DNA of 64,000 bases, taken from NCBI RefSeq assembly GCF_024171725.1, contig NZ_JAMTCG010000002.1, positions 558,001-622,000 of the forward strand, in the 5' to 3' direction. This DNA is from Williamsia serinedens (GTDB lineage: Bacteria; Actinomycetota; Actinomycetes; Mycobacteriales; Mycobacteriaceae). A program made the position numbers and the translations under genes. Below the pieces are notes generated by a model. That model was not told where the DNA came from. It did no database searches and saw only the letters and a program-made list of their open reading frames with translations. Of this stretch, positions 1 through 64,000 are shown piece by piece (position 1 is the first letter of the stretch; each line of letters starts with the position of its first letter).

Positions 1-974
1 GTCCACCACTTGGCCTTCGCGGCGTCGGCGGGGCTGAGCTCGCCGTCGCAGTGCGCGGCGACGCAGGCGTCGACGAAGGCCTGCGTCACGTCGAGCTGGG
101 TGGACAGCTCGGCGATCGTGAACTTGTTGTACTGGAACGAGCCGACGGCTTGTCCGAACGCCTTGCGCTCGGTGACGTAGGTCAGGGTCTCGTCGAACAG
201 CGCGCGGGCGTGCGCGATGTTCGAGACGGCGCAGTTCATCCGTTCCTGCGGCAGGAACGTCATCATGTGGATGAAGCCGCGGTCGACTTCACCGATGACG
301 TTCTCGGCCGGCACCCGGACGTCGGAGAAGAACAGCTCGGCGGTGTCGGACTCGGGCTGACCGACCTTGTCGAGCTTGCGGCCGCGCTCGAAGCCCTCCA
401 TCCCCTTCTCGACGGCGAACAGGGTGATGCCCTTGGCCTTCTTCTCCGGCGACGTCTTCACCGCGACGACGACGAGATCGGCGTTGAAGCCGTTGGTGAT
501 GAACGTCTTCGAGCCGTTGAGGATCCAGTCGGACCCCTCCTGGCGGGCGGTGGTCTTGATCCCGGCGAGGTCCGATCCGGCGGCGGGCTCGGTCATCGCG
601 ATGGCGGTCACCGTGTCGCCGGTGCAGAAGCCCGGCAGCCACCGCTGCCGCTGCTCCTCGGTGGTCAGGTGCACGAGGTAGGGCGCGACGATGTCGACGT
701 GGATGCCGAACGCCGACGGGATCGCGGCGCTCACGCCGGAGAGCACCTCGGTGAGTTTGGCGTTGAAGCGGTAGTCACCGGCGGCCGAGCCGCCGTACTC
801 CTCGGGGATCTCCAGACCCAGGAAGCCCAGCTCCCCCGCCTGCTTCCAGATCTCGCGGTCGATGAACCGCTGCTCGATGATCTTCTCGTGGCGCGGCGTG
901 ACGTACCGGTCCACGAACTCCTGGACCGATTCGCCGAACGCGCGGTGGTCGGGTCCGTACAGGGTCCTGCGCAT
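1..974 (-). CDS. Acyl-CoA dehydrogenase (C-terminus lost at window edge)
   Basis: FAD-dependent alpha,beta-dehydrogenation of an acyl-CoA. The first 324 residues are present; the end lies left of base 1. It starts MRRTLYGPDHRAFG and shows the family's EIPEEYGG segment, the FAD/substrate signature TEPAAGSDLAGIKT and the NGSKTFITNG loop. It contains LPQERM, where LCAD/IVD-type enzymes carry the catalytic Glu (family knowledge). It is clearly paralogous to the acyl-CoA dehydrogenase at 37766-38908, with the same start context and motif order. The ATG at 974 follows GGAGACACC, a usable ribosome site. It is transcribed away from the molbindin gene at 1121. The substrate cannot be told; a long- or branched-chain or steroid-side-chain acyl-CoA is plausible. 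Confidence 0.9.
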   Translation of the reverse strand, partial: MRRTLYGPDHRAFGESVQEFVDRYVTPRHEKIIEQRFIDREIWKQAGELGFLGLEIPEEYGGSAAGDYRFNAKLTEVLSGVSAAIPSAFGIHVDIVAPYLVHLTTEEQRQRWLPGFCTGDTVTAIAMTEPAAGSDLAGIKTTARQEGSDWILNGSKTFITNGFNADLVVVAVKTSPEKKAKGITLFAVEKGMEGFERGRKLDKVGQPESDTAELFFSDVRVPAENVIGEVDRGFIHMMTFLPQERMNCAVSNIAHARALFDETLTYVTERKAFGQAVGSFQYNKFTIAELSTQLDVTQAFVDACVAAHCDGELSPADAAKAKWW

Positions 975-1120
975 GGTGTCTCCTCGACGATCTGTGATCC
1001 CGGGCGCACCGTTGTTACCGGCGAGTAGCTCCAGGTGACTCCATGCTGCGCCGAGACGTGCGTGCAGGTCAAAACGCTGCATGTGATCTGGATCGCACCC
1101 CGTCGACTACCGTCGCGGAC

Positions 1121-1333
1121 ATGCGCCTCTCCACGCGGAACCAGCTGTCCGGGACCATCGCCGAGATCACCCTCGGGTCGGTCATGGCGACCGTCAAGGT
1201 CACCCTCGACCCCGGCGGCCAGACCGTCGTCTCCTCGATCACCAAGGAGGCCGTCGAGGAACTCGGCCTCACCGTCGGCCAGCCCGCCACGGTCCTCGTG
1301 AAGTCGACCGAGGTGACCATCGGGGTGGAGTGA
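1121..1333 (+). CDS. Molbindin (Mop/TOBE-domain molybdopterin/molybdate-binding protein)
   Basis: A single TOBE domain of 70 residues, the length of stand-alone molbindins, which oligomerise to store or buffer molybdate. MRLSTRNQLSGTI followed by SVMATVKVTL and SITKEAVEELGLTVG is the Mop pattern (R-N-x2-G-x-I ... A-V-K). The frame stays open upstream to 1043, but the domain begins exactly at this ATG, so the longer version would add an unconserved 26-residue tail. No modABC genes are adjacent. One possible client in the window is the molybdopterin oxidoreductase at 50895, which is not linked. Cytosolic. Confidence 0.88.
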   Translation: MRLSTRNQLSGTIAEITLGSVMATVKVTLDPGGQTVVSSITKEAVEELGLTVGQPATVLVKSTEVTIGVE

Positions 1334-1339
1334 CCGAAC

Positions 1340-1406
1340 GAGAACCGCCCCGAGAGGGACGTCCGATGGCGTAGTGCCGTCGGGGTGCCTTCTCGGGGCG
1401 GTTCTC
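1340..1406. terminator. Perfect 16-bp inverted repeat between convergent genes
   Basis: Arms 1340-1355 and 1391-1406 are exact reverse complements (GAGAACCGCCCCGAGA). The 35-nt loop can fold a further imperfect stem around CGATGGC/GCCGTCG. It lies between the end of the molbindin gene (+) and the end of the MFS gene (-), so it probably serves as a bidirectional terminator. No T-tract, as is usual in actinomycetes. Confidence 0.7.
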
Positions 1407-1418
1407 AGTGGTGTGCGA

Positions 1419-3263
1419 TCAGCGGCCTGCGTACTCCTCGAGCTCCGCGTGCTCGGCGTCGCGTGCGGCGACGCCGGTGAACCCGACGCTCGCCAGCTCC
1501 TCGCCGACCGTCTCGTGCGGCTCGTCCGTCGAGGTCTGCGCCGGCTTGCGGCCGGTGAACAGCGACGCGATCGCGCCGAGGACGCAGCAGACGATGGCGA
1601 AGGTGAACGCCGCCGACAGACCGTTGGAGAACGGCTCCGAGATGAGGTGCGGGAAGAAGTTCAGCCCGGTGAGCGTGTCCTGGTTCGACTGCGACAGCGT
1701 CGACAGGTGCGGTCCGACGAGTTCCTTGATCGGGTTGTAGCCCAGGAACGCGGCGAACAGCACGCCGACGGTCGGCAGGTTCGCGACCGCGTTCGCGTCG
1801 GACTGCGAGACACCGTGCGCCACCAGCCCACCGTGCATCGCCGACGGCAGGTCGCTGGACAGGCCGGCGATCATCAGGCTGAAGAACAGGCCGATCGACA
1901 GCACCATCGCGGCGTTCTGGAACGTGGTCATCATGCCCGCGCCGGACCCGCGGGAGTTCGCGGGCAGGCTGTTCATGACCTCGGCGCGGTTGGGGGATGC
2001 GAAGAGTCCCATGCCGATCCCGTTGATCAGCAGGATGACGGCGAACGCCCAGTAGTTGAAATCGACCGGGATGGCGATCAGCGCGGCGAACGTGCCGGCG
2101 GTGAGCAGCAGGCCGCTGGTCGTGAACCACTTGGTCCCCACGCGGTCCGACAGCCACCCCGACACCGGTGCCGACAACAGGAATCCGATGGTCATCGGGA
2201 CCATGTAGATACCGGCCCACAGCGGGGTGCGGGTGTAGTCGTACCCGTGCTGCGGCAGCCAGATCCCCTGCAGCCAGATGATGAGGATGAACTGCAGACC
2301 GCCACGACCGATGGAGGCCATCAGGTTGGCCACGTTCCCGTACAGGAACGAGTGGTTGCGGAACAGCGACAGGTTGAACAGCGGGTTCTCGACGCGGGTC
2401 TCGATCACGGCGAACGCCGCGAGCACCACCGCGCCACCGATGAGGCAGGACAACACCATCGGGCTGGACCACCCCATGTTCGACGCACCGTAGGGCTGGA
2501 TGCCGTAGGTGATGCCGACGAGGATCGCGACGAGCCCGACGGCGAACGTGATGTTGCCCCACCAGTCCATCGTCGCCTTCTGACGGATTCCGGTGTCGTG
2601 CAACTTCATGTACGCCCAGACGGTCCCGACGACGCCGAACGGCACCGACACCAGGAAGATCAGGTTCCAGTCGATCGGGGCGAGGACACCGCCCACGAGC
2701 AGGCCGAGGAACGACCCGGCGATCGCCGCGACACCGTTGATGCCGAGCGCGAGGCCGCGCTGGTGCTGCGGGAACGCGTCGGTGAGGATCGCCGACGAGT
2801 TCGCCATCAGGAACGCGCCGCCGACACCCTGGACGACGCGCCAGAAGATCAGCCAGATGGCGGCCGGTGCACCGTCGAACCACGTGGCGGCCAGGAAGAT
2901 CGACGACACGGTGAAGACCAGGAACCCGATGTTGTACATGCGGGCGCGCCCGAACATGTCACCGAGGCGCCCGAAGCTGACGACGAGCACGGCCGTGACG
3001 ACGAGGAAGCCCATCATCATCCACAGCAGGTAGCTGGTGTTCGACGGCTCGAGCGGGTTCAGCTTGATGCCCTTGAAGATGTCGGGCAGCGCGATGAGCA
3101 CGATCGACGAGTTGATGGTGGCGATCAGCATGCCCAAGGTGGTGTTGGACAACGCGATCCACTTGTAGTGGGGGCCGAGGTCGGCCAGTGACCGGGTGCG
3201 TCCGGACCGTGACGGTTCCGGCGCCCCGGCGTGGTCGAGCAGGGCCGTGGAGCGGTGGGTCAT
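1419..3263 (-). CDS. MFS drug exporter, DHA2/EmrB-QacA type
   Basis: 614 residues with about 14 predicted hydrophobic segments, the size and layout of the DHA2 (14-TMS) branch of the major facilitator superfamily. This branch exports drugs and other amphiphiles by proton antiport. Motif A is visible as GRLGDMFGRARMY after the second helix, and an early helix carries LIATINSSIVLIALPDI, matching the DHA2 motif D1 region. A long soluble loop precedes the first helix and a charged tail follows the last. The marR gene at 3279 lies 15 bp upstream on the same strand, so regulator and pump probably form one operon under MarR control. The exact substrate is not readable. Confidence 0.88.
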   Translation of the reverse strand: MTHRSTALLDHAGAPEPSRSGRTRSLADLGPHYKWIALSNTTLGMLIATINSSIVLIALPDIFKGIKLNPLEPSNTSYLLWMMMGFLVVTAVLVVSFGRLGDMFGRARMYNIGFLVFTVSSIFLAATWFDGAPAAIWLIFWRVVQGVGGAFLMANSSAILTDAFPQHQRGLALGINGVAAIAGSFLGLLVGGVLAPIDWNLIFLVSVPFGVVGTVWAYMKLHDTGIRQKATMDWWGNITFAVGLVAILVGITYGIQPYGASNMGWSSPMVLSCLIGGAVVLAAFAVIETRVENPLFNLSLFRNHSFLYGNVANLMASIGRGGLQFILIIWLQGIWLPQHGYDYTRTPLWAGIYMVPMTIGFLLSAPVSGWLSDRVGTKWFTTSGLLLTAGTFAALIAIPVDFNYWAFAVILLINGIGMGLFASPNRAEVMNSLPANSRGSGAGMMTTFQNAAMVLSIGLFFSLMIAGLSSDLPSAMHGGLVAHGVSQSDANAVANLPTVGVLFAAFLGYNPIKELVGPHLSTLSQSNQDTLTGLNFFPHLISEPFSNGLSAAFTFAIVCCVLGAIASLFTGRKPAQTSTDEPHETVGEELASVGFTGVAARDAEHAELEEYAGR

Positions 3264-3278
3264 CTCAGGCTTTCTTGT

Positions 3279-3722
3279 TCAGGCGCGGGACGTGGACAGG
3301 GCGGCGGCGAGCAACTCGAGGGATCGCTCGGCCGCTGCGCGGTCGCCGGGTTCGAGGCGGCCGAGGGCCTCCTCGACCAGTCGGGCGCGGCGGGACGTGG
3401 TGCCGTGGACCAGGTCGGCTCCGTCCTCGGTCGGTTCGATCAGGCTGGCGCGACCGTCGACGGGGTCGGCGGTGCGTCGGACCATGCCGTCGCGTTCCAG
3501 GGACGAGACGATCCGCGACATCGTCGGCGCGGTGACGCCCTCGTGGGCGGCGAGGTCGGACAGTCGCATCGGCGGGTTGGTCGCCAGCACCCACAGCGCC
3601 GACGTCGCGCCGAGTGACAACGAACCGGAACCCGTCTGGCTCCGCAGGGTCCGGATGATCCGTGCGAGTGCGGTGTAGACGGTCACGGCACGTCCGGTCT
3701 GGGTCGGTGTCGCCGTCGTCAT
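3279..3722 (-). CDS. MarR-family transcriptional regulator
   Basis: 147 residues with a winged-helix core (LSDLAAHEGVTAPTMSRIVSSL) followed by the MarR wing DGMVRRTADPVDGRASLIEPT. It is the first gene of a probable operon with the downstream MFS exporter (start of the MFS gene 15 bp away), the classical arrangement of a ligand-sensing repressor and its efflux pump. The ATG at 3722 follows GGGAGGACCC, a strong ribosome site. A perfect dyad at 3762-3774 lies 40 bp upstream and is the likely autoregulatory site. Inducer unknown. Confidence 0.88.
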   Translation of the reverse strand: MTTATPTQTGRAVTVYTALARIIRTLRSQTGSGSLSLGATSALWVLATNPPMRLSDLAAHEGVTAPTMSRIVSSLERDGMVRRTADPVDGRASLIEPTEDGADLVHGTTSRRARLVEEALGRLEPGDRAAAERSLELLAAALSTSRA

Positions 3723-3761
3723 GGGTCCTCCCTCGTGCGTCCGGTGGGACTCACAAGAGAT

Positions 3762-3774
3762 TAGTTGCGAACTA
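3762..3774. promoter_or_regulatory. Probable MarR operator
   Basis: TAGTTGCGAACTA is a 13-bp dyad with 5-bp arms and a 3-bp centre. It sits in an A/T-richer island upstream of marR (start 3722) and about 160 bp upstream of the mycolyltransferase start. Position and symmetry suit an autoregulating MarR repressor. The call is inference. Confidence 0.5.
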
Positions 3775-3933
3775 CTAAGTAATCGAGTCGTAAAGAAACT
3801 GCAGGTTGCCGGAGGTGAACGGGGAAATGTCGCGTGTGCCCGGTCCGTCCCTCGCGGTTCTGTGAGGGCGTTATTCCCCTGTTACTCTCCGGGGGTCCCA
3901 CCGACGACCACCGCCAAAGGACCATCACTCCCA

Positions 3934-4875
3934 ATGTCGATTCGTAGCCTCCGGACGCGCCTGACCGCTGTCCTCGTGGCCACCGTGACCGCCGCGGGTG
4001 TCGCCGGCGTCGTCTCCACAGCCCCTGCCCAGGCCCGCCCCGCGGACGCGCAGATCTACTCGGCCGCGATGGGGAAGAACATCCCCGTCCGCGTCCTCCG
4101 CGCCGCCAACGGCAGCAACAGCGCGCCGACGCTCTACCTGCTCGACGGTCTCCGTGCACCGAACAACGACAACGGCTGGCTCATCAACACCGACGTCGTC
4201 CGGTTCTTCTCGAACAAGAACGTCAACGTCGTGCTGCCCTACGGCGGTGCCGGCACGTTCTACCAGGACTGGCAGAACCGCGACCCCGTGCTGGGCAACG
4301 TCAAGTGGGAGACCTTCCTGACGCGTGAGCTCCCGGCGGCCATGAAGGCGCGCTTCGGCTCCGACGGGGTGCGCAACGCGATCGCAGGCCTGTCGATGAG
4401 CGGCACCTCCGCGCTGATCCTCGCGACCGACCACCCGAACATGTACCAGGGCGTGGCCTCCTTCAGCGGCTACCCGGTGAGCAGCGAGCCCGGCTTCGCG
4501 CAGGGCATCGGCCTGGCCGTCGGCCAGATCGGCGGCGACGTCAACAACATGTGGGGCGTCTGGCCCGGCGGTCAGTGGCTCGCCAAGGACCCCGCCCTGC
4601 ACGCGGGCAACCTGCGCGGCAAGCGCGTCTACATCTCGGCCGGCCTCGGTGGCTCGAACATCGACCCGACCGCCGACCCGGTGAAGTTCGCGCAGTTCGT
4701 GCCGCTCGAGACCGCGGCCGGTATCGCCAGCCAGCAGTACATCGGCACCCTGCGGATGAACGGGATCAACCCCGTCACCCACATCACGCAGGACGGGACC
4801 CACTGGTGGACCTACTGGCAGGCCCGCCTCAAGGAGGCCTGGTTCTCCACCCTCGGTCCGGCGCTCGGCGCCTGA
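3934..4875 (+). CDS. Antigen-85-type mycolyltransferase / secreted esterase
   Basis: 313 residues. The N-terminal signal peptide ends at APAQA/RP (about residue 34), so the product is exported to the cell wall. It has an alpha/beta-hydrolase fold with nucleophile Ser in GLSMSGTSA, matching the Ag85/corynomycolyltransferase elbow, and the C-terminal catalytic His in DGTHWWTYW. The conserved NTDVVRFF and GGAGTFYQDW segments are typical of Ag85 proteins, which transfer mycolic acids between trehalose monomycolate molecules or onto arabinogalactan. This is the main evidence that the organism makes mycolic acids. The frame runs open far upstream, but the signal peptide starts at this ATG, with AAAGG 14 bases before it. 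Monocistronic. Confidence 0.93.
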   Translation: MSIRSLRTRLTAVLVATVTAAGVAGVVSTAPAQARPADAQIYSAAMGKNIPVRVLRAANGSNSAPTLYLLDGLRAPNNDNGWLINTDVVRFFSNKNVNVVLPYGGAGTFYQDWQNRDPVLGNVKWETFLTRELPAAMKARFGSDGVRNAIAGLSMSGTSALILATDHPNMYQGVASFSGYPVSSEPGFAQGIGLAVGQIGGDVNNMWGVWPGGQWLAKDPALHAGNLRGKRVYISAGLGGSNIDPTADPVKFAQFVPLETAAGIASQQYIGTLRMNGINPVTHITQDGTHWWTYWQARLKEAWFSTLGPALGA

Positions 4876-4916
4876 CGTAGTCCACGCACCCGGAGCCCGG
4901 TGAGGTCACCTCGACG

Positions 4917-6200
4917 ATGACCACACCGGGCTCCGGTCGTCTGTCCCGCCGTCTGTCGACGACGCAGGCGACCGTCATCGGGCTCGGCTCGATGATCGGT
5001 GCCGGGGTCTTCACCGCCTTCGCCCCCGCGGCGGCGGCCGCCGGCTCGGCGCTGCTCGTCGGACTCGCCGTCGCCGCCGTGGTCGCCGTCTGCAACGCCC
5101 TCTCGTCGGCGCAGCTCGCGGCGCAGTACCCCGAGGCCGGCGGCACGTACCTCTACGGCCGGGAACGGCTGGGCGAGTGGTGGGGCTTCGCCGCGGGCTG
5201 GATGTTCGTCGTGGGCAAGACGGCCAGCTGCGCCGCGATGGCGCTCACCGTCGGGACCTATCTGGCCGGTGAGACGTGGGGTCCCGTGGTGGCTGTCGTC
5301 GCCGTCGCCGCGGTGGTGACCGTGAACTGTCTCGGCGTCACACGGACGGCGACGGCCACCGCGGTCATCGTCACGGCAGTTGTCGCGGTGCTCGTCGTGG
5401 TGGTGGTGACCGGGGTCGTCGGTGGAGACCCTCGTGCGGACAACGTGGCGATCAGGGTCGACGGTGGGAGCGTCCACGGCGTGCTGCAGGCCGCCGGTCT
5501 GCTGTTCTTCGCCTTCGCGGGGTACGCGCGGATCGCCACCCTCGCCGAGGAGGTCCGTGATCCGCGGCGGGCCATCCCGCGTGCCATCGTCGGCGCGCTC
5601 ACCTGCGCCCTGCTCGTCTATGCGGCCGTCGGCGTGACCGCGGTGGCCGTGCTGGGTCCCGACGACCTCGCCGACACCCCGACGCCCCTGGTCGCCCTGG
5701 TGTCCGCGAGCGGAGCCGACGTCATCGCGCCTCTCGTCCGTGTCGCGGCGGCGGTCGCCGCACTCGGCGCGCTGCTGGCGCTCGTCGCCGGGATCGGGCG
5801 CACCGGGCTGGCCATGGCCCGGACCGGCGACCTCCCCCGACCGCTCGCCGCGGTGCACCCGCGGTTCTCGGTGCCGCACCGGATGGAGATCACCGTCGGT
5901 GTGATCGTCGCGGTCGCAGTGCTGACGGTGGATCTGCGTGGCGCGATCGGCTTCTCGTCGTTCGGGGTGCTGCTGTACTACCTGGTCGCGAACCTCGCCG
6001 CGGCGACGCAGACCGGATCTCACCGCCGCTACCCGATGGCCGTCCACGTGGTCGGCGCGATCGGCTGTGTGGCGCTCGCCGTGAGCCTCCCGGTCGCGTC
6101 CGTCGTCGCGGGGATCGTGGTCGCCGCGGTGGGAGGTCTCTACCGGCTGGTCGTCAGGCGCGGGTCGACGAGCGGGCCGACTTCTCCGCGTTCCGGATGA
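4917..6200 (+). CDS. APC-superfamily amino-acid permease
   Basis: 427 residues, about 12 hydrophobic helices. The first helix has the APC signature IGLGSMIGAGVFTAF, whose unwound GxG segment binds the substrate amino group in this family. PEAGGTYLYGRERLG is the next conserved block, and FFAFAGYARIATLAEEV is the helix-6 motif. It probably imports an amino acid or amine by cation symport; specificity is not evident. It follows the mycolyltransferase gene by 41 bp. Its last 47 bases overlap the end of the convergent SDR/DUF2867 gene (6154), so the two transcripts are antisense at their 3' ends. Confidence 0.88.
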   Translation: MTTPGSGRLSRRLSTTQATVIGLGSMIGAGVFTAFAPAAAAAGSALLVGLAVAAVVAVCNALSSAQLAAQYPEAGGTYLYGRERLGEWWGFAAGWMFVVGKTASCAAMALTVGTYLAGETWGPVVAVVAVAAVVTVNCLGVTRTATATAVIVTAVVAVLVVVVVTGVVGGDPRADNVAIRVDGGSVHGVLQAAGLLFFAFAGYARIATLAEEVRDPRRAIPRAIVGALTCALLVYAAVGVTAVAVLGPDDLADTPTPLVALVSASGADVIAPLVRVAAAVAALGALLALVAGIGRTGLAMARTGDLPRPLAAVHPRFSVPHRMEITVGVIVAVAVLTVDLRGAIGFSSFGVLLYYLVANLAAATQTGSHRRYPMAVHVVGAIGCVALAVSLPVASVVAGIVVAAVGGLYRLVVRRGSTSGPTSPRSG

Positions 6201-7647
6201 TGTCGCGCACCAGCGTCGCGAAGATGACCTTGTGTGCCGGCAGCTGGCCGTACCAGTACCCGAGTCCGGCAAGGCCCTTCGGGTAGTAGATCGTCCGCTG
6301 GCGCAGTCGGGCGCCGGACCCGTCGGGCTCCACGCCCAGCTCGAGCCACGCCGTGCCGGGCATCGTCGTCTCGGCGCGCAGTCGGAGCAGCCTGCCGGGT
6401 TCCACGTCCTCCACCCGCCACCAGTCGAGGGGCTCGCCCTTGGTGGGCTCGCCCGTCGGGCGACGCTTCTTCGGGCCCGGCCCCCCGCCGACGACGAGGT
6501 CGACGGCGGTCCGCGCACGCCACACCGCATCGAGGGTGAACCACCCTGTGTCACCACCGATCGACGAGACGGTGTCCCACAGCTGCTTCGGGGTGATGCG
6601 GGTGGTCGCGGTCCGCTCCTCGACCATCACGTCCTCACCCGCCCACGCAGGATCGCTCGGGAGCGGCTCGGCCGGCGACACCGACGCGTCGGCGTTCGAC
6701 CACGGCACGCTGGTGTCGGCGCGACGCACGCGGTCGAGTGCGGCGTCGAGCGCCTGCCGGTAGGTCAACAGGCCGCCGTCCGGGCGGGGGATCACCTCGT
6801 CGATGTCGTGGTTCTTCATCACCGCGTCGCACTCGAGGGACTCGACCAACGGCCGCGCGAGCGACGTGGGGATGGGGGTGACCGTGCCGACCCACCGGCT
6901 CGCCAGGGTGGGCGTCAGGTACGGCAGCACGATCATCCGTCGCTTCGGCAGACCCGCGGCCTGCGCGTAGAGCTGCATCATCTCGCCGTACTCGAACACC
7001 TCGGTGCCACCGATGTCCCAGGCACGACTCTCGGGCACCGTCGCCGACGCCGCCTCGACGAGGTAGTGCAGGGCGTCGCGGACGGCGATGGGCTGGATGG
7101 TGTTGTGCACCCAGCGCGGCGTGGTCATGACGGGCAGACGCTCGGTGAGGTGGCGGATCAACTCGAACGACGCCGAGCCCGAACCGATGACGACACCGGC
7201 CTGCAGGACGACCGTCTCGATACCCGACGCGAGCAGGATCTCCCCGACCTCCACCCGCGACGCGAGGTGCTTCGACAGCTTCGTGCCGTCGGGGTGCAGC
7301 CCGCCGAGATAGACGATCCGGGAGACGCCGCAGGCCTTCGCCGCCGCGGCGACGTTGCGCGCCGACTCGGCCTCCTCCTCCTTGAAGTCGCCGGTGCCGT
7401 CACCGCCCATCGAGTGGACGAGGTGGTAGACGACGTCGACGCCGTCGAACGCCCGCATCAGCGAGTCGCGGTCGGAGAGGTCGCCCTGCACCACGGTGCC
7501 CTCGCCGACCCAGGGGGCGTCGTCGAGTTTCGCCGGGGTCCGCGCCAGCGCCCGGACGGTCCATCCCGCGGCGGCGAGGCGGGGCGCGAGGCGGCCCCCG
7601 ATGTAGCCGGTCGCCCCGGTGACGAGGGCCGTTCCGGTGGTGCTCAT
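6154..7647 (-). CDS. SDR/NmrA-like NAD(P)-binding protein with C-terminal DUF2867 domain
   Basis: 497 residues. N-terminal extended/atypical SDR domain (about 1-300) with the nucleotide motif VTGATGYIGGRLAPRL and an LVHSMGG segment. It lacks a clear YxxxK catalytic pair, so it may be a sensor or NAD(P)-binding protein rather than a classical reductase. The C-terminal 150 residues (ITPKQLWDTVSSIGG ... GLGYWYGQLPAHKVIFATL) match the DUF2867 pattern usual in such fusions. Its ATG overlaps the stop of the upstream methyltransferase gene by 4 bp (ATGA), implying translational coupling. The 3' end overlaps the permease gene by 47 bp. Function unknown; the architecture is common in actinomycetes. 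Confidence 0.85.
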   Translation of the reverse strand: MSTTGTALVTGATGYIGGRLAPRLAAAGWTVRALARTPAKLDDAPWVGEGTVVQGDLSDRDSLMRAFDGVDVVYHLVHSMGGDGTGDFKEEEAESARNVAAAAKACGVSRIVYLGGLHPDGTKLSKHLASRVEVGEILLASGIETVVLQAGVVIGSGSASFELIRHLTERLPVMTTPRWVHNTIQPIAVRDALHYLVEAASATVPESRAWDIGGTEVFEYGEMMQLYAQAAGLPKRRMIVLPYLTPTLASRWVGTVTPIPTSLARPLVESLECDAVMKNHDIDEVIPRPDGGLLTYRQALDAALDRVRRADTSVPWSNADASVSPAEPLPSDPAWAGEDVMVEERTATTRITPKQLWDTVSSIGGDTGWFTLDAVWRARTAVDLVVGGGPGPKKRRPTGEPTKGEPLDWWRVEDVEPGRLLRLRAETTMPGTAWLELGVEPDGSGARLRQRTIYYPKGLAGLGYWYGQLPAHKVIFATLVRDIIRNAEKSARSSTRA

Positions 7648-8492
7648 GTGGTGCTCGCTTCCGTGTCGGCCCCCGGGCGGGGGCGCGCGGTCCCCACCGT
7701 CAACGACGGGAGTTCTCGGTTTTGTTCTCGCGGTGCCCGCCCGACGGTGACGACGCCGCCGAGGTCGTCGTCGGTCACGACGTCGGCATGCAGGCCGACG
7801 GCCGTCATCGCGGTGGTGAGCGACGGCGCCTGACCGGACGAGGTCTCGATGGCCAGCACCCCGCCGAAGGCCAGCCAGGCGCCCGCCTCGGAGACGATCC
7901 GTCGGGCGATGTCGAGCCCGTCGTCACCGCCGTCGAGCGCGATGCGCGGCTCGTGGTCACGCGCCTCGCGTGGCATGGTCTCGACGGCCGCGGTGGGCAC
8001 GTAGGGCGCGTTGGCGACGAGGACGTCGACGGCGCGACGCAGATCGGCGGGCAGGGGAGCGACCAGGTCACCGGTCAGGACCTCCGCCTGCGGCAGGTTG
8101 ACTCGCGCGCACGCGGTCGCCGCGGGGTCCAGATCGACCGCGACGACCCGAGCCGGCCGACGACGTGTCGCCACCACGTGGGCGACGGCTCCGATCCCGC
8201 AGCACAGTTCGACGACGACCGCGCCGTCGTGCGTCGCCTCGGCGGCGACGCGGGCGAGGAGCTCGGTGCGCCGCCGGGGCACGAACACCCCGGGTGCGAC
8301 GGACAGCCGTGCACCGGCGAACGCGACCCATCCGACGACGTGTTCCAGCGGCTCGCCGCCGACCCGACGGGCCAGGAGCGCGGCGACGTCGGTGTCGGGG
8401 GCCTCGAGCAGGATGCGCGCCTCGTCCTCGGCGAACACGCACCCGGCGGCGCGGAGCTCGTCGACGACGTCCTGGTGTCGGACCGACGCCAC
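7644..8492 (-). CDS. PrmC/HemK-related protein glutamine N5-methyltransferase
   Basis: 282 residues. Class I SAM methyltransferase with the SAM motif VVELCCGIGAVAHVV and the acidic post-beta-2 site VVAVDLDPAA. The substrate-amide motif reads NAPY in place of the NPPY of true PrmC, which modifies the GGQ glutamine of release factors. This fits the actinobacterial PrmC-related branch rather than PrmC itself. The short N-terminal helical part (about 60 residues) is smaller than in PrmC. Middle gene of a three-gene run: 7 bp after the small acidic ORF and overlapping the SDR gene by 4 bp. Target protein unknown. Confidence 0.82.
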   Translation of the reverse strand: MASVRHQDVVDELRAAGCVFAEDEARILLEAPDTDVAALLARRVGGEPLEHVVGWVAFAGARLSVAPGVFVPRRRTELLARVAAEATHDGAVVVELCCGIGAVAHVVATRRRPARVVAVDLDPAATACARVNLPQAEVLTGDLVAPLPADLRRAVDVLVANAPYVPTAAVETMPREARDHEPRIALDGGDDGLDIARRIVSEAGAWLAFGGVLAIETSSGQAPSLTTAMTAVGLHADVVTDDDLGGVVTVGRAPREQNRELPSLTVGTARPRPGADTEASTT

Positions 8493-8499
8493 GCCCGTC

Positions 8500-8670
8500 C
8501 TAGGTGCCGTCGGTCGTCCCGTCCGACCCGCCGAACGAGTGCTCGCCGGGGTCGATCTCGCCGGTGGGCTCGTCGGCGTCGGACTGGCCCGCCTCGTACA
8601 CCTTCTCCTCGCGGCGGATCTCCTCGGTCTCGCCGACCTGCGACTCCTTGTCGTGCGGGAAGTTGCTCAT
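8500..8670 (-). CDS. Small acidic hydrophilic protein, unknown
   Basis: 56 residues beginning MSNFPHDKESQVGE, rich in Glu, Asp and Gly, with no hydrophobic stretch and no Cys, so probably a cytosolic, largely disordered peptide. It sits 7 bp upstream of the PrmC-related gene on the same strand and so probably starts that operon. The same frame continues open toward 9588, but that extension is antisense-type sequence through the Gly/Pro-rich gene. The ATG at 8670 follows a weak GAGCACC. No function assigned. Confidence 0.6.
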   Translation of the reverse strand: MSNFPHDKESQVGETEEIRREEKVYEAGQSDADEPTGEIDPGEHSFGGSDGTTDGT

Positions 8671-8751
8671 CTGGTGCTCGCCGTCTGCTCGGGGGTGTGC
8701 GTCGCGCCTGGGCTCGGCGTCCCCCCACGCTACGGGCGGCCGTGAACGCAC

Positions 8752-8781
8752 CGCACCCCCTCCGGTGTCGGAGGGGGTGCG
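8752..8781 (-). terminator. Perfect 12-bp hairpin, terminator of the Gly/Pro-rich gene
   Basis: Arms 8752-8763 and 8770-8781 (CGCACCCCCTCC / GGAGGGGGTGCG) with a 6-nt loop, 14 bp past the stop codon of the minus-strand gene at 8796. GC-rich with no T-run. Confidence 0.75.
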
Positions 8782-8795
8782 ATGGGGTCGTGCTG

Positions 8796-9533
8796 TCAGC
8801 TGCCCTGCGGCGCCTGGGGTGCCTGTCCACCACTCGGCGGCTGGGGCGCCTGACCGCCACTCGGCGGCTGAGGTGCCTGACCACCGGTGGGCGGCTGGGG
8901 CGCCTGCGGTGCCTGACCGTTCGGTGCCTGCGGGGCCTTGCCGTCCGGACCCTTGCCGTCGGGGCCCTTGCCGTCGGGGCCCTTCCCGTCCGGACCCTTG
9001 CCACCCGGGCCACCGGGACCGCCCGGGGCACATCCCGGTCCGCCGGGCCCACCCGGACCGCCGGGGCCTGCCTTGCCGTCGGGACCCTGACCGTTCGGCG
9101 GTTGCGGTGCCTGGCCGTTCTGGCCACCCTGACCGTTCGGCGGCTGTGCTTGCTGCCCACCCGCCCCGGGCCCGTCGGGACCCTGCCCGGTCGACCCGTT
9201 CTGACCACCCGACTGGGGCAGCGCGCTGTTCGACGACGCCGTGCTGACGTTCTCGTGCACCGGGTTGGCGACGAAGATCGCCGACGTCACGATCGCGCCG
9301 ACGAGCGCTGCGCCGACGGCGATCGCCGCGACGGGCACCCACGGCTTCGAGGTGCTCGCGCGCATGCGCTGCAGTCGCGACGTGCGCGGGGCCGCCTCCG
9401 TCGGGGGCACGGTGTCCGACACCGGTGCCGAGTACGGCGCCGCCGGCGTCGACCCGTCGTGCACGCGGTCCATCGGTCGGGTCACGTCCGCGCCGTTGCC
9501 GGCGTCGGACGACCTGTCCTTCTCGTCTGCCAT
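8796..9533 (-). CDS. Single-pass membrane protein with Gly/Pro/Gln-rich repeat ectodomain
   Basis: 245 residues. An acidic, disordered cytosolic N-terminus (1-64) is followed by one transmembrane helix (about 65-89, WVPVAAIAVGAALVGA...). The long low-complexity exterior is built from tandem blocks: collagen-like GPGGPGG (about 150-172), several GPDGK units (about 173-197), then GGQAPQPPS-type units to the end. One Cys lies inside the collagen-like part. The topology (positive-inside RMRASTSK before the helix) suggests a cell-wall-facing repeat domain. Transcribed divergently from the two-component system at 9687, with paired direct repeats between them. Such repeats vary in copy number, so strain length polymorphism is likely. 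Function unknown. Confidence 0.8.
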   Translation of the reverse strand: MADEKDRSSDAGNGADVTRPMDRVHDGSTPAAPYSAPVSDTVPPTEAAPRTSRLQRMRASTSKPWVPVAAIAVGAALVGAIVTSAIFVANPVHENVSTASSNSALPQSGGQNGSTGQGPDGPGAGGQQAQPPNGQGGQNGQAPQPPNGQGPDGKAGPGGPGGPGGPGCAPGGPGGPGGKGPDGKGPDGKGPDGKGPDGKAPQAPNGQAPQAPQPPTGGQAPQPPSGGQAPQPPSGGQAPQAPQGS

Positions 9534-9608
9534 GTGAGTTCACCTTCCGTTCGGTCCTCGCCGACGTCGCATGTCGCGTCGGCGGCACAGACGACGGTGG
9601 GTGCCGGA

Positions 9609-9664
9609 CCTGAAGCCACCCTGAATCGGCGACCGATCGGCGCGGTCTTCAGCCTGACTTCAGG
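9609..9664. promoter_or_regulatory. Two pairs of 11-bp-phased direct repeats, likely OmpR-type response-regulator sites
   Basis: TTCAG occurs at 9648 and 9659 (start to start 11 bp), and its complement CTGAA at 9610 and 9621, also 11 bp apart. The two tandem pairs face each other across 22 bp. Direct half-sites one helical turn apart are the usual target of OmpR-family dimers. They lie between the Gly/Pro-rich gene (start 9533) and the response regulator (start 9687), so control of both is plausible. Confidence 0.65.
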
Positions 9665-9686
9665 CTCGTCCCCACAATGGGAAGTC

Positions 9687-10382
9687 GTGACGGGTGCAGG
9701 GGAGTTCAGCGCGGCCCGGCGGATGGTCGTGGTCGAGGACGCGGACGCCATCCGCGAGCCGGTCATCGCCGCGTTCGCCGATGCGGGCTACCTCGCCTAC
9801 GGCGCGTCCTCCGGGGACGGGATGGAGGAGCTCGTCGAGGGGAGGCGTCCCGACCTCGTGATCCTCGACGTGATGCTCCCCGGCGACCGTGACGGCTTCG
9901 ACCTCATCGACGTGGTCCGCACGCGCAGCGACGCCGGGATCATCATGCTCACCGCCCGCGACCACATCGACGACCGGCTGCGCGGCCTGCACGGCGGCGC
10001 CGACGACTACGTGGTCAAGCCGTTCCGCCTCGAGGAGTTGCTCGCCCGCGCAGACGCCGTCCTCCGACGTCGGGGCGGGCGGGCAACGGCGATCACGGTC
10101 GGCGACCTCCTCGTCGACCCCGACGGCGCCACCATCACCCGCGGTGACACCGTGCTCGACGTGACGGCGACCGAGTTCCGGCTCGCCGAGTTCCTCGTCG
10201 CCCAGCGGGGGCGCACGGTCACCAAACGGCAGATCCTGCAGGCGGTCTGGGGATACGACGCCTACGACGTCAATCTGGTCGAGGTCCACGTCAGCGCGCT
10301 CCGCAAGAAGATGGAGGCGCACGGGCCGCGCATGATCCACACGGTCCGTGGACTGGGGTACGTCCTGCGGTCCGCCCAGTGA
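9687..10382 (+). CDS. OmpR-family response regulator
   Basis: 231 residues from the GTG. Receiver domain with phospho-acceptor Asp61 (LVILDVMLPG), acidic pair near VVVEDAD, switch Thr in MLTARD and Lys111 in VVKPF. The C-terminal winged helix ends with the recognition region VEVHVSALRKKM and wing TVRGLGYVL. Start uncertain: the alternative ATG at 9723 begins MVVVEDAD directly at the first strand; the GTG adds 12 residues and has GGGAAG just upstream. Its stop overlaps the kinase GTG (GTGA), so regulator and kinase are co-translated. Likely binds the paired repeats at 9609-9664. Confidence 0.9.
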   Translation: MTGAGEFSAARRMVVVEDADAIREPVIAAFADAGYLAYGASSGDGMEELVEGRRPDLVILDVMLPGDRDGFDLIDVVRTRSDAGIIMLTARDHIDDRLRGLHGGADDYVVKPFRLEELLARADAVLRRRGGRATAITVGDLLVDPDGATITRGDTVLDVTATEFRLAEFLVAQRGRTVTKRQILQAVWGYDAYDVNLVEVHVSALRKKMEAHGPRMIHTVRGLGYVLRSAQ

Positions 10383-11893
10383 CGGGACTCCGGCCGCGGG
10401 CCATCCCCGGCACCACCCCGACGCCGTCGCTGCGGTGGCGTGTCGTCGTGGCGGTGACGGTGGCGTTCGCCGTGCTGCTGCTCGTGGTCGGGGTCGCCGT
10501 CGACATCGCGCTCGGCCAGCGGCTGCGGTCCGACCTGTCCGCGCGGGTCACCGATCGCGCCGACCGCGCGCCGTCGCTGTTGGCCGAGGGCTACCAGGGC
10601 CAGGACCTCGTCACGGCCCTGCAGGGGGACTCCATCCGGGTGCGACTGCAGACCTCGGACGGGACGGTCTACCAGACACCGGGTCCGGTCCTCGACGATC
10701 CGGGACAGATGCGCCCGCCACGCCCGTCGGGCGGCCGGGGGCCCCGCGGTGAGGACGGTCCTCCGCCTCCGGGCGGGCCGGACGGACAGGGCCCGGGTTC
10801 GGTCGCCCCGGGAGCGCCCGGCGACGCACTCGTCGTCACGCGCACGCTGCCCGACGGTTCGACGGTGACGTTGCTCGGGGACACCACCTCCATCACCCAG
10901 GTCCGGCACCAGCTGCGCTGGTTGATGCTGGCCGCTGGTCTCGTGGCGCTCGCGGTGGCGACCGGCCTCATCCTGCTCGTGGTCCGTCGCGCGTTGCGGC
11001 CGCTGGAGGCGATGGTCGCCGTCGCCCGCGACATCACCTCGGGCGACCGCGGGCGTCGCGTCCGTCCCGCCTCGCCGTCCACCGAGCTCGGCCGGACCGC
11101 GGAGTCGATGGACGAGATGCTCGACGCGTTGGAGGCCGCCGAGACCGCCGAGCGGACCGCGGCGGAGACGGCCCGGCGCGCCGAGGCCGACATCAAGCGG
11201 TTCCTCGCCGACGCCGCGCACGAGCTGCGCACCCCGATCGCCGGACTGTCCGCAGTCGCCGAGTCGATCGCCCGCGACGGCGCGGACCGGCCGGACCGGG
11301 TCGCACGCTGGTCCGACCTCCTCGTCCGTGAATCCCGGCATGCGTCCCGGCTCGTCGACGACCTGCTCGACATGGCCCGCATCGACGACGACCCCGCGCT
11401 CGATCTCGTCGACGCCGATCTCGCCACCGTCGTCGACGGTGCGGTCGAGCGGGCCGGTCTGGTCCATCCGGACCTGAAGATCACCCGACATGGGCCGGCG
11501 ACCGTGCCCGCACGTGTCGACCCCGGGCGGATCGGCCAGATCGTCACCAACCTGCTCGAGAACGCGGCCCGCGTGAGCCCGCCGGCCGGGACGATCGAGG
11601 TCACCCTCAGCGTCGACCGCGGGACCGCGGCCATCACCGTCACCGACGACGGACCCGGGGTCGACGCCGCCGACCGCGACCGCATCTTCGACCGACTGGT
11701 CCGGCTCGACCGGGCCCGCGACACCCCTGGCGCCGGCCTCGGACTCCCCATCGCCCGGGCTCTCGCACGCGCGCACGGGGGAGACGTCCAGTGCGTCGAA
11801 CCGTCCGGGACGGGTGCCCGATTCGTCGTGTTCCTGCCGACCCGACCAGCGCACTTGTCGCAGACGGATGTGCCTGTCGCACCGACTCCGTAG
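10379..11893 (+). CDS. Sensor histidine kinase (two-component partner)
   Basis: 504 residues. TM1 about 20-43, extracytoplasmic sensor about 44-179, TM2 about 180-203, HAMP about 204-256, then HisKA with phospho-acceptor His281 in LADAAHELRTP. The ATPase domain has N box NLLENAARV, G1 DDGPGV and G2 GAGLGLP. The sensor contains a striking Pro/Gly/Arg-rich stretch (about 112-148) resembling in composition the neighbouring repeat membrane protein at 8796. GTG start overlaps the regulator's stop. Signal unknown; an envelope signal is likely from topology. Confidence 0.93.
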   Translation: MTGLRPRAIPGTTPTPSLRWRVVVAVTVAFAVLLLVVGVAVDIALGQRLRSDLSARVTDRADRAPSLLAEGYQGQDLVTALQGDSIRVRLQTSDGTVYQTPGPVLDDPGQMRPPRPSGGRGPRGEDGPPPPGGPDGQGPGSVAPGAPGDALVVTRTLPDGSTVTLLGDTTSITQVRHQLRWLMLAAGLVALAVATGLILLVVRRALRPLEAMVAVARDITSGDRGRRVRPASPSTELGRTAESMDEMLDALEAAETAERTAAETARRAEADIKRFLADAAHELRTPIAGLSAVAESIARDGADRPDRVARWSDLLVRESRHASRLVDDLLDMARIDDDPALDLVDADLATVVDGAVERAGLVHPDLKITRHGPATVPARVDPGRIGQIVTNLLENAARVSPPAGTIEVTLSVDRGTAAITVTDDGPGVDAADRDRIFDRLVRLDRARDTPGAGLGLPIARALARAHGGDVQCVEPSGTGARFVVFLPTRPAHLSQTDVPVAPTP

Positions 11894-11977
11894 CATCGAG
11901 AGGTCATCGACGGGCACTGGAGACGCTGGTGCCCGGAACGTCGCCGACTCGCACGGACCCCGGCCCGGGAAGGTGTC

Positions 11978-13240
11978 ATGACGACCACAGCTCCCACGAC
12001 GGCGATCACGTCGCGGCCTGCAGCGGCCGCGCACCTGACGCGCGTCTGTTTCAAACTCGGCCCACCGCGTCTGGTCGGCGCCGAACTCGAATGGTTCACC
12101 CGCACCACCGATCCGCACGACTCCTCCGGCCGTCCCGACGTCCCGCGCCTCGCCGCCGCACTCGGAGACCATGCCCCCCGCACCATCTCGCCCGACTCAC
12201 CCGTCCGCCCCCTGACCTCCGGCAGCCTCGTCTCCGTCGAGCCGGGCGGGCAGATCGAACTCTCCAGCATCCCCTTCGACTCCGTCGACGCCCTGTGTCG
12301 CTCGCTCGCCGCCGACGAACGCGAACTCCGCGGGATGCTCGGCGCGCAGGGGATCCGGGTCATCGCCGGCGCCGGTGACGCCACCCGCGCACCGCACCGC
12401 ATCCTGACCAGCGACCGCTACCGGTCGATGGAGGCCGCCTTCGCCCGCCGCGGCATCTTCGGGTCGTTGATGATGTGCAACACCGCCGCCGTGCAGGTCG
12501 CGCTCGACGCCGGCGTCGACCCCGACCACGCCGTCACGCGGTGGACGCGGCTGCACACCATCGGCCCGGCGATGACCGCGGCGTTCGCGTGCTCGCCCCG
12601 ACTGCACGGCGCCGACGACGAACGCTGGGCGTCGCAACGGATGCGGGCCTGGCTCGGCACCGACCGCACGCGGATCCCACCGCACGCCCAGACCATCGAG
12701 GACTACGCCGACTGGGTGCTGTCGGTGCCGCTGTTGTGCGTCCGGTGCGCCGACGGCTCCTGGTACGCGCCTCCGCCGGAAGCGACCTTCGCCGACTGGA
12801 TGAGCGGCCACCTCGACGACGCGGTGGGTCGCCGCCCCGACGCCGGCGACCTCGCGTACCACGTGACGACCGTCTTCCCGATGGTCCGCCCCCAGGGGTA
12901 CCTCGAGGTGCGCTACCTCGACGGGCAGCCGGAGGGCCTGTGGCGCGTCCCGATCGCGGCCGTCGCGGCACTCATGGCCGACGACGCCGTCGGCGCCGAG
13001 GTCGACGCGATCGCAGGTCCCACCGCCGACGCGTGGATGCGCGGCGCGCAGTGTGGACTCGCCGACCCCGAACTGCGTTCCACCGCAGCACGTCTGCTCA
13101 CCCTCGCCGCCGACGTCACCCCGTCCGGCCCGGACCGTGACCTCCTCGCCGCAGCCGCCGCGCGATGCGGACGGGGCGAGCCGCCCGCGGCGCAGTCGCC
13201 CGCCGTTCCCGCCGACCTCGACCGACAGGACCCCCGATGA
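11978..13240 (+). CDS. egtA: Glutamate-cysteine ligase EgtA
   Basis: 420 residues, the size of actinobacterial EgtA. It makes gamma-glutamylcysteine, the thiol donor for ergothioneine. The GCS2-type fold shows GAELEWF near residue 35, GGQIELSS near 90 and MMCNTAAVQVALDAG near 165, the usual metal/glutamate-binding blocks. ATG preceded by GGAAGGTGTC. First gene of egtABCD: its stop overlaps the egtB ATG (ATGA), and all four genes are packed with gaps under 25 bp. Confidence 0.93.
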   Translation: MTTTAPTTAITSRPAAAAHLTRVCFKLGPPRLVGAELEWFTRTTDPHDSSGRPDVPRLAAALGDHAPRTISPDSPVRPLTSGSLVSVEPGGQIELSSIPFDSVDALCRSLAADERELRGMLGAQGIRVIAGAGDATRAPHRILTSDRYRSMEAAFARRGIFGSLMMCNTAAVQVALDAGVDPDHAVTRWTRLHTIGPAMTAAFACSPRLHGADDERWASQRMRAWLGTDRTRIPPHAQTIEDYADWVLSVPLLCVRCADGSWYAPPPEATFADWMSGHLDDAVGRRPDAGDLAYHVTTVFPMVRPQGYLEVRYLDGQPEGLWRVPIAAVAALMADDAVGAEVDAIAGPTADAWMRGAQCGLADPELRSTAARLLTLAADVTPSGPDRDLLAAAAARCGRGEPPAAQSPAVPADLDRQDPR

Positions 13241-14571
13241 CCGCCCTGCACGACGATCCCCTCGCCGAGAGCCCCCGCGAGGTCCGCGCGCGCCTGGAGA
13301 CCGTGCTACGCGATGCGCGTTCCCGCACAGCGGGTCTCGTCGACGCCGTGTCCGACGACGACCTGCGTCGGCAGCACTCGCCGTTGATGAGCCCGCTGGT
13401 GTGGGACCTCGCGCACATCGGCAACCAGGAGGAGATGTGGCTGATCCGCGAGGTCGGCCGTCGCGCGCCGATCCGTCCTGACCTCGACGACCTGTACGAC
13501 GCGTTCCGGCACGCCCGCGCCAGCCGACCGGATCTGCCTCTGCTCGACCCGACCCAGGCCCGCGACTACACCGCCGGGGTGCGGCATCACGCTCTCGAGG
13601 TGCTCGACGCGTCTCCGCTGTCGGGGGAACGCCTCGTCGACCGCGGCTTCGCGTTCGCGATGATCGCCCAGCACGAGCAGCAGCACGACGAGACGATGCT
13701 CGCGACCCACCAGTTGCGGACGGGTCCGACGGCGTTGCGGGCACCCGACGCGCCGCGTGTGGCCGACACACCCACCGTCGACGAGGTGATCGTCCCCGCC
13801 GGGGACTTCGTGATGGGCACCGACCTCGACCCGTGGGCGCTCGACAACGAACGACCCGCGCACCGGGTGTCGGTGCCGGCGTTCGCGATCGAGCGGTTCC
13901 CGGTGACGAACGAGCGCTGGTGTGCGTTCATCGACGACGGCGGCTACGAGCGTCCGGAGCTGTGGAGCGAACGGGGCTGGGCCCATCGCGTCGAGGCCGA
14001 CCTCACCGCGCCGCAGTTCTGGGAGCGCGACGTCGACGGCCGCTGGTTCCGGCGGGTGTTCGGGACCATGACGCCCCTGCGCCCGAACGCTCCCGTCGTG
14101 CACGTCTGCTTCTTCGAGGCCGAGGCGTTCGCGCGGTGGGCGGGGAAACGCCTGCCGACGGAGGCCGAGTGGGAGAAGGCCGCCCGGTTCGACCCGGCGG
14201 CACCGACCGCGGGTCGTCGCTATCCGTGGGGTGACGACGACCCGACGGCCGTGCACGCGAATCTCGCGCAGCGCCATCTGGAACCGGCCGACATCGGCGC
14301 CTACCCCGGGGGTGTCTCGCCGCTCGGTGTGCACCAGATGGTGGGCGACGTGTGGGAGTGGACGTCGAGCGGCTTCGAGTCCTACCCCGGCTTCACGATG
14401 TTCCCGTACCCGGAGTACTCCGAGGTCTTCTTCGGCGGTGACTACCGCGTACTCCGCGGGGGATCGTTCGGTACCGACCCCGTGGCCGTGCGGACCACCT
14501 TCCGCAACTGGGACCACCCGATACGCCGGCAGATCTTCTCCGGACTGCGACTCGCGCGAGACGTCGCCTGA
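13237..14571 (+). CDS. egtB: Hercynylcysteine sulfoxide synthase EgtB
   Basis: 444 residues. Non-heme iron enzyme that joins hercynine and gamma-glutamylcysteine with O2. The N-terminal DinB-like domain carries the iron facial triad: a first His in VWDLAHIGNQEE and the pair in AQHEQQHDET (H-x3-H-x-E type). The C-terminal FGE/sulfatase-modifying domain holds LPTEAEWEKAARF, GDVWEWTSSGF and the end block NWDHPIRRQIFSGLRLA. The Asp and Arg there (D-x3-R) correspond to the gamma-glutamylcysteine-binding pair known in mycobacterial EgtB. An in-frame start at 13165 would overlap egtA further; the ATG at 13237 overlaps egtA by 4 bp and is preferred. Confidence 0.95.
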   Translation: MTALHDDPLAESPREVRARLETVLRDARSRTAGLVDAVSDDDLRRQHSPLMSPLVWDLAHIGNQEEMWLIREVGRRAPIRPDLDDLYDAFRHARASRPDLPLLDPTQARDYTAGVRHHALEVLDASPLSGERLVDRGFAFAMIAQHEQQHDETMLATHQLRTGPTALRAPDAPRVADTPTVDEVIVPAGDFVMGTDLDPWALDNERPAHRVSVPAFAIERFPVTNERWCAFIDDGGYERPELWSERGWAHRVEADLTAPQFWERDVDGRWFRRVFGTMTPLRPNAPVVHVCFFEAEAFARWAGKRLPTEAEWEKAARFDPAAPTAGRRYPWGDDDPTAVHANLAQRHLEPADIGAYPGGVSPLGVHQMVGDVWEWTSSGFESYPGFTMFPYPEYSEVFFGGDYRVLRGGSFGTDPVAVRTTFRNWDHPIRRQIFSGLRLARDVA

Positions 14572-14574
14572 TCG

Positions 14575-15309
14575 ATGTGCCGCCATCTGGGCTATCTGGG
14601 CCCGGTCACCAGCGTCGGTGACATCCTCACCCGGGGTGAGCACTCCCTCGTCGTGCAGTCATGGGCTCCCACCGACATGCGGTGTGACGCCGTGGCGAAC
14701 GCCGACGGGTTCGGTGCCGCGTGGTGGGACGACCCGACGACCGCGTCGGTGCACGTCTCGGCCATGCCGGCGTGGGGTGACCCGGTGATCGGGGGCGCGC
14801 TCGCCTCGGTGCGATCCGGGGCGGTCCTGGCGGCGGTCCGATCCGCGACGTCGGGCATGCCCGTGACACCGACGGCCTCCGCGCCGTTCGTCGACGGCCG
14901 GTGGGCCTTCAGCCACAACGGCGTCGTGCGGGGGTGGCCCGAGAGTCTGGCCCCGCTGGCGGCCGACGTCCCCGTGGTCGATCTCCTGCGCCAACCGGCG
15001 GCGACCGACTCGGCCGGCCTCTGGTCGGTGATCCGCCATCGCCTGCGGGACGACGAGCCCGGGGCCGTCCTGCGGTCGGTCGTGGCCGACCTCGACCGGA
15101 CCGGTCCGCACTCGCGACTGAACTTCCTCCTGGGGGACGGGGACTCCCTCTGGGCGACGACGGTGCACCACTCGCTGTCGGTGCTGGCCGACGACGACGG
15201 CGTGCTCGTGTCGTCCGAACCGCTCGACGCCGATCCACGGTGGCAGCCCGTCCCCGACCGTTCTCTCGTCGTCGCGACCCGCGACGGCGTGACCGTGACC
15301 GACCTCTGA
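14575..15309 (+). CDS. egtC: Gamma-glutamyl-hercynylcysteine sulfoxide hydrolase EgtC
   Basis: 244 residues. Class II (Ntn) glutamine-amidotransferase-like hydrolase that removes glutamate from the EgtB product. The nucleophile Cys2 is exposed once Met1 is cleaved (MCRHLGYLG). NADGFGAAWW and FSHNGVVRGW are the usual class II blocks, the latter with the Asn-Gly of the oxyanion hole. Starts 3 bp after the egtB stop. Confidence 0.93.
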   Translation: MCRHLGYLGPVTSVGDILTRGEHSLVVQSWAPTDMRCDAVANADGFGAAWWDDPTTASVHVSAMPAWGDPVIGGALASVRSGAVLAAVRSATSGMPVTPTASAPFVDGRWAFSHNGVVRGWPESLAPLAADVPVVDLLRQPAATDSAGLWSVIRHRLRDDEPGAVLRSVVADLDRTGPHSRLNFLLGDGDSLWATTVHHSLSVLADDDGVLVSSEPLDADPRWQPVPDRSLVVATRDGVTVTDL

Positions 15310-15333
15310 CACCCGACACGACAGGACACATCC

Positions 15334-16320
15334 GTGACTTCCACGCCTCCCGCGGCGATCCCCGTGCAGGTCCATCTGACCGACGCGGACATCGACGCGG
15401 CTCTCGTCGCCGACGTTCGCGCCGGACTCACCGCCGCGCCGAAGCACCTGCCGCCCAAATGGTTCTACGACGCCCGGGGCAGCGAACTCTTCGAGGAGAT
15501 CACCGCGCTGCCCGAGTACTACCCGACGCGCACCGAGCGGGCGGTGCTCGCCGCCGCCGCCGACACCATCGCCGCGTCCACCGGCATGCAGACCCTGGTC
15601 GAGCTCGGCTCGGGGTCGTCGGAGAAGACGCGACTGCTCCTCGACGCGGGTGTACGTGCCGGGACGCTCACGACCTATGTGCCGCAGGACGTCTCGGTCA
15701 GTGCGCTGCAGGGTGCCGTCGACGAGCTGACCGTCGCGTACCCGGCGCTGTCCGTCGAGGGCATCGCCAGCGACTTCTCCGACCTGTCGGTGTCGATCCC
15801 CGACCGACCCGGCCGCACCGTCGCGTTCCTCGGCGGGACCCTGGGCAACCTCACGCCGGCCGAGCGGGCAGGCTTCCTCACCGGCATCGCCGACGCGCTG
15901 CGTCCCGGCGAGCACCTGCTGATCGGCGTCGGGCTCGTCGTCGACGAGTCGATCGTGGTCCCCGCCTACGACGACGCCCAGGGCGTCACCGCGGCGTTCA
16001 ACAAGAACGTGCTGTCGGTCATCGACGGCCGTCTGCACGCCGATTTCGATCCGGACGCCTTCGACCACGTCGCGCTGTGGGACGCGGAGAACGAGTGGAT
16101 CGAGATGCGCCTGCGCGCGCAGCGGGCGATGACCGTGCATGTCGCCGACCTCGATCTCGAGGTGGAGTTCGCCGAAGGCGAGGAGATGCGGACGGAGATC
16201 TCGGCGAAGTTCCGCGTCGAGGGCATCACCGAGGAACTCGTCGCCGCAGGCTTCGACGTGACCCGCGTCTTCACCGACACCGACGACCGCTTCGCCGTCG
16301 TCCTCGCCACCCGGGCCTGA
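15334..16320 (+). CDS. egtD: Histidine N-alpha-methyltransferase EgtD
   Basis: 328 residues, full family length. SAM-dependent trimethylation of histidine to hercynine, the first committed ergothioneine step. Conserved segments: LPPKWFYDARGSELFEEI and PEYYPTRTE at the N-terminus, SAM motif LVELGSGSSEKT, AFLGGTLGN, and C-terminal KFRVEGITEEL. GTG start 24 bp after egtC. No egtE (C-S lyase) follows: the next feature is a repeat cluster and then a convergent tetR, so the last step must be encoded elsewhere or done by another PLP enzyme. Confidence 0.95.
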   Translation: MTSTPPAAIPVQVHLTDADIDAALVADVRAGLTAAPKHLPPKWFYDARGSELFEEITALPEYYPTRTERAVLAAAADTIAASTGMQTLVELGSGSSEKTRLLLDAGVRAGTLTTYVPQDVSVSALQGAVDELTVAYPALSVEGIASDFSDLSVSIPDRPGRTVAFLGGTLGNLTPAERAGFLTGIADALRPGEHLLIGVGLVVDESIVVPAYDDAQGVTAAFNKNVLSVIDGRLHADFDPDAFDHVALWDAENEWIEMRLRAQRAMTVHVADLDLEVEFAEGEEMRTEISAKFRVEGITEELVAAGFDVTRVFTDTDDRFAVVLATRA

Positions 16321-16344
16321 GGCGCCCTACCCCAGGTCGAACTC

Positions 16345-16457
16345 GCCGAGCGTGCATCAGATCCCGCCGGGCGTGCACTTGATCTCGCCGACAGGTGCGG
16401 CGGTGCACGCTCGACGGGATCCACCGCACGGTCGAGGGGATCTGCTGCCCGCTCGGC
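16345..16457. repeat. 21-bp repeat cluster, copy A (two direct and two to three inverted units)
   Basis: Forward units 16345-16365 (GCCGAGCGTGCATCAGATCC + C) and 16366-16386. Reverse-orientation units 16416-16436 and 16437-16457, with a partial one before (16404-16415). The outermost units match their opposite-strand partner at 19 of 21 positions, so the block can fold into a large hairpin. It fills the gap between egtD (+) and the convergent tetR (-). The same two unit subtypes recur at 36520-36673. Confidence 0.85.
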
Positions 16458-16492
16458 GCTGACGGGTCAGGGTGTCGGTCGGGCGATCTGGC

Positions 16493-17119
16493 TCAGTCGA
16501 CGGCGGCCGGGGCGGTGTCGGCCGCGTCGGTGACCTCGCGCGCGGCCACGTGGAGCAGCTCGTCGATGCGTTCGCGGATGGGGTCTGTCGTGATGTCGGG
16601 CGCCAGCACGCTGGTGAACAGTGCCGTGCCCGCCGCGATGATGATCATCGCGAGGGCGTCGACCTCGGCTTGGTCACGGCGCTCCGGTGCCCCGCCGGTG
16701 GCGTACCGGGCGGCGGCGGGGCCGGCGAGACCGGTCCACAGCTGGGTGCGCAGGTCCGGGTCCTGTTCGAAGGTGCTCAGCAGGCCGGGCAGCGCGGTGC
16801 GGACCTCGGGGTGGGAGAAGATCTCCCGGCTCTGCCCGATGAGGTCCTCGATCCAGCCCCCGGGCTGGTCGGTGCCGATGTCCTCGAGCCGGATCCGGTC
16901 GTTCAGGACGGCGTGCAACACGAGTGCGGCCTTCGTCTCCCAGCGGCGGTTGATGGTCGCGCGGGCGACACCGGACCGTGCGGCGACGGCCCGGACGCTG
17001 AGGTCGTTCCAGCCGACTTCGAGAAGCAACTCGCGGACCACCGGCAGCACCTTGTCGTCGACCGTCTCGTCGCGCGGGCGGCCGCCGCGCGGAGACGGTG
17101 ACGAATCTGGTGTGAACAC
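16493..17119 (-). CDS. TetR-family transcriptional regulator
   Basis: 208 residues. N-terminal HTH: RPRDETVDDKVLPVVRELLLEVGW then LSVRAVAARSGVARATINRRW, the TetR helix-turn-helix followed by the ligand-binding helical domain ending VAAREVTDAADT. The frame is open to 17425, but a clear AAAGGAG precedes the GTG at 17119 by 4 bases, which fixes the start. Divergent from the P450 gene at 17211; symmetric sequence between them suggests the TetR controls itself and the P450. Ligand unknown, plausibly a steroid or lipid given the P450 type. Confidence 0.87.
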   Translation of the reverse strand: MFTPDSSPSPRGGRPRDETVDDKVLPVVRELLLEVGWNDLSVRAVAARSGVARATINRRWETKAALVLHAVLNDRIRLEDIGTDQPGGWIEDLIGQSREIFSHPEVRTALPGLLSTFEQDPDLRTQLWTGLAGPAAARYATGGAPERRDQAEVDALAMIIIAAGTALFTSVLAPDITTDPIRERIDELLHVAAREVTDAADTAPAAVD

Positions 17120-17136
17120 GTGACTCCTTTCATGAG

Positions 17137-17185
17137 CCAGTGGTACCGTAACCGGCGGTATCGGAACCAGTGGTCTAGATACCGT
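17137..17185. promoter_or_regulatory. Probable TetR operator region
   Basis: A 17-bp dyad TACCGTAACCGGCGGTA (17144-17160; arms TACCG/CGGTA) lies between two direct copies of CCAGTGGT (17137, 17167; 30 bp apart), each followed by TACCGT. It sits between divergent tetR (17119) and P450 (17211) starts, where an autorepressor would bind. Confidence 0.55.
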
Positions 17186-17210
17186 CTCGAACGCGAGCGT
17201 CAGGAGAACG

Positions 17211-18485
17211 ATGACCACCCATGATCTCACCACCGCCGCGCGCGACCCGCGCGCGTGCCCGTTCATGCACGACGGATTCGACTTCACGAGCCCCGACCTG
17301 CTGCACAAGGGCATGCCGGTGACCGAGTTCGCCGAGCTGCGGAAGACCGCCCCCGTGTGGTGGAACGCGCAGGCCGAGGGGTCCGGCGGCGGCTTCCACG
17401 ACGGTGGGTACTGGGTGGTCAGCAAGCACCGTCACATCCGCGAGATCTCGAAGAACGACGAGAACTGGTCGACCAACGCCAACGGCGTGATCATGCGGTT
17501 CGAGGACACCATGCCGCCGGAGGCGTTGGAGATCACCAAGGCGCTCCTGATCAACCACGACCCGCCGGAGCACACCCGCCTGCGCAAGCTGGTCTCGCGC
17601 CTGTTCACCCCTCGTGCGGTCCACGCGCTGCAGGAGGAGATGGAGAAGCACGCCGCGGAGATCGTGCAGAAGGCCGCCGCGTCCGGGACGGGTGACTTCG
17701 TCCACCAGGTCGCCGTCGACCTCCCCCTCATCGCGATCGCCGATCTCCTCGGCGTCCCGAGCGAGGACCGCGAGAAGCTCTTCGAGTGGTCGAACTCGAT
17801 GATGAACGCCGACGACCCGGAGTTCACCGTCGACCCGACGACCGCGTCGGCCGAGGTCCTGGGCTACGCCTACCAGATGGCCGAGCAGCGCAAGCAGTGT
17901 CCGGCCGAGGACATCGTCAGCGAGCTGGTCAACGCCGATCTCGACGGGGAGTCCCTGTCGGAGATCGAGTTCGGCTACTTCTTCATCCTGCTGTCGGTCG
18001 CCGGCAACGAGACCACCCGCAACGCGATCAGCCACGGCATGAACGCATTCCTCGAGAATCCCGAGCAGTGGGAGATCTTCAAGCGAGATCGCCCGCGCAC
18101 CACCGCCGACGAGATCGTCCGGTGGGCCACGCCGGTGAACTGCTTCCAGCGCACCGCCAAGCACGACCTCGACCTCGACGGCGTGCAGATCAAGGCCGGC
18201 GAGCGCGTCGGGATGTTCTACGGCTCCGCCAACTTCGACGAGGACGTGTTCGACGACCCGTTCTCGTTCAACATCCTGCGGGACCCGAACCCGCACGTCG
18301 GTTTCGGCGGCAACGGCACCCACTTCTGCATCGGCGCCAACCTCGCGCGCATGGAGATCAACCTGATCTTCAACGCGATCGCCGACCACTGCCCGGACAT
18401 CTCCCGACTGGGTGACCCCGAGCGGTTGCGCCACGGCTGGATCAACGGCATCAAGAGGCTGCCGGTGTCCTACTCCGCGCCGTGA
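17211..18485 (+). CDS. Cytochrome P450, CYP125-like (steroid C26/27-monooxygenase type)
   Basis: 424 residues. I-helix oxygen-activation motif AGNETTRNAI, K-helix ExxR (DEIVRWATPV), heme loop FGGNGTHFCIGANLARME with the axial Cys. Several stretches read almost as in mycobacterial CYP125: GGGFHDGGYW, HTRLRKLVSRLFTPRAV, SANFDEDVF, NPNPHVGFGG, and the C-terminal RLRHGWINGIKRL. CYP125 oxidises the terminal side-chain carbon of cholesterol/cholestenone. No other cholesterol genes adjoin, so a role on another sterol or isoprenoid is possible. ATG follows AGGAGAACG. Its stop overlaps the GTG of a small membrane-protein gene. Redox partners not adjacent. Confidence 0.85.
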   Translation: MTTHDLTTAARDPRACPFMHDGFDFTSPDLLHKGMPVTEFAELRKTAPVWWNAQAEGSGGGFHDGGYWVVSKHRHIREISKNDENWSTNANGVIMRFEDTMPPEALEITKALLINHDPPEHTRLRKLVSRLFTPRAVHALQEEMEKHAAEIVQKAAASGTGDFVHQVAVDLPLIAIADLLGVPSEDREKLFEWSNSMMNADDPEFTVDPTTASAEVLGYAYQMAEQRKQCPAEDIVSELVNADLDGESLSEIEFGYFFILLSVAGNETTRNAISHGMNAFLENPEQWEIFKRDRPRTTADEIVRWATPVNCFQRTAKHDLDLDGVQIKAGERVGMFYGSANFDEDVFDDPFSFNILRDPNPHVGFGGNGTHFCIGANLARMEINLIFNAIADHCPDISRLGDPERLRHGWINGIKRLPVSYSAP

Positions 18486-18637
18486 CGATCCTGGGGATCA
18501 TCGCGATCATCGTCGGGGTGATCGTCGGCGTGCCGTGGATCTGGATCGTCGGGATCGTGCTGACCGTCGCCGGAGTCGTGTTGGCGGCGTCGGGCAAGAA
18601 CGGCCGCCTCAACGCCGGTCGGGCCCACTACTTCTGA
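18482..18637 (+). CDS. Small two-helix membrane protein (DUF6131-like)
   Basis: 51 residues from a GTG that overlaps the P450 stop (GTGA). It begins VTILGIIAIIVGVIVGV, then PWIWIVGIVLTVAGVVLA and a basic tail NGRLNAGRAHYF. Two short hydrophobic helices with a turn at Pro-Trp fill most of the chain. It resembles the small actinobacterial proteins grouped as DUF6131 (recalled family, not searched). Overlap implies co-translation with the P450. Role unknown; membrane docking for the P450 is only a speculation. Confidence 0.65.
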   Translation: MTILGIIAIIVGVIVGVPWIWIVGIVLTVAGVVLAASGKNGRLNAGRAHYF

Positions 18638-18650
18638 CGAGAGTTGCCGG

Positions 18651-19046
18651 TCAGATACCGGTCGACTCGTGGCCGGTCGCAGCACGGAACGCATCTCGGA
18701 TCCCGACGGTGTCGTAGACGATGTGCAACGTCGAGATGCGCCCGCTCGGATCGAGTTCGGCGACGTCGACGACCGAGAACGGCGCCGGCGTCCCGTCACC
18801 CAGCACCCAGTCGAAGTCGAACCAGAACGCGATGGACGACTCACCGTCGCGGAAGGTCCGCCGGAGGTGCAGTGTCGACTGCTGGGTGTCGGAGAACAGG
18901 CGCGGATAGAACTGCGCCGCGGGGAGGGTCCCGTAGAGCGGTGAGTGGACGATCGCGTCGTCGGTGAACAGCGACAGCATCGCGTCGGGCTCGCCGCGCC
19001 GGAGGCAGTCGAGATACCGGCCGACCAGGTCATCGGGCATCGGCAC
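18651..19046 (-). CDS. SnoaL-like / NTF2-fold protein
   Basis: 131 residues with the SnoaL-like pattern: an N-terminal helix pair (VGRYLDCLRRGEPDAMLSLF), TDDAIVHSPLYG, then a curved sheet with SIAFWFDFDWVLGDG and a C-terminal strand ISTLHIVYDTVGI. Such cone-shaped proteins are isomerases, cyclases, hydrolases or binding proteins; the active site cannot be assigned. The alternative start 2 codons downstream (19040) is equally possible. Converges on the small membrane-protein gene 13 bp away. Confidence 0.75.
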   Translation of the reverse strand: MPMPDDLVGRYLDCLRRGEPDAMLSLFTDDAIVHSPLYGTLPAAQFYPRLFSDTQQSTLHLRRTFRDGESSIAFWFDFDWVLGDGTPAPFSVVDVAELDPSGRISTLHIVYDTVGIRDAFRAATGHESTGI

Positions 19047-19071
19047 ACCCTATGCGGGCGCCCCGAAACCG

Positions 19072-19647
19072 TCAGCTGGGGACGGAGTTCAGGTCCGGGT
19101 TGTCGTTCTCGGTGATGTCGACGCCGTCCTTCTTGGACGAGCTGCTCACCGAGGTGACGGCGGACTGGACGTCGTCGAGTCCGCTCGCGTCCCCCGACTT
19201 CGCCTTGTCGAACGCCGACTGCACCGTGTCGCCGATGCGGGCCAACGGCGCGGCGATCGTCCGGCACAGAGTCGGGTTCGCCTTCACGTCCTCGCTCGCC
19301 AGGCGGATCTCCCGTTTGATGAACAGAGCCGCGAGACCACCCTTGGCGAAGGCGGTGAGTCGGCCGTCGGCACCCTTCGTGAAGGTGCCGGCCTTGTACG
19401 GCTTGTACAGGTATCGGTGGAAGGCGCCGAACGCGAGTCCGCTGTGCGCGACGAACTTCGTCTTCGCGAACGAGGTCGTGTTGCTCGTCGGACAGTCCGT
19501 GGCGGATGCGGACTGGCTCGCGACGACCGCCGACGACGGCGCCGCCGAGGACGACGAGTCGGACTTCTTGCAGCCGGCCAGCAGCGCGATCGGCGCGACG
19601 AGGATCATCAGCAGCACCGCGAGTCGACGTGTCACCGGAGTGGTCAT
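19072..19647 (-). CDS. Putative lipoprotein, unknown function
   Basis: 191 residues. Lipoprotein signal: basic MTTPVTRRL, hydrophobic core, lipobox LLAG-Cys26, then a Ser/Ala-rich linker (26-48). The mature part has two more Cys (near CPTSNT and TLCRTI) that could pair outside the cell, and a run AFGAFHRYLYKPYKAGTF. It ends in an Asp/Asn-rich tail. The frame is open to 19803, but the signal peptide starts at 19647. Comparable secreted helical proteins occur in mycolata; no function known. Confidence 0.75.
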   Translation of the reverse strand: MTTPVTRRLAVLLMILVAPIALLAGCKKSDSSSSAAPSSAVVASQSASATDCPTSNTTSFAKTKFVAHSGLAFGAFHRYLYKPYKAGTFTKGADGRLTAFAKGGLAALFIKREIRLASEDVKANPTLCRTIAAPLARIGDTVQSAFDKAKSGDASGLDDVQSAVTSVSSSSKKDGVDITENDNPDLNSVPS

Positions 19648-19717
19648 CCGCACGAGGGTAGTGGTGTCCGCCAGAAACCATGTCCGACTTGCCGTCTCGG
19701 CGACGAACGTCCGATCC

Positions 19718-20653
19718 TCATGCAGGGAGGACGATGACCTTGCCCGACAGCCGGCCCGCGTCGGAGTCGTCATGGACGGCCGCCACGTCGTCCCATCCGA
19801 CACGCCGTCCGACCTCGACGGTGAGCGTGCCGGCGTCGACCCGACGCACGAGGTCGGCGAGGAGCGCCGCGTCGCTGCGCACGAACACGCGCCGTGCGGT
19901 GACGCCGCGCGCTTGGTCGGGCTCGCCCGCGGTCATCGTGCCCACGTGCGTCCCCCCGTCCGCGACGAGCCCGACGAGGTGTCGTGTCTCCTCCGGCGAC
20001 GTGCTGACCAGGTTGAGCACGACGTCGAAGGGCGCACCCTCGACCGCAGGTCGACCGGACAGGTCGAGATGACCGACGACGTGGTCGGCACCGTGTGCCC
20101 GGACCCGGTCTGCGCTCCGATCGGACGCGGTCGCTGTGACATGGGCGCCGGCCTGGTGGGCGAGCTGGACCGCGTAATCGCCGACGGCGCCACCGGCGCC
20201 GTTGATCAGCACGGACTGGCCTGCCCGGAGGTCGGCGATCTCGAACAGCGCCTGCCATGCGGTGAGACCGACCACGGGCAGGGCCGCGGCGTCGGCGAGC
20301 TCGACCGACGTCGGGGCCGGTGTCAACGACTCCGCCGGGGCCACGACGAACTCGGCGGCGGCACCGTCGGCGGTCATCGGCAGCATGCCGATCACCGCAT
20401 CACCGACGTGCAGATCCGTGACGTCCGCACCGATCTCGGCCACGGTCCCCGCGACGTCGATGCCCGGCACGTGCGGGAAGGACACCGGGAAGACCTCGGC
20501 CAGCCACCCGCCCCGGATGCCGGCATCGACAGGGTTGAACGACGTCCCGGCGACGCGGACGAGGACCTCGCCGGCGCCCGGGACGGGGCGGTCCAGCTCG
20601 ATCCACCGCAGGACGTCGCTGTCGCCGTACCGGTCGAATGCGATTGCCTTCAT
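19718..20653 (-). CDS. Zinc-independent quinone oxidoreductase / MDR-family NADP oxidoreductase
   Basis: 311 residues. MDR fold: N-terminal GroES-like domain with FNPVDAGIRGGW and FPHVPGIDVAGTV, cofactor domain with VLINGAGGAVGDYAVQLA (AxGxxG-type). No structural-zinc Cys cluster, so it belongs to the quinone oxidoreductase (zeta-crystallin) branch. Start fixed at 20653 by AAGGAGGAATCATG. Divergent from a marR gene, with three copies of a TTCGA-based palindrome between them, so it is the probable target of that repressor. Likely detoxifies quinones or enals. Confidence 0.9.
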   Translation of the reverse strand: MKAIAFDRYGDSDVLRWIELDRPVPGAGEVLVRVAGTSFNPVDAGIRGGWLAEVFPVSFPHVPGIDVAGTVAEIGADVTDLHVGDAVIGMLPMTADGAAAEFVVAPAESLTPAPTSVELADAAALPVVGLTAWQALFEIADLRAGQSVLINGAGGAVGDYAVQLAHQAGAHVTATASDRSADRVRAHGADHVVGHLDLSGRPAVEGAPFDVVLNLVSTSPEETRHLVGLVADGGTHVGTMTAGEPDQARGVTARRVFVRSDAALLADLVRRVDAGTLTVEVGRRVGWDDVAAVHDDSDAGRLSGKVIVLPA

Positions 20654-20670
20654 GATTCCTCCTTCGTCAG

Positions 20671-20746
20671 TGCTTCGATGTCGAAGCATCTGTCGATGAC
20701 GATAGACTGCTTCGATCTCGAAGTAAACCCCTTCGATGTCGAAGCA
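20671..20746. promoter_or_regulatory. Three MarR operators (CTTCGAtnTCGAAG)
   Basis: Perfect palindromes at 20671-20688 (TGCTTCGATGTCGAAGCA), 20710-20723 and 20731-20744, sharing core CTTCGA-N2-TCGAAG. Centres are 37 and 21 bp apart. They fill the gap between the divergent oxidoreductase (start 20653) and marR (start 20752/20761); the third ends just before the marR start. Strong evidence for a co-repressed divergent pair. Confidence 0.85.
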
Positions 20747-20751
20747 GTAGA

Positions 20752-21252
20752 GTGGCCGACATGGCCGAGCCGCTCGCCCCGTCGCAGATGCACACCTACT
20801 TCGCGTTCACCGAGGCCGCGTCGCTGCTCCAATTCGCCGTCGCGCAGCAGCTGCGGGCCGAGGCCGACCTCAGCTACGTGCAGTTCGAGATCCTCGCGAC
20901 GCTGGGAGCGGCGCAGAGACCGATGACCATGACCGACATCGCCGACGGGGTCGTGTACAGCCGCAGCGGACTCACCCACCAGGCCGCGCTGCTCGAGAAG
21001 GCCGGGCTCATCACGCGCTCACCGAGTCCGACGGACCAGCGTGCGACCGTCGTGGACCTCACCGACGGCGGCCGCGACCGTCTCGATCGGGTCCTGCCCG
21101 GTCACATCGAGGTGGTGCGGGACCTGCTCTACGGCGCCCTCGACGACGACGACGTGGCGACCCTCGGATCCATCCTGGTGCGGGTCCGCGACCACATGCG
21201 CAGCCGCCCGTCGCGCTCTCGCAGCGTCAGCCGGACGTCACCGGCAGGGTGA
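20752..21252 (+). CDS. MarR-family transcriptional regulator
   Basis: 166 residues (163 if the ATG at 20761 is used). Winged helix: MTMTDIADGVVYSRSGLTHQAALLEKAGL then the wing ITRSPSPTDQRATVVDLT. Ser/Arg-rich C-terminus. Divergent from the quinone oxidoreductase with three matching palindromes between, indicating autorepression and control of that gene. Its last 26 bases overlap the 3' end of the convergent hydrolase gene. Start choice GTG/ATG is open; both lie just past the third operator, so the mRNA may be nearly leaderless. Confidence 0.88.
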   Translation: MADMAEPLAPSQMHTYFAFTEAASLLQFAVAQQLRAEADLSYVQFEILATLGAAQRPMTMTDIADGVVYSRSGLTHQAALLEKAGLITRSPSPTDQRATVVDLTDGGRDRLDRVLPGHIEVVRDLLYGALDDDDVATLGSILVRVRDHMRSRPSRSRSVSRTSPAG

Positions 21253-23011
21253 GCGAGGTGTCGGGTCCGCTGAGGATCGTGACCGGCTGACCCTGCAGGC
21301 CGGTGCGGAAACTCTGGTCGCCCCCGGCGATCTCGACACGGAGCCGGTGTCCGACGGCGAACCGGTGCACCAACCCGGAGAGGGTGACGGTCACCGGCTC
21401 CGTCGGGTCTGCGACGCGGATCGGGGACACCAGGCCGTTGATCAGATCCGCCGAACCGTCCGGCGCGACGTCGTAGATCTTCGCGAACACCAGTGGCTGA
21501 CCGAGGGCGCGCAGGCGCAGTCGCATGGTCGGGATGCCGACGACGTCGAGGGGTGTGGTGCGCGGCGCCGTGTCCCACCGGGCGTAGGTGCCCGGGTCCT
21601 GCCGGACGGGCTTGCCGCTGTCCGGGGCGTCGTCGTACGGCCCGGTCTGGGTGCGCCCACCGAGGAGCGGCGTCCTGATCGTCGCCCCACCGGGGCGGGC
21701 GGGCGCCCCGGCGGCGACGATCGCGCCGTCGAGCAGTCCCTGCCCGGCCGAGAGCCGGAACGACGACGTCGTGCCGACGGGATAGGAATCGCTCGCGTAG
21801 GCGGGCGTCGCGATCCCGGTGTAGGGCACCCAGTTCCGGAAGTACGCGAACTGCGGGCCGGTGTCGACGTCGAGACCCTTCAGGTGGTGGTCGAGCCAGT
21901 CGAGCGTGCGCCCGACCTCGTACTGGGTGGTGCGGTCCGGGTGGGCCCTGTCGTACTCGCCGGGCGCGGGACCGCCGCTGTGGCCCCACTGCTGCCAGAT
22001 CATCGACGTCGGGACGCCGCGTGCCCGCAGCGCCTGATACGTCGCGACCGCCTCGTTCAGGTCGAACAGCGTGTCGCGTTGGCCCTGCTCGAGCAGCACG
22101 GGGATGTGGATCCGGTCGATGTAGCTCGACACCGACGCGTGCCGCAGATGGGCGACGCCGGCCGGGCTGAACTGCCCGACGGTGGCGCCCTCGGCGAACG
22201 TGGTGCACTGCGTGACGGTGAAGTTCGGGCACGGAGTGATGCGGGCCGGATCGGACAGGTAGCCGGCGCGACCGGGATTCGTGACGCCGTCCACGAACAG
22301 GCCGGCCGCGTAGACGATCTTCGCCGACCCCGACACCCGGGTGCTGACGCCGGAGAACGTCGACGTCGCGTTCGGCGCGAGCGAGTAGCTCAGGTCGTTC
22401 CAGGTGATCTGCGGGACGATGGTGTCCAGGCGCGGATCGACCGCTGCGGTGGCGAACTGGATGCCGCCGCCGTAGGAACCGCCGACCATCCCGACGCGGG
22501 GATCGTCCGCGCGGCGGCGACCGGAGTGGTCGACGTCGTCGTGGGTGACGACGTCGAGTGCCGGGGCCGGCCGTCGCAGAGCAGCATCGGTGTAGGCGAT
22601 GCCCGTCCTGCCGCCGAGGTAGTCGATGAGCTGGGAGGCCGCGACGCCGTCGACGTCCGGATCGTCGAGGGTGATCGGGCAGGCGCTGCCGCCGAACCCG
22701 AGACCGGAGTAGGCGAGCACCACGTAGCCCTGCGTCGCGAGGTACCGCGCGATCGGCGCCTGCGTGGTGTACGAGCCGCCGAACCCGTTGGTGGTGAGGA
22801 CGGCCGGTGCGCGCCGCGACGGCGACAGCCCCGCCGGCCGATACAGCTGCCCGACGATCGTGCACGGTGTCGCACGGTCGGGACCCGTGCGGACCGAGAA
22901 GTGCAGCAGCTCAGTCGAATACGTGTCGACCGGCGCCGCCGACGCGGGCGCGGCGAGCCCCAGTGCCATGACCACGGCGACCAGTCCGGACTGCCCCCAG
23001 TTCCTTCGCAC
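21227..23011 (-). CDS. Secreted CocE/NonD-type serine hydrolase (X-Pro dipeptidyl-peptidase-like)
   Basis: About 594 residues. Signal peptide VRRNWGQSGLVAVV...APASA, cleaved near residue 26. Alpha/beta-hydrolase core with TTNGFGGSYTTQ, nucleophile Ser in VGGSYGGGIQ, the distal His in QQWGHSGGPAPGEY, and a C-terminal jelly-roll (X-Pro_dipept_C) domain ending TLSGLVHRFAVGHRLRVEI. Family members are esterases or acylaminopeptidases such as cocaine esterase. Four Cys in the mature chain suit an exported protein. Start could also be the TTG at 23017; neither has a strong ribosome site. Convergent with marR by 26 bp. Confidence 0.87.
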   Translation of the reverse strand: MRRNWGQSGLVAVVMALGLAAPASAAPVDTYSTELLHFSVRTGPDRATPCTIVGQLYRPAGLSPSRRAPAVLTTNGFGGSYTTQAPIARYLATQGYVVLAYSGLGFGGSACPITLDDPDVDGVAASQLIDYLGGRTGIAYTDAALRRPAPALDVVTHDDVDHSGRRRADDPRVGMVGGSYGGGIQFATAAVDPRLDTIVPQITWNDLSYSLAPNATSTFSGVSTRVSGSAKIVYAAGLFVDGVTNPGRAGYLSDPARITPCPNFTVTQCTTFAEGATVGQFSPAGVAHLRHASVSSYIDRIHIPVLLEQGQRDTLFDLNEAVATYQALRARGVPTSMIWQQWGHSGGPAPGEYDRAHPDRTTQYEVGRTLDWLDHHLKGLDVDTGPQFAYFRNWVPYTGIATPAYASDSYPVGTTSSFRLSAGQGLLDGAIVAAGAPARPGGATIRTPLLGGRTQTGPYDDAPDSGKPVRQDPGTYARWDTAPRTTPLDVVGIPTMRLRLRALGQPLVFAKIYDVAPDGSADLINGLVSPIRVADPTEPVTVTLSGLVHRFAVGHRLRVEIAGGDQSFRTGLQGQPVTILSGPDTSLTLPVTSG

Positions 23012-23031
23012 GGGCAAACGCTAATCGAGCG

Positions 23032-23478
23032 TCAGGGGTTGGTCCGCAGGATCGCGGTGATGTCGTCGAGGAAGCGGACGACGACGTCCCGGTCGTGATC
23101 GTCGAGGTCGCGGCACACGGCGTCGATCGCGCCGATCGTCGGGGCCCACGCCTTGAACGACGCGGCCCGCGCAGCCGCGGTCTCGGTGACCGTGACGCGA
23201 CGACGGTCGACGGCGTCGCGGGTCCGCACCACGTGCCCCGCATGCTCGAGCCGGTCGACCATGGCCGTGGCGGACGCGGACCGGATGCCGAGGTGTCGCG
23301 CGAGGTCGGCGACGCCCATCGGCCCGGTGATCGTCAGTTCGCCGATGGCCGCCATGTCGTTCGCGTTCATGCCCATCAGTGCGGCCATCCGTCCGGTGAG
23401 CTCCCGGGAGGCACCGACCATGTCGCGGACGGCGATCGTGGCGGGGTCGAGGTCGGTGAATGTCTCGTCGACGGCCAT
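23032..23478 (-). CDS. MarR-family transcriptional regulator
   Basis: 148 residues from the ATG at 23478 (MAVDETFTDLD; preceded by GGAATGGGGG) or 153 from 23493. Winged helix MGVADLARHLGIRSASATAMVDRLEHAGHVVRTRDAVDRRRV is textbook MarR. Divergent from the FAD monooxygenase at 23550, with a CTAGA/TCTAG dyad between. Repression of the monooxygenase with release by its aromatic or antibiotic substrate is the likely scheme (inference). Confidence 0.88.
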   Translation of the reverse strand: MAVDETFTDLDPATIAVRDMVGASRELTGRMAALMGMNANDMAAIGELTITGPMGVADLARHLGIRSASATAMVDRLEHAGHVVRTRDAVDRRRVTVTETAAARAASFKAWAPTIGAIDAVCRDLDDHDRDVVVRFLDDITAILRTNP

Positions 23479-23504
23479 CCCCCATTCCACCATGTACCTT
23501 GTGA

Positions 23505-23517
23505 CTAGACAATCTAG
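23505..23517. promoter_or_regulatory. Probable MarR operator
   Basis: CTAGACAATCTAG, a 13-bp dyad with 5-bp arms. A further ACTAG half-site lies at 23529. Between divergent marR (23478) and the FAD monooxygenase (23550). A/T-richer than the surroundings. Confidence 0.55.
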
Positions 23518-23549
23518 TTACCAGTAGAACTAGCAACAGGGGTGGGTCA

Positions 23550-24764
23550 ATGGGTGGATCGGTACTCGTCACCGGCGGCAGCATCGCGGGACCAGCGCAG
23601 GCGTGGGCTCTGTCGCGAGCGGGCTACGACGTGACCCTGCTGGAGCGAGCCGCGGCGCCACGGGAGGCGGGTCAGAACATCGACATCCGCGACGCCGGCC
23701 ACGACGTGCTCCGCGCGATGGGCGTCCGGGAGGAGGTGGCCGCGAACACGACCGGCGAGATCGGCCTGCGGTATCGCGACCCGGCGGGCCGCGCCTACGC
23801 GGACCTGCCCACCACCGAGGGTCGCGACGGACCGACCGCCGAGCTGGAGATCCTGCGCGGCCGGTTCTCGGAGATCTTGCGACGACTCACCACGGACGAT
23901 CCCCGTGTCGAGCACAGCTACGGCGACTCGATCGCAGACCTGTCCCAGGACGACCACGGGGTGGACGTGCGGTTCGCCGGCGGCGGGGTCGAGCACTTCG
24001 ACCTCGTGGTCGTCGCCGAGGGCCGCAACTCCACCACCCGTGACCTGGTTCTCGGCGACGCCGTGACGCGCGTGAGCCGCGACCAGTACATCGCCTACGG
24101 GACCATCCCGCGCACCGCGGACGACGACGACTGGTGGAACTGGATGACGACCACCGACAGTCGGATGGTCTCGACGCGACCCGACGACGTGGGCACCATC
24201 CGCGCCAACCTCAGCTTCGTCGCCCCCGACCTCGCGATCGACAAGATCGGCCACGCCGCCCAGATGACCGTTCTCCGTGCCCGTTTCGCGGGCGTCGGCT
24301 GGGCGACCGATCGAATCCTCGACGGCTTCGCGGCGGCGCCCGACGAGTTCTACATGGAGCGCATGGACAAGGTGGCGCTCTCCGTCTACTCCCGGGGGCG
24401 GGTGATCGTGGTGGGTGACGCCGCCTGGGCCGCCGGTCCGACGGGGATGGGGACGACGCTCGCCCTCGTCGGCGCCTATGTGCTCGCCGGCGAGCTCGAC
24501 AGGGCCCGATCCGGCTCCGGCGTCGACCACACCCGCGCTTACGAGGGCTACGAGTCGGTGATCCGCCCGTACGCCGAGGCGGTACAGACACTTCCGCCCG
24601 GTGGTCCGCGAGTCGTGTTGCCGCGCAGCGAGCGTGCCCTCGCCGTCCAACGGGCCGTGCACCGTGTGCTCGCGACGCCGGCGGTGCGCGACCGGGTCGA
24701 GAAGCGCCTGGTCTCCCGTGCGGGCGGGGACTTCCGGCTGCCGCGCTACCCGCTGTTCGACTGA
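23550..24764 (+). CDS. FAD-dependent monooxygenase (PHBH / tetracycline-destructase-like)
   Basis: 404 residues. Group A flavin monooxygenase: dinucleotide motif VTGGSIAGPAQAWALSRAGY near the N-terminus, ELEILRGRFSEIL with the conserved Arg, mid-domain DLVVVAEGRNSTTR (DG-type NADPH/FAD motif) and the second FAD motif VIVVGDAAWAAGPTGMGT. They hydroxylate aromatic or polyketide substrates; the overall pattern resembles antibiotic-modifying members but the substrate is unknown. ATG preceded by AACAGGGGTGG. Divergent marR is the likely regulator. The end overlaps the convergent tetR gene by 19 bp. Confidence 0.87.
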   Translation: MGGSVLVTGGSIAGPAQAWALSRAGYDVTLLERAAAPREAGQNIDIRDAGHDVLRAMGVREEVAANTTGEIGLRYRDPAGRAYADLPTTEGRDGPTAELEILRGRFSEILRRLTTDDPRVEHSYGDSIADLSQDDHGVDVRFAGGGVEHFDLVVVAEGRNSTTRDLVLGDAVTRVSRDQYIAYGTIPRTADDDDWWNWMTTTDSRMVSTRPDDVGTIRANLSFVAPDLAIDKIGHAAQMTVLRARFAGVGWATDRILDGFAAAPDEFYMERMDKVALSVYSRGRVIVVGDAAWAAGPTGMGTTLALVGAYVLAGELDRARSGSGVDHTRAYEGYESVIRPYAEAVQTLPPGGPRVVLPRSERALAVQRAVHRVLATPAVRDRVEKRLVSRAGGDFRLPRYPLFD

Positions 24765-25342
24765 TTCCCTCGTCGACCTGCGCCGGCGGGCGCGGTTACC
24801 GCGTCGGCGATGAGCGAGAGCATGCGGTCCGTCTTCGCCGGGTCGTCGGTCCCCGTCGACATGAGTGCGCCGAGAACCATCCCCGTGATGTCGTCCGGGT
24901 CGACGTCGGCCCGGAGCGACCCGGCGTCGACACCGGCCGCGACGATGGTCGCGACCGCCGCCGTGATCCGTTCCCGCGTGGCCGGTGTGGTCATCGACCC
25001 CGACGACCACCCGGCACGCAGGGTGTCGATGATGACGCTCTTCGTGGTGAAGAACCTCGCGTAGCGACGCATCCACTCGCGCAGCGCGTCAGCAGGCGGC
25101 AGCTCGGACAACAGTGGTCCCACGGCGTCGGTGAGGTCGTCGAGCTCGGCCTCGTAGACCGCCTCGATCAACGCCTCGCGGGACGGGAAGTGGCGGTAGA
25201 CGGTCCCGACCCCGACTCCCGCCTCGCGGGCGATCGCGTCGAACGAGGGTGTCGCACGGCCGCCGGCGAACATGCCTCGTGCCGCGTCGATTACTCGCTC
25301 GCGATTACGTCGTGCGTCCTTGCGGACGGTTCGATCGATCAC
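24746..25342 (-). CDS. TetR-family transcriptional regulator
   Basis: 198 residues from a GTG. Standard TetR N-terminus: VRKDARRNRERVIDAARGMFAGG, then PSFDAIAREAGVGVGTVYRHFPSREALIEAV, an almost consensus HTH. The open frame extends upstream to 25591, but homology starts here, just downstream of the operator-like repeats. Divergent from an aldo/keto reductase gene; AAACGGAGG/CCTCCGTTT repeats between suggest joint control. Confidence 0.88.
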   Translation of the reverse strand: MIDRTVRKDARRNRERVIDAARGMFAGGRATPSFDAIAREAGVGVGTVYRHFPSREALIEAVYEAELDDLTDAVGPLLSELPPADALREWMRRYARFFTTKSVIIDTLRAGWSSGSMTTPATRERITAAVATIVAAGVDAGSLRADVDPDDITGMVLGALMSTGTDDPAKTDRMLSLIADAVTAPAGAGRRGNQSNSG

Positions 25343-25354
25343 CAAGCGGAGAGC

Positions 25355-25400
25355 CCTCCGTTTCTGTACCGTGGGTCGCGAAACGGAGGTCCCTCCGTTT
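25355..25400. promoter_or_regulatory. TetR operators: three half/full sites of CCTCCGTTT
   Basis: AAACGGAGGTCCCTCCGTTT (25381-25400) is a perfect 20-bp palindrome. A further CCTCCGTTT at 25355-25363 pairs with AAACGGAGG at 25381-25389. Located between divergent tetR (25342) and the aldo/keto reductase (25428), ending 27 bp before its ATG. Confidence 0.75.
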
Positions 25401-25427
25401 TCTCGCCAATCGTCCCACAGGAACGCC

Positions 25428-26306
25428 ATGACAACCCTCACCGCCCTGCCGTCGACCAACCCGTTCGCGTCGCGCTCGCCCGTCGGCTTCGGGGCCATGA
25501 ACCTCGAACGGCTGCTCCGGGCGGGGGACCGGACCGCAGCGGTCGACCTGGTTCGGCATGCGGTGGACCTCGGGGTCGACCACATCGACACCGCGCCCTT
25601 CTACGGACACGGGGCCGTCGACGAGGTGCTGCGTGAGGCGATCCCCCGCGATGCCGACGTCCTCCTCGTCACGAAGGTGGGGGCAGTGCTCGACGACGAC
25701 GGGGTGTTGCGGCCTGCTCAGCGACCCGCGGACCTCCGCGCGTCCGTGGAGGACGCGCTGCGTGGCCTCGGGACCGACCGCCTCGACGTGGTCAACCTGC
25801 GCCGTCTGGACACCCCGCACGGCATCCGGGCGACGGGAGACCAGGTGGTGTCACCGGACGACCAGCTGGCGACGCTCGTCGAGCTCCGGGAGCGCGGCGT
25901 CATCGGCGCGATCGGTGTCAGCGGCGTGACCGCCGACGGGGTGCGCCGCGCGCTGCCCGCCGGGATCGTCTGCGTGCAGAACGCCTACAACCTGCTCGCC
26001 CGCGCCGACGAGGACCAGGTCGGACTCTGCGAGCGATCGGGGATGGCCTGGGTGCCCTTCTTTCCGCTCGGCGGGGCGGCCGGCCGGATGACCTCGGTCG
26101 TCGACCACCCCGTCGTCCGTGCGGTCGCAGGCGAGAGCGGCCTCACACCCGCCCAGGTCGGTCTGGCGTGGCTGCTGGGGCACTCCGCGGCGACGCGGCT
26201 CATCCCCGGTACGGCAGACCTCGACCATCTCCGGGCGAACGTGGCGGCGGCACAGACGATCCTGGACGACGACGCCGTCGCGCGACTCGACGCACTGGCG
26301 GCCTGA
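25428..26306 (+). CDS. Aldo/keto reductase
   Basis: 292 residues, a TIM barrel. Catalytic Asp and Tyr in HIDTAPFYGHGAVDEVL and Lys in LLVTKVGA are present. The fourth tetrad residue, usually His in a 'HxP' strand, is not obvious: the equivalent strand reads LDVVNLRRLDTP. Actinobacterial members with this variation are often annotated simply as oxidoreductases. NADPH is held by the C-terminal LIPGTADLDHLRANV. ATG with ACAGGA upstream. Likely regulated by the divergent TetR. Confidence 0.87.
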   Translation: MTTLTALPSTNPFASRSPVGFGAMNLERLLRAGDRTAAVDLVRHAVDLGVDHIDTAPFYGHGAVDEVLREAIPRDADVLLVTKVGAVLDDDGVLRPAQRPADLRASVEDALRGLGTDRLDVVNLRRLDTPHGIRATGDQVVSPDDQLATLVELRERGVIGAIGVSGVTADGVRRALPAGIVCVQNAYNLLARADEDQVGLCERSGMAWVPFFPLGGAAGRMTSVVDHPVVRAVAGESGLTPAQVGLAWLLGHSAATRLIPGTADLDHLRANVAAAQTILDDDAVARLDALAA

Positions 26307-26313
26307 ACGTGCG

Positions 26314-26346
26314 ACCGCCCGCCCGGACGAGGTCCGGACGGGCGGT
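26314..26346. terminator. 15-bp hairpin terminator between convergent genes
   Basis: Arms 26314-26328 and 26332-26346 (ACCGCCCG.CCGGAC / GTCCGG.CGGGCGGT), one mismatch, 3-nt loop. Lies between the aldo/keto reductase (+) and lipocalin (-) 3' ends, so it may stop both. Confidence 0.8.
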
Positions 26347-26367
26347 GCGGGCGTGCTCGGTGAGGTG

Positions 26368-27000
26368 TCAGCGCACCGTGCAGAGCGGTTGGATGTTCGG
26401 GTACGCCCCGTCGATCGGTGTGGTGAGGAAGAAGCAGTCGTTGTAGCCGCGCGAGCGCACGACGTCGCGGATCTGCGTCCACTGGGCGCTGGTGACCTTC
26501 GGGTCGCGCTTGAGGATGAAGCCCGACAGCCGCTCAGGGCTCCCGACGAACGCCCACGAGTAATCGGGGGCGATGTAGGTGACGATGTAATTCGTCGGAC
26601 CCGACTTCGAGTCCTGGAACGGCACACCCGGGAAGCTCACGTGCAGTTGTGCATTGGTGCGCGTGTCGTTGATCCGCGCGTTCCCGACGATCCCGCTGCG
26701 CTGTCCGCTGAACTTGGTGCAGCTGTTCTCGACCTTGATGTCACGGTCGTCGATCTTCGTGTAGCGCGCTTGCGTGTTGCGCAGGCAGTCGATGTTGAAC
26801 GGCTGCGGGATCGCGGCGACCTGGTTCCAGACACCGACGTACCGGGTGAGGTCGAGCGACGGGATGGGTTGCAGCGGTGCGGCACTCGCACCACCGGTTC
26901 CGACGACGAGGCCCAACGCCGCGGCGACCGCGGTGACCAGCGTGACGAAGACGGACCGACGACGACCGCGCCGGCGGGACGGGGATGTGGTGTGCGACAT
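26368..27000 (-). CDS. Secreted lipocalin family protein (Blc-like)
   Basis: 210 residues. Twin-Arg-rich N-terminus (SRRRGRRRS) then a hydrophobic core and cleavage near GGASA/AP (about residue 41). The lipocalin structural motif GxW is present as RYVGVWNQVAAIPQPFN. APDYSWAFVGSP and LKRDPKVTSAQW follow the bacterial lipocalin (Blc) pattern. Four Cys in the mature chain could form two disulfides. Probably carries lipids or lysophospholipids in the envelope. It starts 25 bp upstream of nothing coding on its strand; gabD1 ends after it in the other direction of transcription order, so it may be read through from gabD1. Confidence 0.85.
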   Translation of the reverse strand: MSHTTSPSRRRGRRRSVFVTLVTAVAAALGLVVGTGGASAAPLQPIPSLDLTRYVGVWNQVAAIPQPFNIDCLRNTQARYTKIDDRDIKVENSCTKFSGQRSGIVGNARINDTRTNAQLHVSFPGVPFQDSKSGPTNYIVTYIAPDYSWAFVGSPERLSGFILKRDPKVTSAQWTQIRDVVRSRGYNDCFFLTTPIDGAYPNIQPLCTVR

Positions 27001-27025
27001 GCTCAGTGCTCCATTTCTCGAAGAC

Positions 27026-28399
27026 TCAGGCGATCCAGACGGTCTTGACGTTACAGAACTCGCGGATGCCGAATTTCGTGAGTTCCCGTCCGTGCCCGCT
27101 GTTCTTGACCCCGCCGAAGGCGATGGCGGGGTACGAGGTCGTCATACCGTTGACGAACACCTGCCCGGCCTCGAAGCCGTCGACGAACTTGTCGATCTCC
27201 GCGTCGTCCGTCGTCCAGACGTTGGAGCCGAGACCGAAGTCGGTGTCGTTGGCGATGCGGAGGGCGTCGTCGGTGTCGGAGGCCCGGTACAGCGACGCGA
27301 CGGGCCCGAACACCTCCTCACCGTAGATGTCCATGTCGGTGGTGATGTCGGCGACGACCGTCGGCGGGTAGAACCATCCGGGCCCGTCGGGGACCTCGCC
27401 GCCGGTGAGGATGCGCGCACCCTTGGCGGTGGCGTCCGTGACGAGGTCGACGACGTCCTGCCGTCCCTGCTCGGTGGCCAGCGGACCGATGTCGGTGTCG
27501 TCCTCGGTGGGGTCGCCGACCTTCTGGCCGGACATGTTCTCGACGAACAGTCGGGCGAACTCGTCGTAGACGTCGGTGTGCACGATGAAACGTTTCGCCG
27601 CGATGCACGACTGTCCGTTGTTCTGGCACCGTGCGGTCGTGGCGACCTTCGCGGCCTTCTCGAGATCGGCCGAGGGGAGGACGACGAAGGGGTCGGAGCC
27701 GCCGAGTTCGAGGACCACCTTCTTCAGCTGCTTGCCGGCGGTCTCGCCGATCGAGCGGCCGGCGCCCTCACTGCCGGTGAGCGTCGCCGCGGCGACGCGC
27801 TTGTCGGTGAGGATGGCCTCGACCTGCTTCGACCCGATCAGCAGGGTCTGGAACCCGCCGTCGACCAGACCGGCGCGACGGAAGAGGTCCTCGAGGTACA
27901 GCGCGGTCTGCGGCACGTTCGACGCGTGTTTGAGCAGGCCGACGTTGCCCGCCATCAACCCGGGGGCCGCGAAGCGGATCACCTGCCACAGCGGGAAGTT
28001 CCACGGCATGACCGCGAGCACGACGCCGAGCGGCTGGAAACGGTGGAACGCGCGCGACGCGTCCACCGCGTCGGCGTCGGCGATGTCGTCGGCGAGCATC
28101 TCCGGCGCATGGTCGGCGTAGTACCGCAACCCCTTCGCGCACTTCGCGATCTCCGCCTTCGCCGCCGTGATGGTCTTGCCCATCTCGGTCGTCATCGTCA
28201 CCGCGAGTGAGTCGACGTCCTCGTCGAGGATGTCGGCGGCACCGCGCAGCACGCCCGCGCGCTCGTCGAACGACGTCGCACGGTGAGCCTGCGCTGCCTG
28301 CGCCGCACGCGCGACCTTCTCCTCGATCTCCGCGTCCGACAGTGCGTCGAACTCCTTCAGCACCTCGCCGGTGGCCGGGTTGGTGGTCGCGATCGCCAT
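27026..28399 (-). CDS. gabD1: NADP-dependent succinate-semialdehyde dehydrogenase GabD1
   Basis: 457 residues, the length of actinobacterial GabD1. It oxidises succinate semialdehyde to succinate. ALDH landmarks: VMPWNFPLWQ, catalytic Glu in VVLELGGSDPF, catalytic Cys in CQNNGQSC, then EEVFGPVASLY and FGGVKNSGHGRELTKFG. Preceded by a small gene (28404) with only 4 bp between, so the two are co-transcribed. In mycobacteria the enzyme links alpha-ketoglutarate decarboxylation or GABA shunt to the TCA cycle. The lipocalin gene follows 25 bp downstream. Confidence 0.93.
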   Translation of the reverse strand: MAIATTNPATGEVLKEFDALSDAEIEEKVARAAQAAQAHRATSFDERAGVLRGAADILDEDVDSLAVTMTTEMGKTITAAKAEIAKCAKGLRYYADHAPEMLADDIADADAVDASRAFHRFQPLGVVLAVMPWNFPLWQVIRFAAPGLMAGNVGLLKHASNVPQTALYLEDLFRRAGLVDGGFQTLLIGSKQVEAILTDKRVAAATLTGSEGAGRSIGETAGKQLKKVVLELGGSDPFVVLPSADLEKAAKVATTARCQNNGQSCIAAKRFIVHTDVYDEFARLFVENMSGQKVGDPTEDDTDIGPLATEQGRQDVVDLVTDATAKGARILTGGEVPDGPGWFYPPTVVADITTDMDIYGEEVFGPVASLYRASDTDDALRIANDTDFGLGSNVWTTDDAEIDKFVDGFEAGQVFVNGMTTSYPAIAFGGVKNSGHGRELTKFGIREFCNVKTVWIA

Positions 28400-28403
28400 C
28401 GGG

Positions 28404-28616
28404 TCAGACGCTCGCCGGGCCGTCTTCGCCCACGGCGTTGCCCTCGGTGTCGTCGACGAACGCCCAGTCGCCGTCGTGGTTCACCTCGAGGCGCCATCCG
28501 AGTTCGGTGTTGTCGGCCTTGGAGTTGATGAACCACTCGTACGCCTCGGAGGCGTTGTCGAACGCCTTCTCGGACACGACGTCGCCGGTGGGGTCGAGAA
28601 CTCGATAGTCAGCCAT
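28404..28616 (-). CDS. Small hypothetical protein upstream of gabD1
   Basis: 70 residues beginning MADYRVLDPTGDVV; soluble, acidic, with an aromatic-rich centre (AYEWFINSK, GWRLEVNHDGDWAFVDD) that looks like a small beta-sheet fold with one helix. No Cys and no signal. The frame is open to 28733, but the sequence loses coding character upstream of this ATG. 4 bp before gabD1, so co-transcribed. Function unknown. Confidence 0.65.
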   Translation of the reverse strand: MADYRVLDPTGDVVSEKAFDNASEAYEWFINSKADNTELGWRLEVNHDGDWAFVDDTEGNAVGEDGPASV

Positions 28617-28733
28617 GGTCACGACGGTAGGTACGTGTCGGTGTGCTGTACACCAGCCTGCGACCGTTGCGTCTGAGTCGTGTCCGCGGATCACGGCCGG
28701 ATAACGCACGGCAGGCGTGCCGAGGCAGGGCAA

Positions 28734-30422
28734 TCAGGCCCTCGGCCCTGCCAGCTGGGCCTCGTGCGTCGACGACAGCCGCTGCGATCCGTCGGGCGCG
28801 GTGAACGCGTGTTCCACGCGCACGGACAGATCGTCGCCGTCGGCCGACAGCGTCATGACGCCGTTGTCGAACCAGGGGCCCGCGCTGGTGTCCCAGGTGA
28901 GGGGGAGGTCCGCGACACCCGCCGCGCGGGCGAGCCGACGCATCAACCGCACCAGCGGTTTCCGGCGCGCCAGACGGTTCACCACGCGGACCGGGCGTTC
29001 CAGCGGGTTGCGGAACGGCGACATCGTCAGCTGGATGAGAGCGGTGCCCCGGCCCGGCGAGCGGTCGACGAGATGGGCGTCGGCGATGTAGGAGCAGTGG
29101 ACGTCGCCGGACACCCACACGACGGAGGCGGGTGCGTCCGGCCCGTCCGACAGCTCCTCGGCGAGCCGGGCCATGTCGCGGAACGAGTTGTCGAACGCGG
29201 CCCAGTGCTCCAGATCCAGTGCCAGACGGGCCTTCTCGCCGAGACGCGCGCCGGTCCGGCCCCATGCGCCCTGCGCCACGGCCTCGTCCCACTGCTCGAG
29301 GTGGTGCAGTGCGGGGAGCATGAGGTACGGCAGCGACGTCCCGAACACGACGTGCCGGGCGGGGTGGTCCGTGGCGGCCTGGACGACCCACTTCCACTCG
29401 CCGTCGTCGACGATGCCGCGCCGGTCGGGAGCGAGATCACGGGAACACCGCGAGTCGATCATGATCAGTCGCAGCGGGCCCAGGTCGCGCGTGTAACTCC
29501 ATCGGGCGGAGGAGGGTTCGGCGTCGGCGCGCAGCGAGAAGTCGGCGAGGATCTGTTCGCGTTCCGCGTCGTCGACGGCGAACCGCACCCGCGCGTAGTG
29601 TTGGTCCCGGTCGAGGGCGTCGGGGTCGAGATTGCCCAGGTGCTGGTAGATCCAGTACGAGGTGAAGGCCCCGATCACGCGGCGGCGCCACCACGGCTTC
29701 GCCGACGTCTCCTGTCGCCACGACCACGACGAGTTCCAGTCGTCGCGCAGGTCGTGGTCGTCGAGGATCATGCAGCTCGGCACGCAGGCCATCAGCCCGC
29801 GGACCGCCGGTGTCCCCCAGGACTCGTGGTAGAGCCAGGTGTACTCCTCCAGATCACAGATCTCGTCGCGGACCTCCGGCGTCAGGTCCGGGTCGGGCGA
29901 GTGCGCGGCGCGGTGACGCCGCAGGCGGGCCAGCACCTCGCGTGACGGGTCGTCGGCGTACACCTGGTCACCGAGGAACAGCAGCAGATCCGGGTGCCGG
30001 TCCACGGCCTCGGTCCGGACGCGTCCGGCCAAGCCCGTCAACGCGTCGGCGCCGATCCGCTCCAGCGACTCGGCGTCGTGGTTCTCACCGCGCCGACAGG
30101 AGCCGAACGCGATGGACGGACGGCGGTCGGGCCCGCTGGTGCGCAGGTGACACGCCACGCCGGCCGGTGGCCAGACGTGCTCGTCGTCGCCCCCGTCCTC
30201 ACCAAGTCGCACGGTGTAGTCGACGAGTGTGTCGGCGGGGAGACCGCGCACGATCACGAGCGCGAAGTGATGGCCGCCGACACCCCAGGTCTCCTCCGTC
30301 GCGGACACCCCGACCGCGGTGTCGACCGTGACGGTGCAGGGCCGGTCGGTCTCGACCCACACCGTCGCCCGGCTGTCGTCGACGAATCGGAGGATCGGTC
30401 CGAGGACCAGCGCGGGTGCCAT
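28734..30422 (-). CDS. PhoD-like metallophosphatase (alkaline phosphatase D family)
   Basis: 562 residues. A beta-rich N-terminal domain (1-105) is followed by the metallophosphoesterase domain: FGSCRRGEN, LLLFLGDQVYADDPS (metal Asp), MILDDHDLRDDWN (catalytic DDHD), and C-terminal VVWVSGDVHCSYIADAH. These match PhoD/metallophosphatase enzymes using Ca/Fe. There is no visible signal peptide (starts MAPALVLGPILRFVDD), unlike Tat-exported PhoD, so this is the cytosolic actinobacterial subgroup; substrate uncertain. Stands alone between two differently oriented units. Confidence 0.87.
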   Translation of the reverse strand: MAPALVLGPILRFVDDSRATVWVETDRPCTVTVDTAVGVSATEETWGVGGHHFALVIVRGLPADTLVDYTVRLGEDGGDDEHVWPPAGVACHLRTSGPDRRPSIAFGSCRRGENHDAESLERIGADALTGLAGRVRTEAVDRHPDLLLFLGDQVYADDPSREVLARLRRHRAAHSPDPDLTPEVRDEICDLEEYTWLYHESWGTPAVRGLMACVPSCMILDDHDLRDDWNSSWSWRQETSAKPWWRRRVIGAFTSYWIYQHLGNLDPDALDRDQHYARVRFAVDDAEREQILADFSLRADAEPSSARWSYTRDLGPLRLIMIDSRCSRDLAPDRRGIVDDGEWKWVVQAATDHPARHVVFGTSLPYLMLPALHHLEQWDEAVAQGAWGRTGARLGEKARLALDLEHWAAFDNSFRDMARLAEELSDGPDAPASVVWVSGDVHCSYIADAHLVDRSPGRGTALIQLTMSPFRNPLERPVRVVNRLARRKPLVRLMRRLARAAGVADLPLTWDTSAGPWFDNGVMTLSADGDDLSVRVEHAFTAPDGSQRLSSTHEAQLAGPRA

Positions 30423-30501
30423 GGACCGACGCTACCGGTTCACGCCGACGCCCGGGCTGTCCGTTTCGCCCGCGATCGGGCCCTCGAGGTCCCAGACGGA
30501 T

Positions 30502-30855
30502 TCAGTCGACGGAGGAGTCGACCGCGAACGGCGGCGTCGACTTGCCGTTGATGCGGAAACGACCCCAGAAGTCGGGATCGCCGAGATACGCCTCCCGCGC
30601 GCTGTGAGGCGTCGACACGATGACGCGGATGCGCTTGGCGTCCCCGACGATCGCCGACAACCGGTCGTTCGCGCCGACGCGCCCGATCCAGCGGTACACG
30701 CCGTCGATCGGTTCGCGGTACCCCTTCAACTCCACGTTCACCGGGATCTCGATGCCCTTGACGATGATCGACGCGGTGCCGACGTAGTCGGAGTCGTCGT
30801 GGTGCGACCGTGGTGTCGCGCGGCCCGAGTCCCGAATGTCCAGAAACGTGTTCAT
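30502..30855 (-). CDS. DUF4873 domain protein
   Basis: 117 residues. GTASIIVKGIEIPVNVELKG then YREPIDGVYRWIGRVG and RFRINGKSTPPF follow the pattern I associate with DUF4873, a small beta-rich domain found in mycolata alone or fused to flavin monooxygenases (recalled, not searched). Start at 30855 chosen for GGGGAGGACAACGG upstream; an open frame to 30933 exists. Divergent from the AurF-like oxygenase operon at 31020, suggesting a functional tie. Biochemical role unknown. Confidence 0.72.
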   Translation of the reverse strand: MNTFLDIRDSGRATPRSHHDDSDYVGTASIIVKGIEIPVNVELKGYREPIDGVYRWIGRVGANDRLSAIVGDAKRIRVIVSTPHSAREAYLGDPDFWGRFRINGKSTPPFAVDSSVD

Positions 30856-30942
30856 CCGTTGTCCTCCCCTGTCCCTCTCCCCGGCGTCGTCGTCCGAGCA
30901 CCCTGCCCCGAGCTCGTTGTGACGCGACACCAAAGTGCATCA

Positions 30943-30969
30943 GATCGTGCGCCTGCTCACGCGACGATC
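30943..30969. promoter_or_regulatory. Imperfect dyad in the DUF4873/oxygenase divergent promoter
   Basis: GATCGTGCG (30943-30951) faces CGCGACGATC (30960-30969), a near-symmetric pair 50 bp before the oxygenase start and 88 bp before the DUF4873 start. No regulator gene is adjacent. Weak evidence. Confidence 0.3.
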
Positions 30970-31019
30970 CCTTAAGTTCGTGACCTCGCCACAGGAGATG
31001 ACGGCGGAAAGGGTGGCAG

Positions 31020-32027
31020 ATGTCAGGGCTCGTGGAGCCGCGGGACGTCACGGTCGACACCACGGCCGGGACCGATCCCTCGCGCGCGCAACGTCGTCCG
31101 ACCCGACGACGGTCGGTCGCCGACCGAGAGGCCGCGGCACAACGCTTCCTCATCGACACCGTCGACGACCGGTTCGACCCGGACATCGACATCGACTGGT
31201 CGGCGCCGCCGTCGCCGGACGCGGCGTGGCTGCCCGAGGGACTCGTCGGCCTCGCGGGCACACGCCCGTGGCGTCGGCTCACGCCGGCGGCACGCGTGGA
31301 ACTCGGGCGACACGGACTCGTCGACCTGCTGACGCTCGCGGCGTTCGCGACGACGGCGCAGTCGATGCTGGAGTTCCGACGCATCGGTGAGGACCAGACG
31401 CTGTGCGACGACACGGCCCGATGGGGGTTCGCGACCATCAACATCCGGACCACCAGCACCGCCATGTTCGGACGGCTCGTGACCGTGACCGGTCTGCCGC
31501 CCGGCCGGCACGCCACGCTGGCCCGCCGATTCGAGCGGTACACGCTGCTGACGCCGGCCGGTGGGACGACCGCCGCGCTGTACCTGCTGGGGGAGTCGTT
31601 CGTCCACGGGGTGGCGGCCGCGCTCGCGGAGGACCCGGGCGTGCAGCCGCACGCCCGGCAGGTCGCCGACATCTACCTCCGGGCGACGCGACGTCTGCGG
31701 GAGTTCGCCCATCTGGACTTCGCGACGACCGTGCCGGGACGGAACCGTCTGCTGCTGACCTGGTACTCGATCGCCGCGGCCGTCGTGATGCGCGCTGTCA
31801 CCCGGGCACTCGACGACGCCGACGCGGAGCACGCTGCCGGGGTGCCGCGGTGGCGCCTGCGGTTGGCCCGACGCCGCGCCCCCATGCGGGCCCGACGCGC
31901 GCACATCCTGTACGGCGAGTTCCTCGAGGCGGCACGGGAAGCGGGCATGTTCACCGACCCGGTGAGCCGGCTGCTGGTGCGGAGCACGGGGGCACGACTC
32001 GACACATCAGCGGAGGGGGACCTGTGA
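31020..32027 (+). CDS. AurF-like diiron oxygenase paralogue with lost metal ligands
   Basis: 335 residues, clearly homologous along its length to the next gene (shared DIDIDW, STxMFGRL, PHxRQ landmarks). The AurF-family iron ligands are largely missing. Where the neighbour reads INAEIG this protein reads TTAQSM; EETRHSTMFGRL becomes IRTTSTAMFGRL; IHVLEEARH becomes IYLRATRRL. Only one Glu (LLGES versus LLVEE) remains. It therefore probably cannot bind a diiron centre and may be a structural or regulatory partner of the active paralogue, as in heteromeric diiron enzymes. It overlaps the next gene by 4 bp (GTGA), so the two are made together. ATG preceded by GAAAGGG. Arg-rich C-terminal third. 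Confidence 0.8.
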   Translation: MSGLVEPRDVTVDTTAGTDPSRAQRRPTRRRSVADREAAAQRFLIDTVDDRFDPDIDIDWSAPPSPDAAWLPEGLVGLAGTRPWRRLTPAARVELGRHGLVDLLTLAAFATTAQSMLEFRRIGEDQTLCDDTARWGFATINIRTTSTAMFGRLVTVTGLPPGRHATLARRFERYTLLTPAGGTTAALYLLGESFVHGVAAALAEDPGVQPHARQVADIYLRATRRLREFAHLDFATTVPGRNRLLLTWYSIAAAVVMRAVTRALDDADAEHAAGVPRWRLRLARRRAPMRARRAHILYGEFLEAAREAGMFTDPVSRLLVRSTGARLDTSAEGDL

Positions 32028-33022
32028 CCATCGAGAGCATCGCACCCGAGAGGCGCGCACCGGGTTCGGACACCGGGACGAGCCGGGACGTCGAGGCCGA
32101 GCGACGGGAGCTCGCCGAACGTCTGCTGCGGTCGACCGCCGACCGCGCATACGACGGCGACCTCGACATCGACTGGGACGCGCCGATCGCCCCGGGCCGT
32201 CCGTGGGCCACCGAGAAGCGGGGCACGCTGTTCGGCACCGAGATCTACGAGGCGCTGACCGAGGAGCAGAAGCTCCGACTCAGCCGCGCCGAGGCGGTCG
32301 CGATCCTGACCTACGGCATCAACGCCGAGATCGGGTTGTGCACCAACCTGCTCCGCGGCGTCTTCCACGGCCGCGACTTCTCCGACGCGAGCACGCTGTA
32401 CTCGCTGAGCGAGATCGCCGAGGAGACGCGGCACTCGACGATGTTCGGTCGGCTGATCAACAAGACCGGCATGGAGCCGTACCGCCGTCCCAAGGCACTG
32501 TCGATGCCGTTGCGGCTCATCGGGTTCATCCCGCACGGGCCCATCGTCTACGCCGGGACCCTGCTGGTGGAGGAGGTCCTCGACCGCGTGCAGCGCGAGT
32601 CGATGGCCGACGGGCGCATCCAGCCCCACGTGCGTCAGCTCATGAAGATCCACGTGCTGGAGGAGGCGCGGCACATCACGTTCGCGCGCAACGAACTCGC
32701 CGACGCGATCGAGCGGTCGGGGCCGGTCGCGCTGGCCGTGAACCGAGTGCTCTGCGCGGCACTCACCCTGTTCGTGATGCCGACCCTCGTCGACTCGCAG
32801 GCGTACAAGTCGGTCGGCATCGGGCAGCTGAAGGGGTGGATGACCGCCCAGCGGTCGCCGCGCTACCGCGAGAACGCGACCTTCATGTGCGGCCCGATGC
32901 TGCGGTATTTCCACGAGGCAGGGCTCATCAAGGGCCGGGTGACCACCGCGCTGTACCGCGCGTCACGAGCGCTGCCCGACGACGTCCTGCAGGCCGTCCG
33001 CGGCGAGGAGCGTGACCGGTGA
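32024..33022 (+). CDS. AurF-family diiron oxygenase (intact ligand set)
   Basis: 332 residues from the GTG at 32024. The AurF-type ligand pattern is complete: Glu in NAEIGL, Glu-x2-His in EETRHS, Glu in LLVEEVL, and His-x3-Glu-x2-His in HVLEEARH. AurF itself oxidises p-aminobenzoate amines; relatives oxidise other amines or hydroxylate. Second gene of a five-part locus: degenerate paralogue, this enzyme, an SDR (GTGA overlap) and a flavin/2Fe-2S reductase (GTGA overlap) that can supply electrons. Substrate unknown; a lipid or steroid-like alcohol is possible given the SDR partner. Confidence 0.88.
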   Translation: MTIESIAPERRAPGSDTGTSRDVEAERRELAERLLRSTADRAYDGDLDIDWDAPIAPGRPWATEKRGTLFGTEIYEALTEEQKLRLSRAEAVAILTYGINAEIGLCTNLLRGVFHGRDFSDASTLYSLSEIAEETRHSTMFGRLINKTGMEPYRRPKALSMPLRLIGFIPHGPIVYAGTLLVEEVLDRVQRESMADGRIQPHVRQLMKIHVLEEARHITFARNELADAIERSGPVALAVNRVLCAALTLFVMPTLVDSQAYKSVGIGQLKGWMTAQRSPRYRENATFMCGPMLRYFHEAGLIKGRVTTALYRASRALPDDVLQAVRGEERDR

Positions 33023-33852
33023 GGGACTTCCGGGACAAGGTCGCGGTCGTCACCGGGGCGGGGTCCGGGATAGGCCGTGCCGTCGCACTGCAGCTCGCCG
33101 AACGTGGTGCCCGACTCGCGCTGAGCGACATCGACATCGAGGCGGCGACCGAGACCGCACGGATGGCGGAGAAGGCCGGCGCGGAAGCGGTGCCCCATCG
33201 GCTCGACGTCGCGGACCGGGCAGCGTTCCTCGACCACGCCGACGGGGTGCGCGGGCATTTCGGTGGCGTGAACGTCGTCGTCAACAACGCTGGGGTCTCG
33301 CTGTCGGCCACGGTCGTCGACATGCACTGGGACGACTTCGACTGGATCGTCGGTATCGACTTCGGCGGCGTCGTCAACGGGACGAAGGCGTTCCTGCCCG
33401 ATCTCATCGCGTCGGGCGACGGACACATCGTGAACGTCTCGTCGGTGTTCGGCCTGATGTCCATCCCGGGTCAGAGTGCCTACAACGCCGCCAAGTTCGC
33501 CGTGCGCGGGTTCACCGGGTCGCTCCGTCAGGAGATGATCAGCGGGGGACATCGCGTCGGCGTCACCTGCGTGCACCCCGGCGGCATCAAGACGAACATC
33601 GTCCGCAACGGGCGGCAGAGCGGCGAGTACGCCCAGGACCTGCAGGTGAAGGACGAGAACTTCCAGCGGATCGCGTTCACCCGTCCCGAGACGGCGGCGA
33701 GGAGGATCATCCGGGGGATCGAGAAGAACAAGCCGCGGGTGTTGATCGGTCCCGACGCGCGGCTGTTCGACACCTTGCCCCGACTGCTCGGCGGGCGGTA
33801 CCAGGACGTGATGGCCCGTCCGTTGGCCGCCGGCCAGCGGATCGGTTCGTGA
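33019..33852 (+). CDS. Short-chain dehydrogenase/reductase in oxygenase operon
   Basis: 277 residues. Classical SDR: cofactor motif VTGAGSGIGRAVALQL, NNAGVS, catalytic Ser in NVSSVFG and Tyr-x3-Lys in SAYNAAKFAV. DIDIE after strand 2 suggests NAD(H) preference. C-terminal extension past residue 250 (KPRVLIGPDARLFDTLPR) is typical of actinobacterial SDRs with lipid-like substrates. GTG start overlapping the AurF-like stop; end overlaps the reductase gene. Probably oxidises or reduces the product of the diiron enzyme. Confidence 0.9.
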   Translation: MRDFRDKVAVVTGAGSGIGRAVALQLAERGARLALSDIDIEAATETARMAEKAGAEAVPHRLDVADRAAFLDHADGVRGHFGGVNVVVNNAGVSLSATVVDMHWDDFDWIVGIDFGGVVNGTKAFLPDLIASGDGHIVNVSSVFGLMSIPGQSAYNAAKFAVRGFTGSLRQEMISGGHRVGVTCVHPGGIKTNIVRNGRQSGEYAQDLQVKDENFQRIAFTRPETAARRIIRGIEKNKPRVLIGPDARLFDTLPRLLGGRYQDVMARPLAAGQRIGS

Positions 33853-34895
33853 GCGTCGGCCCGCGCGGTCGCGCCCACGAGCTCGAGGTCGCCGAGATCA
33901 TCCGGGAGACCGCCGACTCGGTCTCGCTCGTCCTCGACGTCCCCGACTCCCTCGCGCACCGCTTCCGGTATCACCCGGGCCAGTTCCTCACCCTGCGCGT
34001 CCCGGTGGAGGACACCGGATCTGCTGTGGCACGGTGCTATTCGATGTCCAGCTCGCCGCACCTCGACGACGACCTCATCCTCACCGTCAAGCGGGTGCCG
34101 GGTGGTCGGGCGTCGTCGTGGCTGTGCGACGAGGTGCAGGTCGGTGACCGGCTGACCGTGCTCACTCCGTCCGGGTCGTTCTTCCCCCGTGCCTTCGACG
34201 AGGACTTTCTGCTCGTCGGCGCCGGCAGCGGGATCACGCCGCTGATGTCCATCGCCACGTCGGCGTTGATGGGTGGGGTGCGGGCTGTGCGCCTGTTCTA
34301 CGCCAACCGCGACCCCGCGTCGGTGATATTCGTCGACGAGATAGCCGAACTGCAGGCGGAATTCGATGACCGGTTCAGCGTCGAGCACTGGCACGAGTCC
34401 GAGCGGGGACTTCCGTCGCCGGACGCGATGGAGGCCGAACTCGCTGCGTGGTCCGGGCACCGGGTGTGGGTGTGCGGGCCCGGGCCGTTCATGGCCGTCG
34501 TCGAGAAGGCCGCGGAGTCCGTCGGGATCCCCGCGGACCGCGTGCACACCGAGCGGTACCGGTCGCTCTCCGGCGATCCCTTCGCCGATGTCGACGTCAC
34601 CGTCGTGAACGACGACGACGACGCGCAGGTGACGGTGACCCTGCGCGGTGACACCGTCGACCTCGCCTGGCCGCGGTCCGCGACGCTCCTCGACGTCCTC
34701 CTCGCCGCCGGACACGACGCGCCGTTCTCCTGCCGCGAGGGCGAGTGCAGTTCGTGTGCGTGTCGGGTGCTCAGCGGGGACGTGACGATGCGCAAGAACG
34801 ACACCCTCGTCGACTCGGACATCGCGATGGGCCTCACCCTCGCCTGCCAGGCCGTCCCCCGCTCGGAGGAGATCACCGTCACGTTCGACTCCTGA
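33849..34895 (+). CDS. KshB/Hmp-type ferredoxin reductase (FAD, NAD, C-terminal 2Fe-2S)
   Basis: 348 residues. FNR-like FAD domain with RCYSMSSSP (RxYS), NAD domain with LLVGAGSGITPLMSI and VWVCGPGPFMAVV, then a plant-type ferredoxin domain with Cys in CREGECSSCACRV and a fourth Cys near LTLACQA. This order (FAD, NAD, 2Fe-2S) matches KshB, the reductase of 3-ketosteroid 9-alpha-hydroxylase, and other class IA-like reductases. Here it closes the diiron-oxygenase operon, so it most likely delivers NAD(P)H electrons to the AurF-like enzyme. GTG start overlaps the SDR stop. Confidence 0.92.
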   Translation: MSVGPRGRAHELEVAEIIRETADSVSLVLDVPDSLAHRFRYHPGQFLTLRVPVEDTGSAVARCYSMSSSPHLDDDLILTVKRVPGGRASSWLCDEVQVGDRLTVLTPSGSFFPRAFDEDFLLVGAGSGITPLMSIATSALMGGVRAVRLFYANRDPASVIFVDEIAELQAEFDDRFSVEHWHESERGLPSPDAMEAELAAWSGHRVWVCGPGPFMAVVEKAAESVGIPADRVHTERYRSLSGDPFADVDVTVVNDDDDAQVTVTLRGDTVDLAWPRSATLLDVLLAAGHDAPFSCREGECSSCACRVLSGDVTMRKNDTLVDSDIAMGLTLACQAVPRSEEITVTFDS

Positions 34896-34962
34896 GCAGG
34901 ACGCGTACCGTGTGAGGTGGTTATCGACTCACGGTCGAAAACCTCGACCAACGGAGCGGCTC

Positions 34963-36513
34963 ATGGACGTCGACGATCTCGTCGTGGTGGGTGCCGGCGT
35001 TGCCGGTCTGACCGCCGCACTGAACGCCGCCGAGCGCGGGATGTCGGTGACCGTCGTCGCCGGGGCCCGCGACGGTTCCGTCGCCGGGGGCACGTCGACC
35101 GCCTATGCCCAGGGCGGGATGGCCGCGGTGGCGACGGACCGGGGTGACTCGCTCGACGCGCACGTCGCGGACACCCTCGCCGCCGGCGCCGGTCACTGCG
35201 ACCCTGTCGCGGTGCGGTCGATCCTCGCCGACGGCCCCGCGGCGATCGCCGAGCTGGTCGCGCGTGGCGTCGCTTTCGACCATGACCCTGCCGGCGGTCT
35301 CGCCCGCACCCGCGAGGGTGGCCACGGTGTCCGACGGATCGTGCACGCCGGGGGTGACGCCACCGGGGCACACCTCCACGCCGCGCTGTGGTCGGCGGTC
35401 CGTCACGACGCCCGTATCGCGGTGCGTCGCGGGCTGATCCGCGACATCCCGGTGGTGGACGGACGCGCTGTCGGCGTGATCGACGACGACGGCCGCTTCG
35501 TGCCTGCGCGGTCGGTGGTGCTCGCCACCGGAGGGCTCGGGGCGCTGTGGACGGCGACCACGAACCCGCCGTCCTCGGTCGGTTCCGGGATCGCGCTCGC
35601 GCTGCGCGCCGGCGCCACCGTCGGCGACCTCGAGTTCGTGCAGTTCCACCCGACGATGCTGTTCACGCCCGGCGCGGACGGTCGGTGCCTGCTCATCACC
35701 GAGGCGCTGCGCGGGGAGGGGGCGCGACTGGTCGACGCCGACGGCACCTCGGTGACCGCCGGTGTCCACCCGCTGGGCGATCTCGCTCCCCGCGACGTCG
35801 TCGCGTCGGCGGCCCACCATGCGATGGTCGCGACCGGGGCGCCGTGCGTGTTCCTCGACGCGCGGCACGTCCCCGATCTCGTCCGTCGCTTCCCGACGGT
35901 CACCGCGGGTGTGCGCGCCGCCGGGTTCGACCCCGTCCGTGAGCTGATCCCCGTGGTCCCCGGGGCGCACTACCACTGTGGGGGCGTGCTCACCGACCTC
36001 CGCGCGCGGACCGACGTGCCCGGGTTGCTCGCGGCCGGCGAGGTCGCGCGGACCGGGTTGCACGGGGCGAACCGTCTCGCCTCGAACAGCCTCACCGAGG
36101 CGGTGGTCATGGGTCTCCGCGCCGCGGAGACGGCGTCGGAGGACCGGACGGTGTCTGCCCGGCCGTGTGTCGGCCCGACCCTCCCGGACCGTGGGATCGG
36201 GCCGTCGGCGCAGGTCATCCGAGCGGCGATGACGGCCGGTGCCGGTGTCGACCGGGACGCCCTCGGACTCCGGAACGCCCTGGACGCAGTCGTTTCCGGC
36301 GGGACGGCGGACACGGCCGACATGGCTCTGGTGGCGCGCGCGGTCGTCACCGCCGCGCTGGCGCGGACCGACAGCGTCGGCTGCCACCGCCGCTCAGATG
36401 GCATCTCACAGGGTGACAGCGACCGCGTGATCACGGCGAGGCTCGATCGCGACACCGGGGACCTCCTCGTGTCCCCGACGGTCCCCGCCGGCGACCCCGT
36501 GGCCGCTGTCTGA
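34963..36513 (+). CDS. nadB: L-aspartate oxidase NadB
   Basis: 516 residues, usual length. FAD enzyme making iminoaspartate for NAD synthesis. VVVGAGVAGLTAALNAAERG is the dinucleotide motif; GGTSTAYAQGGMAAV, the substrate site HPTMLF and REL, and the HYHCGGV and GLHGANRLASNSLTEAVV blocks are characteristic of NadB and separate it from SdhA/FrdA. Start at 34963 preferred (GGAG upstream) over an in-frame 34912. No nadA or nadC follows: instead there is a 21-bp repeat cluster. Normally nadA-nadB-nadC cluster in actinomycetes, so this may be a second, stand-alone copy. Confidence 0.92.
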   Translation: MDVDDLVVVGAGVAGLTAALNAAERGMSVTVVAGARDGSVAGGTSTAYAQGGMAAVATDRGDSLDAHVADTLAAGAGHCDPVAVRSILADGPAAIAELVARGVAFDHDPAGGLARTREGGHGVRRIVHAGGDATGAHLHAALWSAVRHDARIAVRRGLIRDIPVVDGRAVGVIDDDGRFVPARSVVLATGGLGALWTATTNPPSSVGSGIALALRAGATVGDLEFVQFHPTMLFTPGADGRCLLITEALRGEGARLVDADGTSVTAGVHPLGDLAPRDVVASAAHHAMVATGAPCVFLDARHVPDLVRRFPTVTAGVRAAGFDPVRELIPVVPGAHYHCGGVLTDLRARTDVPGLLAAGEVARTGLHGANRLASNSLTEAVVMGLRAAETASEDRTVSARPCVGPTLPDRGIGPSAQVIRAAMTAGAGVDRDALGLRNALDAVVSGGTADTADMALVARAVVTAALARTDSVGCHRRSDGISQGDSDRVITARLDRDTGDLLVSPTVPAGDPVAAV

Positions 36514-36519
36514 CCCGCC

Positions 36520-36673
36520 GCCGAGCGTGCAGTAGATCCCCACGAGCGTGCGGTAGATCCCCACGAGCGTGCGGTAGATCCCCGCGAGTGTGCAGTCGTG
36601 AGGCCGCCGCGGGATCAAGTGCACGCCCGGCGGGATCAAGTGCACGCCCGGCGGGATCAAGTGCCCGCTCGGG
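36520..36673. repeat. 21-bp repeat cluster, copy B (three to four direct and three inverted units)
   Basis: Forward units start at 36520, 36541 and 36562 (GCCGAGCGTGCAGTAGATCC + C type; second and third identical), with a degenerate fourth at 36583. Reverse-orientation units start at 36611, 36632 and 36653 (GGGATCAAGTGCACGCCCGG + C type). Fills the gap between nadB (+) and the convergent hydrolase (-). The first unit is 19/21 identical to the first unit of copy A (16345); the reverse subtype is 20/21 identical, as its complement, to the second unit there. Confidence 0.9.
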
Positions 36674-36682
36674 GCCGGTGGG

Positions 36683-37612
36683 TCAGGGACCGGGTCGTAT
36701 GACCCGTCCGACGAAGTCGACGACGGCATCACTGAAGGCGTCGTTGTCGTCGCCGGCCGCGGTGTGGCCTGCGGCGCGCAGCTCGGTGATCTCGGCGTGG
36801 GGGACGCGCTCGCGGAACGCCGACAGCACCTCGTCGGGGACGACGTCGGACAACATGCCGCGTACCAGCATGATCGGGATACGCAGACGCGCCGCCGCGT
36901 CGTCGAGGTCGTCGACGGGGATCCGAGCGACGGTCTCCGCAGAGATGACGTTCGGGTCCCAGTGCCAGTACCACCGGCCGTCGTCGCGGCGTCGCAGGTT
37001 GCGGGTCAACCCGTCGATGCTGCGCGGACGCTTCCGGTGTGGCAGGTACGCGGCGACAGCGTCGGCGGCGTCGTCGAGGGAGTCGAAACCGTCGATGCCG
37101 CTGCGCATGAACGTCCGGATCCGTCGGGTCCCGCCGCGGTCGTAGCGGGGGACGACGTCGACCAACACCAACGCCGACACCTCGTCGGGGCCCCATCTGT
37201 CGGCGACGGCGATGCCGGTCAACCCGCCCAGGCTCGCCCCGATGAGGGTGACGGGACCGCCCAGGTCGGCGATCACCCGGTGCACGTCCTCGGCGAGGAT
37301 GTCCATGTCGTAGTAGCCGTCCGGCGACCACCCGCTGTCGCCGTGGCCCCGGCAGTCCATGGAGACCACCCGGAGCCCGGACGCGGCGAGGTGATCGCCG
37401 GTCCGCTTCCACGAGTGACGGGTCTGACCGCCGCCGTGCAGGAGCAGCGCGGTGGCCGTCGGCGCCTCCGGTGGGGTCCACCGACTCCCGACGAGACCGA
37501 CATCGGCGACACCGGCGAACCGCACGGTGTCGACGATCGCGCCACTGCCGACGGCGGGGCCGTCCCCGGAGTCGTCGACCAGAGCTGTCTGCGGACGATC
37601 CCCCGTGGTCAC
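36683..37612 (-). CDS. Alpha/beta hydrolase
   Basis: 309 residues. Oxyanion HGG in LLLHGGGQTRHSW, MDCRGHGDSGW, nucleophile Ser in LIGASLGGLTG, acid in MLVRGMLSDVV and the catalytic His in RAAGHTAAGDDN. Resembles esterase/epoxide-hydrolase-like proteins of mycolata. GTG start. Soluble, no signal peptide. Divergent from the acyl-CoA dehydrogenase at 37766. Substrate unknown. Confidence 0.87.
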   Translation of the reverse strand: MTTGDRPQTALVDDSGDGPAVGSGAIVDTVRFAGVADVGLVGSRWTPPEAPTATALLLHGGGQTRHSWKRTGDHLAASGLRVVSMDCRGHGDSGWSPDGYYDMDILAEDVHRVIADLGGPVTLIGASLGGLTGIAVADRWGPDEVSALVLVDVVPRYDRGGTRRIRTFMRSGIDGFDSLDDAADAVAAYLPHRKRPRSIDGLTRNLRRRDDGRWYWHWDPNVISAETVARIPVDDLDDAAARLRIPIMLVRGMLSDVVPDEVLSAFRERVPHAEITELRAAGHTAAGDDNDAFSDAVVDFVGRVIRPGP

Positions 37613-37677
37613 CGGAACGAGCGTACGCAGCGGACCGTGGTCCAGCCGCGCGGGACCGAGCGCGAAAACTGAAACTG

Positions 37678-37704
37678 TTGTCAGAAATGCTTCGGCGCTA
37701 TAAC
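37678..37704 (+). promoter_or_regulatory. Possible promoter of the acyl-CoA dehydrogenase
   Basis: TTGTCA (37678) and TATAAC (37699) with 15 bp between, in an A/T-rich patch. Transcription would begin about 37711, right at an in-frame ATG (37712) 54 bp before the start preferred on SD evidence, so a leaderless 18-residue-longer form is conceivable. Confidence 0.35.
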
Positions 37705-37765
37705 GTCGCTTATGGCGGTCGACCCATCCGCGGCCGTGTCATGCCCCCACACAGGAGAGGTCACG

Positions 37766-38908
37766 ATGAAGCGCCTGGTCTTCGAGCCCGAACACGAGCA
37801 GTTGCGCTCTTCCGCGCGCGCCTTCGTCGAGCGCGAGGTGCTGCCACACGCCGACCAGTGGGAGGCCGACGGCATCATCGACCGCGAGGTGTTCAAGAAG
37901 GCCGGCGAGGCGGGTCTCGTGGGCCACTACATCCCGGAGGAGTACGGCGGCGCGGGGATCGACGACTTCCGGTTCAACGCCGTGATCATCGAGGAGATGA
38001 CGCGCGCCGGGTCGCGGGCGCCGGGCTTGACGTTGCAGAACGACATCGTCGGTCCCTATCTGGTGAACCTGTGCACCGACGAGCAGAAGCAGCGGTGGCT
38101 GCCCGGGTTCGCCGCCGGCGACATCATCGGCGCGATCGCGATGACCGAGCCCGGCGCGGGCAGCGACCTCGCGGGCATCAAGACCTCCGCGGTCAAGGAC
38201 GGCGACCACTGGGTCCTCAACGGGTCGAAGACGTTCATCTCCTGCGGCATCAACTCCGACCTCGTCATCGTCGTGACGCGCACCGATCCCGAGGCCGGAC
38301 ACAAGGGCTTCACGCTGCTCGCCGTCGAGCGCGGCATGGACGGGTTCTCCCGGGGGCGGAACCTGGACAAGATGGGTCAGCACGCCCAGGACACCGCCGA
38401 GCTCCACTTCGACAACGTCCGCGTGCCCGAGGCCAACGTCGTCGGGCAGGAGGGTCGCGGCTTCTACCACCTGATGCACAACCTCCCGTCCGAGCGACTG
38501 GCGATCGCGGTGGGTGCGGTCGCGACCGCGCACCAGGCGTTCGAGATGACCAAGGACTACGCGCTCGACCGCAAGGCGTTCGGCCAGTCCATCGGGTCGT
38601 TCCAGGTCAACCGTCACAAGCTGGCCGAGATCGCCACCGAGCTCGACGTCGCACGGGCATACGTCGACCGCAGCATCCAGGCCATGGTCGACGGCGAGTT
38701 GACCGCCGTCGACGCCTCGAAGGCGAAGTGGTGGACCACCGAGCTGCTCAAGCGCATCGTCGACACCTGTGTGCAGCTGCACGGCGGCTACGGCTACATG
38801 GCCGAGTACCCGATCTCGCGCCTGTACACCGACGTCCGCATCGAGACGATCTACGGCGGCACCACCGAGATCATGAAGGACATCGTGGGGCGGGACCTGG
38901 GCTTCTGA
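37766..38908 (+). CDS. Acyl-CoA dehydrogenase
   Basis: 380 residues. FAD enzyme of beta-oxidation. TEPGAGSDLAGIKT and NGSKTFISCG mark the FAD/acyl site; the C-terminal block is LHGGYGYMAEYPI ... IYGGTTEIMK. Gly replaces the MCAD-type catalytic Glu in the latter, but LPSERLAIA carries the Glu used by LCAD/IVD-type enzymes (family knowledge). ATG with ACAGGAGAGG upstream. Close paralogue of the truncated gene at 1-974. Not in an operon with other beta-oxidation genes here. Confidence 0.93.
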   Translation: MKRLVFEPEHEQLRSSARAFVEREVLPHADQWEADGIIDREVFKKAGEAGLVGHYIPEEYGGAGIDDFRFNAVIIEEMTRAGSRAPGLTLQNDIVGPYLVNLCTDEQKQRWLPGFAAGDIIGAIAMTEPGAGSDLAGIKTSAVKDGDHWVLNGSKTFISCGINSDLVIVVTRTDPEAGHKGFTLLAVERGMDGFSRGRNLDKMGQHAQDTAELHFDNVRVPEANVVGQEGRGFYHLMHNLPSERLAIAVGAVATAHQAFEMTKDYALDRKAFGQSIGSFQVNRHKLAEIATELDVARAYVDRSIQAMVDGELTAVDASKAKWWTTELLKRIVDTCVQLHGGYGYMAEYPISRLYTDVRIETIYGGTTEIMKDIVGRDLGF

Positions 38909-38974
38909 CCTCGAGGCGCCTGCGCACCCGGGAGGTTCTCACCTCCCCCTCATCGACCACTCAGGAAGATCGTG

Positions 38975-39000
38975 CATCCTGAATGCAGGAGTACGAATGT
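38975..39000. promoter_or_regulatory. Short dyad in the fadE/small-gene intergenic
   Basis: TCGTGCATCCTG and TGCAGGAGTACGA form an interrupted inverted repeat centred near 38985, in a 150-bp gap after the acyl-CoA dehydrogenase. It could be a weak terminator or a regulator site for the following small genes; no further evidence. Confidence 0.25.
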
Positions 39001-39058
39001 TCGGGTCGGGGTAGACAGCCGGACGGGGGGTTACCGGCCGGAAGGCAGGTGGCAGAGG

Positions 39059-39223
39059 GTGAGTGTTCTCCTCATCGCCGTCATCGCGACGATCGTCGTC
39101 GTGTGGGCCACGGCGGCCGTCGTGGTGTCGGTCCTCGTGGGCAGGGCCATATCTCTCGCGGAGCAGCGGGCGGCCGATGAGGCGCCGCCGCTCGACGGCC
39201 GCGTACTCGCCGACCACACCTGA
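39059..39223 (+). CDS. Small single-pass membrane protein
   Basis: 54 residues from a GTG (VSVLLIAVIATIVVVWATAA...). One hydrophobic helix of about 27 residues, then an acidic/basic tail ending ADHT. The frame is open to 38972, but no start with a ribosome site is seen there. Precedes the next + gene by 75 bp. Function unknown. Confidence 0.5.
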   Translation: MSVLLIAVIATIVVVWATAAVVVSVLVGRAISLAEQRAADEAPPLDGRVLADHT

Positions 39224-39298
39224 TCGCGCCGCCGCCATGCGCACACGGTCAGACCTCTGCGACTAGTCTGAGCGCGCGCGGGGGCGAGGGGATTGAGC

Positions 39299-39973
39299 AT
39301 GGTTCACGACGGGTGTTGGTCGACCGTCATCTGCACGGAAGCCGAACGGGCTGCCCTGGGGGAGACCAGTGTGGGCGGCTGGGTGTTGAACTGTCGTCTC
39401 AGCATCGGGCACCGCGGTGACCACGCGAGCGACGCCGAGATGGTCCCTCGGTTCGACCGCCGTCTGTGGATCCAGTGGAACGACACCGACGCGCACGCAC
39501 AGTCCCTGATCGAGCGGAACCCCTGCTCGGCGCCTGCCGTCTCGCCGTGCATGTTGTTCGAGGGTCACCCGGGAGCGCATTGGTTCGCGCCGAGCAACGG
39601 TCACGCGCCCCGCCCGGCCTCGCCGGGCCCGAGTCCATCGCCCGCGCAGCAGAGCATCGACGTCCCGCAGCGGTCCGCGGTGGACCTGGCGACCGACGTC
39701 CCGTCCATGCGCAATCGCGCGGTGCGCACGCCCGGTCTCGACGACCCTCCCGCCGTGGTGCCGCAGCAGGACCGACCCGAGCCGCAGCGACTGCCCGAGC
39801 AGCCGATGGGGCGCCATGGTGGACCGTCTCCCGACGTCGACCGTCCGCGCGCGGTCGGCCCCTCGCTGACGGACCCGGAGGTCGTCGCCGCTCTCGACGA
39901 CGTCGTCTCCGCGTTGGCGCACCTGGCCGACCTGCTCCGCGCACCGCGCGGTCGTCGGGCCAGGGAGATCTGA
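39299..39973 (+). CDS. Hypothetical protein with duplicated C-x5-H-x3-H motif
   Basis: 224 residues. The N-terminal half holds two matching segments, CRLSIGHRGDH and CMLFEGHPGAH, each Cys-x5-His-x3-His, plus further Cys in CWSTVIC and NPCS, so a small metal-binding module is possible. The rest (about 105-180) is Pro/Gln/Arg-rich and disordered, ending in a helix VVAALDDVVSALAHLADLL. ATG 39299 has GAGGGG 8 bases upstream; TTG at 39293 is an alternative. No named family recognised. Convergent with the phytanoyl-CoA dioxygenase gene. Confidence 0.6.
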   Translation: MVHDGCWSTVICTEAERAALGETSVGGWVLNCRLSIGHRGDHASDAEMVPRFDRRLWIQWNDTDAHAQSLIERNPCSAPAVSPCMLFEGHPGAHWFAPSNGHAPRPASPGPSPSPAQQSIDVPQRSAVDLATDVPSMRNRAVRTPGLDDPPAVVPQQDRPEPQRLPEQPMGRHGGPSPDVDRPRAVGPSLTDPEVVAALDDVVSALAHLADLLRAPRGRRAREI

Positions 39974-39988
39974 CGCGCGCGACGCGAT

Positions 39989-40834
39989 TCAGCGTGCGGC
40001 GTTCTTGACGAACTCCTCCACGCCCGCGGGCGGTCGTATCCCGCCGAAGTAGCCGCCGCGGACATGCCGACGCCGGGTGTCGTCGTCGGTGGCGCGTGCG
40101 GCGGAGTGCCACAGGTAGGCGTCGTGCAGCAGGATGTCGCCGGCCTCGGCGTAGACGGCCACCTCGCCGCGCACTTTCTCGAACCGCAGCGGCATGTCGA
40201 ACGGAGGTGTCCGATCGGTGCGGCCCCCGACCGGGCGTGCGGTCTCGGGGACTGCCACCCCGTTCGCGTTGCGGAACGGTGCCGGCGTGGCCCAGAGATG
40301 GCTGCCGGGAACGACTCTCAGGAATCCGTTGGCGGGGCTCGTCCCATCGACGTGGATGGTGAAGGCCGTACTCGGCCAGACGTCGAGGCTGGGTCCGGCC
40401 TGCCAGTCCGAGTGCCACCCGATCCGTGCGTAGCCGGAGTCGCGACCCGGCCGGGCGTCCTGGTAGACGACCCCGAACTGCTCGTGCTCCCGGAGCCAGC
40501 AGTCCGATCCCAGGAGCTGCCGCATCACCGCGACGAGCACCGGATCGGTCACCGCGTCCGCGACCGCCGAGGACACCTCGGACACGTACTCGACGTAGTT
40601 CACCACCCCGGTCGACGACGAGGCGTCGTCCAAGAACACCGTCGAGCCGTGCCGTCCGGCGAGTTCTCCGCTGCGCACGCGCGCCTGCGCGTCGACACAC
40701 TCGGCTTCGATCTGCCCCACGCGATCCTCGTCGAGGAGCCCGCGCAGAATCGCGTACCCGTGCATGTCGTAGAACCACAGGAGGTCGGCCGTCTCGTCGA
40801 CCCCGAAGACGCCCTCGCCATTCGCCGTACCCAT
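39989..40834 (-). CDS. Phytanoyl-CoA dioxygenase family protein (Fe(II)/2-oxoglutarate)
   Basis: 281 residues, PhyH-like. Iron ligands: His-x-Asp in IGWHSDWQAG and distal His in ILLHDAYLWHSA, with a downstream Arg (RRRHVRGGYFGG) that would hold 2-oxoglutarate. N-terminal FYDMHGYAILRGLL is the usual PhyH opening. VPGSHLWA is the conserved cupin strand. Such enzymes hydroxylate lipids or natural products; the substrate is unknown. Faces the csoR promoter on the other side. Confidence 0.87.
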   Translation of the reverse strand: MGTANGEGVFGVDETADLLWFYDMHGYAILRGLLDEDRVGQIEAECVDAQARVRSGELAGRHGSTVFLDDASSSTGVVNYVEYVSEVSSAVADAVTDPVLVAVMRQLLGSDCWLREHEQFGVVYQDARPGRDSGYARIGWHSDWQAGPSLDVWPSTAFTIHVDGTSPANGFLRVVPGSHLWATPAPFRNANGVAVPETARPVGGRTDRTPPFDMPLRFEKVRGEVAVYAEAGDILLHDAYLWHSAARATDDDTRRRHVRGGYFGGIRPPAGVEEFVKNAAR

Positions 40835-40887
40835 CCGCCGAGGTTATGGCCGGATGGGCCCTTTCGCCCGTCGAGGGCCCGGTCGCA

Positions 40888-40941
40888 TACCCCCAGGGGG
40901 TAGCCAAGACCGCCCGTCGGGCGTATACCTGGTGGGGGTAT
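40888..40941. promoter_or_regulatory. Two CsoR-type copper operators
   Basis: TACCCCCAGGGGGTA (40888-40902), a perfect palindrome with the G-tract form of CsoR boxes, and a second, ATACCTGGTGGGGGTAT (40925-40941). They precede csoR (start 40961), so CsoR represses its own operon until Cu(I) binds. Confidence 0.85.
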
Positions 40942-40960
40942 CCGATTCGGAGGAGACGTC

Positions 40961-41257
40961 GTGGACGACACGCACCAGCACGGCTACATCCAGCGCAAGG
41001 ACGACTACCTCAAACGGCTTCGTCGGATCGAGGGGCAGGCCCGCGGCCTGCAGCGCATGGTCGACGACGAGGCCTATTGCATCGACATCCTCACCCAGGT
41101 CACGGCGATGACGAAGGCCCTGCACGCCGTCAGCCTCGGGCTGCTCGAGGAACACATGAGCCACTGCGTGGTCGACGCGGCCCGCGAGGACCACGAACTC
41201 GGCCAGGCCAAGGTCACCGAGGCGATGGACGCCATCACGCGCCTCGTCCGGTCCTGA
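40961..41257 (+). CDS. csoR: Copper-sensing repressor CsoR
   Basis: 98 residues. CsoR/RcnR fold: YLKRLRRIEGQARGLQRMV, Cu(I) ligands Cys in AYCIDIL and His/Cys in EEHMSHCVVD (C-x-H-x3-C arrangement of CsoR). GTG start with GGAGGAG upstream. First gene of csoR-copZ-copA under the two G-tract operators. Confidence 0.93.
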   Translation: MDDTHQHGYIQRKDDYLKRLRRIEGQARGLQRMVDDEAYCIDILTQVTAMTKALHAVSLGLLEEHMSHCVVDAAREDHELGQAKVTEAMDAITRLVRS

Positions 41258-41285
41258 CACCCATCCGCCCCAGGAAGGAACCACC

Positions 41286-41492
41286 ATGTCCGTCAGCACC
41301 TACACCGTCACCGGCATGACCTGCGAGCACTGCGTGCGCGCCGTCACCGAGGAGGTCTCGCAGATCCCGGGCGTCACCGATGTCGAGGTCGATCTCGCGT
41401 CGGGGGGTCTGACCGTCCACGCCGACGCCGAGCCGGATCGGACCGCGGTCGCGGCCGCGGTCGACGAGGCGGGCTACGAGCTGGGGTCATGA
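41286..41492 (+). CDS. copZ: Copper chaperone CopZ
   Basis: 68 residues, one HMA domain with the metal motif GMTCEHC (M-x-C-x2-C) near residue 12. Cytosolic Cu(I) carrier handing copper to CopA, whose ATG overlaps this stop (ATGA). AGGAAGGAA before ATG. Confidence 0.93.
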
Positions 41493-43774
41493 CCTCGACG
41501 GAGGTCGGCACCGCCGACGAGGTGTCCACGACGACGGCGCGATTCGACATCGAGGGCATGACCTGTGCGTCCTGCGCGGCGCGGATCCAGCGGCGGCTCA
41601 ACAAGCTCGACGGCGTCGAGGCGACGGTGAACTTCGCGACCGGCAGCGCCCGTGTCGACCACCCGGCCGAGGTCACGGTGTCCGAGCTCGCGGGCCAGGT
41701 CGCCGCGGCCGGGTACCGCGCCATCGCGCGTGATCAGCAGAGCGATGCGGCGCCGACGCACACCGAGCACGAATCCGACGACCGCGACCACATGGCCCAC
41801 GGCGGTGACGCCGCGGATCTGCGGCATCGACTGCGGGTGTCGGCGCTGCTGGGCATCCCGGTCATCGCGCTCGCGATGATCCCAGCCCTGCAGTTCGACA
41901 ACTGGCAGTGGCTGTCGCTGACTCTCGCTGCGCCCGTGGTGGTCTGGGGCGCGTGGCCGTTCCACGTCGCCACCGTCCGCAACGCACGCCACCTGGCGAC
42001 CACGATGGACACCCTCGTGTCCATCGGCATCACAGCGGCGTTCGGCTGGTCGCTCTACGCATTGTTCTTCGGTCACGCGGGGATGCCCGGCATGCGGCAC
42101 GGCTTCTCGTTCACGCTCGATCGGGGTGACGCCTCGTCGTCGATCTACCTCGAGGTCGCGGCCGGTGTGACCGTGTTCCTGTTGGCCGGTCGGTATCTCG
42201 AGGCTCGATCGACCCGCGAGGCGGGTGCTGCGATGCGCGCGTTGGCCGAGGTCGGCGCGAAGGAGGCGGTCCTGCTGGTCGACGGGACGGAACGCACCGT
42301 CGCCGTCGGGGAGGTCGCCGTCGGCGATCGCGTCGTCGTCCGGCCCGGCGGGAAGATCCCGGTCGACGGGGTGGTCGAGGACGGTCGGTCGTCGGTCGAC
42401 GCGTCGGTGGTCACCGGCGAGTCCGTACCCGTCGACGTCGGCCCGGGCGACCGTGTCGTCGGTGCGTCGATCGTCGTCGACGGCACGCTGACCGTTCGCG
42501 CGACCACGGTCGGTGCGGACACCCAGATCGCGCAGATCGCGCAGCTTGTCCAGCGCGCCCAGGAGGGCAGCGCGGGACTGCAACGGGTCGCCGACACCAT
42601 CTCGGCGTTCTTCGTGCCCGCGGTGCTCGGCCTCGCGGTCGTGACCCTTGCGGCGTGGCTCCTCGCGGGCGGCGGGGTGTCGGCAGCGTTCACCGCGGCC
42701 GTCGCCGTCCTGATCATCGCCTGTCCGTGCGCGCTGGGTCTCGCCACGCCGACCGCCCTGATGGCCGGTACCGGACGAGGCGCGCAGCTCGGCGTGCTCA
42801 TCCGTGGGCAGGAGGCACTCGAACGCGCCGGCCGCATCGACACCGTCGTGCTCGACAAGACGGGCACCGTGACCACCGGCGTCATGACGCTCGTCCACGC
42901 GGTCGGCGCGCAGGGTGTCGACGCAGACGATCTGCTCCGCACGACGGCAGCGGTCGAATCACGTTCCGAGCACCCCATCGCCCGCGCGATCGTGGCCGGC
43001 GCACACGATCGGCTCCCCGAGGACCTGCCCGCGGTGCGCGACTTCTCCTCCGAGCCGGGTCGTGGCGTGCGCGGCACCGTCGACGGGACGACCGTCGTCG
43101 CCGGGCGTCTGACATGGCTGCGGGATCTCGGCCTCACGGTCGACGACGCCACCGTCCGGTCGGTCGCCGACGCCGAGACGTCGGGCGCGACCGCGATCGT
43201 CGCCGGCTGGGACGGATCCGTCCGCGGCGTGGTCGTCGTGTCCGACGAGGTGAAGCCGTCGTCGGCCGACGCCGTCGCGCGATTCCGACAGCTCGGGCTG
43301 ACGCCGGTCCTCCTCACCGGGGACAACGAGGGTTCGGCTCGTGCCGTCGCTGCACAGGTCGGGATCGACGAGGTCATCGCGGGCGTGATGCCGGCCGACA
43401 AGGCGTCGGTGGTGGAGCGATTGCAGCACGACGGTGCTCGCGTCGCGATGATCGGCGACGGGGTCAACGACGCCGCCGCCCTCGCGACCGCCGACCTGGG
43501 GCTCGCCATGGGGACGGGCACCGACGCGGCCATCGAGTCGTCGGACATCACGGTGATGTCGGGAGATCTCGCCTCCGCCGTCGACGCGGTCCGCCTGGCC
43601 AGGGCGACCCGGAAGACGATCCACGCCAACTTGTTCTGGGCGTTCGCCTACAACCTGGCGGCCCTCCCGCTGGCCGCGGCCGGTCTGCTCAACCCGATGT
43701 TCGCCGGCGCGGCGATGGCCTTCTCGTCGGTCTTCGTGGTCGCGAACAGCCTGCGGTTACGGCGGTTCCGCTAG
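41489..43774 (+). CDS. copA: Cu(I)-exporting P1B-type ATPase CopA
   Basis: 761 residues. N-terminal HMA domain with GMTCASC (Cys near 26 and 29). A His/Asp-rich linker follows (about 82-108), then 8 membrane helices including the metal-passing CPC (C412-P-C414 in [13 protein letters not shown]). Actuator TGES, phosphorylation Asp456 in DKTGT, nucleotide SEHPIARAI and [12 protein letters not shown] are all present. Exports Cu(I). Operon csoR-copZ-copA, ended by a strong hairpin at 43791. Confidence 0.95.
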
Positions 43775-43790
43775 CCCCTCAGGACACGAG

Positions 43791-43823
43791 ACGGGCCCCG
43801 GGGCGTGATGCCCCGGGGCCCGT
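43791..43823. terminator. 14-bp hairpin terminator between convergent copA and the Asp23 operon
   Basis: Arms 43791-43804 and 43810-43823 (ACGGGCCCCGGGGC / GCCCCGGGGCCCGT), perfect, 5-nt loop, with outer CACGA/TCGTG pairing. Suits both convergent units. Confidence 0.85.
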
Positions 43824-43842
43824 CGCGTCGTGTGCGTCGAAG

Positions 43843-44415
43843 TCAGTCGACGCGTGCACTCTTCTTCGGCGTCGACAGGTGGATCTGGAACCTGGGGCGG
43901 ATCTCGCTGCCCGGCAGTGCGGCGGCCACCTGCTGCTCGGCCTTGCCGACCACCTCGGCGATGTCGGCGAACTCGCGCGTGGAGTCGGCCTCGACGGTGA
44001 TCTCGAGCATCTTCCGCTTGCGGTCGTCGATCGCGCGCGACCGCGTCGCCGTGATGAGACGGTGACGCTCGAGGTCGTCGGCGACGGCCGCGGCGATCTT
44101 CGACGGGTTCACCGACAGCGTCCCGGACTCGTCGCTCCCGGGGAGGACGACCGTGCTGGTCTTGCGCGGCCGGCTGTTCATCCCGAGCAGCAGCAGCCCG
44201 ACCAGGATGCCGACGACGGCGACACCGATCAGCACGTACAGCCACCAGCTCTGGTCCGGCGTGCGGTCGAACCAGGAGAGGTCGATCTTGTCGAGCTGAT
44301 CACGGACCTGCTGGACCTTGAGCTCCCAGGCGATCGCGCCCGCGCCGACGACGATGAACACGGCGCCGAGGAGGAATGTGATGAGCCGGTTGAGCCCGGC
44401 GGGCAGTGCGTTCAC
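43843..44415 (-). CDS. AmaP-like alkaline-shock membrane-anchor protein
   Basis: 190 residues. Two membrane helices (about 10-30 and 58-79, LYVLIGVAVVGILVGLLLL) enclose a short loop, then a cytosolic Asp23-associated domain (SVNPSKIAAAVADDLERH ... LPGSEIRPRFQIHL). This matches AmaP, which tethers Asp23-type proteins to the membrane. GTG start with GGAGG inside the preceding gene, whose stop it overlaps (GTGA). Last gene of a seven-gene minus-strand operon. Confidence 0.78.
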   Translation of the reverse strand: MNALPAGLNRLITFLLGAVFIVVGAGAIAWELKVQQVRDQLDKIDLSWFDRTPDQSWWLYVLIGVAVVGILVGLLLLGMNSRPRKTSTVVLPGSDESGTLSVNPSKIAAAVADDLERHRLITATRSRAIDDRKRKMLEITVEADSTREFADIAEVVGKAEQQVAAALPGSEIRPRFQIHLSTPKKSARVD

Positions 44416-45140
44416 GACCGGACCTCCTTCGTCGTGGTCGTCGTCGCGGCGGACGTCGCGGCGGAGGGCGCCGTCTGCTCCGAGTCGTCGTCGGCGTCAC
44501 CGACGATCGGCTCGGGCAGGCTTGGTCGCCCGCTCGGGGGCGGCGGCGTCTGCGACTTCGGGATCTTCACGACCGTGGTCTTCACCTTCACGGTGTGCTT
44601 CGGCAGCACCGGGGCGATGGCGGCCGTGATGGCGTCGCGCACGGCGTCGGCGGACGCCGGCGACTCGTCGGAACTGGTGATGCGGCTGATCACCTTGCGT
44701 CGCTTGACCGTGCTGTCGGCCTTGGTGACGCCCTTCGCCTGCCGCGCGACCGCGCTGGCCCGACGGGCGACGTCCACCTTGCGGGTCCAGGTGCTCGGCG
44801 AGTAGCCGTCCACCGTCCCCGCGCCGTCGAGGGCGATGTGCGTCTTGGAGCGCGGTCGGATGGCGGTCCACACGAACAGCAGTCCCACGACGATCAGCGC
44901 GATGGCGACCGCCCAGAACCATCCCTGCCACGACAGCTTCGCGATCCATCGCGACGCGGCGGCGATCCACTGCGACCCGGTGATCCATTTCTGGTCGACG
45001 CAGATGTCGCGGATGGCGATCGCCCCGACGGCGATGAGCGCCAGAGCGAACAGCGATGTGGTCCAGACGGCGCCGGGCGTCGCGGTGGGCGGGACGATCT
45101 TCTTGAGCCCGCGCGCGGGCCCGGGTTCGGGTGTGGTCAT
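44412..45140 (-). CDS. DUF6286-type membrane protein of the Asp23 cluster
   Basis: 242 residues. Two hydrophobic helices (about 27-46 and 72-93), a polar middle with VDVARRASAVARQAKGV, and a Ser/Thr/Pro-rich acidic tail. A recurrent member of actinobacterial Asp23 gene sets (I recall it as DUF6286). Overlaps its neighbours on both sides by 4 bp. Probably a membrane scaffold for the Asp23 proteins. Confidence 0.72.
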   Translation of the reverse strand: MTTPEPGPARGLKKIVPPTATPGAVWTTSLFALALIAVGAIAIRDICVDQKWITGSQWIAAASRWIAKLSWQGWFWAVAIALIVVGLLFVWTAIRPRSKTHIALDGAGTVDGYSPSTWTRKVDVARRASAVARQAKGVTKADSTVKRRKVISRITSSDESPASADAVRDAITAAIAPVLPKHTVKVKTTVVKIPKSQTPPPPSGRPSLPEPIVGDADDDSEQTAPSAATSAATTTTTKEVRS

Positions 45141-45544
45141 CGCACTCTCCTCTGCGATCCCTCGTCACCGACGACGACGTCGGCGATCGTGACGTCGACA
45201 CGGTGGGGCGTGGTGCCGGTGAGCCGCGCGAGCTCGGTGTGCACCAGCGCCCGCACCTCCTGACACAGCGCGGTCACCTGCGTCGGCCAGCGCACCGCGA
45301 CGTCGACCTTCACGTCGGGGTGGGGACGCGACATGTCGACCGACACCTTGGGGTGATCGCCGCCGGTGATGAGTCCGAGGGAACTGCGATGGCGCAGAAC
45401 GCCCTCGATCGACAGAGCCGCCTTCTTGGCGATGCTCTCCCCGACCCGGTCGTGGATTGTCGTGGTGCCCGGCCCACCGTTGGGTTCGGTGGGCGGACGC
45501 ACGGTCAGGTCCGGTCGCGCGACGGGGAGGTGGCGATCAGCCAC
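45137..45544 (-). CDS. Asp23/Gls24 family envelope-stress protein
   Basis: 135 residues from a GTG. Contains the Asp23 core: TTIHDRVGESIAKKAALSIEGV then VSVDMSRPHPDVKVDVAVRWP and VRALVHTELARLTGTTPHRVDVTI. The family forms filaments or layers under the membrane in the alkaline/cell-wall stress response. Overlaps the DUF2273-like gene by 8 bp upstream and the next by 4 bp. Confidence 0.82.
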   Translation of the reverse strand: MADRHLPVARPDLTVRPPTEPNGGPGTTTIHDRVGESIAKKAALSIEGVLRHRSSLGLITGGDHPKVSVDMSRPHPDVKVDVAVRWPTQVTALCQEVRALVHTELARLTGTTPHRVDVTIADVVVGDEGSQRRVR

Positions 45545-45719
45545 GGTTCCGGCTCCGCAGCAGACCGGACAGATCGATCGTCCCGTCGCGCTGCAGGCCG
45601 ATGGCCAGTCCGATCGCACCGAGCACGATCGCGAGGATGAATCCGCCGAAACCGCCTGTGGTCGCCGCGATGGCGAGCAGCAGTCCGACGAGGAGTCCGA
45701 TGGTGGCGTTGTTGTTCAT
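45537..45719 (-). CDS. Small DUF2273-like membrane protein
   Basis: 60 residues: hydrophobic GLLVGLLLAIAATTGGFGGFILAIVLGAIGLAIGL, enough for two short helices, then a polar tail. Size, sequence style and place beside Asp23 genes match DUF2273. Likely helps anchor the Asp23 layer. Confidence 0.75.
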   Translation of the reverse strand: MNNNATIGLLVGLLLAIAATTGGFGGFILAIVLGAIGLAIGLQRDGTIDLSGLLRSRNRG

Positions 45720-45754
45720 GGCGTCTCTCTTCGATGCGGTGGATGGGTGTCGGG

Positions 45755-46045
45755 TCAGATCTCGAAGTACCGGCGGCTGCCGGGCACCGAACGGGGCAGC
45801 CGAGCCCGAAGCCGGGTGACCGCCCGCCCGGCGGATCGGCGCATCCGGCGGACGCGCCCGGTCGGGCGGACACGGATCGGTGCAGTGCCGACCACGCGTG
45901 GCGGGACCATTGCGCGGCGTTCGGCGAACTCTCGGTCGAGTGCCTCCAGTTCGGCGGCCAACACATCCGCGTCACCACCCACGTCGGGGTGGTGACGGCG
46001 GATCAGTGCTCGACGCCGGGCGGCGTACTCGGACGGGACCGGCAC
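45755..46045 (-). CDS. J-domain-like protein, truncated
   Basis: 96 residues. RRALIRRHHPDVGGD carries the HPD tripeptide on the helix II-III turn of J-domains, followed by VLAAELEALDREFAE, which suits helix III. The usual helix I and start of helix II are missing or minimal. The rest is Arg-rich (RVRPTGRVRRMRRSAGRAV), possibly nucleic-acid or membrane-binding. In-frame between two Asp23-cluster genes (7 and 35 bp gaps). May recruit DnaK to the stress complex, or be a relic. Confidence 0.65.
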   Translation of the reverse strand: MPVPSEYAARRRALIRRHHPDVGGDADVLAAELEALDREFAERRAMVPPRVVGTAPIRVRPTGRVRRMRRSAGRAVTRLRARLPRSVPGSRRYFEI

Positions 46046-46052
46046 GGGACGA

Positions 46053-46376
46053 TCAGTTCCCGGGGGCGGGGACGTCGACCGGCTCGGGGGCGACGTCCTC
46101 GGCGATGGACACGTCCTCGACGACGACCGTCATCGGCCGCGAGGCGACTTCCTCGGTGGCGCGACGGACGTCCTCGGCGGTGTCCATGACCGCCCGGTCC
46201 AACGTGACCTCGATGTGGACCTCGCCGCTGTGGTCGTGCAACCGCACGCCCACGATGCGACGGCCGGCCGCGAACGTGGCCACCTCTCCGAACCGACCCG
46301 CGTTCAACCCGGTGACACCGGGGACCGATGCGGCGGCGGAGGCCACCGCATCGGCCAGGTCGGCGTCGGAGGTCAC
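46053..46376 (-). CDS. Asp23-like small protein
   Basis: 107 residues. SVPGVTGLNAGRFGEVATF, GVRLHDHSGEVHIEVTLDRAV and TVVVEDVSI follow the Asp23 beta-alpha pattern in a reduced form common in actinobacterial clusters. Acidic C-terminus. GTG start overlapping the first Asp23 gene's stop. Second gene of the operon. Confidence 0.72.
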   Translation of the reverse strand: MTSDADLADAVASAAASVPGVTGLNAGRFGEVATFAAGRRIVGVRLHDHSGEVHIEVTLDRAVMDTAEDVRRATEEVASRPMTVVVEDVSIAEDVAPEPVDVPAPGN

Positions 46377-46849
46377 TGGACCCGCGGCTCGGCGGTGGTC
46401 TCGTCGTCGTCCTCGTCCTCGAAGTGGACGTCGTGGACGGCGACGTTGACCTCGGTGACCTCGAGGCCGGTCATCTGCTGGATGGAGTTGATGACGTTGG
46501 ACCGCACGGCGGCCGCGAGGTCGTGGATCGCGACGCCGTACTCGGCGACGAGACCGAGGTCCACGGCGGCCTGCTTCTCGCCGACCTCGACGGAGATGCC
46601 CTGCGTGATGCTCTGCTGGCCGCCCGGGATGGCCTCGCGGACGCGGCCGACGATGCGAGCGGCCTGACCGCCGAGGGCGTGGACGCCGTCGATCTCGCGG
46701 GTCGCGATGCCGGCGATCTTCGCGACGACCTGGTCGGCGATGGTGGTACGTCCGTGGTCACCGACGAGGTCGCGGTGCTCGGGCGAGATCTCCTTGCTGG
46801 GGCTGACCTTGGCCGCAGCGCTGCTGGTGGTGGTGGTCGGTGTGCTCAT
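46373..46849 (-). CDS. Asp23/Gls24 family envelope-stress protein (lead gene)
   Basis: 158 residues. Thr/Ser-rich head, then TTIADQVVAKIAGIATREIDGVHALGG, SVEVGEKQAAVDLGLVAEYGVAIHDLA and TGLEVTEVNVAVHDVHF: full Asp23 domain. Asp/Glu-rich tail. ATG at 46849 is 5 bases after AAGGAG; a GTG two codons earlier would sit on top of the ribosome site. First gene of the seven-gene operon, divergent from the ECF sigma gene at 47099. Confidence 0.85.
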   Translation of the reverse strand: MSTPTTTTSSAAAKVSPSKEISPEHRDLVGDHGRTTIADQVVAKIAGIATREIDGVHALGGQAARIVGRVREAIPGGQQSITQGISVEVGEKQAAVDLGLVAEYGVAIHDLAAAVRSNVINSIQQMTGLEVTEVNVAVHDVHFEDEDDDETTAEPRVQ

Positions 46850-46872
46850 AGCCACTCCTTATGTCAACACAT

Positions 46873-46895
46873 GAGTCGACCGATCGGGTCGACTC
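46873..46895. promoter_or_regulatory. 23-bp near-palindrome before the Asp23 operon
   Basis: GAGTCGAC, then 7 bp, then GTCGACTC (46873-46880 / 46888-46895). It lies 24 bp upstream of the first Asp23 start, in the likely leader, so it could be an operator or an mRNA stem. Function not known. Confidence 0.4.
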
Positions 46896-47004
46896 GCACG
46901 ATTCGGTGGACGCGGTCGCGTCGACCGGGGTTCCCCGTCGCCGGGGTCGCCAATCGGCGCATCTGTGTAGTCGAGCGACCTTCGGGGAATGCACTCATGC
47001 GTGC

Positions 47005-47020
47005 TGTGATGTGAGTCACA
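47005..47020. promoter_or_regulatory. CRP/GlxR-type binding site
   Basis: TGTGATGTGAGTCACA matches the CRP consensus TGTGA-N6-TCACA exactly; the symmetry extends one more base each side (47004-47021). It sits 79 bp upstream of the ECF sigma start and 156 bp upstream of the Asp23 operon start, so it could act on either. Confidence 0.65.
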
Positions 47021-47098
47021 GCGGGATACGCTGGGGGGCTCGCCCCGTTGACCCGGTACGAGACGGGCCGAGAACGGGCCCCGCCGAACGGAGATGAC

Positions 47099-47752
47099 GT
47101 GGCCAGTGAGCAGGGTGCCGGTGAGAGCCGGTCCTTTCGTGGTCGTCTCGCCGAGGAGACCGACGAATCCCTCGCGGCGAGTGCCGCTGTAGGTGATCGG
47201 GCTGCGTTCGAGGAGTTGGTCCGTCGGACTCTGCCGCTCCTCCTCCGATACGCACGACGCCTGACCCCCGACGCCCAGAACGCCGAGGACGTGGTGCAGG
47301 AGACGCTGGTGGCAGCGTGGAAGAGCCTGCCCAAGTTCGGGTTCCAGAGCAGCTTCCGCACGTGGGTGTTCTCGATCGCGCACCGCAAGATCATCGATCT
47401 CCGTCGACGCCGTGTGGAGGCACCGTTCGACGACGAGGTCATGATCGCCCTCCCCGACCGTCGTCCCGGGCCGGCGGACGCCGCGGTCGGGCAGTCCCTG
47501 CACGAGGCGCTCGAAGCCGAGTTGGGTGCCCTGACACCGACGGCGCGCGCGGTCTGGTGGTTGCGCGAGATGGAGGGCTTGTCGCATCCGGAGATCGGGG
47601 AGATCCTGTCCATCTCGCCCAATTCCGTCCGGGGACACCTGCAGCGGACACGGGCGCGGCTGGCGGAACGACTCGAGCCATGGCGACCGCGCCCCTCCGG
47701 ACCGGAGCGGGCGGCGGCCGCGGTGGGCGCTGCACAGGAAGCGGGTGTGTGA
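47099..47752 (+). CDS. ECF-type RNA polymerase sigma factor
   Basis: 217 residues from the GTG. Region 2: FEELVRRTLPLLLRYARRL, DAEDVVQETLVAAWKSL-like (NAEDVVQETLVAAWK), FRTWVFSIAHRKIIDLRRR. Region 4: LTPTARAVWWLREMEGLSHPEIGEILSISPNSVRGHLQRTRARLAERL. ACGGAG 5 bases before GTG sets the start. Co-transcribed with an Asp23-like gene whose ATG overlaps its stop, where an anti-sigma gene would normally be. The divergent Asp23 operon is a natural target. Confidence 0.88.
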   Translation: MASEQGAGESRSFRGRLAEETDESLAASAAVGDRAAFEELVRRTLPLLLRYARRLTPDAQNAEDVVQETLVAAWKSLPKFGFQSSFRTWVFSIAHRKIIDLRRRRVEAPFDDEVMIALPDRRPGPADAAVGQSLHEALEAELGALTPTARAVWWLREMEGLSHPEIGEILSISPNSVRGHLQRTRARLAERLEPWRPRPSGPERAAAAVGAAQEAGV

Positions 47753-48192
47753 TGGTCGACATGCACACCGCCGAACCGCGCACCGAGGACTGGATCCTCG
47801 AGGCGGGTCGACGGCTCGGGCCGACGACAGCGGACATCACCCGACTCACCAAGACCGTCGTGGACACGGCGCGTCGCCTCTCGCAGTCGCGTGACGAGCT
47901 CGCGACCGACGACGGCCTCGTCGTCGTCACCGATCGCGTCGTCCGACGGTTGATCCTGTTGGCCGTCCGGTCGGCGCTCGGGCGGCGGGTCGTGGAGGTG
48001 TCGGTTCGGATCGCGGAGGGTGAGGCCGTCGGCGTCACCTTGGGACTCGTGGGCCAGTACGCCGACGACCTGCAGACCGTGGCCGTACAGGCGCGGGCCG
48101 CGATCGAGGCGTTGCTCGCCGACGTCCTCGGCGAGGAGCACGCCGCCAAGGTGTCGGCGGCCATCGACGTGCACTGGGCCGATCTCGAGTGA
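47752..48192 (+). CDS. Asp23-like protein coupled to the sigma factor
   Basis: 146 residues. Helical start (DWILEAGRRLGPTTADITRLTKTVV), then an Asp23-like sheet-helix core VVEVSVRIAEGEAVGVTLGLVGQYADDLQTVAVQARAAIEALLADVLG. No membrane helix and no zinc-type anti-sigma motif. TGATG overlap with the sigma gene. Could be a regulator of the sigma factor or its first effector. Confidence 0.68.
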   Translation: MVDMHTAEPRTEDWILEAGRRLGPTTADITRLTKTVVDTARRLSQSRDELATDDGLVVVTDRVVRRLILLAVRSALGRRVVEVSVRIAEGEAVGVTLGLVGQYADDLQTVAVQARAAIEALLADVLGEEHAAKVSAAIDVHWADLE

Positions 48193-48221
48193 CCTCTCAC
48201 CTGGTCGGATTCGGCACGAAC

Positions 48222-48235
48222 TAGAACCTGTTCTA
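48222..48235. promoter_or_regulatory. KstR-type operator
   Basis: TAGAACCTGTTCTA fits the KstR consensus TnnAAC-nn-GTTnnA exactly and lies in a perfect 18-bp palindrome (48220-48237), 70 bp before the FAD oxidoreductase start. KstR represses cholesterol-catabolism genes in mycolata. Confidence 0.75.
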
Positions 48236-48306
48236 GTCAGTCGTTACTCTGGTATCCGGCGGCGTCGGCTGGCGCCGCCGGAGTCGAGTGCCGGAGGACT
48301 GTCCCG

Positions 48307-49761
48307 ATGCGTGCCGAACTGCCCGAGGTGGTGACCGCGTCGTCGGTCGAGTCCTGGACCGACGAGGTCGACGTACTCGTGATCGGGTGCGGCATCGCCG
48401 GCGGGTGCGCGGCGGTCGAGGCGGCCACGCATGGCGCGTCCGTCCTGGTCCTCGAGCGTGCCGCGGTCGCCGGGGGGACCACGTCCCTGGCGGGCGGTCA
48501 CTTCTATCTCGGCGGTGGCACCGCCGTGCAGAAGGCGACCGGCCAGGAGGACTCGGCCGAGGAGATGGAGAAGTACATCACCGCGGTCAGCCGCGACCCC
48601 GAGCCCGACAAGATCCACGCCTACTGCCAGGACAGCGTCGAGCACTTCGACTGGCTCGAGTCGCTGGGGTTCGAGTTCGAGCGCACCTTCTTCTCCGGCA
48701 AGGCGGTCATCCAGCCGGAGACCCAGGGCCTGATGTACACCGGCAACGAGAAGGTGTGGCCGTTCTGCGAGATGGCGAAGCCTGCCCCGCGCGGTCACAA
48801 GGTGCCGGTCCCCGGCGACACCGGCGGAGCGAACCTGGTCATCGAACTGCTCGTGAAGCGTCTGGCCGACCTGGGGGTCGAGATCCGGTACGAGACAGGG
48901 GCGCGCAACCTGGTCGTCGACGGAGCCGGCGCTGTCGTCGGTGTGGCGTGGAAGAGCCTGTCGGACACGGGGTTCATCCGCGCCCGCAGCGTGATCGTCG
49001 CCGCGGGCGGCTTCGTGATGAACCCCGAGATGGTCGACGAGTTCGTCCCCGCCCTCGCCGAGAAGCCGTACACGCTGGGCAACACCTTCGACGACGGCCT
49101 CGGCATCCGTCTGGGCGCGTCCGTCGGCGCGGGCCTCAAGCACATGGGCGAACCGTTCGTCACCGCGCCGGCGTACCCGCCGTCGATCCTCATCACCGGA
49201 ATGATCGTCAACAAGAACGGTGAGCGGTTCGTGGCCGAGGACTCCTATCACTCCCGCACATCGGGATTCATCCTCGACCAGCCCGACGCGAAGGCGTGGC
49301 TGATCGTCGACGAGGCGCACATGGAGCGTCCGAAGATGCCGCTCATCAAGTTCGTCGACGGCTGGGAGACGGTCGAGGAGATGGAGTCCGACCTCGGGAT
49401 GCCGCAGGGCGCTCTCGTCGCGACGGTGAAGCGCTACAACGAGTTCGCCGCCACGGGGGAGGACCCCGACTTCCACAAGAGCGCGGAGTGGTTGGCGCCG
49501 CAGGACACCGGCCCGTGGGCGGCGTTCAACATGAGCCTCGGTGAGGCGCTGTACGCCGGCTTCACCATGGGTGGTCTCGCCACGTCGGTCGACGGGGAAG
49601 TCCTCACCGGCGACGGCGACCGCATCCCCGGTCTGTACGCCGCGGGTGCCGGCGCGGCCAACATCGCACAAGACGCGAAGGGCTACGCCAGCGGGACCCA
49701 GCTCGGCGAGGGGTCGTACTTCGGTCGACGCGCGGGCCGTCACGCCGCCGAGTCACGCTGA
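48307..49761 (+). CDS. FAD-dependent oxidoreductase, KstD/fumarate-reductase flavoprotein family
   Basis: 484 residues. FAD motif DVLVIGCGIAGGCAAVEAA, then VAGGTTSLAGGHFYLGGGT in place of the ketosteroid-dehydrogenase active-site loop, VIVAAGGFVMNPEM, and C-terminal IPGLYAAGAGAANIAQDAKGYASGTQLGEG. This is the 3-ketosteroid-delta-1-dehydrogenase/fumarate reductase superfamily; the steroid link is supported by the KstR box upstream, but key Tyr residues of true KstD cannot be placed with confidence. ATG. Monocistronic, followed by a hairpin. Confidence 0.82.
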   Translation: MRAELPEVVTASSVESWTDEVDVLVIGCGIAGGCAAVEAATHGASVLVLERAAVAGGTTSLAGGHFYLGGGTAVQKATGQEDSAEEMEKYITAVSRDPEPDKIHAYCQDSVEHFDWLESLGFEFERTFFSGKAVIQPETQGLMYTGNEKVWPFCEMAKPAPRGHKVPVPGDTGGANLVIELLVKRLADLGVEIRYETGARNLVVDGAGAVVGVAWKSLSDTGFIRARSVIVAAGGFVMNPEMVDEFVPALAEKPYTLGNTFDDGLGIRLGASVGAGLKHMGEPFVTAPAYPPSILITGMIVNKNGERFVAEDSYHSRTSGFILDQPDAKAWLIVDEAHMERPKMPLIKFVDGWETVEEMESDLGMPQGALVATVKRYNEFAATGEDPDFHKSAEWLAPQDTGPWAAFNMSLGEALYAGFTMGGLATSVDGEVLTGDGDRIPGLYAAGAGAANIAQDAKGYASGTQLGEGSYFGRRAGRHAAESR

Positions 49762-49817
49762 GAGTCGCCGGCCCACAGGCGTTCCCGGCGGTCGATGTCC
49801 GGTCGCCGACCCCGCAG

Positions 49818-49861
49818 ACGACGAGACCCGGAGCCACCCGAGGATGACTCCGGGTCGTCGT
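49818..49861. terminator. Hairpin terminator between convergent genes
   Basis: ACGACGAGACCCGGAG (49818-49833) pairs with CTCCGGGTCGTCGT (49848-49861) apart from a 2-nt bulge; 14-nt loop. Lies between the FAD oxidoreductase (+) and the fasciclin lipoprotein (-). Confidence 0.75.
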
Positions 49862-49915
49862 GTGTGGGTCGATCAGCGCGGAGAAGTACTCCGGCTCATC
49901 GGATCACGGAGGTGA

Positions 49916-50596
49916 TCAGCTCGGGGGCATGAGCACCGAGTCGATCAGGTAGACGGTCGCGTTGGCGGTCTTGACGCCACCGCAGATGACCGAGGCGTTG
50001 CCGGCGCCGACCTTGAGGTCGTTGCCCGAACCGGTGACGGTGACGTCCTGGCCCTCGACGGTCTTGTGGGTGCCGGCGATCTGCGACGGCGAGAGCTGAC
50101 CCGGGATGACGTGGTAGGTCAGGATCTTGGTCAGCAGGGCGCTGTCCGTCTTCAGGGTGTCGATCGTGGCGGCCGGGATCTTCGCGAAGGCCTCGTCGAC
50201 CGGCGCGAAGACGGTGAACTGGCTGCCGTTCAGGGTGTCGACCAGGTTGACCTGCGGGTTCAGCTGACCCGAGACGGCCTGCGTCAGGGTCTTCAGCAGC
50301 GGGTTGTTGCTGGCCGCGGTGGCGACCGGGTCCAGAGCCATGCCGCCGACGGAGCCGGGGCCCGAGGCGTTCTGCTCGGCGTAGCTCGCGCAGCCGGAGC
50401 CGACGAGGTCGGCGGCCGGATCGGCGCTCGCGCTGCCGCCCGCTGCCGAGGACTCGGCGGCCGACGAGGTGGCGGCGGTGCTCGAGGAGCCCGAGGAGCT
50501 CGAGCCACTGTCGCTGGAACAACCGGCGACGAGGCCCATGGCCAGGCCGACGCCGGCGATGGCGACAGCGAATCGTTGGGTGCGCTTCAGAGCCAT
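49916..50596 (-). CDS. Fasciclin-domain lipoprotein (MPT70/MPT83-like)
   Basis: 226 residues. Lipoprotein signal with lipobox LVAG-Cys26, a long Ser/Ala/Gly linker (26-68), then one Fas1 domain: [45 protein letters not shown] and the end strand [11 protein letters not shown]. This layout equals mycobacterial MPT83 (lipidated) and MPT70. Two Cys in the domain may pair. ATG 50596 with AAAGGAACC upstream. Its promoter region holds a CCATCC-N15-GCGAAT element like that facing the sigK operon. Confidence 0.92.
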
Positions 50597-50633
50597 GTTC
50601 TTGGTTCCTTTGGTTGGGGATCGGTCGCTTTCC

Positions 50634-50660
50634 ATTCGCAACGTACGGGCGGCCGGATGG
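50634..50660 (-). promoter_or_regulatory. SigK-type promoter of the fasciclin gene
   Basis: On the minus strand CCATCC (50660-50655), 15 bp, GCGAAT (50639-50634), 37 bp before the ATG. It resembles the mycobacterial SigK consensus (CCATCC ... CCGAAT, recalled). The partner element at 50765 has the same spacing. Confidence 0.6.
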
Positions 50661-50764
50661 GTGACGCCCGAATTTTCCGGTCTCGAATTCATGTCTATCG
50701 CCGTCGGCGATCACGAACCGGTAACGCAGGCGTGCGGCAGATGCGGGTGATCCGCGTCATCCGT

Positions 50765-50791
50765 CCATCCGCGGGGCCTGCGGTGCCGAAC
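50765..50791 (+). promoter_or_regulatory. SigK-type promoter of the oxidoreductase-sigK-rskA operon
   Basis: CCATCC (50765-50770), 15 bp, CCGAAC (50786-50791), 103 bp before the GTG at 50895 on the plus strand. Same spacer length as the element before the fasciclin gene, so one sigma factor could fire both. Confidence 0.6.
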
Positions 50792-50894
50792 CCCATCACG
50801 ACGGTCCCGGACTACAGCAGCGTGGGCGGTGACCGTCCCGACCGCGACCCCGCCCGACGGTGTCTGCACCGACCACCCGGAAGGGGTGACGCAC

Positions 50895-52427
50895 GTGTCC
50901 CGCATCGAGACCGTGATCCGCCGGGCTCTCGCCGGCCTGATCGCCGTCGGAGCTGCCCTGGCCGCGGGCGAGATCGTGTCCGTCGCCGTCTCGTCCTTCT
51001 CGTCCCCGTACTTCGCGGTGGGCGCGCTCTTGGTCGACAACGCGCCGGCTCCGGTGCGGGAGTTCGCGATCCGCACTTTCGGCACGTCCGACAAGCAGGT
51101 GTTGTTGACCGGCATGGCCATCGGTATCGCGGTCCTCGCGATCGTGGCCGGGCTCGTCGAACGTCGGACGAAGCCGTTCGGATCCGTCCTCGTCGTGCTC
51201 TTCGGGATCGTCGGCATCGTGGCGGCCTTCCAGCGGCCCACCGCCACCGCGACGTACGTCTTCCCCTCGCTCGCCGCGATCGTCGTCGGCGTCCTCGTCC
51301 TCCGTGTGTTGACCGGTTACCTCGGCGCGCGACGCAACGCGGCGGCCCCGGAGCAGGACGGGCTGTCCCGCCGGGCCTTCGTCGGCCTCGCCGCGACGGC
51401 TGCGGTGGCGGCCGGAGGCGTCGCGCTCGTCGGCCGCGCCATCGCGAACGCGGGTAACGCCATCTCCGAGCGGGCGTCACTGAAGCTCCCGACGCCCCGT
51501 GTCCGGGCGAAGGCCATACCGGCCGGCTCGAACATCGACGTCCCCGGCGCGACCCCGTTCGTCACCAGCAACCAGTCCTTCTATCGCATCGACACCGCCC
51601 TGCAGGTCCCCGAGCTGAAGACCTCGGAGTGGCAGTTGCGGATCCACGGCATGGTCGACCGCGAGATGACCCTCACCTGGGACGACCTCATGGGGATGCA
51701 GCCCGTCGAGAAGGTCATCACGCTGACGTGTGTGTCGAACCAGGTCGGCGGTGACCTCGCGGGCAACGCGACGTGGATCGGCTACCCCATCAAGGACATC
51801 CTCGCCAAGGTCGGCGTGCAGGCCGACTCCGACATGTTGTTCTCCACCAGTGTCGACGGCTGGACGTCCGGGACGCCGGTCTCCGCACTGACCGACGGTC
51901 GCGACGCCATCCTGGCCGTCGGGATGAACGGGCAGCCGCTCCCGCTCGAGCACGGCTACCCCGTCCGTCAGGTCGTGCCCGGGCTCTACGGCTTCGTCTC
52001 CGCCTGCAAGTGGGTCGTCGACTGGGAGCTGACCCGTTTCGACCGCAAGAAGGCCTACTGGACGGAGCGCGGGTGGGGCCAGATGGGCCCCATCAAGACC
52101 GCCTCCCGTATCGACGTTCCGGCATCGTTCGCGCAGGTACCCGCCGGTGAGGTCGTCATCGCGGGAACGGCGTGGGCGCAGCACCGCGGGATCGAGAAGG
52201 TCGAGGTCCGGATCGACGACGGTCCGTGGGAGGTCGCGCAGCTGGCCGAGGAGTACTCGATCGACACGTGGCGCCAGTGGTCCTACCGCTGGCAGGCCAC
52301 GCCCGGGCAGCACATGCTCTACTGCCGGGCCACCGACAAGACCGGTCAGCTGCAGACCGAGGAACGCACACCGCCCATCCCGGGCGGCGCCACCGGGTGG
52401 CACAACCGTGTCATCACGATCACCTAG
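50895..52427 (+). CDS. Membrane-anchored molybdopterin oxidoreductase, sulfite-oxidase family
   Basis: 510 residues from the GTG at 50895 (GGAAGGGG 8 bases upstream; in-frame GTG at 50829 possible). Four to five helices in the first 150 residues, then a second hydrophobic stretch after SRRAFVGLAATA. The catalytic domain follows (about 220-420): Mo-ligand Cys in ITLTCVSNQVGG, HGYPVRQVVPGLYGF, KWVVDWELT, then a dimerisation beta-domain to the end. The family oxidises sulfite, methionine sulfoxide or similar at the membrane. First gene of the operon leading to sigK and rskA. Confidence 0.88.
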   Translation: MSRIETVIRRALAGLIAVGAALAAGEIVSVAVSSFSSPYFAVGALLVDNAPAPVREFAIRTFGTSDKQVLLTGMAIGIAVLAIVAGLVERRTKPFGSVLVVLFGIVGIVAAFQRPTATATYVFPSLAAIVVGVLVLRVLTGYLGARRNAAAPEQDGLSRRAFVGLAATAAVAAGGVALVGRAIANAGNAISERASLKLPTPRVRAKAIPAGSNIDVPGATPFVTSNQSFYRIDTALQVPELKTSEWQLRIHGMVDREMTLTWDDLMGMQPVEKVITLTCVSNQVGGDLAGNATWIGYPIKDILAKVGVQADSDMLFSTSVDGWTSGTPVSALTDGRDAILAVGMNGQPLPLEHGYPVRQVVPGLYGFVSACKWVVDWELTRFDRKKAYWTERGWGQMGPIKTASRIDVPASFAQVPAGEVVIAGTAWAQHRGIEKVEVRIDDGPWEVAQLAEEYSIDTWRQWSYRWQATPGQHMLYCRATDKTGQLQTEERTPPIPGGATGWHNRVITIT

Positions 52428-52459
52428 GACGCCGACGATGACACGCTACTGTCACCTGT

Positions 52460-53086
52460 GTGACCGACCGCTCTGCCGCGAGATCGGCGCCGTCGGCCAC
52501 TCCGGATCACGGTGGCCACGACGCGCCCGACGAACCGACACGGCTCGTCGCGTTGGTGCAGCGTGTGGCCGCGCAGGATCGCCAAGCCTTCGCCGACCTG
52601 TACGACGCGACGAACACCCGGGTGTTCGGGCTCGTCAAACGGGTCCTGCGCGACCCCGGCTACGCCGAGGAGACGTTGCAGGAGGTCTACCTGCAGGTCT
52701 GGCAGAACGCCCCCAACTACCGCGCCGACATGGGGTCGGTGATCTCGTGGATCCTCACGATCGGTCATCGTCGAGCGGTCGACCGGGTGCGGTCGGAGCA
52801 GGCGTCGACCCGTCGCGGGGTGGAGTACTCGGTGTCCACCGCGACGATCGAGACCGATCAGGTCGTGGACTCGGTGGTGACACGCGAGGACCGGCGCGCG
52901 GTGATCGAGTGTCTCGGCACGCTGACGGACACCCAGCGGGAGAGCATCGAGCTCTCCTACTACGGCGGGTTGAGCTATCCGCAGGTGGCCGAGCGTCTGA
53001 ACGCCGCACTGCCCACGGTGAAGTCGCGCATCCGGGACGGTTTGCGTCGGCTCCGGAACTGTCTGGAGTCCTCCGATGAGGGCTGA
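52460..53086 (+). CDS. sigK: ECF sigma factor SigK
   Basis: 208 residues from a GTG 33 bp after the oxidoreductase. Region 2 AFADLYDATNTRVFGLVKRVLRD and ETLQEVYLQVWQNAP, region 4 LTDTQRESIELSYYGGLSYPQVAERL. Aligning with mycobacterial SigK, Cys151 (in VIECL) and Cys201 (in RNCL) match the redox pair Cys133/Cys183 described there, so the same thiol switch may operate. Its last 11 bases overlap rskA. Drives the neighbouring MPT83-like gene by homology. Confidence 0.92.
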   Translation: MTDRSAARSAPSATPDHGGHDAPDEPTRLVALVQRVAAQDRQAFADLYDATNTRVFGLVKRVLRDPGYAEETLQEVYLQVWQNAPNYRADMGSVISWILTIGHRRAVDRVRSEQASTRRGVEYSVSTATIETDQVVDSVVTREDRRAVIECLGTLTDTQRESIELSYYGGLSYPQVAERLNAALPTVKSRIRDGLRRLRNCLESSDEG

Positions 53087-53894
53087 CGACCCGCGGGCGG
53101 ACGCGGCCCGGATGGTCGACGACCTCCTGGAGCTGTACGCGATCCACGCCCTGCCGGCCGACGAGGCGGTCGCCTTCGAGCATGCGCTCGGCGTGCTCGA
53201 CGAGGCGTCGCGTCGTCGAGCGGTGGCGGACATCCGGAGCACGCGCGACGCCGTCGCGCGGTGGGCGGCCGAGCGCGCCGCGACGCCCGATCCTCGAGTG
53301 CGGGACAGCGTCCTGTCGTCGATCGACCGGGCGGACTCGACGCGGTCTGTCGGGGACGAACCGGTCGCTGTCGGGGACCACCCCGTCGCGACCGACGAAC
53401 TGGCCGCCCGCCGGGCGCGTCGTCGGCGTCTCGCGGTGGCTGTCTCGTCGGCGGCCGCGGCGCTGCTGCTCGTCGTCGGGGGCGTCGTGATCGGCAGGTC
53501 CACGGTGTCGTCGCCGGCGGATCAGCCGTCGATCGCGCAGTCGGACCAGATGGCGGCGATGCAGAACGTCATGAGCCGCAGCGACGTCGAGGTGCATCGC
53601 ACCGAGATGACGGGCATGCCCGGGACGGTGGTGGTCGCGTCGTCGCGGAGTGCCGATCAGGCGGTCGTCGTGCTCGACGGTGCCCAGCAGCCCCCGAGTC
53701 AGCGCGTCTACCAGCTCTGGCTGATCGGCAACTCGCACGCGCCGAAGTCCGCCGGTCTGGTGTCGTCGGTCGCGGGGCAGTCGCCGGTCGTCGTCACCGG
53801 GTTGACCGACTCGCGGACCATCGGGATGACCGTCGAGCCCGACGGCGGGTCACCGCAGCCGACGGGTGCCGTCGTCGCCGCGGTCACCTTCTGA
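53076..53894 (+). CDS. rskA: Anti-sigma-K factor RskA
   Basis: 272 residues. A cytosolic N-terminal domain (1-110: VDDLLELYAIHALPADEAVAFEHAL) holds SigK but has no zinc Cys motif, as in mycobacterial RskA. One membrane helix (about 115-137, LAVAVSSAAAALLLVVGGVVIG) follows, then an extracytoplasmic RskA domain with VYQLWLIGNSHAPKSAGLV and MTVEPDGGSPQPTGA. Signals outside trigger proteolysis and free SigK. Overlaps sigK by 11 bp. Confidence 0.93.
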   Translation: MRADDPRADAARMVDDLLELYAIHALPADEAVAFEHALGVLDEASRRRAVADIRSTRDAVARWAAERAATPDPRVRDSVLSSIDRADSTRSVGDEPVAVGDHPVATDELAARRARRRRLAVAVSSAAAALLLVVGGVVIGRSTVSSPADQPSIAQSDQMAAMQNVMSRSDVEVHRTEMTGMPGTVVVASSRSADQAVVVLDGAQQPPSQRVYQLWLIGNSHAPKSAGLVSSVAGQSPVVVTGLTDSRTIGMTVEPDGGSPQPTGAVVAAVTF

Positions 53895-53903
53895 CCGGCG
53901 GTC

Positions 53904-54287
53904 TCAGGATCCCGATCGGTACAGCCGTTCGTACTCGGTGCGAGCGCGGTCGTCCTCGGCCTGCTGCCGAGCGGGCTTCAGGTCGGGGTCGAGACCGTGC
54001 TTCTCGAGCCGGTGTGCGCGGTTCTGCTTCATGTACGCCGCGGAGTAGATGAGCCCGAGCACCAGTCCGAGCGCGACCATCTGTGCGCGCAACCACCACG
54101 GGCCGGGGAAGAGCATGAAGATCACGAAGATCGGGATGAACGGCACCATGCCCCGGACCAGGTGGCGGACGTAGGCGTTGCGGCCCGTGAGGTCCTCGCG
54201 CACCCAGTCGCGGAGGTCGTCGGGCAGCTTTCGTCCGAACGCGTAGCCGATCCACTGCACCGGCGACGGACGCCTGCGGGCGCTCAT
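53904..54287 (-). CDS. DUF5313 two-helix membrane protein
   Basis: 127 residues. VQWIGYAFGRKLPDDLRDWVREDLTG, then hydrophobic helices MVPFIPIFVIFMLFPGPWW and MVALGLVLGLIYSAAYM, ending in a basic/acidic tail. The order fits the mycolata family DUF5313 (recalled). CAGGAGGACAGGT precedes the ATG, which overlaps the ohrR stop by 4 bp. Only 9 bp from the convergent rskA end. Function unknown. Confidence 0.7.
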   Translation of the reverse strand: MSARRRPSPVQWIGYAFGRKLPDDLRDWVREDLTGRNAYVRHLVRGMVPFIPIFVIFMLFPGPWWLRAQMVALGLVLGLIYSAAYMKQNRAHRLEKHGLDPDLKPARQQAEDDRARTEYERLYRSGS

Positions 54288-54754
54288 ACCTGTCCTCCTG
54301 TCGGGGTGGTGGCGGCCGCGCGGTTGAGGTCCCACAGGACGTCGCGCAGCCGTTCCAGTTCGGCGAGGGAGACGCCGAGCTTGTCGATGACGGCGGGGGG
54401 AATCGCCTCGGCGCGTTCGCGCAGCGCGGTCCCCGCATCGGTGAGGGCGACGTCGAGGCGCCGCTCGTCGAGGTCGGACCGACGCCGCGTGACCAGGCCC
54501 ATCGCCTCGAGGCGCTTCAGCAGCGGGGACAGCGTGGCCGAGTCGAGGACGAGTGCGTCCCCGATCGAGCGGACCGATCGGGGCGACTCCTCCCACAACG
54601 CGAGCATCACGAGGTACTGCGGATGCGTGAGCCCGAGCGGTTCGAGGAGCGGGCGGTAGAGCGTGAGGACCGTCCGGTTCGTCACCGCCAGCGCGAAGCA
54701 GAGCTGGCGGTCGAGGGCGAGCAGGTCGCCGGAGTCTTCGGATGTCGTCTGCAC
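54284..54754 (-). CDS. OhrR-like organic-hydroperoxide regulator (MarR family)
   Basis: 156 residues from a GTG (a TTG at 54775 would add 7). The sequence follows OhrR closely: LDRQLCFALAVTNRTVLTLYRPLLEPLGLTHPQYLVMLALWE with the peroxidatic Cys in QLCFAL, then LVLDSATLSPLLKRLEAMGLVTRRRS. OhrR is inactivated when this Cys is oxidised by organic peroxides. No ohr gene is next to it; the co-translated partner is the DUF5313 protein. The start is unsure: no strong ribosome site, leaderless possible. Confidence 0.85.
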   Translation of the reverse strand: MQTTSEDSGDLLALDRQLCFALAVTNRTVLTLYRPLLEPLGLTHPQYLVMLALWEESPRSVRSIGDALVLDSATLSPLLKRLEAMGLVTRRRSDLDERRLDVALTDAGTALRERAEAIPPAVIDKLGVSLAELERLRDVLWDLNRAAATTPTGGQV

Positions 54755-54801
54755 GATTTGATCGTACGCGAACAATTACGGCGCCATACGTATACGGACA
54801 A

Positions 54802-54813
54802 CTGTCTGGACAG
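54802..54813. promoter_or_regulatory. Short palindrome before pntAa/ohrR
   Basis: CTGTCTGGACAG (5-bp arms CTGTC/GACAG) in the 210-bp gap between divergent ohrR and pntAa. Could be an OhrR or other site; A/T-rich sequence (ACAATTACG) lies nearer the ohrR start. Weak. Confidence 0.25.
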
Positions 54814-54964
54814 GTGATCAGCAATCGTGGCCGCATGCTATGTTTCCTGCATTCACCGGCTGCCGATCGCAGCCGTGCCCTCATCCCGCCACTCTGGGCG
54901 ACCCCCGGCGTGGTGCGGAGGATGTGTCCATCGCGTATGCGGTCCGTGAGAGACGGGTGTGTCC

Positions 54965-56044
54965 ATGAGTGTCGGTGTCGTGCGGGAGGTGGCCGAGGGG
55001 GAGCGCAGGGTCGCGCTCGTGCCCAAGGTCGTCGCGACGTTGGTCAACAAGGGGGTCGACGTCGTCGTCGAGTCCGGTGCGGGGGAGCAGGCCCTGATCC
55101 CGGACGCCCTCTACACAGAGGCAGGCGCCACCATCGGTGACGCCTGGTCGGCGGATGTGGTGGTCAAGGTCGTGGCCCCCACCGACGACGAGGTGGCGAA
55201 GCTGAAGTCCGGTCAGACGCTGATCGGATTCCTGGCCCCGCGTAACCAGGAGAACCAGATCGGCGCGCTGAAGGCCGCCGGGGTGCAGGCGTTCGCCGTC
55301 GAGGCCATCCCGCGCATCAGCCGCGCGCAGGCGATGGACGCGTTGAGCTCGCAGGGCAACGTGTCGGGCTACAAGGCGGTCATCCTGGCCGCCGAGAAGT
55401 CGACGCGATACTTCCCGATGCTCACCACGGCGGCGGGCACGGTGAAGCCGGCGACGGCGCTGATCCTCGGCGTCGGCGTCGCGGGCCTGCAGGCGCTCGC
55501 CACCGCGAAGCGACTGGGCGCACGCACCACCGGCTACGACGTCCGCCCGGAGGTGGCCGAGCAGGTGAAGTCGGTCGGAGCGCAGTGGCTCGACCTCGGC
55601 ATCGACGCCGCCGGTGAGGGTGGCTACGCCCGGGAGCTCACCGAGGACGAGCGTGCGCAGCAGCAGAAGGCGCTCGAGGAGGCCATCAAGGGCTTCGACG
55701 TCGTCATCACCACCGCGCTGGTCCCGGGTCGTCCCGCCCCGCGTCTGGTCACCGCCGCCGCGGTCGAGGGCATGAAGCCCGGCAGCGTGATCGTCGACCT
55801 GGCCGGCGAGACCGGCGGCAACTGCGAACTGACCGAGCCCGGACAGAACGTCGTCAAGCACGACGTCACGATCTGCTCGCCGCTCAACCTCCCCGCCGGC
55901 ATGCCCGAGCACGCCAGCGAGCTCTACTCCAAGAATCTCCTCGCCCTCATCGAGCTGATGCTCGACGAGAACGGCGCCATCGCACCGGATTTCTCCGACG
56001 AGGTGCTGGCGAAGTCGTGCGTGACCCGAGAGGCGGACGCCTGA
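54965..56044 (+). CDS. pntAa: NAD(P) transhydrogenase subunit alpha part 1 PntAa
   Basis: 359 residues (a GTG two codons earlier is possible). NAD(H)-binding domain I: GVVREVAEGERRVALVPKVV, then LILGVGVAGLQALATAKRLGA, GYDVRPEVAEQV and CSPLNLPAGMPEHAS. Soluble. In this split arrangement dI, dII and dII-dIII are three polypeptides, as in Rhodospirillum and actinomycetes. TGATG overlap with pntAb. Confidence 0.93.
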   Translation: MSVGVVREVAEGERRVALVPKVVATLVNKGVDVVVESGAGEQALIPDALYTEAGATIGDAWSADVVVKVVAPTDDEVAKLKSGQTLIGFLAPRNQENQIGALKAAGVQAFAVEAIPRISRAQAMDALSSQGNVSGYKAVILAAEKSTRYFPMLTTAAGTVKPATALILGVGVAGLQALATAKRLGARTTGYDVRPEVAEQVKSVGAQWLDLGIDAAGEGGYARELTEDERAQQQKALEEAIKGFDVVITTALVPGRPAPRLVTAAAVEGMKPGSVIVDLAGETGGNCELTEPGQNVVKHDVTICSPLNLPAGMPEHASELYSKNLLALIELMLDENGAIAPDFSDEVLAKSCVTREADA

Positions 56045-56349
56045 TGTACACCGGACTCCTGGCGAACCTCGCGATCCTGGTCCTGGCCGGGTTCGTGGGC
56101 TTCGCCGTCATCTCCAAGGTGCCCAACACCCTGCACACGCCGCTGATGTCGGGCACGAACGCCATCCACGGCATCGTCGTACTGGGCGCGCTCGTCGTGC
56201 TCGGTGCCCTCCCGGCCGACGCCAACTGGGGCGTGCGCATCATCGCGTTCGTCGCGCTGGTGTTCGGCACCCTGAACGTCATCGGCGGCTTCGCCGTCAC
56301 CGACCGCATGCTCGGGATGTTCAAGGGCAAGAAGGAGGTCGAGAAGTGA
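56044..56349 (+). CDS. pntAb: NAD(P) transhydrogenase subunit alpha part 2 PntAb
   Basis: 101 residues, membrane helices of domain II: LLANLAILVLAGFVGFAVI, NAIHGIVVLGALVVLGAL and IIAFVALVFGTLNVIGGFAV with the TDRML loop. Pairs with PntAa and PntB to move protons. Overlaps both neighbours. Confidence 0.93.
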   Translation: MYTGLLANLAILVLAGFVGFAVISKVPNTLHTPLMSGTNAIHGIVVLGALVVLGALPADANWGVRIIAFVALVFGTLNVIGGFAVTDRMLGMFKGKKEVEK

Positions 56350-57872
56350 CCGTCATTGCCACCTTCACCGCCGCTCATGTTCCGAATCAGGGCGTCTCGT
56401 ACCTGGTCACGGCGCTCTACATCGTCGCCTTCGCGTTGTTCATCTACGGCCTGTCCGGGCTGACCGGTCCGAAGACCGCAGTGCGCGGCAACTGGATCGC
56501 CGCCGTCGGTATGGGCATCGCGGTCGCCGCGACGCTGCTCTACGTCTGGAACGAGGGCGCGCGCGCCGAGGACGGCGCGGGACGCGTCGACGTCCCGACC
56601 ATCAACTGGATCCTCATCGCCGTGGGCCTCGTTCTCGGTGTCGCACTGGGCATCCCGCCCGCGCTGAAGACGAAGATGACCGCGATGCCGCAGCTCGTCG
56701 CGCTGTTCAACGGCGTCGGCGGCGGCACCGTCGCGCTCATCGCGTGGTCGGAGTTCATCGAGACCTCGGGCTTCTCGGAGTTCGGCGACAAGCAGCCGGC
56801 CTCGCCGCTGGTCGTCGGGTCGCTCATCGCGGCGATCATCGGCTCGATCTCGTTCTGGGGTTCGCTGATCGCGTTCTCCAAGCTGCAGGAGATCCTGCCC
56901 AAGGGTGTCGAGAAGTTCTTCGTCGGCAACGCCAAGCTGTTCCAGCTCGCGAACATCGTGCTGCTCGCCCTGTCGATCGGCATCGCGATCTACCTGGGCG
57001 TCCAGGCCACCAGCGGTGGCGGGGCGAGTGTCTGGTGGATCGTCGGACTGTTGATCGCGGCCGGCGTGATGGGTCTCTTCGTGGTGCTGCCGATCGGCGG
57101 CGCGGACATGCCCGTCGTCATCTCGCTGCTGAACGCGATGACCGGACTCTCCGCCGCCGCGGCGGGTATCGCGCTGGACAACACCGCGCTCATCGTCGCC
57201 GGCATGATCGTCGGCGCGTCGGGCTCCATCCTCACCAACCTCATGGCCAAGGCCATGAACCGCTCCATCCCCGCGATCGTGTTCGGCTCGTTCGGTGGCG
57301 GTGCCGGTGGTGCCGCCGCCGGTCCGGCCGGCGACGGCGGCACGGTGAAGGCCACGTCCGCGGCCGACGCGGCGATCCAGATGGCCTACGCCAACCAGGT
57401 GATCGTGGTCCCGGGCTACGGTCTCGCGGTCGCGCAGGCGCAGCACGCGGTGAAGGAGATGGCGACGCTGCTCGAGGGCAAGGGTGTCGAGGTCAAGTAC
57501 GCGATCCACCCGGTCGCCGGCCGCATGCCCGGGCACATGAACGTGCTGCTGGCCGAGGCCGACGTCGAGTACGACGCGATGAAGGAGATGGACGACATCA
57601 ACGGCGAGTTCAGCCGGACTGACGTCGCCATCGTCATCGGCGCCAACGACGTCACCAACCCGGCGGCCCGCAACGACCCGAGCAGTCCCATCCACGGGAT
57701 GCCCATCCTGAACGTCGACGAGGCGCGGTCGGTGATCGTCCTCAAGCGGTCGATGTCGTCGGGCTACGCCGGCATCGACAACCCGCTGTTCGGCGCAGCG
57801 GGCACGTCGATGCTCTTCGGCGACGCGAAGAAGTCGGTCGGCGAGGTCATCGAGGAATTGAAGGCCCTCTGA
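56346..57872 (+). CDS. pntB: NAD(P) transhydrogenase subunit beta PntB
   Basis: 508 residues. About 9 helices (20-300), then NADP domain III with VVPGYGLAVAQAQHAV, HPVAGRMPGHMNVLL, GANDVTNPAARNDP and VLKRSMSSGYAGIDNPLF, the hallmark block. GTG start overlapping pntAb (GTGA). Makes NADPH from NADH using the proton gradient. Ends with a strong hairpin at 57892. Confidence 0.95.
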   Translation: MTVIATFTAAHVPNQGVSYLVTALYIVAFALFIYGLSGLTGPKTAVRGNWIAAVGMGIAVAATLLYVWNEGARAEDGAGRVDVPTINWILIAVGLVLGVALGIPPALKTKMTAMPQLVALFNGVGGGTVALIAWSEFIETSGFSEFGDKQPASPLVVGSLIAAIIGSISFWGSLIAFSKLQEILPKGVEKFFVGNAKLFQLANIVLLALSIGIAIYLGVQATSGGGASVWWIVGLLIAAGVMGLFVVLPIGGADMPVVISLLNAMTGLSAAAAGIALDNTALIVAGMIVGASGSILTNLMAKAMNRSIPAIVFGSFGGGAGGAAAGPAGDGGTVKATSAADAAIQMAYANQVIVVPGYGLAVAQAQHAVKEMATLLEGKGVEVKYAIHPVAGRMPGHMNVLLAEADVEYDAMKEMDDINGEFSRTDVAIVIGANDVTNPAARNDPSSPIHGMPILNVDEARSVIVLKRSMSSGYAGIDNPLFGAAGTSMLFGDAKKSVGEVIEELKAL

Positions 57873-57891
57873 TCTGACCGAGGCCACAGAC

Positions 57892-57928
57892 GAGGCGATC
57901 CTTCCCGCTCACCGGGAAGGATCGCCTC
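57892..57928. terminator. Perfect 16-bp hairpin terminator
   Basis: Arms 57892-57907 and 57913-57928 (GAGGCGATCCTTCCCG / CGGGAAGGATCGCCTC), 5-nt loop. Between the convergent pntB and the Rieske gene, so useful to both. Confidence 0.9.
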
Positions 57929-57936
57929 ATCTGTCG

Positions 57937-58362
57937 TCAGGCGGGATACACCTTCCCGTCGCGGACGGACACGGCGACGGTGCTCAGGCCGGTCTTGGAC
58001 GGACCCTCCAGCACGGCGCCGGTGTCGGGCGCGAACTCCGACCCGTGACACGGACAGACGAGCTTGCCGTCGTTGGGCGCGACGGCGCAGCCCTGGTGGG
58101 GGCAGATCGCGGAGAACGCGCGCGCCGTGGTCTCCCCGGTGCGGGTGACGATCCCCTGCGCGCCGCCCGGCAAGCCGACGGCCACGGAGGACCCGACGGG
58201 GACCGCAGACAGTTCGGTGAGCGATCCGTCGGCATTCGTCGACGGTGCCGCCGACGTCGACGTCGACCCACCGCCGCTCGAACACGCGGCGAGCGCGCAG
58301 GCACAGACACCGGCGGCACCGCCGACGAGGACGGATCGACGACCCACGGATTCCAGGTTCAT
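57937..58362 (-). CDS. Rieske 2Fe-2S lipoprotein
   Basis: 141 residues. Signal MNLESVGRRSVLVGGAAGVCACALAACSS with an RR pair and a lipobox LAAC, so exported (possibly by Tat) and lipidated. Rieske domain with both cluster loops: CPHQGC and CPCHGS. Such stand-alone Rieske lipoproteins pass electrons at the outer face. ATG overlaps the preceding small gene by 4 bp (ATGA). Confidence 0.88.
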   Translation of the reverse strand: MNLESVGRRSVLVGGAAGVCACALAACSSGGGSTSTSAAPSTNADGSLTELSAVPVGSSVAVGLPGGAQGIVTRTGETTARAFSAICPHQGCAVAPNDGKLVCPCHGSEFAPDTGAVLEGPSKTGLSTVAVSVRDGKVYPA

Positions 58363-58661
58363 GGCGTCAGGGTAGGAGCCGAATCTGTGAAAGCGGGGTC
58401 GTCGACGTGCAGACCCGCTGCGTGGATCTCCGCCGGCGTATGGCCGGACGATGCGGCCACCACCGCGACGAGATCGTCATAGGTGCGACACACCGTTCCC
58501 TGACCCGTCACACCCTGGACCACCCACCCCGCGGTCACGGCACGCACGGTGTCCCGCAGGAGCAGCGCCGTGAGCCGGGACGCGATCTGACGGCGCCGGC
58601 GGGGCCCCTGCACCTGGGCTGCGACCCGGTCTTGCGGACCGCCGCCACACCCGCCACACAT
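58359..58661 (-). CDS. Small hypothetical protein with CxxC start
   Basis: 100 residues: MCGGCGGGPQ (Cys-x2-Cys), then basic QGPRRRRQIASRLTALLL and a C-terminal helical part VVAASSGHTPAEIHAAGLH. TGATG overlap with the upstream SDR stop, and ATGA overlap with the Rieske start, so it is an operon member. No known family recognised; a metal or redox role from the two Cys is only a guess. Confidence 0.55.
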   Translation of the reverse strand: MCGGCGGGPQDRVAAQVQGPRRRRQIASRLTALLLRDTVRAVTAGWVVQGVTGQGTVCRTYDDLVAVVAASSGHTPAEIHAAGLHVDDPAFTDSAPTLTP

Positions 58662-59398
58662 CAGGGCATCACGTCCCCGGAGTTGGGGCCCAGAACTTGA
58701 CCGACGAAGAGGTTGCCCCCGGGGTCGGACGCGAGGAGAACCGCGGTGGGTGCGATCTCCTCGGGGGTGCCGAATCGGCCGAGGGGGAGTTCGGCGCGCT
58801 TCGCCTGCTTCCACTCGTCGTCGATCCCCTCGACCATCGGGGTGTCGATCGGTCCCGGCGCGATCGCGTTGACCAGGACACCCGCGTCGGCGTACTCCAG
58901 TGCGATGGACTTGGTCATCGCGATCACACCCGCCTTCGCCGCCGCATAGTGCGCCAGGGACACACCACCCTTGATCGCGAGCTGCGACGCGATGTTGACG
59001 ATGCGTCCGGAGCCCTGCGCGAGCATCGGCCGCAGCGCAGTGCGATTGAGCAGAAAGACGCTCGTCAGGTCGACGTCGATCGTCTCGCGCCACTGTGCCG
59101 CCGACATCTCGACCGTCGGTGCCTGGGTGAGGATCCCGTGGGAACACACCAGGATGTCCAGGCGTCCCGTGGACTCGACCACCTCGTCGACGACGGTGAC
59201 CACCTCGTCCTCAGACGTCGCGTCCAGGTGCGCGCTCCGGCGCGCACCGATCGCCCGGGCCACCTCGTCGACCGACGGGTCGCGGTCGGCGACCGTGACG
59301 ACAGCACCTGCCTCCACGAAGGCGGCCGCGATCGCCCGACCGATCCCCGAGGCCGCGCCGGTCACGAGTGCGGTCCGACCGCTCAACACCGTTGACAT
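58661..59398 (-). CDS. SDR oxidoreductase 1 of the catabolic operon
   Basis: 245 residues. Classical [19 protein letters not shown], cofactor Asp in VADRDPS, CSHG, Ser in NIASQ and Tyr-x3-Lys in HYAAAKAGVIAM, with NAIAPGPIDTPMVEG. Resembles 3-oxoacyl reductase-like and polyol dehydrogenases. 16 bp after SDR 2. Confidence 0.9.
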   Translation of the reverse strand: MSTVLSGRTALVTGAASGIGRAIAAAFVEAGAVVTVADRDPSVDEVARAIGARRSAHLDATSEDEVVTVVDEVVESTGRLDILVCSHGILTQAPTVEMSAAQWRETIDVDLTSVFLLNRTALRPMLAQGSGRIVNIASQLAIKGGVSLAHYAAAKAGVIAMTKSIALEYADAGVLVNAIAPGPIDTPMVEGIDDEWKQAKRAELPLGRFGTPEEIAPTAVLLASDPGGNLFVGQVLGPNSGDVMP

Positions 59399-59414
59399 GT
59401 CCGAGATCCCCCCG

Positions 59415-60179
59415 TCAGTCCCGCATCGCTGTGGTGAGCGCGCCGTCGACCACGATCGCCTGCCCGCTGACGTAGGACGCCTGTGGACTCGCGAGGAACG
59501 CGATCACCTCTGCCACCTCGTCGGGCTCGCCGACGCGTCCCCACGGGATGTACCCGCCCGCACGATCGAGACCGTCTGGCCCGAGTGAGTTGACCGGATC
59601 GCTCGACTGCGGGGTCCGGATCAGTCCGGGGATGACGGCGTTCGCCCGGATGCCGCGTGGTCCGTACTCGACGGCGAGGCTGCGCACCAGGCCGATGACC
59701 CCTGCCTTCGCGGTCGCGTAATGGGCGTGCTCCTGCCATCCGTAGACGCCGCCGGCGATCGACGACACCGCGATCACCGACGCACCCTCCCGGGCGTGGC
59801 GGAGACCTGCACGCGCAGTGCGCATCACGCCGTGCAGGTCGACGTCGAGGAGGGCGTGCCACTGGTCGTCGGTCATCGACCCGAAGGGTGCGTGACGCAG
59901 GATCCCGGCATTGGCGACCGTGATGTCCACCGAACCCCACCGCGACCTGAGTCCGTCGGCGAAGTCGTCGACCGATGCGGTCGAGCGGACGTCGACCTCG
60001 ACGATCACGCCCTCCCCGCCGACGGCCGACACCTCCTGCAGTGTCTTCTCCGGGTCGTGGGGGTCGCCCGGAAAAGTCCCGATACCGACGCGGACACCGC
60101 GCGCGGCGAGCACGCGCGCGGTGGCCGCACCGATTCCCGAGGCCGCCCCGGTGATCATGGCGACGGTCGGACCGGTCAT
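59415..60179 (-). CDS. SDR oxidoreductase 2 of the catabolic operon
   Basis: 254 residues. [25 protein letters not shown], Ser in VSSIAGG and Tyr-x3-Lys in [22 protein letters not shown]. The post-strand-2 acid is replaced ([11 protein letters not shown]), so cofactor choice may be NADP. ATG overlaps the MFS stop by 4 bp. Acts with SDR 1, perhaps on an alcohol/ketone made by the pathway. Confidence 0.9.
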
Positions 60180-61558
60180 GCCTGGATCCCGGTGGGCGTG
60201 CCGGCCCCGGCTGCCGTGTCGGCGGACACGGAGGGCTCCGCCTCGGTGATCGTGCGGGCTCCGAGGACGATGATCGCCGACGCGAGAGCGCCCAGGGCAC
60301 CGACCCACAGAGCGGCGGACGAGTACCCGATCGACGCGGCGGTGAGACCCGTGAGGATGAAACCGGAGATGATCGCGCCGGGCTGTGACATGGCACCGAT
60401 GAACGCGCTACCCGTTGCACGACAATCGGTCTCGAAGCACTCCGCCTGCAAGAACAGGATCGCGGCGTACGGACCGAGCAGGAAGAACAGTCCCATCATG
60501 TAGGTGACGAGCACGAAGATCTCGTTCGACGGACCCAACAGCATCGCGGCGAAGAAGGCCGCCGACATCGTCCACCCGAACGCGATGGTGTTGCGCCGAC
60601 CGAATCGGTCACCCGCCCACCCGTGTGCGAGGTAGCCGGCCACCGCGACCAGGTTCGAGAGCACCACGAGGATCAGGGTGCTCGAGGCGTCGATGCCCTT
60701 GCCCTTCTCGAGCACCGTCGTGCCGAGGACGGAGAAGGTCTGGATCGCGAACCAGTTGAACAGCCAGGCCAGGGAGAGGATCACCGTGTTGCGCAGGTGA
60801 CGACCGGCGAAGATGCGACGGAACGGGGCCGAGCTCTGCTCGACGGTCGCCGTCGCCGCGGCGAGTGCCACCGCGTCGTCGTGGCGTCCAGCCTTCCGGA
60901 GCTTCTTCACGGCGTCCTGGGCCTCGAACTGTGGGCTCTCCTTGAGGGTCCGGCAGACGAGGGCCACGATGACCGCGGGGATGGTGGCGAGGAGGAACGC
61001 GATGCGCCAGGCGTCCGCGCCGAACACTGCGGTGACCGCTGCCACGAACCCGGCGGCGAGCAGAGCGCCTGCCGGCCAGCCAGTCTGGACCATCGAGTAC
61101 ACGAACCCGCGGCGCTTCTTGATCTTCTCGTCCTCGGTGAGTTCGTACAGCTCGTTGAGGTACGTGGCGTTGACCGACTGCTCGGCCAGGCCCAGACCGC
61201 TGATCGCGCGGACCCCGATCAGCGAGGCAGCGCCCATCGAGGCGGCGGTGGCCGCCGACGACGCCGCGGTGCCACCGACGGAGATGATCATGCCCTTGCG
61301 GCGCCCGAGCTTGTCGACCATCGGCCCGACCAGCAGCACCACGATCGCGGTGCCGACGCTGACGAGGGTCGAGACGAGCAGGGCATGGCTCGTCGACCAG
61401 CCGAAGGACTCCTCGATCCGGGGGAGGAGGGTGCCGAACAGGATGAAGTCGTAGACGGCGATCGTCCACGCGAAGAACGCGATTCCCGACGCGCGCCGGG
61501 TCTCGGCACCGGTGACGCGGCGCAGACCGGGCACGCCGGTCGAGTGGTCGAGTGACAT
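60176..61558 (-). CDS. MFS transporter of the catabolic operon (sugar/metabolite-proton symporter type)
   Basis: 460 residues, 12 helices. [15 protein letters not shown] (motif A in the loop between helices 2 and 3), and a second copy [17 protein letters not shown] in the other half. Importers of organic acids and sugars share this style. ATG near GAGAGAGCTC. 63 bp after the CE4 hydrolase gene. Presumably imports the substrate broken down by the neighbouring enzymes. Confidence 0.88.
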
Positions 61559-61620
61559 GGGTTGAGCTCTCTCGTGAGGAGGTTCGTCGTCCTCGAACGA
61601 GGACGACGCGGCGGGGTGGA

Positions 61621-62499
61621 TCAGGAGCGCGGGAACCGCGCGAGGAAGTCGGTGGCGATGGTGTCGAAGTTCGTCCACCGCACACCGTCGTGGGAGTTGA
61701 TGTGCTCGATGAGGCGCTCCAACATGAGGAGCACCTGCGGCCGCCCGGAGACGTCGGGGTGGATCGTGAACGTGAAGACCGCGTAGTCCTTCTCGCGGTA
61801 GACCCAGTCGAACTGGTCGCGCCACATCTCCTCGATGTGGCGGGGGTTGACGAACCCGTGGCTGTTCGGGCTCCCCTTGATGAACATCATCGGGGGGAGG
61901 TCGTCGAGGTACCAGCTCGCGGGGATCTCCACGAGATCGGTCTCCTGCCCACGGACGAGGGGCTTCATCCACTCGGCGGCCGGCTTGTCGTAGTCGATCG
62001 GCGTCCATGAGTCACCGACGCGCACGTAGTACGGCTCGAAGTCGCGGTGCATCAGGGAGTGGTCGTAGGTGATGCCGCGCTCGACGAGCAACTCGTTCGT
62101 CACGGTGCTGAACTCCCACCACGGTGCGACGTACCCGGTGGGGCGGTTGCCGGTGCGCGAGCCGATGAGATCGATGCAGTGGTCGAGGATCTCGGACTCC
62201 TGCTCGCGGGTCATCGCGATCGGGTTCTCGTGGCTGTAGCCGTGGAGGCCGATCTCGTGACCGGCGGCGACCACCTCGTCGAACTGCTGAGGGAAGGTCT
62301 CGATCGAGTGTCCGGGCCAGAACCATGTCGCCGGCAGGTCGTACCGCGCGAGCAGCTGGTTCAGGCGCGGGACACCGACCTCACCGGCGAACACGCCGCG
62401 CGAGATGTCGCCGGGCGAGTTCTCGCCCCCATAGGAACCGAGCCATCCGCCGACGGCGTCGACGTCGATCCCGAACGCCACGAAGATCTCTTTCGCCAT
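61621..62499 (-). CDS. Polysaccharide-deacetylase/CE4-fold hydrolase (HpPgdA-like)
   Basis: 292 residues, no signal peptide, so cytosolic. [17 protein letters not shown] at the start, [12 protein letters not shown], and metal motif HGYSHENP (H-x3-H) with the Asp in FGIDVD. The cytosolic HpPgdA-like branch includes allantoinase PuuE and cyclic-imide or amide hydrolases (family knowledge), so a small cyclic amide may be the substrate rather than a glycan. 4 bp after the asparaginase gene. Confidence 0.85.
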
Positions 62500-62503
62500 T
62501 GTC

Positions 62504-63502
62504 CTAGTCCTCCTTGATGTCTGCGTAGATGTCGATCAGTGATCGGATGGGGTGCACGGTCGTGAGATCGTGGGACAGCCAGAGCGCCAGCAGTATCCGG
62601 AGCTGGGTGGCAGGGAGCCCGGAGGCGGTCGGCACGCCCGCCGCGACGAGGTCGGCACCACCGCCCTGGCCGTAGACCCCGACGACGGGCCCCTCCGGCA
62701 CCCGGGTGGAGAGCACCACGGTCATGCCGCGTCCGAGCAGCGCGACGACCGCGTCGACGACGACCGGGTTCGCGTTGCCGATCCCGGTGCCGGCGAGGAC
62801 GACACCCCGGGCACCGGCGGCGGCGGAGGCGTGGACCAGCGCGTCGTCCGCGCCGGGATACATGGTGATGAGGTCGACGCGCGTCTCGTCGAACGAGGTG
62901 CCGGGGCGCGGCAGGGGCTTGGGTCTCCGCGGTGCGGCGGTGAGGGAGACCCCGGACCGGTCCACCGTCCCGAGTTGTCCGCCGACCACGGTGTCGAACG
63001 CGTCGAGCGCGGTGGTGTGGACCTTGCGTGTGCCCCGGGCGGGCAGGACGCGGCCTGCGAAGACGATGAGCGCGCCGAGGTGTCGCGCGGCGGGGGCCGC
63101 GGCGACGAGCACCGCGTCGGTCAGGTTGCGAGGTCCGTCCCCGTCGGCCGCGTCCCCCGGTCGTTGTGCGCCGGTCAGGACCACGGGCCGCGGGTCGTCG
63201 TGGACGAGGTCGAGGAGGATCGCCGTCTCCTCCATCGTGTCGGTGCCGTGTGTGATGACGACGCCGTCGACACGGTCGTCCTCCCGTCCCAGCACGTCCC
63301 TGACGGCGTCGCAGATCCGACGGAGGTGGCCGAGGGTGAGCCGGTAGGAGCCGACGGTCATGAGGTCGACGTACTCGATCTCCACCCCTGGGACCTCGGA
63401 CCCGCCCAGGAGGCTCGCCCCGCCGCGTCGGGCGACGACACCCCCGTCGGTCGACTCGGACGCGATCGTCCCGCCGGTCGCGATGACGGCTACGCGTCGC
63501 AT
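62504..63502 (-). CDS. L-asparaginase-type amidase
   Basis: 332 residues from [11 protein letters not shown]. First nucleophilic Thr in ATGGTIAS, second motif [22 protein letters not shown] and C-terminal [10 protein letters not shown]: type II asparaginase. No signal peptide (the upstream open frame to 63598 is in the operator region). First gene of the operon, divergent from lacI with CAAACGTTTG operators in between. May hydrolyse an amide made by the CE4 enzyme or release ammonia from asparagine. Confidence 0.88.
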
Positions 63503-63564
63503 CGTGGCCGGTCCATGCGCCGGACGGCGCGTGTGTTCGGTTGCATGCGAGACAGTGAAGCAGC

Positions 63565-63615
63565 ACACAAACGTTTGGCGCAATCGTTTGCGTAACATCC
63601 GTCAAACGTTTGTGT
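63565..63615. promoter_or_regulatory. LacI-type operators (CAAACGTTTG)
   Basis: ACACAAACGTTTG (63565-63577) and CAAACGTTTGTGT (63603-63615) are exact reverse complements; each holds the palindrome CAAACGTTTG. A third, weaker copy, CAATCGTTTG, lies at 63581-63590. Between the divergent asparaginase and lacI genes, so both are likely repressed. Confidence 0.88.
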
Positions 63616-63676
63616 AAATCGCCTCGTAACGCGTCCGGTTCGGTACGCTGTCGGCGATGAGAGGGAGGCGAGAGCG

Positions 63677-64000
63677 GTGACCGTGTCACGCCAGGGGCCT
63701 CTGACCCTCCGGATGATCGCGTCGGAACTGGGCGTCAGCGCGTCCACGGTCTCCCGTGTCCTGAACACCCCGGGCGACGCGGCGCTGCGCTGGGGCGCTC
63801 CCGAGACCGTCGCGCGGATCCGCGCATTCGCCGAGGAGCACGGCTACTCGCCGAATCCCCAGGCGTCGAGCCTGCGCACGCGGCGCTCCGGTCTGATCGG
63901 GGTCCTCGTCCCGCGCCTGCAGGACTACGTCCTCGCGACGATCTACGAGGGGATCGAGGAGGCTGCCACCGAGTCGGGGTTGTCGACGTTCGTCACCAAC
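63677..64000 (+). CDS. LacI-family regulator (N-terminal part, cut by window edge)
   Basis: 108 codons to the edge, starting GTG (GGGAGGCGAGAGCG upstream). LacI HTH: LTLRMIASELGVSASTVSRVLN, hinge NPQASSLRTRRS, then the start of the periplasmic-binding-like core LIGVLVPRLQDYVLATIYEGIEEAA. The operators at 63565 mark it as repressor of the divergent operon. The ligand domain is outside the window. Confidence 0.88.
   Translation, partial: MTVSRQGPLTLRMIASELGVSASTVSRVLNTPGDAALRWGAPETVARIRAFAEEHGYSPNPQASSLRTRRSGLIGVLVPRLQDYVLATIYEGIEEAATESGLSTFVTN

Follow-up and report, generated by a model that had tools for sequence, protein, structure and literature searches.

Two overlapping AurF-family genes of Williamsia serinedens, here termed A and B, probably encode a heteromeric AurF-family oxygenase in which A represents the non-catalytic subunit. 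Both are located in a stretch of 64,000 nucleotides (the window) next to genes for an SDR-family oxidoreductase, a flavin/2Fe-2S reductase and a DUF4873 protein. We infer the contact between A and B, as well as their reaction, from sequence. Loci and genomes compared are given by L and G numbers, respectively.

Gene organization of the A-B module

The module comprises the following features (coordinates of the window):

31020..32027, + strand: A, AurF-family gene retaining one of the seven diiron ligands (335 aa, ATG start)
32024..33022, + strand: B, AurF-family diiron oxygenase gene with 7 of 7 ligands (332 aa, GTG start)
32024..32027, + strand: GTGA shared by the stop codon of A and the start codon of B
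33019..33852, + strand: SDR-family oxidoreductase (Pfam adh_short, 2.2e-48; GTGA overlap with B)
33849..34895, + strand: reductase (FAD, NAD and 2Fe-2S domains; start codon GTG; GTGA overlap with SDR stop)
30502..30933, - strand: DUF4873 protein gene, divergent from A (Pfam PF16170, 9.2e-30; first listed start codon)
30934..31019: divergent intergenic region of 86 bases, presumed promoter region

Since a GTGA is shared not only by A and B, but also by the B and SDR genes (33019-33022) and by the SDR and reductase genes (33849-33852), the four genes form one chain in the window. Shine-Dalgarno-like purine runs are present upstream of both A and B, and a promoter scan of the 86 bases between the DUF4873 gene and A found no sigma-70-like site. 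The reductase searches reported below were made with 33852-34892, i.e., with an N-terminus one residue short.

The region 3' of the module (34912-36513) holds a gene which we take to resemble that of L-aspartate oxidase; such a gene is also found 3' of the module in three Williamsia relatives (L062, L063 and L069). These relatives possess in addition an intact third AurF gene (L062 4785-5702, L063 4597-5649, L069 4818-5924) between genes for an aldehyde dehydrogenase and a PhoD-like protein. It is missing from the window at 28707-28745, where the alignment of the flanks with L062 breaks off at 4725 and resumes at 5722; about 960 bases were thus either lost in the window or gained in the relatives.

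Homology of A and B and loss of the diiron ligands

A and B share 28 % identity over 298 aa in a gap-free BLASTP alignment (E 6e-29), and both exceed the gathering cut-off (29.6 bits) of the Pfam AurF family (PF11583), A with 84.8 bits (E 7.3e-24) and B with 232.8 bits (E 5.8e-69). At E values up to 1, A matches AurF alone and B matches AurF plus one chance-level family (E 0.23). Together with the GTGA overlap, this bears out the initial annotation, made from the letters of the DNA, in its description of two adjacent, overlapping and homologous genes.

The metal ligands of AurF are, in order, E101, E136, H139, E196, H223, E227 and H230. B was said to keep them and indeed does so at all seven positions (E102, E134, H137, E183, H210, E214 and H217), while the corresponding residues of A are T, R, S, E, Y, T and L. 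The ligand among two neighbouring glutamates of helix 3 was recognized by the spacing of 27 residues to the first histidine of helix 4 (183 to 210 in B), which agrees with the residues given for AzoC (198, 225; PMC6783550) and DnfA (182, 209; PMC9478400); E192 of A therefore counts as a kept ligand, the sole one in this protein. Thus, the view that A had lost nearly all ligands holds for six of the seven, the kept helix-3 glutamate having been overlooked. Likewise, the replacement of NAEIG by TTAQS was read out of register, as NAEIG aligns with FATTA, but the exchange of Glu for Thr is correct. Ligands at shifted positions were not seen in A, the alignment with B being gap-free. Compared to the seven ligands (four carboxylates, three histidines) that mark an AurF-type enzyme, B has the full set and A one, which, judged by these residues, is too few for a diiron site and makes A an AurF member by descent only, not an AurF-type enzyme. 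A profile match to AurF is hence in itself no guarantee that a gene encodes an enzyme.

Ligand conservation was analyzed in an alignment of 91 non-duplicate AurF-like proteins encoded at the loci retrieved, consisting of 67 intact proteins, 18 A-type proteins, 5 of a second degenerate set (see below) and one odd gene product (L134). All seven ligands are present in 67/67 intact AurFs, so chance is an unlikely source of the losses in A. None of the 18 A-type genes has an equivalent of H137 or E214, and the same applies to E130, Q190 and E213, which are invariant in the 67 intact proteins. The remaining ligands are lost less uniformly (E134 in 13, E102 in 10, E183 in 7, H217 in 5 and H210 in 3 of 18), leaving one of seven in the A protein of the window and in L074 and two to four in the other 16. 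The simplest reading would be that the His137 and Glu214 positions were lost first and the others later, lineage by lineage. Besides these losses, the A-type proteins share a signature (L100, L117, F119, D131 and R134) that is complete in 18/18; the same residues occur in 7, 4, 2, 21 and 18 of the 67 intact AurFs, respectively. Four of the five fall within positions 116-134, past the first ligand position, suggesting this stretch of A as the place to look for an interface.

AlphaFold models based on 13-row alignments reached a pLDDT of 79.7 for A and 83.7 for B (pTM 0.78 each). In Foldseek comparisons, the best match of the A model was AurF (3chu), a weak one (E 1.3e-3, TM 0.41, rmsd 13.1); AurF also led for B (E 1.2e-4), and CmlI (5hyh) gave a TM of 0.61. 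At the sequence level, AurF was not found in the PDB, either with the two proteins themselves or with alignments of their types; for both, the link to AurF in the PDB came from fold comparison alone. A still looks AurF-folded in a model that is too coarse to measure a site.

Distribution and pairing of A and B

A profile of A-type genes was searched against 401 genomes of the host's family and the loci were then read, yielding 19 A-type genes (window, L062, L063, L069-L079 and L130-L134) in at least 17 of the 401 genomes; the latter is a lower bound, genomes with weaker matches having been read in part. The closest named loci belong to an uncultured Williamsia (L062) and to Williamsia deligens (L063). 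The A-type matches of G022, G220 and G602 (at 8536) were listed with one internal TGA; on reading, the A-type frames there proved to be free of stops over 333 to 355 aa. Among the seven other genomes of the genus, A is present with an open frame in three, B adjoining in each, and was not found in four, which we do not count as the absence or frameshift of A in relatives that the initial annotation had set against its own reading.

Outside the host's family, no A-type gene was found among 298 genomes drawn from the order or among 394 drawn from the class. The former gave matches at 1e-30 in G000 and G062 alone, both of the host's family; in the latter, nine genomes matched at 1e-60, i.e., two of the family and seven others (best 7.3e-66), and the seven read were intact AurFs. 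A plasmid search with A gave no match.

Each of the 19 A-type genes shares its locus with an intact B-type gene. Conversely, a search with B in 301 genomes matched 41 of them at 1e-75 and gave 30 loci, which a tree placed in the clade of B (13) or outside it (17); of the 11 remaining genomes, nine have loci that lie outside this clade or duplicate such loci, and G283 and G014 were left unplaced. A-type and B-clade genes were found in the same 13 of 301 genomes. The two genes are adjacent on the same strand in 17/19 loci, B starting between 4 bases before the end of A, an overlap possible in several loci, and about 126 bases after its stop (plausible starts). In L134, an A-clade gene with 0/7 ligands and its intact partner (5207-6235 and 6250-7314) are convergent, and in L071 A and B are about 2.9 kb apart; coupling of A and B is therefore not universal.

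Descent, co-divergence and selection

In a first tree (79 rows), A-type and B-type genes form sister groups with a support of 97 for the joint group, a relation that assumes the root to lie among other AurF genes. If so, the tree shows that a duplication at the origin of this lineage gave rise to A. A second tree, in which ten ligand or near-ligand columns were masked (60 rows), supports an A clade including L134 (100/100), the assignment of L134 deriving from this tree, as well as a B clade (99/96).

The branching orders of the two clades are close, with some forks weakly supported and two groups differing inside. Common to both are (L079,(L075,L077)), L073 plus the group of L078, L071 and L132, and L074; further matching groups are L076, L133, L130 and L134, so that the convergent genes of L134 likewise hold corresponding places, and (L131,(L070,L072)) with the Williamsia genes. 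Pairwise distances of A and B correlate with r 0.90 across 14 of the 19 pairs, i.e., excluding the five pairs found later; none of 20000 permutations was as high (best 0.70). Dropping three of the four Williamsia pairs (11 pairs left) gave a correlation of 0.87, again with 0/20000 permutations as high. Such a correlation is a sign of joint inheritance and by itself no proof of contact; co-occurrence and co-divergence are also expected from neighbouring genes inherited together. Occurrence in the same 13 genomes, joint divergence and a reductase gene in every A-type locus support one part of the earlier proposal, namely that A is a pseudo-oxygenase that goes with B, and indicate that it has been maintained; a function of A as scaffold or specificity subunit may come in addition.

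Divergence is more rapid in A than in B, with mean pairwise differences of 0.59 and 0.37, respectively. Relative to the nearest relative, L062, A has a dN/dS ratio (NG86) of 0.15 and B one of 0.16, compared with 0.06 in the SDR and 0.09 in the reductase gene; the ratios of A and B amount to 0.20 and 0.16 with L063 and to 0.49 and 0.31 with the more distant L069.

Neighbouring genes and the reductase

To count neighbouring genes, all 19 A-type loci were searched by tblastn with genes of the module, some of the queries being drawn from these very loci. The flavin/2Fe-2S reductase gene is present in 19/19 loci and the DUF4873 gene in 18/19, window included (missing in L131). An SDR of at least 66 % identity occurs in 16/19, none being found in L074 and only distant ones in L131 and L134, and a flavin monooxygenase of at least 63 % identity in 9/19, none of them among the four Williamsia loci. 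The initial annotation had the SDR and reductase complete the oxygenase system, which fits the constant reductase and the mostly close SDR, but is incomplete in that it omitted the DUF4873 protein and the flavin monooxygenase. The best NCBIfam match of the reductase is PaaE (TIGR02160); as its 245.3 bits remain below the cut-off of 420.8, the protein is a relative of PaaE rather than PaaE itself.

The same genome harbours a second locus (L085, G000:C5:288000-304000) that encodes a DUF4873 protein, one intact AurF, a flavin monooxygenase, an SDR and a reductase. Since this cluster has a single intact AurF, A is not needed in every such system. Taken together, this single-AurF set and the two intact AurF genes of L084 suggest an ancestral cluster with one AurF that was doubled later. 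L085 would provide a built-in control in the same genome, next to the graded stages of site loss.

A second set of degenerate AurF genes

Five further loci (L081, L082, L083, L088 and L135) contain tandem AurF pairs in the order intact then degenerate, opposite to that of A and B. SDR and DUF4873 genes are present in 5/5 and flavin monooxygenase and ABC1-kinase genes in 4/5 of them; tblastn gave no match for the reductase (0/5). The degenerate genes keep E183 (5/5) and the H210 position (4/5) and, unlike the A-type genes, E130 (5/5) and an acidic residue at E213 (5/5). Trees place the 19-gene A clade apart from this set. Joining both degenerate sets was rejected by the AU test with 50 rows (p 0.010), but not with 60 rows and the ligand columns masked (p 0.105); a grouping of the second set with the intact genes adjacent to it likewise withstood the test (p 0.48). 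These loci possibly represent an independent case of a dead AurF partner.

Proposed function and alternatives

On the preferred reading, A and B would be two subunits of one oxygenase. B, with its intact ligands, would hold the diiron site and activate O2, and the FAD/2Fe-2S reductase, judging from its domains and constant linkage, would pass electrons from NAD(P)H to B. A may have lost its metal site after the duplication and been kept as a non-catalytic partner replacing one half of a homodimer of the AurF/CmlI/AzoC type, where it could hold B active, shape the substrate entrance or serve as docking site of the DUF4873 protein or the reductase. Either the substrate or the product would be converted by the SDR. 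The AurF-family reactions in the available descriptions are N-oxidations; other oxidations are not excluded here. With a fixed dead partner and a reductase in every locus, this lineage would lend itself to testing why diiron hydroxylases have a second subunit.

With clearly more reserve, one may speculate that the two-subunit architecture known from multicomponent diiron hydroxylases has evolved anew within the AurF family, i.e., an obligate A-B heterodimer with one half dead and a PaaE-like reductase, maybe even twice (the 19-gene clade and the five loci of opposite order), and that less eroded dead halves may hold one metal on His, His and Glu.

Alternatively, A could be a separate functional protein, its AurF fold binding a ligand or a single metal, that precedes or follows B in the pathway and is not complexed with it. 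This appears unlikely to us, even though the site is partly preserved in the majority of A-type genes (H210 in 15/18, H217 in 13/18, E183 in 11/18) and A and B stand apart or convergent in L071 and L134: the A protein of the window lacks the equivalents of both H210 and H217, no other catalytic motif was noticed on informal inspection, and the prevailing same-strand adjacency with its possible 4-base overlaps fits a complex better.

A function of A as a prozyme-like regulator, i.e., as a dead paralogue controlling whether B is active instead of being a permanent structural subunit, is rather improbable. Catalytically dead paralogues that activate their partner are described (PMC5201418, PMC3663545), but the overlapping genes of the window appear co-expressed, not separately controlled; the present evidence would fit a regulatory as well as a structural role. 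That A is merely a decaying duplicate, as its six lost ligands and faster divergence might suggest, is scarcely credible in view of 19 open genes in one clade with a branching close to that of B, the signature in 18/18 and the low dN/dS relative to L062; the same open frames, dN/dS ratio and signature residues disfavour a pseudogene.

Comparison with known systems

AurF, CmlI and AzoC are described as stand-alone homodimers of one gene product (PMC6783550), unlike the A-B lineage with its dead partner. In case of DnfA, the cluster also encodes an FAD/2Fe-2S reductase, DnfB, the addition of which in vitro did not significantly change DnfA activity (PMC9478400); linkage of genes is therefore no proof of electron transfer. 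A and B resemble AurF, CmlI, AzoC and DnfA by profile and predicted fold, and B also by its seven ligands, but the descriptions compared mention no metal-less paralogue as partner. To our knowledge, the natural electron donor of AurF-like oxygenases is often unclear.

A DUF4873 gene close to an AurF gene, as in 18/19 A-type loci, has a counterpart in the lipothrenin pathway, where the AurF-like oxygenase LitN adjoins the DUF4873 protein LitO. N-hydroxylated products are abolished by loss of litN and reduced by loss of litO, which ties DUF4873 to AurF-type N-oxygenation by experiment in this pathway; in contrast to the A-type loci, the part of the gene table compared names no second AurF-like gene (PMC10616846). 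Another AurF-like oxygenase with a helper protein is TsnB7 with TsnB6 (SaAmOx and SaAmOx-AS, "amidooxygenase accessory subunit"; PMC13418202, PMC5719088). The descriptions compared do not give the family of TsnB6, which is the one candidate for prior art and the main risk to the novelty of a dead AurF partner.

A live and a dead subunit are also paired in methane and toluene monooxygenases (alpha and beta subunits) and in yeast Rnr2/Rnr4. AibH1H2 is described as an Mn/Fe-dependent heterodimeric hydroxylase (PMC10401708). The dead diiron partner as an idea is already known; within the literature searched, including the combination of AurF, diiron and pseudoenzyme, no report of a dead AurF paralogue was found.

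A precedent is provided by PaaA/PaaC, described as a heterodimer of a catalytic diiron subunit and a structural subunit of the same fold (17 % identity) that is served by the reductase PaaE (PMC4498308). Pfam assigned neither A nor B to the PaaA/PaaC or bacterial multicomponent monooxygenase families, and the pair is known here from its genes, whereas PaaA/PaaC is an established heterodimer. Nevertheless, A and B likewise form a paralogous pair with one intact member, one member devoid of the metal site and a reductase gene, and an arrangement comparable to PaaA/PaaC would be the best reading of the A-B module.
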